From Candidatus Latescibacterota bacterium (lineage in GTDB: Bacteria; Latescibacterota; UBA2968; GCA-2709665), in NCBI GenBank assembly GCA_012270675.1, contig JAAXHW010000068.1, positions 1-32,448 of the forward strand: DNA of 32,448 bases, read 5' to 3'. Shown piece by piece: positions 1 through 32,448 of this stretch. Below the pieces are notes generated by a model. That model made no database searches and was not told where the DNA came from. It saw only the letters and a program-made list of their open reading frames with translations. Position numbers and translations under genes: made by a program. The stretch's first letter is position 1. The number at the start of each line of letters is the position of its first letter.

Positions 1-1321
1 AGAAGATCTGGTCTTCGCCGATCTTGGAGGTGGAGGCCTCGTGTTCCACCTGCGCGCTGGGGTTCTTCGCTTCGATATAGGGAAAGGTGTGGGCGCCGCA
101 CTGGTCGCCGATGAGCATCGAGTCGCACTGGGTGAAGTTCCGGGCGTTGGCGGCGCCCTTTAAGATCTTCACCCTGCCGCGGTAGGCGTTTTGGCCGCGG
201 CCGGCGGAGATGCCTTTTGATACGATGGTGCTCCGGGTGTTTTTTCCGATGTGGATCATGTGTGTGCCGGTGTCGGCCTGCTGGCGCCCATTGGTGACGG
301 CCACCGAGTAGAATTCGCCGATCGAGTTGTCTCCCTGGAGGATGCAGCTGGGGTATTTCCAGGTGATGGCCGATCCGGTTTCGACCTGCGTCCAGGAGAT
401 CTTGGCGTTTACGCCCCGGCAGGCGCCGCGCTTGGTCACGAAGTTGTAGATTCCCCCTCTGCCCTCTTCGTCGCCGGGGTACCAGTTCTGAACGGTGGAG
501 TACTTGATCTGGGCATTGTCGAGGGCGACCAGTTCGACGATGGCGGCGTGGAGCTGGTTTTCGTCCCTCTGGGGTGCTGTACATCCCTCCAGGTAGCTGA
601 CGTAGCTGCCTTCATCGGCGATGATGAGCGTGCGTTCGAACTGACCGGTGTTGGCGGCATTGATCCGGAAATAGGTGGAGAGCTCCATCGGGCAGCGGAC
701 GCCTTTGGGGATGTAGCAGAAGGAGCCGTCGGAAAAGACCGCGGAGTTGAGCGCGGCGAAGAAGTGGTCGTTATAGGGCACCACGGAGCCGATGTATTTT
801 CGGACCAGGTCCGGGTGTTCCTGCACGGCGTCGGAGAAGGCGCAGAAGATGATGCCCAGTTCGGCCAGCTTTTCCCGGAAGGTGGTGGCGACGGATACGC
901 TGTCGAAGACGGCGTCTACGGCTACGCCTGCGAGCATCTTCTGCTCTTCCAGGGGGATGCCCAGCTTTTCGTAGGTTTGCAGGAGTTCCGGGTCCACCTC
1001 GTCCAGGCTCTGGGGGCCTTCCCCTTTCTTTTTGGGCGCTGAGTAGTAGATGATGCTCTGGTAATCGATTTCCGGGTAGCGGAGTCTGGTATCCCACCGC
1101 CTGGCGTAGTCGTCTTCCATGGTAAGCCAGGTCCGGTAGGCCTTCAGCCGCCACTCCAGCAGCCAGTCGGGCTCGTTCTTTTTCCCGGAGATGAAACGGA
1201 TGATCTCTTCATTCAGGCCGGGGGGCGCGGCGTCCTGTTCGATGTCGGTGACAAAGCCGTACTTGTATTCCCGGGTTGCAATTTCTTCAATTTCCTTGAT
1301 TTCGTCTATTTCGGTACTCAT
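1..1321 (-). CDS. sufB: Fe-S cluster assembly scaffold SufB (C-terminus beyond window)
   Basis: SufB is the scaffold subunit of the cytoplasmic SufBC(D) complex that builds Fe-S clusters. Translating the minus strand from the ATG at 1321 gives 440 uninterrupted codons beginning [19 protein letters not shown]. Typical SufB proteins are about 470-480 aa, so roughly 30-40 residues are missing at the window edge. Diagnostic stretches are [40 protein letters not shown], the Cys-containing [17 protein letters not shown] and [15 protein letters not shown], which carry the conserved Cys and Glu known to matter for cluster assembly. An AAAGGA-type ribosome-binding site lies just upstream of the ATG. 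Other suf genes would be expected beyond position 1. It is divergent from the nuo operon, whose subunits need many Fe-S clusters, although co-regulation is only an inference. Confidence 0.96.
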
Positions 1322-1402
1322 CGTAATATTCCTTTTCTGCTGGAGGAGAGAAATTAGGATTTTTTTTCTAAAGAGGACAGGAGTATAACGCTTCCTGACT
1401 GA

Positions 1403-1431
1403 AAAATAACCAAACTGTACTAATGAGTCAA
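1403..1431 (-). promoter_or_regulatory. Predicted sigma70-type promoter of sufB
   Basis: On the minus strand, TTGACT (1431-1426) is followed after exactly 17 bases by TATTTT (1408-1403). The -35 matches the consensus at 5 of 6 positions and the -10 at 4 of 6. It lies about 80 bases upstream of the sufB ATG, so a leader of about 75 bases is expected. The same -35/-10 pair recurs at other genes in this window, which strengthens the call. Confidence 0.6.
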
Positions 1432-1568
1432 GTTTAAAAATGGCATGGGCGCTGTACGCTAATGTCGGAAATAACTGTTTGTTATAAATTGATATAGGCT
1501 TGATGTCAAACATGGTGGGAAAGGACATGGAGGGGGATTCCATTCGCCCAAATCCATCGCGTTTTCTC

Positions 1569-1598
1569 TTGACAGATGGTGGGCTTATTAGGTATTTT
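1569..1598 (+). promoter_or_regulatory. Predicted sigma70-type promoter of the nuo operon
   Basis: A perfect -35 TTGACA (1569-1574) is followed after 18 bases by TATTTT (1593-1598). Transcription would start near 1605, about 80 bases before the nuoA ATG. No other promoter of comparable quality was seen upstream of nuoA, so this is the likely promoter of the 11-gene operon. Confidence 0.65.
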
Positions 1599-1684
1599 AC
1601 AATTTTAGAGGTTCGTTTTTAAACTTTTGTTGGATTTTTGCGTTTGGACCTTGCAGCGCCACTTTTCAGGAGGCCCTCGGCGAT

Positions 1685-2074
1685 ATGCTTGAACAGTATG
1701 CCAATGTGTTGATTTTTATGGGTATGGGGGCTTTTTTCATCGGGTTTAACCTCTTTATGGGGAGTTTGATTCGTCCCAGGAATCCCTCTCCGGAAAAATT
1801 GAGTACTTACGAGTGCGGGGAAGAAACGGTCGGGAGTTCCTGGATTCAGTTCAACATCCGTTTCTACGTGGTGGCCCTCGTTTTTATTATCTTCGACGTT
1901 GAAATTGTCTTTCTCTACCCCTGGGCGGTGGCGTTTAAGGACCTCGGGTGGTTTGCGTTTATCGAGATGATGATTTTCGTCGTTATTCTGCTGGTGGGGC
2001 TGGCCTATGCGTGGAAGAAGGGTGCGCTGGAGTGGGTGCGCCCCAAGGTGGGGCGCCCGGTGTCGACGCCGTAA
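1685..2074 (+). CDS. nuoA: NADH-quinone oxidoreductase subunit A
   Basis: NuoA (ND3) is a small membrane subunit of respiratory complex I that helps couple quinone reduction in the peripheral arm to proton pumping. The 129-aa product has three hydrophobic segments (about residues 8-30, 62-82 and 88-110). It carries the family signatures KLSTYECGEE in the loop after helix 1, including the conserved Cys, and FYVVALVFIIFDVEIVFLYP in helix 2. AGGAGG at 1668-1673 sets the ATG start with an 11-base spacer. It is the first gene of the nuo operon and its length is normal for the family. Confidence 0.97.
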   Translation: MLEQYANVLIFMGMGAFFIGFNLFMGSLIRPRNPSPEKLSTYECGEETVGSSWIQFNIRFYVVALVFIIFDVEIVFLYPWAVAFKDLGWFAFIEMMIFVVILLVGLAYAWKKGALEWVRPKVGRPVSTP

Positions 2075-2157
2075 GAAGCTAAAAGAGGGGCGGCCGGCCG
2101 GTCGTTCCTGTCTGTCTCACACAAACGGTGACCATAACCACAGAGGGGGTGGCCTGC

Positions 2158-2643
2158 ATGGGCGTTGTCGAGGGTCGTTTTAACGATAATGTGATTATCA
2201 CGTCGGTGGATTATTTTGTCAACTGGGCCAGGCTGTCCTCCCTGTGGCCCATGACGTTCGGGCTGGCGTGCTGCGCCATTGAAATGATGGCCACGGGCGC
2301 TTCCCGGTACGACTGGGACCGCCTGGGTCTCATTCCAAGGGCGACTCCCAGGCAGTCGGATTTGATGATTGTTGCCGGCACGGTGACCCTGAAGATGGCC
2401 ACCCGGGTGAAAAAGCTTTACGATCAGATGGCCGAGCCCAGATATGTGATCTCGATGGGGTGCTGCGCCACTTCGGGGGGGCCGTACTGGCAGCATGGGT
2501 ACCACGTGCTTAAGGGGGTGGACCGGGTTGTGCCGGTGGACATCTACGTGCCGGGGTGTCCGCCACGGCCCGAGTCGCTTCTGGAGGGCGTGCTCAAGCT
2601 CCAGGAAAAGATCCGGCACCAGTCGATTGCGAAGACAGCGTGA
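2158..2643 (+). CDS. nuoB: NADH-quinone oxidoreductase subunit B (N2 cluster)
   Basis: NuoB carries the terminal 4Fe-4S cluster N2 that reduces quinone. The product is 161 aa from ATG 2158. The cluster ligands are visible as the tandem Cys pair C38-C39 in [12 protein letters not shown]103 in [10 protein letters not shown] and C134 in [14 protein letters not shown] ten codons upstream (2128) is in frame, but the GAGGGG at 2143-2149 lies 8-9 bases before the ATG and the family usually begins at or near this residue, so I prefer 2158. It sits 83 bases after nuoA and is followed by a strong hairpin before nuoC. Confidence 0.96.
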
Positions 2644-2678
2644 ATCGGGATACCGGCGCTGGTGAACGCGGGTGATGC

Positions 2679-2700
2679 AGGGCGCACTGCTGTGCGCCCT
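2679..2700 (+). terminator. Intra-operon hairpin between nuoB and nuoC
   Basis: AGGGCGCAC (2679-2687) and GTGCGCCCT (2692-2700) form a perfect 9-bp GC-rich stem with a TGCT loop, followed by TCTTGGG instead of a uridine run. It lies in the longest gap of the operon (92 bases). It may be a partial terminator, a processing site or an mRNA-stabilising 3' end that sets nuoAB apart from nuoC-N. The structure is certain, but its role is inferred. Confidence 0.45.
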
Positions 2701-2735
2701 TCTTGGGATCGTTCGGAAAGGCTTACGGGGGATTT

Positions 2736-3206
2736 ATGACGCCTCAGGAGATCTTCGATAAGCTGAAAGAAAAGTTCGGCGATCAGGTGATCGATCTGGT
2801 TGACAATGTAGACCCCTTCGTTCGGGTGAAGGCGGAGGCCATCGGTGAGATCGGACTGTACCTTCGGGACGACGAGGCGATGAAGTTCGAGTCGTTGATG
2901 TGTCTTTCCGGTGTGGATTATCCGGCTCACCTGACGGTCGTCTACCACCTGTTTTCCACGCCTCACCGACACAGGGTTGTCCTGAAGGTGGAGGTTGAAC
3001 GGGAAGACCCGCACGTGCCCACGGTGGAGCGGGTGTGGTCTGTGGCCAACTGGCACGAGCGGGAGACCTACGATATGTACGGGATCGTGTTTGACGGGCA
3101 CAGCGACCTGCGCCGTATTCTCTGCCCGGATGACTGGGAGGGGTTCCCGCTGCGCAAGGACTACCAGGTCCAGGAATATTACCGCGGCATCAAGGTTGAG
3201 GTATAG
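2736..3206 (+). CDS. nuoC: NADH-quinone oxidoreductase subunit C (30-kDa subunit)
   Basis: NuoC is a peripheral-arm subunit that packs against NuoD and lacks cofactors. The product is 156 aa from ATG 2736. The 30-kDa subunit signature is ERETYDMYGIVFDGHSDLRR, followed by ILCPDDWEGFPLRKDYQV. The frame stays open upstream to a TTG at 2703, but the G-rich GGGGGA immediately before ATG 2736 and the normal family N-terminus favour the shorter form. It is a separate gene from nuoD, unlike the fused nuoCD of E. coli; the stop and the next ATG are two bases apart, so translation is probably coupled. Confidence 0.95.
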   Translation: MTPQEIFDKLKEKFGDQVIDLVDNVDPFVRVKAEAIGEIGLYLRDDEAMKFESLMCLSGVDYPAHLTVVYHLFSTPHRHRVVLKVEVEREDPHVPTVERVWSVANWHERETYDMYGIVFDGHSDLRRILCPDDWEGFPLRKDYQVQEYYRGIKVEV

Positions 3207-3208
3207 CC

Positions 3209-4411
3209 ATGGCAGACGTACAGCAGGGCGTACCGGAAGCACGGGTCACCGTCGAACGGCCCGGACAGCCGCCTGCGGTCGCTCTGGAGGACGACAGTCT
3301 CCAAAGCGACATCATGACGATTAACATGGGGCCGCAGCACCCGAGCACCCACGGCGTGCTGCGCCTGGAAATCAAGACCGATGGGGAGATTGTTGAAGAC
3401 GCCCGGCCCCACATCGGCTACCTGCACCGCTGCTTTGAGAAGCACGCCGAGTATCTCCCTTATCCTCAGGTGATTCCGTTTACCGATCGGATGGACTACC
3501 TGGCCGCAATGAACAACAACCTGGGCTATGTGCTGGGGGTCGAAAAGCTGCTGGAGCTGGAGATCCCGGAGCGGGTGGAGTACATCCGGGTGATTATGGC
3601 GGAGCTCAATCGGATTGCCAGCCACCTGGTCTCGTTCGGGACCTACGGGATGGACATCGGGGCGTTTACGCCCTTCCTGTTTGCCTTCCGGGAGCGGGAG
3701 GAAATTTTCGATCTGTTCGAGATGACCTGTGGCGCCCGCATGCTTTACAACTATATCTGGGTGGGCGGGGTGTCGCACGACCTGCCCGTGGGGTTTATGG
3801 AGCGGACGCGGGCCTTTTTGGACAAGTTCAACAGCAAGATCAAGGAGTACAACGACCTGCTGTCGCACAACAAGATCTTCATTGAGCGGACGGCGAACGT
3901 GGGGGTGCTGCCGGTTGATACGGCCTATGCCTACAACATCACCGGCCCCAATCTGCGGGGGTCGGGGGTGCAGTGGGACCTGCGGCGGGACGATCCCTAT
4001 TCGATCTACGATCGGTTCGAGTTCGAGGTTGTCTGCGGGATGGGGGAGGTGGGTACGGTGGGGGACTGCTGGGACCGGTATATGGTCCGCATCCGGGAGA
4101 TGGAACAGAGCGCCAGGATCGTGAGGCAGGCCCTGGACCAGCTCCCGGAGGGAGACGTGCACAAGGCGGTGCCCCGGAACGTGCGCCCACCCCAGGATGT
4201 CGAGTGCTATTTTCGGACCGAGAACCCCCGGGGGGAGCTGGGGGTGTACGTGATCAGCGATGGGTCGAACGTGCCCTACCGGGTGCGGGTGAAGTCGCCC
4301 TGTTTTACGGCGATGAGCGTGTTCCACGAGATCTCCCGGGGGCACTTTGTTGCGGATATGGTCGCCATTATCGGCAGTCTGGATATTGTACTGGGAGAGA
4401 TCGACAGGTGA
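3209..4411 (+). CDS. nuoD: NADH-quinone oxidoreductase subunit D (49-kDa subunit)
   Basis: NuoD forms the quinone-binding cavity next to cluster N2 and is related to the large subunit of NiFe hydrogenases. The 400-aa product shows the hallmark MTINMGPQHPSTHGVLRL (with the quinone-site His of the HPSTHG loop), ARPHIGYLHRCFEKHAEY, and a C-terminus ending GSLDIVLGEIDR as in typical NuoD. The first 30 or so residues are poorly conserved, so a start slightly downstream is possible, but ATG 3209 sits two bases after the nuoC stop, which is usual for this gene pair. Confidence 0.97.
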   Translation: MADVQQGVPEARVTVERPGQPPAVALEDDSLQSDIMTINMGPQHPSTHGVLRLEIKTDGEIVEDARPHIGYLHRCFEKHAEYLPYPQVIPFTDRMDYLAAMNNNLGYVLGVEKLLELEIPERVEYIRVIMAELNRIASHLVSFGTYGMDIGAFTPFLFAFREREEIFDLFEMTCGARMLYNYIWVGGVSHDLPVGFMERTRAFLDKFNSKIKEYNDLLSHNKIFIERTANVGVLPVDTAYAYNITGPNLRGSGVQWDLRRDDPYSIYDRFEFEVVCGMGEVGTVGDCWDRYMVRIREMEQSARIVRQALDQLPEGDVHKAVPRNVRPPQDVECYFRTENPRGELGVYVISDGSNVPYRVRVKSPCFTAMSVFHEISRGHFVADMVAIIGSLDIVLGEIDR

Positions 4412-4444
4412 GGCCCTGGAATCTTCAATGCTTCTGGAGGTGAG

Positions 4445-5617
4445 ATGCAGGCGTTGGCGCAGCAACTGGTTTCCGAGGTGCCGTTTTTGCAGGGTGTGCC
4501 GGTGGTTTGGGTGCAGGTGGTGCTGGGGATCGTGGCCGGGGTGATTATTCTGACCCTGGTGGCCGTGCTGGGGATGGTGCTGATCTGGCTGGAGCGAAAG
4601 GTGTCGGCCCACATACAGGACCGGCTGGGGCCGATGCGGGTTGGGGGATGGCACGGCTGGTCGCAGACGCTTGCCGACGGGATCAAGCTGCTGCTGAAGG
4701 AGGATATTATTCCGGCGGCTGCGGACCGGTTGCTGTTCAAGCTGGCCCCGCTGGTGGTCTTTGCCGGGGCGCTTGCCGTGTACGTCACGGTGCCCTTTGG
4801 TGAGTATTTGATCGTCAGCGACCTGAATATCGGCGTGTTCTATATTCTGGCGATTTCCTCCCTGGGCGTTATCGGACTTCTGATGGCCGGATGGGCGTCC
4901 AACAACAAGTGGGCGTTGCTGGGGGCGATGCGGTCGGCCGCGCAGGTGGTGAGTTACGAGATTCCGGTTGCGCTGGCGCTGCTGAGTGTGATCCCTCTGG
5001 TTGGCTCGTTGAGCATGCAGGAGCTTGTTGCGGCTCAGGAGGGGGGATTTCATCGGTGGTTTCTTTTTCGGAATCCGTTTACCTTTCTGGGGTTCTTTCT
5101 CTTTTTTATCGCTGCGCTGGCGGAGGTGAACCGGACGCCGTTTGACATTCCCGAAGCGGAGTCGGAACTGGTGGCCGGGTACCATACCGAGTACAGCGGG
5201 ATGCGGTTTTCGTTCTTTTTTATTGCCGAGTACGCCTCCATGACGGCGGTGAGCATCGTGGCGGCCACCCTTTTTCTTGGGGGGTGGCAGGCGCCCTGGG
5301 GCGGTGCTTTTCCCGGTGGGTTCTTCTGGGTGATGGGGAAGGCGCTGTTCCTGGTTTTTGTCCAAATGTGGCTGCGGTGGACCCTGCCCCGTCTGCGGGT
5401 GGACCAGCTGATGTATGTGGGCTGGAAGGTGCTCACACCGGCCACGTTCGTCTGTCTGGTGGGGTCGGTGGTCTGGGACTACGCAGCACCCCCCTGGCTC
5501 GCGCGGCTGGGGTCGGCGGTTTTGATGGTGGTACTGGCCGCTGTTCTGGTCCTGCTGGTGCGTACGGCCGCACGGGGCCTCCTGGAGGGCCGCCACCAGC
5601 GGGCAGAAGTGTCGTAG
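4445..5617 (+). CDS. nuoH: NADH-quinone oxidoreductase subunit H
   Basis: NuoH (ND1) is the multi-helix membrane subunit that holds the entrance of the quinone chamber. The 390-aa product has about eight to nine hydrophobic segments. It carries [18 protein letters not shown] and the acidic loop [20 protein letters not shown], followed by HTEYSGMRF, both diagnostic. The C-terminal part (about residues 275-370) has further helices including [25 protein letters not shown] about four bases before ATG 4445 fixes the start. It is slightly longer than E. coli NuoH (about 325 aa) because of longer loops and a longer C-terminus. Confidence 0.96.
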
Positions 5618-5669
5618 GGGGCGGCGTTCGCCAATCGTTCAGGTGAGATTAAATCCGAGGGTGATGCAT

Positions 5670-6179
5670 ATGGGACGGTACTTCAAAAATATCTATCAGT
5701 CTATCTCTTCGATCTGGATCGGGATGAATATTACGTTGAAACACCTCTTTACGCCCTCCATTACCCTGCAGTACCCCGAAGAGAAGTGGGCGATGCCCGA
5801 GCGGGCGCGCAACCAGCTGTTCAACGATATGGACGACTGCATCGGGTGCGACCAGTGCGCCCGGGCCTGTCCGGTGGATTGCATCTACATTGAGACGGAG
5901 AAGTCGGGGCCCGGTGAGGACCTGGGGTTGACGTCCATGGGGACCAGGAAGCGCCTGAAGGTCCTCCGTTTTGATATCGATATGGGACTTTGCTGCTATT
6001 GCGGCCTGTGCACCTATCCCTGCCCCACGGAGTGTCTGGTGATGACGCCCAACTACGAAGCTTCGGTCTACGATCGGTCGGATCTGATCTATCGGTATGC
6101 GCGGCCGGAGGACTACGAAAAGCTGCCGCTGGAGGACGCGGGCAAGGCGGACGCGGAAGAGAAGGCTGCGGCGGTGTAG
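5670..6179 (+). CDS. nuoI: NADH-quinone oxidoreductase subunit I (2x 4Fe-4S)
   Basis: NuoI is an 8Fe ferredoxin-like subunit that wires electrons through clusters N6a and N6b to N2. The product is 169 aa from ATG 5670. Two CxxCxxCxxxCP motifs are intact: CIGCDQCARACP (residues 57-68) and CCYCGLCTYPCP (108-119). In-frame GTG 5643 and ATG 5664 lie upstream, but GAGGG at 5657-5661 is correctly spaced only for 5670. The C-terminal tail is rich in Ala, Glu and Lys and is variable in this family. It sits between nuoH and nuoJ as in other nuo operons. Confidence 0.95.
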   Translation: MGRYFKNIYQSISSIWIGMNITLKHLFTPSITLQYPEEKWAMPERARNQLFNDMDDCIGCDQCARACPVDCIYIETEKSGPGEDLGLTSMGTRKRLKVLRFDIDMGLCCYCGLCTYPCPTECLVMTPNYEASVYDRSDLIYRYARPEDYEKLPLEDAGKADAEEKAAAV

Positions 6180-6217
6180 ACGCAGGGCCGTGCGCCCCTG
6201 TGGCGGATGAGAGGCCT

Positions 6218-6727
6218 ATGCAATTTTCAACGGTTATTTTCTATATTTTTGCCCTGGTCACGGTCGGGTCGGGCGCGATGGTGGTGTTTGCCAACCGGCT
6301 GATCCATGCGGTGTTTGCCCTGCTGTTTACGTTTTTCGGGGTGGCGGGGCTTTATATTTTTCTGGGGGCGGATTTCCTGGCCGGCGCACAGGTACTGATC
6401 TATGTGGGCGGGATTTTGATCCTGCTGCTTTTCGGTGTGATGCTGACCAACCGGATCTACGATTTGAGAATCCTGGCCGAACGGGTGCAGTTTGTGCCCA
6501 GCGTTATCGTGGTCGGGCTCGGGTTTGCTCTGCTGGTCCTTGTGATTATCAGGACCACCTGGCCGCTATCCAATGGGGCGCTGCAGACGCATACGACGGC
6601 CCAGCTCGGAAAGCTGTTGATGACGGACTATCTGCTGCCGTTCGAAGTGGTATCGGTGCTGCTTTTGGCAGCACTGATCGGGGCCGCCCTGCTGGCCAGC
6701 AGGGAGGACGACGAAGGGGAGCTATGA
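6218..6727 (+). CDS. nuoJ: NADH-quinone oxidoreductase subunit J
   Basis: NuoJ (ND6) is a five-helix membrane subunit whose third helix contains the pi-bulge near the quinone-coupling pathway. The product is 169 aa from ATG 6218. Five hydrophobic stretches are evident, and the conserved helix-3 region is GAQVLIYVGGILILLLFGVM, typical of the family. The open frame continues upstream through the nuoI coding region, which is an out-of-frame artefact. AGAGG lies three bases before the ATG, an unusually short spacing. The stop overlaps the nuoK start by four bases (ATGA), so the two are probably translationally coupled. Confidence 0.95.
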   Translation: MQFSTVIFYIFALVTVGSGAMVVFANRLIHAVFALLFTFFGVAGLYIFLGADFLAGAQVLIYVGGILILLLFGVMLTNRIYDLRILAERVQFVPSVIVVGLGFALLVLVIIRTTWPLSNGALQTHTTAQLGKLLMTDYLLPFEVVSVLLLAALIGAALLASREDDEGEL

Positions 6728-7029
6728 TTACGCTGGAACACTATCTGGTTGTGGGCGCCGCGCTCTTCTCCCTGGGCATTCTGGCCGTGGTCACCCGTCG
6801 CAATGCGATCACGGTGCTGATGGGGGTGGAGTTGATTCTGAATGCTGCGAATATCAATCTGGTGGCTTTTTCCCGGTTTTCCGATGCGGGGATCGACGGA
6901 CAGGTCTTTGCAGTCTTCGTGATTATCCTGGCTGCGGCCGAAGCGGCCGTGGCCCTGGCGATTGTGCTGAATATTTACCGGAACTACCAGATGGTCACCG
7001 TAGACCGGATGGACTCGTTGAGCGGTTGA
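6724..7029 (+). CDS. nuoK: NADH-quinone oxidoreductase subunit K
   Basis: NuoK (ND4L) is a three-helix proton-channel subunit. The 101-aa product has the family pattern: helix 2 with GVELILNAANINLVAF, carrying the conserved membrane Glu, and helix 3 with a second Glu in ILAAAEAAVALAIVLNIYRN. Its length is standard. It begins within the nuoJ stop (ATGA overlap) and is followed 36 bases later by nuoL. Confidence 0.97.
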   Translation: MITLEHYLVVGAALFSLGILAVVTRRNAITVLMGVELILNAANINLVAFSRFSDAGIDGQVFAVFVIILAAAEAAVALAIVLNIYRNYQMVTVDRMDSLSG

Positions 7030-7065
7030 CGCTGTTGTTGTGGACGGTGCTGTTTTGGGGGGGCT

Positions 7066-9129
7066 ATGCCCGTAGACCTGTTGCTGATTCCCACACTTCC
7101 TCTGCTTGCCTATGTTATCCAGGCTTTCCTGGGGCGGCGCCTGCCGCGCGGGGGAGACTGGGTGCCGCTTGCCGCCATCGCCATCGCCTTTTTGCTTTCT
7201 TTCCGGCTTTTCATCCAGGCATTTTCCGCTTACGATCCCAATTTCAGGATTGCGCTTGAACGCTGGACCTGGCTGGACCTGGGGGCGGCCAGGATCGCGG
7301 TCGGTCTGTTGATCGACAATATGACCGTGATCATGCTGATGGTGGTGACCCTGGTCAGCGGGCTGGTGCACCTCTACTCGGTCGGGTATATGCACGGCGA
7401 CCCCCGGTATGCCCGGTTTTTCGGATTTCTGGCGCTCTTCTCCTTTTCCATGCTCGGCCTGGTGATGGTGGACAACTTCCTGCTGCTGTACGTATTCTGG
7501 GAACTGGTCGGGTTGAGTTCTTATCTGCTCATCGGGTTCTGGTATGAAAAACCCTCTGCGGCAGCCGCCTGTAAAAAGGCCTTTCTGGTCAACCGGGTGG
7601 GCGACCTGGGCTTTTTTATCGGGATTATGATTGTTTTTTCGCAGCTGGGGGTGTTCGATTACGACAGCGTCTATGCGGGGGTTGCCCAGGGGAAGCTGAG
7701 CGGATGGCTGCTGACGGCCGCCGGGCTTTGCCTCTTCTGCGGGGCGGTGGGGAAGTCGGCGCAGTTTCCCCTGCATGTGTGGCTGCCCGACGCGATGGAG
7801 GGCCCCACGCCGGTAAGCGCGCTGATCCACGCGGCCACGATGGTGGCGGCCGGGGTTTATATGGTGACCCGGATGTTCCCGATTCTGACGCCGGACGCGC
7901 TGGTGGTGATCGCCTATATCGGCGCGATTACGGCGATTCTGGGGGCCACGATCGCCGTGGCGCAGTACGATATCAAGCGGGTGCTGGCCTACTCGACGAT
8001 CAGCCAGCTGGGATATATGATTATGGGCCTGGGGGTGGGCGCCTACGTGGCAGGCTTTTTCCATTTGATGACGCACGCGGCTTTCAAGGCCTGTTTGTTC
8101 CTGGGGTCGGGGAGTGTGATTCACGCGGTGCAGCACGTGTTTCACCACACCCATTCCGAAGAAGACCCCCAGGATATGCGGAATATGGGGGGACTGAAGG
8201 CAAAGATGCCCCTGACCTTCTGGACGTTCCTGGTCGCCACGGTGGCCCTGGCGGGCGTGCCGTTTACGTCGGGGTTTTTAAGCAAAGACGCCATTTTGGC
8301 CGGCGCGCTGGGCTTTGGGGGGTTTGAGCATCCGAAGCATTTTCTGCTGCCTCTGTTCGGCTTTGGGGCGGCGGGGCTGACGGCCTATTATATGTTCCGG
8401 CTGATCTTTATGACGTTTTACGGGGAGCCGAAGGAGAGGCAGGTGGCCGAACTGGCCCACGAGTCGCCCCGGGTGATGACGGTGCCCCTGATCATCCTGG
8501 CGGCCCTGAGCGTCTGGTTCTGGTACAGCCTGAATCCGTTTGGTAAGGGGTGGTTTCACGATCTGGTGGTGAAACCGGAGAGCGCCGCGGTGCAGGCGCA
8601 TGCAGATGCGCTTCTGATACCGGCCGGCGCGGCGATGCACGCGGCCGCCGGGGACCATGCGGATGCGGCCCACTACCCGGCGATGGCCCTTTCGATTCTG
8701 ATTGCAGGCGCCGGTATTTTTCTGGCCTACCGGCGGTATTATAACCGCCGGGCGGAGATGATCGCCCATGAAACGACCCGGATTGAGCAGGACGGGCTGT
8801 TCCGGACGCTGAACAACAAGTGGTATTTCGACGAGTTCTACGATGCGACGGTGATTCGGGCGACACTGGCCGTGCGCATGATGCTCAACTGGTTCGACAT
8901 GTGGGTGGTTGACGGGCTGGTGAATGCGTTGGCCGCCATCGCCCGGGGTATCTCGTGGCTGGAGGGGCTGTTCGACAACTGGGTGGTGGACGGGGCCGTC
9001 AACGGCCTGGCAGACGCCATTATATGGGCGGGGGCCAGGATGCGGCGGATTCAGACGGGAAGGCTGCAGACTTACGTGGTTTTCGTCCTGGCCGGCATTC
9101 TGATACTGATGGTTCTTCGAATGATTTAG
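7066..9129 (+). CDS. nuoL: NADH-quinone oxidoreductase subunit L (antiporter-like)
   Basis: NuoL (ND5) is the distal antiporter-like proton pump of complex I; its C-terminal lateral helix runs along the membrane arm. The product is 687 aa. Conserved sites include YVFWELVGLSSYLLIGFWYE (the TM5 Glu), KKAFLVNRVGDLGFF, and SAQFPLHVWLPDAMEGPTPV, followed by SALIHAATMVAAGVYM. The last 130 or so residues carry the lateral-helix region and a terminal membrane segment. It is longer than E. coli NuoL (613 aa), as in many non-proteobacterial homologues. A run of seven G residues just upstream serves as a ribosome-binding site for ATG 7066. Confidence 0.97.
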   Translation: MPVDLLLIPTLPLLAYVIQAFLGRRLPRGGDWVPLAAIAIAFLLSFRLFIQAFSAYDPNFRIALERWTWLDLGAARIAVGLLIDNMTVIMLMVVTLVSGLVHLYSVGYMHGDPRYARFFGFLALFSFSMLGLVMVDNFLLLYVFWELVGLSSYLLIGFWYEKPSAAAACKKAFLVNRVGDLGFFIGIMIVFSQLGVFDYDSVYAGVAQGKLSGWLLTAAGLCLFCGAVGKSAQFPLHVWLPDAMEGPTPVSALIHAATMVAAGVYMVTRMFPILTPDALVVIAYIGAITAILGATIAVAQYDIKRVLAYSTISQLGYMIMGLGVGAYVAGFFHLMTHAAFKACLFLGSGSVIHAVQHVFHHTHSEEDPQDMRNMGGLKAKMPLTFWTFLVATVALAGVPFTSGFLSKDAILAGALGFGGFEHPKHFLLPLFGFGAAGLTAYYMFRLIFMTFYGEPKERQVAELAHESPRVMTVPLIILAALSVWFWYSLNPFGKGWFHDLVVKPESAAVQAHADALLIPAGAAMHAAAGDHADAAHYPAMALSILIAGAGIFLAYRRYYNRRAEMIAHETTRIEQDGLFRTLNNKWYFDEFYDATVIRATLAVRMMLNWFDMWVVDGLVNALAAIARGISWLEGLFDNWVVDGAVNGLADAIIWAGARMRRIQTGRLQTYVVFVLAGILILMVLRMI

Positions 9130-9146
9130 AAGGAGGAAGCCAAGGG

Positions 9147-10724
9147 ATGGAACAGTGGATTTTAACGCTCTTGACGTTTATTCCCCTGCTGGGCGCGGTG
9201 GTGATTCTGCTGCTTCCGGGCAAGGCCGTAAACTCGATTCGCCAGGTCGCGCTTGGGACCACGGGAATCTGTGTGGTGCTGGCGGTCTGGCTTTTCGGGG
9301 CATTCGACCGGTCGGTTGCGGGGATGCAGTTTACGGTGCAGCTGCCCTGGATCGCGTCTTTCAACATCCAGTACTTTATGGGGATCGATGGGCTGAGCGT
9401 GTCGATGGTGCTGCTGACGGCGCTGCTGAGTTTTCTGTGCATTCCGGCTTCCTGGGGGATTAACCGGGGGGTGAAGAGCTACTTTGCGCTGTTCCTGCTG
9501 CTGGAGACGGGGATGCAGGGGGTGTTCGTATCGCTGGACTTTTTTTTGTTTTACGTCTTCTGGGAGGTGATGCTCCTGCCGATGTATTTTCTCATCGGAA
9601 TCTGGGGCGGGCCCCGGAAGGAGTATGCGGCGATCAAGTTTTTCCTCTACACCCTGGCCGGGAGCGTGCTGCTTTTGCTGGCGATGCTGGCGTTCTATTT
9701 CAACACGACCGATCCGGCCACCGGCCAGCATACGTTCAATATGCTTGTGATGATGGACCAGGCGAACCACTCGGAGTGGCTCCGCCTGGGCACCGTGTTC
9801 GGATACTCCGTGCCGGTGGCGGTCTGGATGGCCATGTTTGTCGCGTTTGCGATCAAGGTGCCCCTGTTTCCGTTTCACACCTGGCTGCCTGATGCGCACG
9901 TGGAAGCGCCCACGCCCATCAGCGTGATTTTAGCGGGTGTGCTGCTGAAGATGGGGACCTACGGCATGCTGCGGTTTAACTACCCGATGCTGCCGGATGC
10001 GACGAAGTATTTCAGTACGTTTCTGGCGGTGATCGGCGTGATTAACATTATCTACGGGGCGCTGTGCGCGATGGCGCAGACCGATCTGAAGAAGCTGGTG
10101 GCCTATTCCAGCATCAGTCACATGGGCTTTGTGATGCTGGGGATGTCGGCGTTTACGGTACACGGGATCAACGGGGCGGTGTTTCAGATGTTTAACCACG
10201 GGACGATTACGGCGATGCTCTTTTTGCTGGTGGGCGTGATTTACGACCGGGCGCACCATCGCTACATCGTGTTTCCCAGGGACTATGAAGAGCCGGAGCT
10301 TCGAGGCCAGCTCGGGTTCGGCGGGCTGTGGTCGCATATGCCGGTATACGGAAGCATCACGATGGTGGCCTATTTTGCAGCGCTGGGGCTGCCGGGGCTT
10401 TCCGGGTTTATCAGCGAGGCGCTCTGCTTCCTGGGGGCGTTTCCGGTCCACAGGACGCTGACGATTCTGGGTACGCTGGGGGTGCTGCTGGGCGCCGGGT
10501 ATATGCTGTGGGCCTTTCAGCGGCTGTTTATGGGGCCGTTTAACAAGCGCTACAAGGACCTGCCCGAGATCAACAGCCGGGAGGTCTTTACACTGGCGCC
10601 GCTGGCGGCCATCGTGGTGCTGCTGGGGATCTATCCCGCGCCGGTGTTGGATTTGATCAGCGTCTCTTTGGAGCAGCTGTCCCGGGTGCTGGGATCCGCG
10701 ACGGTGTCCATGTCGGGGTTTTAA
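9147..10724 (+). CDS. nuoM: NADH-quinone oxidoreductase subunit M (antiporter-like)
   Basis: NuoM (ND4) is the middle antiporter-like proton pump. The product is 525 aa from ATG 9147, preceded by a strong AAGGAGGA at 9130-9137. Conserved segments are FFLFYVFWEVMLLPMYFLIG with the TM5 Glu, KVPLFPFHTWLPDAHVEAPT with the Lys/His region, and ISVILAGVLLKMGTYGMLRF. About fourteen hydrophobic helices are apparent. The frame stays open upstream inside nuoL, but the Shine-Dalgarno site and the family N-terminus (MEQWILTLLTFIPLLGAVV) decide the start. Confidence 0.97.
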   Translation: MEQWILTLLTFIPLLGAVVILLLPGKAVNSIRQVALGTTGICVVLAVWLFGAFDRSVAGMQFTVQLPWIASFNIQYFMGIDGLSVSMVLLTALLSFLCIPASWGINRGVKSYFALFLLLETGMQGVFVSLDFFLFYVFWEVMLLPMYFLIGIWGGPRKEYAAIKFFLYTLAGSVLLLLAMLAFYFNTTDPATGQHTFNMLVMMDQANHSEWLRLGTVFGYSVPVAVWMAMFVAFAIKVPLFPFHTWLPDAHVEAPTPISVILAGVLLKMGTYGMLRFNYPMLPDATKYFSTFLAVIGVINIIYGALCAMAQTDLKKLVAYSSISHMGFVMLGMSAFTVHGINGAVFQMFNHGTITAMLFLLVGVIYDRAHHRYIVFPRDYEEPELRGQLGFGGLWSHMPVYGSITMVAYFAALGLPGLSGFISEALCFLGAFPVHRTLTILGTLGVLLGAGYMLWAFQRLFMGPFNKRYKDLPEINSREVFTLAPLAAIVVLLGIYPAPVLDLISVSLEQLSRVLGSATVSMSGF

Positions 10725-10749
10725 GCATAAAACGCATGAATTGAGGAGG

Positions 10750-12282
10750 ATGGTTTTGCTGCCGGAGGCCATAGAACGCGCAGTGGCGGTGAACCTGGAG
10801 AGCCTGAGCTATTTCTGGCCCGAGGTGATCCTGACGCTTGCGATCCTGGTTGTTATTGTGGTGGACCTGATCGTGCCAGGGAAGAAGGCGGGGCTGCTGA
10901 CCGGGCTGACGCTGGCGGCCCTGGGGGGGTGTCTTTTTGCGATTGCGGGGCTTTACGGCGAGGCGCCGCGGGCGCTGTTTATGGGGATGATGGCCTTAGA
11001 CGGTTTTTCCCTCTTTTTCAAGGTGCTGTTTGTGGTTACCACCATCGTGGTCACCCTGTTCGGCCTGCAATCTCCGGATATTGACCGGGACCGGATCGGG
11101 GAGTTCTACGCGATCTTCCTTGCGGTGGTCTTGGGCGGGTTTCTGATGGCGTCTGCCACGAACCTGCTGATGATGTACCTTTCGCTGGAACTGGTCAGTG
11201 TGCCTTCGTTTGTCCTGTCCGGATACCAGAAGAAGGTCCGGCGGTCCAACGAGGCGGCCCTGAAGTACGTGGTCTACGGAGGGGTCTCGTCGGGGATTAT
11301 GCTCTACGGGTTCTCCCTGATTTACGGGCTGACCGGAACGCTGGATATCCACCAGATCGCCGCGCAGCTGGGCAGGACGACACCTTATAGTCTGACGCTC
11401 TTTTTGGGAGTGACGTTTGCGATGGCGGGCTTTGGCTACAAGGTGGCGTCGGTGCCGTTCCACTTCTGGTGCCCCGATGTGTACGAAGGGGCGCCCACGC
11501 CGGTGACGGCCTTTCTGTCCGTGGCGCCAAAGGCGGCCGGATTTGCCATGCTGTCCCGGTTTTTTTACACGGGGATGTCGGCCTACAACGGAACGTCGGG
11601 GCAGGCACTGGAGGTGGACTGGCAGTCCCTGCTGGCCCTGATTGCGGCCGGTACGATGACCCTGGGCAATCTGACGGCGATCAGGCAGAACAATCTGAAG
11701 CGGCTGCTGGCCTATTCGAGCATCGCCCATGCGGGATATATGATGATGGGTGTGGTGATGCTGTCCGCGTCGGGATTAATGGCGGTGATGTTCTACACCG
11801 CGGCCTATCTGTTTATGAACCTGGGGGCGTTCCTGGTGGTCCTGGTGCTTGCGGTGCGGATCGGGAGCGAGGATATCAGGGATTACAAAGGCCTGGGCTG
11901 GCGGTCTCCCTGGGTTGCGCTGGCGATGACGGCGTTTCTCCTGTCGCTGACCGGAATTCCGCCTACGGCGGGTTTTGTGGGGAAGGTTTACCTGTTTTCT
12001 GCGGTGATCGAGGGGGGGCTCTACTGGCTGGCGGTGGTGGGCGCGTTGAACAGCGCGGTGTCGCTCTACTACTATGCCAGGATTTTCCGGACGATGTACC
12101 TGGAGGCCCCGGCCGTTGAGGAACGCGTGACGATTCCCGCGTTCGCCACGGTGACGCTGGCCGTGCTTTTTGCAGGTACGGTCCTGCTGGGGGTCTACTG
12201 GGCGCCGCTGGCAGACCTGGCCGACCGGTCGACTGTGCTGTTTATGGGGAGTATGGAAGGTGTGCAGGCGGTGGTGAAATAG
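10750..12282 (+). CDS. nuoN: NADH-quinone oxidoreductase subunit N (antiporter-like)
   Basis: NuoN (ND2) is the antiporter-like pump nearest the quinone module. The product is about 510 aa. Diagnostic segments are MYLSLELVSVPSFVLSGYQK, YKVASVPFHFWCPDVYEGAP, TPVTAFLSVAPKAAGFAML and RLLAYSSIAHAGYMMMGV. The start is uncertain: GAGGAGG at 10743-10749 abuts ATG 10750, so initiation may be at that ATG (using GAGG 10743-10746) or at TTG 10756 with a six-base spacer; the two differ by only two residues. It is the last nuo gene, and a perfect 14-bp hairpin follows the stop by about 20 bases. Confidence 0.95.
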   Translation: MVLLPEAIERAVAVNLESLSYFWPEVILTLAILVVIVVDLIVPGKKAGLLTGLTLAALGGCLFAIAGLYGEAPRALFMGMMALDGFSLFFKVLFVVTTIVVTLFGLQSPDIDRDRIGEFYAIFLAVVLGGFLMASATNLLMMYLSLELVSVPSFVLSGYQKKVRRSNEAALKYVVYGGVSSGIMLYGFSLIYGLTGTLDIHQIAAQLGRTTPYSLTLFLGVTFAMAGFGYKVASVPFHFWCPDVYEGAPTPVTAFLSVAPKAAGFAMLSRFFYTGMSAYNGTSGQALEVDWQSLLALIAAGTMTLGNLTAIRQNNLKRLLAYSSIAHAGYMMMGVVMLSASGLMAVMFYTAAYLFMNLGAFLVVLVLAVRIGSEDIRDYKGLGWRSPWVALAMTAFLLSLTGIPPTAGFVGKVYLFSAVIEGGLYWLAVVGALNSAVSLYYYARIFRTMYLEAPAVEERVTIPAFATVTLAVLFAGTVLLGVYWAPLADLADRSTVLFMGSMEGVQAVVK

Positions 12283-12300
12283 GCAAAGGGCGATATGTAC

Positions 12301-12336
12301 AAAGCCTGGGGAAGGGTGTCATCTTCCCCAGGCTTT
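12301..12336. terminator. Bidirectional hairpin terminator between nuoN and the PqqD-family gene
   Basis: AAAGCCTGGGGAAG (12301-12314) and CTTCCCCAGGCTTT (12323-12336) form a perfect 14-bp stem with an 8-base loop. It is the likely end of the nuo transcript. Only three T residues follow the GC core on either strand, so termination may be incomplete. The stop codon of the convergent PqqD-family gene (12321-12319) sits in the loop, and one arm encodes that protein's last residues. Confidence 0.75.
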
Positions 12337-12747
12337 GCCGCTTGGGCTGCGCCTCTTTTTCTTTTTCGGAAGGTCTTTTTTGTCTACGATAAATCCGACG
12401 AGGCGCTTTTGTCCCAGCTTTTTGAGGTAGGCCAGGAGGGAGATTTCGGCCTCTTTCGTGTTGAGTTTGTGGGTTTCGCTGAGGTTGCGGATCATGGCCT
12501 CTACCGTGGTGCGACCGTCGCACATCTCCCAGACCTGGGTGCCGAGTTCGTCCAGGACGAGGGTGCGCTGTTCGGGGATCCAGAAGATTTTGGAGAGCAC
12601 CCGGACTTTCATGCTATCCCCCCGTTTGAGGGTGATGGCCACTTCGCCGTCTTCGTTTTTCTCCCATTCCAGCTGGTCGTTGCGGGCCGGCTTGGAATTG
12701 AGCATGGCCTCCCGGCCGATGTTGGGTTGCTTTTTTTTGAACAGCAA
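12319..12747 (-). CDS. PqqD-family (RRE-fold) small protein
   Basis: The product is 142 aa. Residues about 62-118 match the PqqD pattern: RTLVLDELGTQVWEMCDGRT, then TTVEAMIRNLSETHKLNTKE and LAYLKKLGQKRLVGF, a winged-helix fold used in peptide-modifying systems as the leader-peptide recognition element. An acidic and basic N-terminal arm containing LEWEKNEDGEVAITL precedes it, and a basic tail with KKKKRR follows. It is an orphan: no radical-SAM enzyme or precursor peptide gene lies within the window. The start is TTG 12747, with GGGAG nine bases upstream; Met15 is the next choice. It has its own promoter, divergent from leuS. The family is clear, but the role in this setting is unknown. Confidence 0.8.
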   Translation of the reverse strand: MLFKKKQPNIGREAMLNSKPARNDQLEWEKNEDGEVAITLKRGDSMKVRVLSKIFWIPEQRTLVLDELGTQVWEMCDGRTTVEAMIRNLSETHKLNTKEAEISLLAYLKKLGQKRLVGFIVDKKDLPKKKKRRSPSGKAWGR

Positions 12748-12818
12748 GACAGGACGCTCCCGATATAAGTTGTACCCATGATCTATCGCTCTGCCAGGCT
12801 TTCCGACATCACCCTATG

Positions 12819-12847
12819 AATTTACAGTTGTCGTGAATTTCTGTCAA
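12819..12847 (-). promoter_or_regulatory. Predicted promoter of the PqqD-family gene
   Basis: On the minus strand a perfect TTGACA (12847-12842) is followed after 17 bases by TAAATT (12824-12819). The start codon lies about 70 bases downstream. The -35 boxes of this promoter and of the leuS promoter are less than 30 bases apart and point away from each other. Confidence 0.55.
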
Positions 12848-12874
12848 GCCAAAGGGGCCGTTAAAAAATAGTGG

Positions 12875-12903
12875 TTGACGGATGTGCTTTTCCGGGTTAT
12901 TTT
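12875..12903 (+). promoter_or_regulatory. Predicted promoter of the leuS leader
   Basis: TTGACG (12875-12880), a 17-base spacer and TATTTT (12898-12903) predict transcription from about 12910. That gives a leader of about 265 bases before the leuS ATG, long enough for regulation in the leader RNA. The -10 is identical to those predicted for sufB and nuoA. Confidence 0.6.
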
Positions 12904-12931
12904 TTTTGAAGATTACTTTCCGGGGTATTCG

Positions 12932-13093
12932 ATGATGCAAATAGATCGTGCAGGCACAACCGTCCGGATGGATATACCAGCAGCGCCGTGTATCCGGTTC
13001 GGATGGACTCTCCTTCTTAGCGGTGGGCTCCTCGGTCTTTGCGCCGGGGGCTCTGCAGGGGGAGAGGCGTGCCTTAGACCGTTCGTATTTTAA
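12932..13093 (+). CDS. Candidate leucine-rich leader peptide upstream of leuS
   Basis: This open frame of 53 codons starts about 20 bases after the predicted transcription start, with a weak G-rich ribosome-binding site (CCGGGG, 12920-12925). It reads MMQIDRAGTTVRMDIPAAPC and later TLLLSGGLLGLCAGG. Six of the ten codons from 13010 to 13039 are leucine, and all seven leucine codons of the frame are CTC or CTT, whereas neighbouring genes use mostly CTG. The frame ends 25 bases before an intrinsic terminator that precedes leuS. This is the arrangement expected of a transcription attenuator sensing charged leucine tRNA. It could instead be a small hydrophobic protein or a chance frame; expression is not shown. 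Confidence 0.5.
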   Translation: MMQIDRAGTTVRMDIPAAPCIRFGWTLLLSGGLLGLCAGGSAGGEACLRPFVF

Positions 13094-13118
13094 CCGTTTT
13101 GGACACCTGTTCTTTTTG

Positions 13119-13151
13119 CCCGCTGCCGAGCCCGATCGGCAGCGGGTTTTT
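13119..13151 (+). terminator. Intrinsic terminator / attenuator immediately before leuS
   Basis: CCCGCTGCCGA (13119-13129) and TCGGCAGCGGG (13136-13146) form a perfect 11-bp stem with the loop GCCCGA, followed by TTTTTATTT. It lies between the predicted leuS promoter and the leuS ribosome-binding site (GGGAGG, 13163-13168), so it must be read through for leuS to be expressed. A competing pairing is possible: GGGCTC at 13048-13053 (another copy at 13025-13030) is complementary to GAGCCC at 13128-13133, which would disrupt the terminator stem. Confidence 0.8.
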
Positions 13152-13174
13152 ATTTGTTTCCCGGGAGGTTTCTC

Positions 13175-15574
13175 ATGGTTGCCGAATACGATTTCCAGAA
13201 GATCGAACGGAAGTGGCAGGAGGTCTGGCGGCGAGAGGGGACGCTGAACGTTCGGGCGCCGTCGGATGCGCCGGATACCTATGTGCTGGATATGTTTCCC
13301 AATCCTTCCGGACCGCTGCACATGGGGCATTGCAAGAATTATGGGATCGGAGACGTGGTCGCCCGCTACCGCATCCGGCGGGGGGAGAATGTGTTCCACC
13401 CGATGGGCTGGGACGCGTTTGGGCTGCCGGGTGAGAATGCGGCTTTGCAGGCGGGGGCGCATCCCCGGGACTGGTCGCTGGAAAATATCCGGACGGAGCG
13501 GGCGCAGTTTGAGAAGCTGGGGATTCACCACGACTGGAAGTACGAGGTCTGTTCGTGTGACCCGGCGTATTACCGGTGGAATCAGTGGCTGTTTTTGAAG
13601 CTCTATGAACATGGGCTGGCCTACCGGGCGGAGGCATCGGTGAACTGGTGCCCGAAATGCGGCACGACGCTGGCCAATGAGGAGGTGATCGGAGGGGCCT
13701 GTGAGCGGTGCGAGACAGAGGTGGAACTGCGACCGATGCGGCAGTGGTTCGTGAAGGTGACGGCCTATGCGGACGCGTTGCTGAAAGGGCTGGAGGCATT
13801 GTCGGGCTGGCCGGAGCGCATCCGATCGATGCAGCGGCACTGGATCGGGAGGACCGAGGGTGCGCAGGTGCGGTTCCGGTTGGCGGACGGCGGCGAGATT
13901 GTTTCATTTACAACACGGCCCGATACGCTCTTCGGAGTGAGTTTCGTGGCCCTGTCCCCCGACCATCCCCTGGCTGAAAAGCTGTGCGGCGATTCAGGGG
14001 CGCTGGACCGTATTCGACGCGCCTGGACGCAGCAGGATGGGAGCGCCGCAAAACCGAGGGGCGTACCCACAGGAGCCGACGCGGTCCACCCTCTGACCGG
14101 TGTGCGGGTGCCGGTCTGGATTGCCGACTATGTGCTGATGGACTACGGGACCGGGGCGGTGATGGGGGTGCCGGCGCACGACGCCCGGGATTTTGCGTTT
14201 GCACAGGCCTACCGGCTGCCGGTGGTACGGGTCATCGATGGGGGAGGGCGCCTCGAAGCGGGTCTGCCCTATGAAGGGGAGGGAACGCTGGTGGGGTCGG
14301 GGCGGTTTGACGGGATGGGCAACCGGGACGGGGCAGCGGGGATTGTCGAGGCGCTGGAAGCGCGGGGGGCTGGCGGTAAGGCGGTGAGCTACCGGCTGAG
14401 GGACTGGTGCATCTCCCGGCAGCGCTACTGGGGGACGCCGATTCCGATTGTGGACTGCGTCCGCTGCGGCGAGCTGCCCGTGCCGGAGGCGGACCTGCCG
14501 GTGCGCCTGCCCCACCTGGTCGATTTTCGGCCCGACGGCCGATCGCCCCTGGCACGGGCGCCGGGGTTTGTGCAGACGGTATGTCCGCAATGCGGTGGGA
14601 CAGCCGGGCGGGAGTGCGATACCATGACGGGGTTCGTGTGTTCGTCCTGGTACTTCCTGAGGTTCGTCTCACCTGATGAAGGACAGCGGCCGTTTGATCC
14701 GGAGCTGGTGCGCCGGTGGCTGCCGGTGGCGCATTATATCGGCGGGAAGGAACACGCGGTGGGACACCTGCTCTACGCGCGTTTTATGACGCGGTTTCTG
14801 AAGGACATCGGGTGGGTGGACATCGAGGAGCCCTTTGTGCGCCTGTTCAACCAGGGAGTGGTCTACAAGGATGGGGCGAAGATGTCCAAGTCTAAGGGAA
14901 ACGTGGTGGGGGTGGACGAGATGGTAGAGACCTATGGCGCGGATACGGCGCGGGTGTTTGTGCTGTTTGCCACGCCGCCGGACCGGGATATGGCGTGGAG
15001 CGATACGGGCGTGAAAGGGATCTTCCGGTTTTTGACGCGGGTGTGGCGGGCGGTACTGGGTGAAGAGGGAAGCCCCGGTGTGGAGCGGGAAGAGGAGCTC
15101 GTGCGTGTGACCCACCGCACCATCCAGTCGGTGACGGACGATCTGGAGCGGATGCACTTTAATACGGCGATCAGCCGGCTGATGGAACTGACAACGGCGA
15201 TCCAGCAGGCGGTTCAGGCAGGAGAGAATTGGACCGGGGTGCGGGAGGCTCGCGAGGCCCTGGTGTCGATCCTGGCGCCGTTTGCACCTCATATTGCGGA
15301 GGAGCTGTGGCGCCTGTTGGGAAAGTCGGGAAGCGTACACCGGGCGCCGTGGCCGTCCTGCGATCCGGCGCTGGCTGCGGAAGAGGTGGTCACGGTGGTG
15401 GTGCAGGTCAATGGGAAGGTGCGGGACCGTTTCCAGGTGCCTGCCGGCACGCCGGAGGAGGCGCTGAGGCGGAGGGTCGAGGGCCGGAAACGGGTGCAGG
15501 CGCACTTAAGGGGACGAAAGGTGTTGCGGACGGTGGTGATACCGGGTCGGCTGGTGAATTTCGTGGTAGCGTAG
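13175..15574 (+). CDS. leuS: Leucyl-tRNA synthetase
   Basis: LeuS is a cytoplasmic class I aminoacyl-tRNA synthetase that charges tRNA-Leu. The product is 799 aa from ATG 13175. The HIGH motif is HMGH in FPNPSGPLHMGHCKNYGIGD (about residues 41-60) and the KMSKS motif is intact at residues 569-573. A CP1 editing domain lies between them, with FTTRPDTLFGVSFVALSPDH near residue 250 and the conserved VMGVPAHDARDFAFA. Zinc-ribbon-like Cys pairs (WCPKCGTTLANEEV, then CERCE) follow the catalytic region, as in bacterial LeuRS. The frame extends to an upstream TTG (13154), but GGGAGG six bases before ATG 13175 fixes the start. It is preceded by a leader with an attenuator-like structure. Confidence 0.98.
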   Translation: MVAEYDFQKIERKWQEVWRREGTLNVRAPSDAPDTYVLDMFPNPSGPLHMGHCKNYGIGDVVARYRIRRGENVFHPMGWDAFGLPGENAALQAGAHPRDWSLENIRTERAQFEKLGIHHDWKYEVCSCDPAYYRWNQWLFLKLYEHGLAYRAEASVNWCPKCGTTLANEEVIGGACERCETEVELRPMRQWFVKVTAYADALLKGLEALSGWPERIRSMQRHWIGRTEGAQVRFRLADGGEIVSFTTRPDTLFGVSFVALSPDHPLAEKLCGDSGALDRIRRAWTQQDGSAAKPRGVPTGADAVHPLTGVRVPVWIADYVLMDYGTGAVMGVPAHDARDFAFAQAYRLPVVRVIDGGGRLEAGLPYEGEGTLVGSGRFDGMGNRDGAAGIVEALEARGAGGKAVSYRLRDWCISRQRYWGTPIPIVDCVRCGELPVPEADLPVRLPHLVDFRPDGRSPLARAPGFVQTVCPQCGGTAGRECDTMTGFVCSSWYFLRFVSPDEGQRPFDPELVRRWLPVAHYIGGKEHAVGHLLYARFMTRFLKDIGWVDIEEPFVRLFNQGVVYKDGAKMSKSKGNVVGVDEMVETYGADTARVFVLFATPPDRDMAWSDTGVKGIFRFLTRVWRAVLGEEGSPGVEREEELVRVTHRTIQSVTDDLERMHFNTAISRLMELTTAIQQAVQAGENWTGVREAREALVSILAPFAPHIAEELWRLLGKSGSVHRAPWPSCDPALAAEEVVTVVVQVNGKVRDRFQVPAGTPEEALRRRVEGRKRVQAHLRGRKVLRTVVIPGRLVNFVVA

Positions 15575-15577
15575 ACA

Positions 15578-15597
15578 GATCGGCGTTGGCGCCGATC
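15578..15597. terminator. Hairpin between leuS and the convergent 319-aa gene
   Basis: GATCGGCG (15578-15585) and CGCCGATC (15590-15597) pair perfectly around a TTGG loop, starting three bases after the leuS stop. There is no uridine run on either strand, so it is a weak or factor-dependent terminator at best. It separates two convergent genes whose stops are 37 bases apart. Confidence 0.5.
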
Positions 15598-15611
15598 GTA
15601 ACACCGGGGCA

Positions 15612-16571
15612 TCATACCGCTTGCGTTGTTTCCGCATGGCAGAGAACGTTCCGGCAGCAGGCCTCGATGTCCGGGGCGTTTTCCGCTTTTTTCCAGGAGG
15701 ACTGAACGACGTAGATCTTGTTGGATTCCGGGCAGGTCCATACGCGGCCGTCCAGGTGGAGGCGGGGTCTTACGCGCCAGAAGGGGAGGGGTTGCAGAAG
15801 GGTGCGCCAGCGGCTTTTGGGCCTGCCCTGTAGATGAATGCCGGGATGTCCGCCGACGGGCACCTCCCGGGTCTCAAAGATCAGGTGACGGAGGTCTTTC
15901 CGGAAAAAGCCCCGGTACCAGTCTGCGTGCGTGCGGTCCTTCAGGAGGGTTTCGGCCAGGCTGATGCGGTCGACCTGCAGGATGTTCCTGCCCTGCTCGA
16001 AGCGGAAGCGGAGATGGCCCGACTTGAGGTCGTAGGTCTCCAGGACATAGCCGGGGAGAGAGGTGAACACCAGGTCGAAGAGCGCCCAGGTGTGAGGCCC
16101 GTCGGGCGGGCTGTCTTTCAGGGAGTTGAACAGGCGGGCCAGGAAGCCGGCCATGTCTTCGTCGGGACGGCCCATGACTCTGAGAAAGAGGAGGCGGTCG
16201 GAGACCGGGCTGTAGCAGGTCAGGGTGTAGACCCGGGCGTCGGACTCCCAGATGAAATACTCCATCGGGCGCATGTCGGGCAGGTTGAGCCCGGCACACT
16301 CGGCGTTGCGTTCAACGTGGAGGGCTGTTTTCTGTTTCTGGGCGGTTTTGGCCAGGCCTTCTACAAAGCGGTCTACAATGGGGGTTATCCGGTCGTCTCC
16401 GCCCGCCGCCCGCCACTCTATTTCCATACGGATGGTCGTGGCGTCGTCGAGCCGGACGCTGCCGGACTTACGGTCGCCGACGATTTTTCCGGGATTCCAT
16501 TCGGCCGGGATGTCGAGGCGAATGCCGTGCCAGCCGAAGGGTACCCAGTGGTCATAGCGGAGGCGTTTCAC
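15612..16571 (-). CDS. Uncharacterised conserved-looking protein, 319 aa
   Basis: I do not recognise this gene. The product has no signal peptide or membrane segment and looks cytoplasmic. It begins MKRLRYDHWVPFGWHGIRLD, continuing IPAEWNPGKIVGDRKSG. A second stretch near residue 170 (LVFTSLPGYVLETYDLKSGH) has a similar rhythm, suggesting two related beta-rich modules. The short motif GIRLDIPAEW resembles the 'F-I-x-L-P-x-x-W' entry strand of Mog1/PsbP-like folds, but this is only an impression. Four Cys sit near the C-terminus (WTCPES and EACCRNVLCH). The start is GTG 16571, with AGGGA about 11 bases upstream. It has a strong promoter with a palindromic spacer. Its position across leuS from the orphan PqqD-family gene may reflect a functional link. 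Confidence 0.75.
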   Translation of the reverse strand: MKRLRYDHWVPFGWHGIRLDIPAEWNPGKIVGDRKSGSVRLDDATTIRMEIEWRAAGGDDRITPIVDRFVEGLAKTAQKQKTALHVERNAECAGLNLPDMRPMEYFIWESDARVYTLTCYSPVSDRLLFLRVMGRPDEDMAGFLARLFNSLKDSPPDGPHTWALFDLVFTSLPGYVLETYDLKSGHLRFRFEQGRNILQVDRISLAETLLKDRTHADWYRGFFRKDLRHLIFETREVPVGGHPGIHLQGRPKSRWRTLLQPLPFWRVRPRLHLDGRVWTCPESNKIYVVQSSWKKAENAPDIEACCRNVLCHAETTQAV

Positions 16572-16616
16572 GTGAGGCGGTCCCTAAGAAGCTGTTTTAA
16601 AGGAGGTTCTATCTAA

Positions 16617-16644
16617 AATATACACCCCTCCGGGGGGGTGTCAA
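16617..16644 (-). promoter_or_regulatory. Promoter of the 319-aa gene with palindrome in the spacer
   Basis: On the minus strand a perfect TTGACA (16644-16639) is followed by TATATT (16622-16617, 16-base spacer) or TATTTT (16620-16615, 18 bases). The spacer between the boxes contains an inverted repeat: ACACCCC (16622-16628) and GGGGTGT (16635-16641), with six bases between. The repeat overlaps the -35 box, so a dimeric regulator could act here. As RNA it would not be transcribed, so a terminator is not the explanation on this strand. Confidence 0.55.
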
Positions 16645-16702
16645 GGGATTTCGGGGTTGGGGGTGGTTTTCGTGAGCAAGATGCGGTCTGCGAAATTAAT
16701 GC

Positions 16703-16731
16703 TTGACGAATGAACTAATGTGCAGTATATT
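16703..16731 (+). promoter_or_regulatory. Predicted promoter of lexA
   Basis: TTGACG (16703-16708), a 17-base spacer and TATATT (16726-16731) give a good sigma70-type promoter. Transcription would begin near 16738, about 65 bases before the lexA ATG. The -10 box is overlapped by the first copy of a repeated candidate LexA operator. Confidence 0.65.
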
Positions 16732-16754
16732 TTTTCGATACGAATGTGCAGTAT
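16711..16754 (+). promoter_or_regulatory. Two candidate LexA operators at the lexA promoter
   Basis: The 12-mer AATGTGCAGTAT occurs twice, at 16717-16728 and 16743-16754, 26 bases start to start (about 2.5 helical turns). One copy covers the spacer and -10 box, the other the start of the transcript, which is the right place for autorepression. TGAACTAATGTGCA (16711-16724) differs by one base from TGCNC-N4-GTGCA, the LexA site I recall for Fibrobacter succinogenes. The second copy keeps the GTGCA half. Binding is inferred. Confidence 0.55.
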
Positions 16755-16803
16755 GTCCCGTTTTTCAGATCACGGTTCAACGGATCTTAAGGAGGCGTTG
16801 CCC

Positions 16804-17433
16804 ATGCGCAAGAAATTGACCGACAGACAACAGGAAATTTACGAATTTATCGCCCAGACGATCCGCGACAGGGGGTTCCCGCCCACGATCCGGGAGATTA
16901 TGGAGGCTTTTCAGATCGCCTCCACCAACGGGGTGAGGACCACGCTGGCTGCGCTGGAGAAGAAGGGGTTTATCAAACGGCGGCCGATGCTTTCCCGGGG
17001 CATTGAATTGACCGATTATGTGGAACGCGATCTGCCTGCATCCCTTGAGATTCGGGAGATTCCGGTGATCGGGCGGGTGGCTGCAGGGGAGCCGATTCTG
17101 GCTGCGGAGAATGTGGAGGGGACGGTGGCCGTGGACCGCTCGTTTGTACGTTCAGACGAGGTCTTTGCGCTGCGGGTGAGGGGAGAAAGCATGCGGGATG
17201 CCGGGATTATGGACGGCGACTACGTGCTGGCGAGGCAGCAGGCGACGGCAACTGCCGGAGATATTGTGGTGGCGGTGATCGGGGAGGAGGCCACGGTTAA
17301 GCGCTTCTACCCGGAAGGGCGGAAGGTGCGGCTGATGCCGGAGAACGAGATGTTTGAACCGATCGTGGTGGACCCCGGGCAGGACGCGTTCCGGATCGCG
17401 GGCAAGATCGTGGGGTTGATGCGGCGGTTCTGA
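16804..17433 (+). CDS. lexA: LexA repressor, SOS regulator
   Basis: LexA represses DNA-damage genes and is inactivated by RecA-stimulated self-cleavage. The product is 209 aa. The N-terminal winged helix contains the recognition region FPPTIREIMEAFQIASTNGV. The cleavage site Ala94-Gly95 is in GRVAAGEP, the nucleophile is Ser129 in RGESM and the general-base Lys166 is in ATVKRFY, so the S24 peptidase domain is complete. The start is ATG 16804, preceded by AAGGAGG at 16789-16795; the frame is open further upstream, but that extension would include the promoter and operators. Most Bacteroidota lack a canonical LexA, so this gene helps place the organism. A strong terminator follows. Confidence 0.97.
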   Translation: MRKKLTDRQQEIYEFIAQTIRDRGFPPTIREIMEAFQIASTNGVRTTLAALEKKGFIKRRPMLSRGIELTDYVERDLPASLEIREIPVIGRVAAGEPILAAENVEGTVAVDRSFVRSDEVFALRVRGESMRDAGIMDGDYVLARQQATATAGDIVVAVIGEEATVKRFYPEGRKVRLMPENEMFEPIVVDPGQDAFRIAGKIVGLMRRF

Positions 17434-17459
17434 TCTTACAGCTTCATAGAAAAAAGCAG

Positions 17460-17488
17460 GCCTCCCGCGTTGCAGCGGGGGGCTTTTT
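17460..17488. terminator. Bidirectional terminator between lexA and dprA
   Basis: GCCTCCCGC (17460-17468) and GCGGGGGGC (17475-17483) form a 9-bp stem with one G-U pair and a GTTGCA loop, followed by TTTTT on the plus strand. Upstream of the stem the plus strand reads AAAAAAGC, so the minus transcript also gains a T run just after the hairpin. It ends both lexA and the convergent dprA. Confidence 0.85.
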
Positions 17489-17493
17489 CCGTG

Positions 17494-18594
17494 TCAAATT
17501 TTGCGAACGAATTGCTTGCCCGGGCGCTGCTCCACCCGGTTGGCAAGCTCCAGGGCGAGCAGGACCGGGAGGGCCTGCGAGGGGGAAAGGCCGGCCCGGG
17601 CGGCGATGGCGTCGATGTGCTGGGGAAGGTCCGGGGAGAGGCTGTTGAAGACGGCCTGCTCGTCCCTGGAGAGGTCGGGCGGAGCGCCTTTGGCAACCAG
17701 CCGGTCGGGGGCCTGGAGCAGGGCGCCGGGAAGCTCCTGGAGGATGTCGTTCACGGTTTGTACCAGCACGGCGCCCTGTTTGATCAATCGGTTGGCGCCG
17801 ACGCTCTTTTCCGAATAGATGGAGCCGGGAACGGCGAAGACTTCCCGGTTCTGTTCCAGGGCATGTCGGGCGGTGATCAGCGCGCCACTGCGCTCGCCGG
17901 CCTCAACGACGACCACACCCAGGCTCAGGCCGCTGATGATCCGGTTGCGCCTGGGAAAGTTGTGGGATTCGGGGGTTGTGCCCAGGGGGAATTCAGAGAT
18001 GGCCACCCCGGTTTCGCAGATCCGGCCGAAGAGGTTGATGTTTTCCGGCGGGTAGGGACGGTCCAGGCCGCACCCCAGGACGGCGGCGGTGCGCCCGTTT
18101 CGTCCAAGGGCGCCTTGGTGGGCATGGGTGTCGATGCCCCTGGCCATCCCGCTGACAACGGTGATGTCCCGCAGGGCGAGTTCGTCGGCCAACCGGCAGG
18201 CGGCGTCCCGCCCGTAGGGCGTGAACGAGCGGGAACCGACCAGGGCAACGGTGGGGTCGGCGCAGGCATCGATCGTTCCGCGCACGAAGAGGACAGGGGG
18301 CGGGGCGTAGATCTGCCGGAGCAGGGACGGATAAGCGGCATCGGCCAGGGTGAGGATGCGGATATCGGCGCCCCTGGCCCTGGCCATCTGCTTTTCAGCC
18401 CAGCCCTCGTCCCGGTCTTCCTGAATGGCACGGGCCGTTTCCGCACCGATGTTGGGGACTGTGCAGAGCCGGGCGGGGGAAGTGCGCAAGACCTCGCCGG
18501 GGCTTTGGAAATGTTGGACGAGCACGGAGAAGGCGGCCGGGCCCAGGCCGGGCACCGAGAGGAGGGTCAACCAGTCGTGCAGGTCTTGTGACAT
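17494..18594 (-). CDS. dprA: DNA-processing protein DprA
   Basis: DprA binds incoming single-stranded DNA during natural transformation and loads RecA. The product is 366 aa from ATG 18594. A helix-hairpin-helix/SAM-like N-terminus (LLSVPGLGPAAFSVL; VPNIGAETARAIQ) precedes the Rossmann core. The core has VALVGSRSFTPYGRDAACRL (about 116-135), VVSGMARGIDTHAHQGAL (146-163), PRRNRIISGLSLGVVVVEAG and SGALITARHALEQNREVFAV. A winged-helix C-terminus (about residues 305-366) matches the DprA type. The long upstream extension of the frame runs through obgE and is spurious. No Shine-Dalgarno site precedes the ATG, and a repeat-rich 178-bp spacer separates it from obgE, so it may be transcribed or translated differently from the genes upstream. 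Confidence 0.95.
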   Translation of the reverse strand: MSQDLHDWLTLLSVPGLGPAAFSVLVQHFQSPGEVLRTSPARLCTVPNIGAETARAIQEDRDEGWAEKQMARARGADIRILTLADAAYPSLLRQIYAPPPVLFVRGTIDACADPTVALVGSRSFTPYGRDAACRLADELALRDITVVSGMARGIDTHAHQGALGRNGRTAAVLGCGLDRPYPPENINLFGRICETGVAISEFPLGTTPESHNFPRRNRIISGLSLGVVVVEAGERSGALITARHALEQNREVFAVPGSIYSEKSVGANRLIKQGAVLVQTVNDILQELPGALLQAPDRLVAKGAPPDLSRDEQAVFNSLSPDLPQHIDAIAARAGLSPSQALPVLLALELANRVEQRPGKQFVRKI

Positions 18595-18610
18595 GGAGGT
18601 ATGCTGATTT

Positions 18611-18741
18611 GAACCGCAAAGACGCAGAGGACGCGGCGTGTTGAAGATTGAACCATCTCCAATCTTCAATTGCAAACGGGGTGCCAGGGCAAAAACCCCG
18701 GATTTACAGGGAGAAGGCGGTTGGGGGGTGAACGGGGTTTT
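18611..18741. repeat. Repeat-like spacer between dprA and obgE with nested inverted repeats
   Basis: The 178-bp gap contains three unusual parts. GAACCGCAAAGACGCAGAGG (from 18611) resembles short 'AAGACGCAGAGGACGC' elements that I recall from intergenic DNA of many unrelated bacteria. TTGAAGATTG (18641-18650) and CAATCTTCAA (18660-18669) form a 10-bp inverted repeat. AAAACCCCG (18692-18700) and CGGGGTTTT (18733-18741) form a 9-bp inverted repeat with a 32-base loop, followed on the minus strand by one more T, so it may act as a terminator downstream of obgE. The unit looks like a decayed dispersed repeat. Confidence 0.5.
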
Positions 18742-18753
18742 CAATTTGGGCAG

Positions 18754-20747
<1,994 letters not shown>

Positions 20748-20751
<4 letters not shown>

Positions 20752-21251
20752 TTCTGCCTCCGATCTGATGTTTTTAAAAGAAACTTGGCCTGCAGTTTTT
20801 CTGCAACCAGAGGCGGCACAAAGGGCGTCAGGTCTCCTCCAAACTGGGCGATTTCCCTGACAATTGTCGAACTGAGATAGGTATACTTTTCACTGGGCAT
20901 CAGGTAAACGGTTTCGACCCTGGGGTCTTGCTGACGGTTGGCTACCGCGGTGGCCAGTTCCAGTTCGTATTCGGTTGCGGAGCGGAGGCTCCGAATAATG
21001 GTGTAGATCCCACGCTGCTGCGCATAGTGTACTGTAAGACCCGTAGACCGGGTGATTTCCACTTCCGGGTAGGAACGGGTCAGTTCGCGGATCATGTCAA
21101 CCCGTTCACCGACCGAGAACAGGGGGCGTTTCTGCGGATTGATGCCTACGGCGATCACCAGGTGATTAAAGATCCTGACCGCGCGTTCGATCAGGTCGAG
21201 GTGCCCATAGGTGATGGGATCGAAGGTGCCCGGATAGATCACTTGGCTCAT
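20748..21251 (-). CDS. coaD: Phosphopantetheine adenylyltransferase
   Basis: CoaD adds AMP to 4'-phosphopantetheine to make dephospho-CoA, the penultimate step of CoA synthesis. The product is 167 aa, normal for the family. The nucleotidyltransferase signature is YPGTFDPITYGHLDLIERA with the catalytic T/H...GH arrangement. Further motifs are IIRSLRSATEYELELA (usually RGLR; here RSLR) and YLSSTIVREIA near the C-terminus. AAAGGA just before ATG 21251 is the ribosome-binding site, 11 bases after the pilM-like stop. It is an essential housekeeping gene embedded in this unit. Confidence 0.96.
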
Positions 21252-21262
21252 TGGTGCATCCT

Positions 21263-22216
21263 TTATTGTTTCACGTTTTGCAGCCCCCGGTAGGCGAGGC
21301 CTGCGGCGATGCCAAAGGCGTTCTGCCGGGAGAGGAGTGGGCGCTGGGCCTCTGGAATGTGCCGGGTCTCACAGGCTGCAAAGGGCTGTAGCGGGGTCAG
21401 CTGCGGGGAGGAGGGGGCACGCAGCCGCCGGATCAGGTGGAGGGTGCGGTCCTCGTCGCCGCAGAAAAAGACCCGGTTGTAGGCCCTGCGCCTCTGATTC
21501 GGCTTTCGAGCGCCATAGATCCAGCGTTGGGCCACGTTGAATGTGTTTTGCAGGTCGGGCGAATCCGCACCCTTTTTCGCCTCGTCGGCTGCGAGAGATG
21601 GCCCGTCTGCGCAGACGGTTTCCGCAGCCATCAGCCTGCCTTCCTCGGCCGCCACAAAGGAGAGCCAGGGATATCCAAACAGGATCGCCGCATTGCGTCC
21701 GGACCTCCAGAGGTCGGCCATTTCGCAGGCGTAGAAGAGGGCCATCGGTTCGACTTCCAGGCGGTTTGGTGAGATGCCTGCTTCGGCATAAAGGTCGTTG
21801 CAAAGGTCGAGGACTTCCCGTCGGACGGCCACCCAGAAGGCGGCGCGGTCGGTGGTGTGGAAGTCGATAAGGTAGTCCCCGGCCGGTGAGATCAGGGCCT
21901 GTGAAATCTCCCAGCCGATTTGATCCCGGCGGTCTTCCTCTGAGACGACCTCAAGGGGGACCTTCTGGATTTGAAAAAACCCCCCGCCAAGGGATGGGAC
22001 CACCCTCCCCGGATCGTCTCCAAAGCCCGAAAGGGTTTGTTTCAGGGCCAGGGCAATACGCTTGCGGGTGCTGTTTTGGAGGAGTTGCGCAGGCTGGAAG
22101 ACGACCGGCAGTCCGGCCTGGGCGATGGCGCACAGGCGGCACCCCGAGGGCGTGCGTTCCAGGGCGACAAGCCGGAGCGTGCGGCCGGTGAGATGGATGC
22201 CCGTGGCTTTGCTCAT
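21263..22216 (-). CDS. PilM-like actin-fold protein
   Basis: The 317-aa product resembles PilM/GspL-type proteins, actin-fold cytoplasmic components of type IV pilus or type II secretion assembly platforms. Evidence: the N-terminal strand pair GIHLTGRTLRLVALERTPSG, a central LEVVSEEDRRDQIGWEISQA that matches the PilM helix after the first subdomain, and NRLEVEPMALFYACE, typical of the family. The glycine-rich ATP-binding loops are weak, so ATP binding is uncertain. No PilN, PilO or other pilus gene is in the window. It overlaps the stop of the comEA-like gene by four bases (ATGA). The assignment is moderate: the fold is likely and the process is unproven. Confidence 0.65.
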   Translation of the reverse strand: MSKATGIHLTGRTLRLVALERTPSGCRLCAIAQAGLPVVFQPAQLLQNSTRKRIALALKQTLSGFGDDPGRVVPSLGGGFFQIQKVPLEVVSEEDRRDQIGWEISQALISPAGDYLIDFHTTDRAAFWVAVRREVLDLCNDLYAEAGISPNRLEVEPMALFYACEMADLWRSGRNAAILFGYPWLSFVAAEEGRLMAAETVCADGPSLAADEAKKGADSPDLQNTFNVAQRWIYGARKPNQRRRAYNRVFFCGDEDRTLHLIRRLRAPSSPQLTPLQPFAACETRHIPEAQRPLLSRQNAFGIAAGLAYRGLQNVKQ

Positions 22217-22605
22217 GGGCTGGTTACCGTGATCAAAGGCCTGAGGCGTTCGAGCGTTTTGGGGCCAATACCCTGCACGGCGGTGAGGTCTTCCACGCGA
22301 CGGAAAGGCCCGTGCTGGTTGCGGTATTCCACGATCCGGCGTGCGGTTTTCGGGCCGATCCTGGGGAGGCGCTGGAGGTCTTTTTCCAGGGCCCGGTTCA
22401 GGTCGATCAGGGCGGTGGGGGTCGGCATATTCCGCGCAGTGTCCGGGACGGACTCCGAAGGAGGGGCAACAGCCCCTTTTCGGACCTCGAAGTCCGGCGT
22501 GCGGTCGGCTGCGTAGCGGCTTACAAGGCTGACTACCCCGCCGATGAGGAGCGCCCCCGCAAGGAGCATGAGGGCGATTTGTTCATTGCGGTTAAAGGAG
22601 AACAT
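22213..22605 (-). CDS. ComEA-like helix-hairpin-helix protein
   Basis: The product is 130 aa. A single hydrophobic helix (about 9-29, IALMLLAGALLIGGVVSLVS) anchors it in the inner membrane. A low-complexity Pro/Ser-rich linker follows, then two helix-hairpin-helix motifs: LQRLPRIGPKTARRIVEYR and LTAVQGIGPKTLERLRPLI. This is the layout of ComEA, which binds double-stranded DNA in the periplasm during natural transformation. The start ATG 22605 overlaps the sprA stop by one base (TGATG), so translation depends on termination of sprA. The longer frame upstream lies antiparallel to nothing real and is out of frame with sprA. Other HhH proteins cannot be excluded. Confidence 0.8.
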   Translation of the reverse strand: MFSFNRNEQIALMLLAGALLIGGVVSLVSRYAADRTPDFEVRKGAVAPPSESVPDTARNMPTPTALIDLNRALEKDLQRLPRIGPKTARRIVEYRNQHGPFRRVEDLTAVQGIGPKTLERLRPLITVTSP

Positions 22606-25600
22606 CAGTTGAAACGGATCTCGCCCCACAGCCGGAATTCCCAGGTCCTGTTGGTGAGGTCCCGGAGGCGGTCCATCCGGCTTTCGTGTCGGAGTTTGGC
22701 GCCGCCCGTAAACTGGCTGCTGAACCGGTATTGCGCGGCCAGGCTGCCCTGCCAGGTGCTTTCGCTGCGGCGGATGACCGGCTCGACCGGCTCGTCGGGA
22801 ACGGTGCTCTTCGGGAGTTCCTTTTGCAGGCTTGAGGATTTTCTGTAGCCCAGGTCGAGGTCGATGTTGCTCTGGAGCTTCTTGAAAAATTTCAGGGTAT
22901 ATTTGAGGTTGCCCTGGATCGCGGAAGTCTCCTCCAGGGTGGTTCCTATCAGGCGTTCCTGGAGGGTAGGCTGTACGGTTGCGGTGTCGGCCGTTACATT
23001 GCGCTGATAGCGGAGGGCGCTTTGCTGGCTGCGGTTGCTCCGCACGGTGGTCGTCATCTGGTTTTTCCACCTTCCCGACCAGGAGATGAGGGGGTTGTAG
23101 GCGGTCTTCCGGCTGTCGCCGGTCAGGGAGAGGGGCCCCAATCCTCCCTCTCCACTGCGGGTGTGGACATTCTGGTAGCTGAAGTTGAAGTTGGAACTGG
23201 TGAGCAGCCACCGGAAGACCGGAAGGCGTTCCAGCCCTCTCCATCTGGCGCTCAGGTTGGGGAGCGTGATGCTCTCGTTTTCGGTGATGGCGTTCCCGAA
23301 CTTTCGGCTGTGGTTGTAGTTCGCCGAGCCTTGCATGTTGACCCCCAGGGGGAGGCGGACGCTGCTGGTGAGGCTCGCCCGGTCCGTGGTTACGCGGGTG
23401 TTTATCCTCGTCACCCCCCCGGTTTTGAATACATCGACGTGGGCGGTGTCGGTGAACCCGAATTGGAACTTAAACGGGGGACGGCTGCGGAGGCCGAAGA
23501 GGTTGAACGTCTTGACCCGGGATGCGGTGGCCTGCAGGGGCGATAGGGACGCGCCGGCCCGTCCAATGAGGCGAAGGAGGGAGAACCCCTTTCTGGGGCG
23601 GCGGGCGAGGGGTTGGAAAAGGCTTGGCGTGTTCAGGCTGACGCGGACGTTTGTGTTGTTCGTGCTGTTGGTGGTCAGGCCCCGGCGCGTCTTTCCGTAT
23701 ACGGAGCTCTGTCCTCCGGTTTCGAGGTTTTCCCGGTACCGGGAGGCGTACTGGGTGCTGAAGGTGAACAAGCGGGAAATCCGGGGCGAGTAGCCAAAGG
23801 CGACGTTCTGGTGCCGGTTGGTTTCACGGCCAAGCTGGAGCCGGGTGAAGGCGAAGCTGTTGCGCAGGTCCCGGTCGATGTTCAGGTCGTAGCTGGCGCT
23901 CAGGCTCTTGAAGGGGGTAAGCTTGAGGGCGTAAATCTCATTGAGGGCAAAGGTCTCGTTGAGCGTGGCGATCACATCGGAGGTATCGCCGGTAACGGCA
24001 GAGAAAGAGCGCTGATCCCGGAGGCTGCGGTTGAACCGGACGTTGTAGCGGATGTTTGAGGGGAGGTAGAAGAATTCGGCGTTTTTGAGGGAGTCGAAGA
24101 AGCGCAGCCAACCGAAGGGCCGGAGCGATTCCCGCTTGGGCCAGTTGAGGTCGTAACTGAAGGTGCCGTTGAGGTTCTCGTTGATGCTGGACTGCCGGCG
24201 GGTGATGGCTCCGGTCCGGGAACTTTGTGTGGAAAAGTTCATTGAGGCGCTCATCCGGTCGAAGAAGAGGCGTGCCAGAAGCCGGGGGGCTTCCGGGGCG
24301 GCGCGTTTTCGGAGGGAGACGTTGAACCGGGCGCCGGTCCGGAGGTCGCTCTCTTTGGCCTTCTGCTGGGGGGTAAGGACGATGTCGGAGCCCCGGCGGA
24401 TGCGGGGCACAGTGGTGTTGCGGTCGTAAGAAAAGCGGACCGGAACGGACGTGTTCCAGGACCTGGGCAGAAATTTGCTCAGGTTGAGCTGCGCATTCAG
24501 AGAGACCCGGGAGGTGGTGTTGCCGCTGGCCCGTCCCTGCAGGTCCTGAAAATCGCCGCTTCTGCGTTCGAGGTTGACCGAGAGGTTGCCCAGGTCGGCC
24601 AGGACGGTCCGGAGGTTCAAAAGCCCCGACATGGCCCGTTTTTTGCGAATGTTGTCCAGGCGGAGTTCGTCCACCCAGATTTCGTTTTCTCCCTCCAGGA
24701 TGCGATCGCTCAGGTTTCGGATGCCGAGGGTGAAGAATTTGATTTTGGAGAGGGCCGGGTTGCCCCGCACGGCGTAGGTCCTGCCCCCCAGGTCGACTTC
24801 GATGCGGTTCGCCTCCCTGGTGTAACGCGCCTGGAGGTCTCCCTTTTGCAGGGAGAGGCTGAGGGTGTCTGAGGAGGCCCTCCCGGAGCTCTGAAGGTCG
24901 AAGAGCTGGCCCTTGAGTTGTGACATGAGTTCCAGGTCGATCTCGACGGTATTGACGTCGGGGGCCCAGCCGCGGTAGACCCGTGTCCGGTATTCATAGA
25001 AGTTGAGGGTATCTCCGCTGATGGGGGCAAACCGGAGGAAGAGTTCGACCGGGCTGAGGGCGCCGCCGAGGGTGTCCTCCTGGGCTGGAAAATTCCGCTC
25101 GGAGACCGGGTTGGAAGGATTCCCCCCGTGGACGAACATGGTCATGGCGCCGTATTGGGTATAGTTGCCTTCCTGGAAAAAGGTGCGAGAGGCAGAGATG
25201 TGTTCGCCGGGGTAGAGGTCTTCGAATTTCACGACCAGTGAGCGTTCCAGCAGCCGGAGCCCCGTGGTGGGGTCCACCTCCCGTTCAAGGCCCGGCGGCG
25301 ACTCGTATACGGCGTTGTCCGTCCCGATGCTGGCCACTTTGAAATCCCCCGACTGCCGGGTAAAAGGAGGCGAGTCTTCCAGCCAGTCGCTGCCTACGAT
25401 GTCGAGGCTGTAGAGCTGGATGGAGGTGGTGGCGTCGTGCTCAATCCAGAGCCGGGCAAAGTCGATGACGCTTGCAAAGGTGGTGTCGGGGCCCCCCTCT
25501 TCGGTTCTGGGGGCCGTCCTGCCCCGCAGGGGGATGCGGATGAGCCGCCAGGGGCGGTCGGTGGCGTCGGACCGGGTACCTTCAACCAGTACGGAAGGCC

Positions 25601-28600
25601 CGTCGTAGAGGCCCGTTTCGGAGTTGAACCCCCGGTTCGCGCCCAGGTCGATGCTGTAACGCACAAAGCTGTTGCGGTCGTCCAGGATGCCGTTCCGGTT
25701 GAGGTCTTCGGTATCCGGAGTCGAGTCCCGTTCGGGGTTGTTTCCCTGGGTGCCGTTGACGCCGGGGGGATAGCGCAGGAGGTTGGCTTCCTGGCGGAGG
25801 TCCACATCGGCGAAGTTGTCGCCGGAGGGATCGGCGGGCGGGGAGGAGCCGGGATAGATGAGCTGGAAGATCGAGTCCTCCTGGGCGTCGGTGAGTCCGT
25901 CCAGGCCGATGTCTTCTTCGGGCGTGGCCACGTCGTCGCCCCTGGGGAGGCCGGGCAGCGGTACGTCTTCGGTGCGGAAATCCCTGGGGGGGGGCGGGTT
26001 GTGGGTGGGGTGGTCCAGCGGGAGGGTGACCCGCTCGGAGATCTCGCCCAGGTCGATGTGAAGCCGTCCGGCGTTGCCGCGCACCCACAGTTCGATGAAT
26101 TTGGAGCGGGAGAGGTCAAGGCCGTTCAGGTATTGTGTGATTCCCGCCCAGGACATCTCAGGGAATCCCCCTTCTGCGTTGCGCGTCCTTTCGGGAAAGC
26201 CGTTGGTCCGGTGGGGGGCAAACCGGAGGTGCAGCGTTTCCACAATACTCTGTTCCGCGGGAATGTCGTCGCGGTTGGGCTGGATGCGAAAGATGGACGT
26301 CCGGTCGCGTTCCACCGGGTTGTACGATGTCAGCATTCCCTTTGGCAGCGGAATGTTACTGCCGTTCAGAACAGGCGTGCTTGCAGCGTTCCAGGCAAGT
26401 TTGAAGATGCTGAAGGAGAGCCTGTCCTCGGTGCCTTCAAAATCGTCGATGTAGGCGACCCCCCGGGTGTTGGGGTTGGGCAGGCTCTGGGCGACTTCCG
26501 CATCGATGGTGAGCGAGGAGGGTGCCTCGGTGGCTACCAGGGGGAGCTTGTTGACCATATCGGTGAGGGCCTGAGGCTGGAGCCGGAACCGGGCATTGGC
26601 ATCCCATATGATGGTTCGTTTGGGCTCTTCACCCACGCGCACGCGCGGTGAAGCGACGCCCTGGCTGCCGTAGAGGAGGGTCAGGCCCACCCGTGAGAAG
26701 TTGTCTTTAAACGGGTGTTCGGCGCGGATGCCCAGGAGGCTTTTCTGTCCTCCGAAGCCGCCGCCGAACAGATTTTTGCTGCCGTAGTTGATCACGAGGT
26801 TGGCCGAGGGGTCGGAGGCCTGTTCGGCGGCGTCACCGATGATTTTGACAGTGCCGAACTGGTACTCGATACTGTAGTCCTGGCCCCTGACGAGCCGCCG
26901 GTTGTTGAGGATGACCTCTTCGCTGTTTTCGATGATGCCGGGGCCCAGGTTGTACTGGGTGGCCCGGCTTTTGGACCGGATACGCATAAAGAACTTGCTC
27001 TTTTCCCTCCGCGTGGTCCTGTTGGTGGTTGTGTAGATTTCCAGTGCCCGGGCGTTATTGTCCAGTTCTTCAACGCCCACCCCACTGGCCCCGAAGGGTT
27101 CTAAGGTGGCGAAGACGAGGTGCCCGTCGCGCAGGTTGAGACCCGGCAGGTTGTTTCCTCCGTCGATGTCGATGATGTTGTCCGGACGCGAGGACTCGGA
27201 TGCGCCGTTGGTGTGGGTATCCAGGCCGAAGATCTGGAGGTAGGGTTTTCCGCTCTGGTTGTCAACGGGTTCCTGCCCCGGCACGTCCCGTAAGATCTGG
27301 AGCTCAAACCCCTGGGGCTCTATGTCGCGGCCGCCCAGATTGTAGACGTTTCGCCAGGAGAGGTCCCAGGTGGGGAAGTCGGGGCGCTGCTGCCTGGCTT
27401 TGATGAGTTTGAGTCTGATCCTGGCATCGGGGTTCTGCGGGTTGGGAATAAAGGAGAGGTCCCCGAAGGTCCGTCCATCCGTGGTGCGATAGGCAACGCC
27501 CAGGGCCCATCCGGGGAGGATGCGGATGCGGCGTATGATGAGGTAGCCTCTGGCGTCGACAAAGAACTGGTCGCGTTCCAGTTCGTGGAAGGAGCCTTCT
27601 TCAAGGCCGCCTCCTTGAGGCTGAGACAGGGCTTCGTTGGGGGCGCCGTTGTCATCCCAGAAGGCGAAGGCGGCGCCGGGAATCGCCCGCTGTTCGATGT
27701 CGTTGATGTCGTTGAAGTCGTTGACGAAGACCCGCAGGGTATTGATGTCGACCAGATCGGGGGCGGCAGGCTCATCCGGAAAGGCATCTCGATAGGCTCT
27801 GTCGAGGAAGAAATAGACATCTTCGATGTACTGAAAGTCCCGGATGTCGTTGGCGGTCTCCTCGGCCTGGCCCTGGAAGGTCTTGCGGTTGCTGGCGCCC
27901 TTGTCCTGGGTGGTAACAACCGTGAATTTCAACCCGCCCAGCCGGCCCCTGGTCTTGATCCCGAAGAGCCCCCCCCGACTCTGGGCGCTGAAACCGACCA
28001 GCCGTGTGTTGGGGAGGTTCAACGAGGTGCTGCCGGCCTCAATTTCCTCAATAATGCCGTCTTCATCGCCGTCGTATCGGAGTCTGAGTGACTCGCCGAT
28101 GTCGCGCTGGCTCCGGCTGTCTTCCTGGAGTTCGATGGAGATTCTGTCGCCGATGGTTCCCTGCACGTTCAGCTGAGACTCCTGTTCAAAGTTGACGGTA
28201 AACGGGTTCGGCCGGGTTCTGGCCGTCTGGGCCTGACCGCTGGTGGACCGTTTGGTGCCGGAAAGGTCAATGCGGCGGGTGGTGGTGATATTGAGGTTGG
28301 TTTCCCCCTCTCCGGTGATGACGCTCAGTGCCCTGGGGACTTTGACCGGAATCTTGATATTGACCAGTCCGCCGCTCCCCCTGCTTGGGTCGTACCTTGG
28401 TTTTTCCCCCAGCTTTGAGGCAATCAGACGCTCCTGGTCTTTCTGGTATTTATAAGCGGCAAACTGGCCCAGTGGAATAACGGCCGGCAGGCCATAGATC
28501 CCCCCGGCGGCTTCCTGATAGACGAAGAGGGTTGTTGTTTCGGCGTCAAGGAGGCGGATGCCGGGTTTGATCAGCCGGCTTCTGAGTGTCTGGACGGGAT

Positions 28601-28781
28601 CTTTGCCTGCGCGCCTGCCAGCGGAAGGGGAAGCGAGGAAGGCCTCAAGGGGGGCGTCCACGATGCTTTTGTCAATTCCAGGTGGCGCGGCATCCACGGG
28701 CACCATCGGGGTGCCCATGGCCACAAGACAAAAGAGGGTGCATATGTACTGCAGACTCGGTCTTGGTCGTCTGGATATCAA
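22605..28781 (-). CDS. sprA: SprA/Sov-type outer-membrane protein, type IX secretion channel
   Basis: SprA (Sov) is the giant beta-barrel that forms the outer-membrane channel of the type IX secretion system and is needed for gliding in flavobacteria. The product is 2058 aa, slightly shorter than Flavobacterium SprA (about 2400). I start it at TTG 28781 because that gives a good signal peptide (basic RRPRP, then LQYICTLFCLVAMGTPM, cleavage near VDA). The much longer upstream frame would run into lptF on the other strand. SprA-family traits include an N-terminal GEGETNLNITTTRRIDLSGT, TIGDRISIELQEDSRSQRDI, repeated NLPNTR/FSAQSRGG segments and a C-terminal half of alternating beta-strands ending in FRLWGEIRFN. 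It heads a six-gene coupled unit; its own promoter is predicted at 28869-28897. Confidence 0.92.
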   Translation of the reverse strand: MISRRPRPSLQYICTLFCLVAMGTPMVPVDAAPPGIDKSIVDAPLEAFLASPSAGRRAGKDPVQTLRSRLIKPGIRLLDAETTTLFVYQEAAGGIYGLPAVIPLGQFAAYKYQKDQERLIASKLGEKPRYDPSRGSGGLVNIKIPVKVPRALSVITGEGETNLNITTTRRIDLSGTKRSTSGQAQTARTRPNPFTVNFEQESQLNVQGTIGDRISIELQEDSRSQRDIGESLRLRYDGDEDGIIEEIEAGSTSLNLPNTRLVGFSAQSRGGLFGIKTRGRLGGLKFTVVTTQDKGASNRKTFQGQAEETANDIRDFQYIEDVYFFLDRAYRDAFPDEPAAPDLVDINTLRVFVNDFNDINDIEQRAIPGAAFAFWDDNGAPNEALSQPQGGGLEEGSFHELERDQFFVDARGYLIIRRIRILPGWALGVAYRTTDGRTFGDLSFIPNPQNPDARIRLKLIKARQQRPDFPTWDLSWRNVYNLGGRDIEPQGFELQILRDVPGQEPVDNQSGKPYLQIFGLDTHTNGASESSRPDNIIDIDGGNNLPGLNLRDGHLVFATLEPFGASGVGVEELDNNARALEIYTTTNRTTRREKSKFFMRIRSKSRATQYNLGPGIIENSEEVILNNRRLVRGQDYSIEYQFGTVKIIGDAAEQASDPSANLVINYGSKNLFGGGFGGQKSLLGIRAEHPFKDNFSRVGLTLLYGSQGVASPRVRVGEEPKRTIIWDANARFRLQPQALTDMVNKLPLVATEAPSSLTIDAEVAQSLPNPNTRGVAYIDDFEGTEDRLSFSIFKLAWNAASTPVLNGSNIPLPKGMLTSYNPVERDRTSIFRIQPNRDDIPAEQSIVETLHLRFAPHRTNGFPERTRNAEGGFPEMSWAGITQYLNGLDLSRSKFIELWVRGNAGRLHIDLGEISERVTLPLDHPTHNPPPPRDFRTEDVPLPGLPRGDDVATPEEDIGLDGLTDAQEDSIFQLIYPGSSPPADPSGDNFADVDLRQEANLLRYPPGVNGTQGNNPERDSTPDTEDLNRNGILDDRNSFVRYSIDLGANRGFNSETGLYDGPSVLVEGTRSDATDRPWRLIRIPLRGRTAPRTEEGGPDTTFASVIDFARLWIEHDATTSIQLYSLDIVGSDWLEDSPPFTRQSGDFKVASIGTDNAVYESPPGLEREVDPTTGLRLLERSLVVKFEDLYPGEHISASRTFFQEGNYTQYGAMTMFVHGGNPSNPVSERNFPAQEDTLGGALSPVELFLRFAPISGDTLNFYEYRTRVYRGWAPDVNTVEIDLELMSQLKGQLFDLQSSGRASSDTLSLSLQKGDLQARYTREANRIEVDLGGRTYAVRGNPALSKIKFFTLGIRNLSDRILEGENEIWVDELRLDNIRKKRAMSGLLNLRTVLADLGNLSVNLERRSGDFQDLQGRASGNTTSRVSLNAQLNLSKFLPRSWNTSVPVRFSYDRNTTVPRIRRGSDIVLTPQQKAKESDLRTGARFNVSLRKRAAPEAPRLLARLFFDRMSASMNFSTQSSRTGAITRRQSSINENLNGTFSYDLNWPKRESLRPFGWLRFFDSLKNAEFFYLPSNIRYNVRFNRSLRDQRSFSAVTGDTSDVIATLNETFALNEIYALKLTPFKSLSASYDLNIDRDLRNSFAFTRLQLGRETNRHQNVAFGYSPRISRLFTFSTQYASRYRENLETGGQSSVYGKTRRGLTTNSTNNTNVRVSLNTPSLFQPLARRPRKGFSLLRLIGRAGASLSPLQATASRVKTFNLFGLRSRPPFKFQFGFTDTAHVDVFKTGGVTRINTRVTTDRASLTSSVRLPLGVNMQGSANYNHSRKFGNAITENESITLPNLSARWRGLERLPVFRWLLTSSNFNFSYQNVHTRSGEGGLGPLSLTGDSRKTAYNPLISWSGRWKNQMTTTVRSNRSQQSALRYQRNVTADTATVQPTLQERLIGTTLEETSAIQGNLKYTLKFFKKLQSNIDLDLGYRKSSSLQKELPKSTVPDEPVEPVIRRSESTWQGSLAAQYRFSSQFTGGAKLRHESRMDRLRDLTNRTWEFRLWGEIRFN

Positions 28782-28868
28782 ACCCCTACCCCGGGATGAG
28801 CGGACGGCGTGTTTTGAAAAGCGGGAAGTTGTGGTTGGATAACGGGTTAATCGCCGGTGTGGCCGATA

Positions 28869-28897
28869 ATAATACCATGCCCTCTTTGAAAGATCAA
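28869..28897 (-). promoter_or_regulatory. Predicted promoter of the sprA operon
   Basis: On the minus strand TTGATC (28897-28892) is followed after 17 bases by TATTAT (28874-28869). The expected transcript starts about 80 bases before the TTG start of sprA. It would drive sprA, the comEA-like and pilM-like genes, coaD, the NYN gene and obgE unless internal promoters exist; none was obvious. Confidence 0.55.
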
Positions 28898-28953
28898 GAG
28901 AAAATGCCGGGGAAGCGCAAAGGCTGTGGCATGGTGTCCTGCCCGAAAAGGGC

Positions 28954-28982
28954 TTTCCTGTGCAGGGGAAAAGGCGTATATT
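28954..28982 (+). promoter_or_regulatory. Weak candidate promoter of lptF
   Basis: TATATT (28977-28982) is a good -10, but the hexamer 17 bases upstream (TTTCCT, 28954-28959) is a poor -35. A second TATATT lies at 28998-29003 without a matching -35. The lptFG promoter must be in this 268-bp divergent region, but I cannot fix it. Confidence 0.3.
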
Positions 28983-29049
28983 CTTTTTCAGGCCGTATAT
29001 ATTTACTTTAACTCCTTTGTAATCATAAGGTTCCCTGTGGAGGTCCGGA

Positions 29050-30342
29050 ATGGTGCTGCGGTGGTATGTGCTGAGGGAGCATCTGGCGCCGTTTCTGTTC
29101 AGCTTTGCTGTGATTATGTTCCTCCTGGTGGTCGATCTGATCCTCCAGATGATCGACCTGATTCTGGGAAAAGGAATTGCCATCGAGGTGGTGCTCGAAC
29201 TCTTTTTTCTGAATACGGCCTGGATGGTGGCCTTAGCCGTTCCAATGGCCGTGCTGGTGGGCACACTGATGGCCTTTGGGCGTTTGAGCGGGGACCATGA
29301 GATTACGGCGATGCGCGCCTTGGGCATTGGGCTGCAGCAGGTGGGCTGGCCGGTGGTTCTGGTCGGGGTGCTGATCGGGATGCTTTTGATTGTCTTCAAC
29401 GATCGGGTGCTGCCGGAATTTAACTATCGCGCGCGTCTGCTGATGTGGGACATTCAGCGAAAACGCCCTGCCGTGACCCTGGAGGAAGGGATTTTTATTC
29501 AGGATTTTGAAAACTACAAAATGCTGATCGGGCATATCGACGAGCGCACGTCGGCCTTAAAGGATGTGGTGATTTACAAGTATGAACCGGGGGGGTACCC
29601 CGTGGTATTTGTGGCCGAGCGGGGGGCGGTGTTTTTTTCCGAGCAGGACGACGAGGCGCTTTTGACGCTTTACAACGGGGAGACGCACCGGGTGGATGAG
29701 ACCGATCCGGAGCTTTATGTGCGGACGGTGTTTGAGAGGACGACGCTGCGCCTTGGAGAGGCCGGGCGCCGACTCTCCCGTACGATCTCGCATTACCGGA
29801 CCGACCGGGAGATGGGGGTGGGGATGATGCTGGAGCGCGTGGTGGACTACGAAGCGGAGGTGCGGTCCCTGCAGGCAGAGTCGGCAGGCCGGATCGGGGG
29901 GTTTTTTTGCCGCTATTTTTTTGAGGATGCTCCCGGTGCGGCCCATACGGTCGACCTGGAGTTTCAGGGGCTGCTGGCTCAGATTCAGGCCGATGCGGCG
30001 CTTGTGGGGCACAAACGGCGTGAGGCAGGCCGCTACCGGGTGGAGATCCACAAGAAGTTCTCCATACCCGCCGCCTGCCTTACCTTCATCCTGGTGGGGG
30101 CGCCCCTGGGCGTGCGGGTGCGCAAGAGCAGTCCGGCCGTGGGGGCCGGAATCAGCATCGGGTTCTTTTTGATCTACTGGCTGTGTCTTATTGGCGGAGA
30201 AAAACTGGCGGATCGGGGATTTGTATCGCCCTGGTTTGCGATGTGGAGCCCCAATATTCTGATCGGGCTGGTCGGGGGCTGGATGGTGGTACATACGGTT
30301 TTTGAGCAGAGGCGATGGTGGAGGGGAGGATGCGCATCCTGA
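29050..30342 (+). CDS. lptF: LptF/LptG-type permease (first of pair)
   Basis: LptF and LptG are the inner-membrane permease subunits of the LptB2FGC transporter that extracts lipopolysaccharide for export. The 430-aa product has the family topology: a cytoplasmic start (VLRWYVLREHLAPFLFSF), three N-terminal membrane helices, the conserved LMAFGRLSGDHEITAMRALG coupling helix, a large periplasmic beta-jellyroll (about 130-330), and three C-terminal helices (ILVGAPLGVRVRKSSPAVGA). GGAGG six bases before ATG 29050 sets the start. It overlaps lptG by 13 bases. A roughly 60-residue insert before the C-terminal helices makes it longer than typical LptF. F versus G is assigned by gene order only. Confidence 0.9.
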   Translation: MVLRWYVLREHLAPFLFSFAVIMFLLVVDLILQMIDLILGKGIAIEVVLELFFLNTAWMVALAVPMAVLVGTLMAFGRLSGDHEITAMRALGIGLQQVGWPVVLVGVLIGMLLIVFNDRVLPEFNYRARLLMWDIQRKRPAVTLEEGIFIQDFENYKMLIGHIDERTSALKDVVIYKYEPGGYPVVFVAERGAVFFSEQDDEALLTLYNGETHRVDETDPELYVRTVFERTTLRLGEAGRRLSRTISHYRTDREMGVGMMLERVVDYEAEVRSLQAESAGRIGGFFCRYFFEDAPGAAHTVDLEFQGLLAQIQADAALVGHKRREAGRYRVEIHKKFSIPAACLTFILVGAPLGVRVRKSSPAVGAGISIGFFLIYWLCLIGGEKLADRGFVSPWFAMWSPNILIGLVGGWMVVHTVFEQRRWWRGGCAS

Positions 30343-31400
30343 GTCGATACGTCCTGCGGCAGTTTCTTTTACCGCTGGGGCTTTCCTTTTTGAGTTTTCT
30401 GGCGATTTTTGTGGTTGTGGACCTGGCGGACCGCCTCAGCGCCTTCCTGGACCGGGACGTGGACATCAGGACGATTCTGCTTTATTATACCTGGTATATT
30501 CCCTACATTTCCGTGCTTGTTCTGCCGATGGCCATGCTGCTGGCCAGCCTGTTCTGCATCGGCGAGTTGGCCCGGCATCGGGAGTTGACGGCGATGAAGG
30601 CGGCCGGCATCAGTCTGTACCGAATCGTGCTGCCGGTTCAGGCCCTGGCCCTGCTGGTCAGTGTCGGGACCTTTTTTCTGGCAGACCGGGTGATGCCCGA
30701 GGCCAATCGCCGCCGGATGGCGATCGAGCGGGGTGAAAATCCCGTTTCACCTCGGGGGACGCGCTCCCGGGTCGTACTTCGAGACGTGCATGGGCAGATT
30801 CTGTCGGTGAGCAAATACGATTCAAAAGAGCAGCGAGGGTGGCAGGTCACGCTGGACCAGTATAAAGGCCGGCGGCTGGTTCGCAAGGTCCGGGCGGAAG
30901 AGATGGTCTGGGAGGCGGGTGGATGGACGCTCTACAGGGGCGAACAGCGACGGTTCGGAGCAGAGGGCCGGGAGACGGTTTCCAAATTCGAGTCTACGCG
31001 CGTCGGGGGGGTGACGCTCCGCCCGGAGGACCTGATCCGGCAGCCCCGCCCGGTTGACCAGATGCGCTATGGAGATCTTAAGGCGTTTATTGGGCGGAAG
31101 GCCCGCAACGGAGAAGAGACCACCAGGGAGCGTGTGGAGCTGCACCTGCGGATGGCTTTTCCTTTTGCCAATTTTGTGATCGTGCTGTTCGGGGTGCCGC
31201 TTTCGTCCAGGCCCCGCGGTGCGGGAAAGCCCCTTCAGATCGGGATCTGTCTCCTGGTCTCTTTTGTGTATTACGGGTGTATCCAGGCCGGGCGGGCGAC
31301 GGGATGGAACGGCCTGCTTCCCCCGTTCTGGGCGGCCTGGGGCGCCAATTTCCTCTTTTTGGGGGTCGGAGGCGCGATGCTGCTTCGGGCGCATAAATGA
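30330..31400 (+). CDS. lptG: LptF/LptG-type permease (second of pair)
   Basis: This is the partner permease of the LPS exporter, 356 aa from ATG 30330. It begins MRILSRYVLRQFLLPLGLSF, has the coupling helix LASLFCIGELARHRELTAMK, a periplasmic domain (about 120-260) and C-terminal helices with FANFVIVLFGVPLSSRPRGA. An ATG five codons upstream (30315) is in frame, but GGAGG at 30320-30324 lies five bases before 30330. Translation is coupled to lptF through the overlap. An intrinsic terminator begins immediately after the stop. The LPS export role implies a diderm cell, in line with SprA. Confidence 0.91.
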   Translation: MRILSRYVLRQFLLPLGLSFLSFLAIFVVVDLADRLSAFLDRDVDIRTILLYYTWYIPYISVLVLPMAMLLASLFCIGELARHRELTAMKAAGISLYRIVLPVQALALLVSVGTFFLADRVMPEANRRRMAIERGENPVSPRGTRSRVVLRDVHGQILSVSKYDSKEQRGWQVTLDQYKGRRLVRKVRAEEMVWEAGGWTLYRGEQRRFGAEGRETVSKFESTRVGGVTLRPEDLIRQPRPVDQMRYGDLKAFIGRKARNGEETTRERVELHLRMAFPFANFVIVLFGVPLSSRPRGAGKPLQIGICLLVSFVYYGCIQAGRATGWNGLLPPFWAAWGANFLFLGVGGAMLLRAHK

Positions 31401-31427
31401 ACAGGGGCCGAAGAGGCCCCTGTTTTT
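31401..31427 (+). terminator. Intrinsic terminator of lptFG
   Basis: ACAGGGGCC (31401-31409) and GGCCCCTGT (31415-31423) form a perfect 9-bp stem with the loop GAAGA, followed by a T run through 31427. It starts directly after the lptG stop. On the minus strand the hairpin lacks a T run, so it serves mainly lptFG. Confidence 0.9.
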
Positions 31428-31450
31428 GGCTGTTTCTTATGGATAATCTG

Positions 31451-32398
31451 TCAGTAGATGATGGATAACGTTCTCCTGTCGAAGATATACAGCCTGGGAT
31501 TTTTCGAGACCTTGTCTCTGCTGACTGCGTAGTGGAGATGGGGGGCCGTAGACCGGCCGGAGTTCCCCAGTTTGCCGATCACGTGGCCCCGTTTGACTTT
31601 CTGCCTTTTTTTGACGGGTGGGTTTTTGAGAAGGTGGGCATAGAGGGTGCTCAGACCGGACCCGTGATCGATGGACACATACCATCCCAGGAGTCTGTCC
31701 CGACCCACATCTTTGACCACGCCATCCGCAGTGGCCAGGATAGCGGTTCCCTTGCGTCCGGCAATATCAAGCCCCCTGTGGAATTGTCGCCTTCCGGTAA
31801 ACGGGTCGGTACGCCAGCCGAATCCTGAGGAGTACCAGTATTCCGCATCGGGAGGAAGGGGTAAAATGGAAGGCAGATGACGTCGTTCCTGCTCATTTTG
31901 CGTCATGTAGCTCCTGATGCTGTCGAAGCTTGTCTGGAGAAAACGGGCTTCTCGAAGGAGCTGATCCAGGTCGGTATGGGTCCGGGTGAGCAATGCCGAG
32001 GTCTCATATGAGACCCGGTTCTCCCAGGGAGAGACCCCTTCGGAGATCCCGCCAGCACCCATCTTCCGGACATCTTCACCCGGTTCGGAAAAGCTGACCC
32101 AGGCACGCAGTTTGCGGTCGTTTTGCATGAGTTCATCGACCTGGTTGCGGAGGGTCTTCAGTCTTTTTTGCACCCTCTCAAACTGGACTTTCAGCGCTTC
32201 GTTTTCCGTTTGAAGGACGGAGAACTCGATTTCCCGGTTGAGTTGAATGTAGTAGCCGATGGCGTGGAAGACCAGCGCACACAGGGAGATGGCGCATACG
32301 GTCGAGAGCCCCCAGAGCAAGGGACGGGAGATGTTGAGTTCCCGGATACGGTCCTCATTGTGAGGAATCACCAGGAGGGTGAGATATTTCTTGCTCAT
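31451..32398 (-). CDS. Membrane-anchored M23 family metallopeptidase
   Basis: The 315-aa product is a LytM/M23 peptidoglycan endopeptidase. A cytoplasmic N-terminal stretch (LTLLVIPHNEDRIRELNISR) precedes one membrane helix (about 29-50). A coiled coil (about 53-95, EIEFSVLQTENEALKVQFER) and a linker lead to the peptidase domain (about 185-305). Zinc ligands are H207 and D211 (FHRGLD) and H289 in PHLHY, with H255 (LYAH) and H287 also conserved, so it is probably active. The start is ATG 32398, with GAGGGG seven bases upstream; a TTG one codon earlier is possible. Similar proteins in FCB and Proteobacteria are often next to bactofilin genes and act in cell shape; whether one follows is unknown because the gene's stop faces lptG. 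Confidence 0.92.
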   Translation of the reverse strand: MSKKYLTLLVIPHNEDRIRELNISRPLLWGLSTVCAISLCALVFHAIGYYIQLNREIEFSVLQTENEALKVQFERVQKRLKTLRNQVDELMQNDRKLRAWVSFSEPGEDVRKMGAGGISEGVSPWENRVSYETSALLTRTHTDLDQLLREARFLQTSFDSIRSYMTQNEQERRHLPSILPLPPDAEYWYSSGFGWRTDPFTGRRQFHRGLDIAGRKGTAILATADGVVKDVGRDRLLGWYVSIDHGSGLSTLYAHLLKNPPVKKRQKVKRGHVIGKLGNSGRSTAPHLHYAVSRDKVSKNPRLYIFDRRTLSIIY

Positions 32399-32405
32399 CA
32401 ACGAG

Positions 32406-32435
32406 CCCCTCTGATAACTTTACTTAATTGAGGGG
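32406..32435 (-). promoter_or_regulatory. Inverted repeat that could pair with the ribosome-binding site of the M23 gene
   Basis: On the minus strand CCCCTC (32435-32430) precedes, after 18 AT-rich bases, GAGGGG (32411-32406), which is the predicted ribosome-binding site of the M23 gene. If transcribed, the 6-bp GC-rich pairing could hide the site. The stem is short and may be coincidental. Confidence 0.3.
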
Positions 32436-32448
32436 TGTGCATAAAACA

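Follow-up and report, generated by a model that had tools for sequence, protein, structure and literature searches.

A predicted leucine attenuator precedes a second, divergent leucyl-tRNA synthetase gene in a Latescibacterota genome

The leader of the leuS gene in the window, i.e., the whole 32,448-nucleotide contig (C267) of a metagenome-assembled genome of the Latescibacterota (G000, 94% complete), is very probably a classical ribosome-mediated transcription attenuator placed before a second, acquired, and divergent leucyl-tRNA synthetase (LeuRS) gene. As compiled in Table 1, the window contains the elements that define an attenuator: a cluster of cognate codons in a short open reading frame (ORF), a terminator before the gene, and a mutually exclusive antiterminator that is released by stalling in the computed folds. 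All coordinates given in the original prediction of this switch were right.

Table 1. Features of the leader and leuS region, in positions of the window
Feature	Position	Strand	Remarks
Cassette (leader and leuS)	12748..15611	+	Flanked by native pqqD on one side and the native conserved gene and lexA on the other; approximate borders
Promoter-like TTGACG-17-TATTTT	12875..12903	+	9/12 consensus matches; statistically weak
Leader ORF, 53 codons, MMQIDRAGTTVRMDIPAAPCIRFGWTLLLSGGLLGLCAGGSAGGEACLRPFVF	12932..13093	+	GC3 low (0.52); weak Shine-Dalgarno; putatively translated
1:2 hairpin	13008..13066	+	Segment 1 holds the Leu codons; predicted to block antitermination when the ribosome is absent
Regulatory Leu codons	13010..13039	+	6/10 Leu, every one CTC/CTT; a stall here, not further downstream, is predicted to free segment 2
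Segment 2, antiterminator 5' strand, GGGGCUCUGCAGGGGGA	13047..13063	+	Duplex with 13118-13134; compensatory changes in relatives
Segment 3	13118..13134	+	Common to antiterminator and terminator
Intrinsic terminator (3:4 hairpin, then U-tract)	13118..13151	+	4/11 pairs with two-sided changes in relatives
leuS Shine-Dalgarno GGGAGG	13163..13168	+	-11.5 kcal/mol
Auxiliary leuS, 799 aa	13175..15574	+	TIGR00396, 933.9 bits; Y43N, with further rare substitutions close to the synthetic site

The run of six Leu codons in ten, from which the prediction had started, reads CTC CTT CTT AGC GGT GGG CTC CTC GGT CTT, and the seventh Leu codon of the leader is CTT at 13073, all seven thus being CTC or CTT. 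In contrast, the native neighboring genes prefer CTG (54% of their Leu codons), as had been pointed out; the CTG share is 77% in the window leuS, which is devoid of any CTT codon. When a quarter of the G000 genome (0.99 Mb) was surveyed, the terminator of the window leader was the only one of 236 to have at least six Leu codons within ten in the 40-140 nt preceding it, whichever frame was read. The full set of attenuator features was detected at two of 207 G000 terminators, namely the window leader and the end of a nuoH-like coding region. The remaining matches of the attenuator scan (this nuoH end and loci L170, L072, L086, and L020) were, where examined, coding ends or plain terminators. The pyrimidine-rich segment 1 raises the likelihood of Leu codons somewhat by composition, and the density of the Leu run exceeds what composition would give.

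The promoter-like sequence that had been pointed out is present at its proposed site and is statistically weak, with two such matches found against 0.5 expected, and the Shine-Dalgarno of the leader is likewise unremarkable, at -6.4 kcal/mol compared with a mean of -5.3 for random sequence. Together with the low GC3 of the frame and a 1:2 hairpin that by itself is only a little more stable than those of shuffles (z -1.8), these weak signals would suit a plain terminator that ends some short transcript from upstream, such as a small RNA or a decayed gene; the Leu frame would then have arisen by chance from the pyrimidine-rich arm of a hairpin or be what is left of a signal peptide. We consider this explanation quite unlikely, since shuffles do not reproduce the switch, the same terminator in relatives sits before leuA and ilvB with Leu/Val leaders, and both helices covary, as described below.

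The terminator was located just before the leuS ribosome-binding site, as anticipated. The pairing of GGGCTC (13048-13053) with GAGCCC (13128-13133), which had been proposed to break it, turned out to be larger than these six pairs, forming part of a duplex between segments 2 and 3 with 13 pairs in all, two single mismatches, and a stability of -29.2 kcal/mol. Taken alone, this antiterminator duplex was modestly unusual (69 of 2,000 shuffles), and the whole leader folded far better than shuffles (z -5.3). A second strong hairpin was observed at about 12958-13002, inside the leader ORF upstream of the Leu codons, with the near-repeat TCCGGATGGA at 12963 and 12998.

The behavior of these alternative folds was assessed by a stall scan, in which the RNA left free 3' of a ribosome at each leader codon was folded, the polymerase having just cleared segment 3. 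Placing the A site at 13013-13031 and the polymerase at 13135-13141 gave an antiterminator probability of 0.93-1.0, compared with 0.01 without a ribosome. Once the A site reached 13034 or beyond, the ribosome covered segment 2 and excluded the antiterminator, and the terminator attained 0.93-0.99 in the full RNA; folding thus agreed with the predicted alternative, the antiterminator being freed by a stall on the Leu codons and the terminator forming otherwise. Of 1,325 dinucleotide shuffles, none attained the switch score; of 326 other window fragments, one did. At full equilibrium, the terminator prevailed for the majority of stall positions, the antiterminator not exceeding 0.72, and the mechanism must therefore be kinetic, as in known attenuators. 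Near-identical scans gave 0.68 on the Leu codons and 0.01 without a ribosome for Escherichia coli leuL, 0.56 on the Trp codons for trpL, and, for thrL, a drop from about 0.8 to 0.05 once its codons had been passed.

On this basis, a ribosome would translate the 53-codon peptide while RNA polymerase transcribes the leader. With Leu-tRNA uncharged, the ribosome would stall at 13013-13031 and open the 13008-13066 hairpin, and the freed 13047-13063 would capture 13118-13134 ahead of the terminator, so that leuS would be transcribed; in the absence of a ribosome, the first hairpin would form and transcription would stop. Sensing of Leu-tRNA charging through the CUY codons, as initially put forward, is the best-supported mechanism. 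Genes for five tRNA-Leu isoacceptors were found, one of which is GAG, and theory holds that isoacceptors lose charging unequally upon amino acid limitation (PMC1183508).

To look for related attenuators, the leader was used for a DNA search across the phylum collection of 64 species, each represented by a genome and 21 of them belonging to the order of the source, and selected loci were then scanned with a terminator pattern. Besides the leader itself, the DNA search returned a 39-nt terminator match in a genome of the same class (G021), and a second, weak match (G026) at which no attenuator was found. In G021, two tandem attenuators precede the gene for the acetolactate synthase large subunit (ilvB; NF006016, 943 bits), each behind a Leu/Val-rich leader (leader MPTIRPTSRLTTTLLGVLTGVVCLVVVLVLRVRQREGP). 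The pattern scan yielded one further locus, in G016 of the same order, where tandem attenuators lie about 90 bases upstream of the 2-isopropylmalate synthase gene (leuA), with leaders MKHQTHSLNLLLLIIDLLLTEGSAGGMVRL and MTIQHTQLSLILLSLLGLPQKLAVGKACA that contain nine and eight Leu codons, respectively. The three Leu leaders (the window and the two of G016) contain 24 Leu codons, none of them CTG, and GSAGG in segment 2 was common to the relatives and the window leader. As both loci were found via the terminator sequence and not via the gene, their siting before leucine or branched-chain genes constitutes independent support for the attenuator. In the stall scan, G016 copy 1 behaved as a clean switch and G021 copy 2 was positive, and in G016 copy 2 and G021 copy 1 the terminator was released past the codons, with the antiterminator favored without a ribosome too. 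A scan for attenuators before the main leuA of the order-mates, mostly not anchored on the true leuA start, found none. The stretches of order-mate genomes that were examined contained no ilvB.

Covariation was evaluated in an alignment of five attenuators from three genomes (A3), hand-trimmed to the two helices. For the terminator, 98.2% of the cells were paired and 4 of 11 pairs had changed on both sides, which was equaled by 2 of 500 shuffles for changed pairs and by none of 500 for cells paired. For the antiterminator, the corresponding values were 92.6% and 3 of 11, with 8 of 500 shuffles as good. Sliding the partner strands destroyed the signals of both helices alike.

Comparison with the relatives also revealed a TAG at 13075-13077, near the stop position of their leaders and one base out of the window-leader frame, and slow decay following displacement of the window leader stop is thus conceivable. 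This stop and the weak Shine-Dalgarno of the leader could indicate a relic, that is, a once-working leucine attenuator that was brought along with the acquired leuS and is no longer tuned. Such a reading seems unlikely in view of the intact antiterminator and terminator, the density of the Leu run with its avoidance of CTG, and a stall profile that equals that of leuL.

Sensing by RNA or protein without ribosome stalling, either through a T-box-like RNA that binds tRNA-Leu or through LeuRS autoregulation, was also considered, given the strong structure of the leader with its extra hairpin and the occurrence of T-boxes (before pheS) in the order. The leader gave no match to the T-box family (RF00230) at the gathering score or up to E 10, no convincing hit among the other Rfam families with E relaxed to 10, and no AGGGUGGNACCGCG motif; moreover, the Leu codons lie within the stall window, and the leaders of the relatives are alike in their peptides and not in any aptamer, rendering such sensing highly improbable. 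The T-box of G000 itself, with AGGGUGGUACCGCG, lies before a gene checked as pheS (L001 1501-1822; G000:C289:15210-15531; E 1.5e-17). T-boxes numbered one per genome in 17 of the 21 order members, with G017 looking like G000, and none was present in the 43 other genomes of the phylum.

As for the regulated gene, the original prediction was right in naming leuS, but the gene is a second, inserted, divergent copy and not the housekeeping one. In seven relatives (five family members and two order-mates), nuoN, pqqD, the conserved gene, and lexA are contiguous without leuS, and the leader and leuS therefore represent a single insertion. Direct repeats flanking the borders of the cassette were looked for, and none was found. 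On the minus strand, a promoter-like TTGACA-17-TAAATT at 12819-12847 faces pqqD and diverges from the leader promoter. Contamination as the origin of the contig was ruled out by Obg, of which G000 has one copy sharing about 70% identity with that of the order-mates, and by the conserved gene order sprA-coaD-obg-lexA. The presence of a SprA homologue suggests an affiliation of the phylum with the Fibrobacterota-Chlorobiota-Bacteroidota group. G000 may comprise two species in one bin, against which speak a contamination score of 7-9% that family members show as well and the fit of the LeuRS on contig C203 to the family.

C203 carries the other full leuS of G000, the product of which is 71-76% identical to the LeuRS of the order and which is the housekeeping gene. 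The window LeuRS, in turn, shares 43-46% identity with the LeuRS of order-mates, exceeds the cut-off for bacterial LeuRS (TIGR00396; 933.9 against 548.4 bits), and retains the HIGH, KMSKS, and editing motifs. In a tree of 120 sequences it formed the longest branch and was unplaced; its best match anywhere was about 50% identical, and no close kin was found in 80 named genome loci, the 64 phylum genomes, two further tiny phyla, plasmids, or viral contigs. The housekeeping leuS (G000:C203; order-mates L116 and L104-L131) nests within a Chloroflexota/Thermomicrobiota clade, a placement that suggests an old gene replacement. Separately, a Chloroflexota leuS (L031 2509-2714, gene start 3001) is preceded, at a distance of about 350 nt, by a 25-codon leader MKRTAQMIQPTLLRHLLLEGLILGW, a terminator, and another palindrome, which together make a further candidate leucine attenuator.

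At position 43, the window LeuRS has Asn where all of the 119 other LeuRSs compared have Tyr, and it also has Gly86, Ala519, Lys525, and Gly530 at sites where the others are more uniform. Tyr43 and the 520-531 region are presumed here to line the leucine site of LeuRS; published support for Tyr43 in the leucine pocket was searched for and not found. Judged from the sequence, Y43N and the other rare changes are only suggestive of inhibitor resistance, and no inhibitor gene cluster was seen in the window. As to leucine supply, leuA (TIGR00973) was undetected at 1e-60 in G000 and G002 and scored over the cut-off in 18 of the 21 order members; the two genomes may reflect leucine auxotrophy or missing sequence.

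Because the gene served is a second, acquired, and divergent LeuRS, the switch would bring a spare synthetase into play when charged Leu-tRNA is short, be it through leucine starvation or through inhibition of the housekeeping LeuRS. A broader proposal, which we put forward tentatively and regard as doubtful in its entirety, is that movable branched-chain amino acid attenuators (leuA, ilvB) form a family specific to this phylum. In this view, a LeuRS gene that arrived by horizontal transfer and encodes an altered leucine site would have taken over one of these attenuators, and the resulting spare synthetase, possibly insensitive to inhibitors, would come on once the housekeeping LeuRS is blocked. 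An attenuated, altered LeuRS would point to an unknown LeuRS inhibitor or to leucine stress in nature.

The window switch is most likely a known kind of attenuator in a phylum for which no leader-peptide attenuator was found described in the literature searched. The suggestion of novelty hence stands for the phylum, which is small (64 species) and not one of the large classic ones, as had been supposed, but not for the regulated gene, since leader-peptide attenuators of leuS and trpS were already predicted in Streptomyces (Seliverstov et al., 2005; PMC1262725). A 2010 paper named Proteobacteria and Actinobacteria as the only groups with known leader-peptide systems and added a hisS case of Bacillota (Firmicutes) (PMC2965389), and a comparative survey of attenuation of aminoacyl-tRNA genes is cited from the same year (Lopatovskaya et al., 2010, cited in PMC4833913). 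The five linked attenuators of this uncultured phylum, which precede leuA, ilvB, and leuS, would widen the range of this regulation and, with the pheS T-box, would show both systems side by side within one order.

Among the known systems, E. coli leuL (leuABCD) has a Leu-codon cluster, 1:2, 2:3, and 3:4 segments, and the same stall profile as the window leader, but serves a biosynthetic operon in Pseudomonadota, the resemblance lying in layout and stall profile. The Streptomyces leuS/trpS attenuators, also computational predictions, resemble it in the Leu-rich leader and in the antiterminator and terminator directly before leuS; they belong to Actinomycetota, the available text of that report mentions no second leuS, and the likeness is one of description (PMC1262725). 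Like the window locus, the Bacillota hisS* combines leader-peptide attenuation with a duplicated aminoacyl-tRNA synthetase gene outside the classic phyla, and its attenuators hop between genes, but it concerns histidine and Bacillota (PMC2965389). AgnB2, the agrocin-84-resistant LeuRS, is a second LeuRS with a change just before HIGH (T42 against N43 of the window), whereas it is the self-immunity gene of an antibiotic producer and the window enzyme keeps P42 and KMSKS (PMC5059758). The window leuS, too, is a second divergent copy beside a housekeeping gene, as expected of an auxiliary synthetase, and its attenuator would be the leucine counterpart of that of the auxiliary, indolmycin-resistant trpRS1 of Streptomyces, a second synthetase under ribosome-mediated attenuation by a leader peptide for its own amino acid (Vecchione and Sello, 2010, cited in PMC4787780); trpRS1 differs in amino acid and phylum, and its resistance and regulation, according to that citation, were tested experimentally, whereas for the window leuS the regulation is predicted and resistance only suggested by the sequence.
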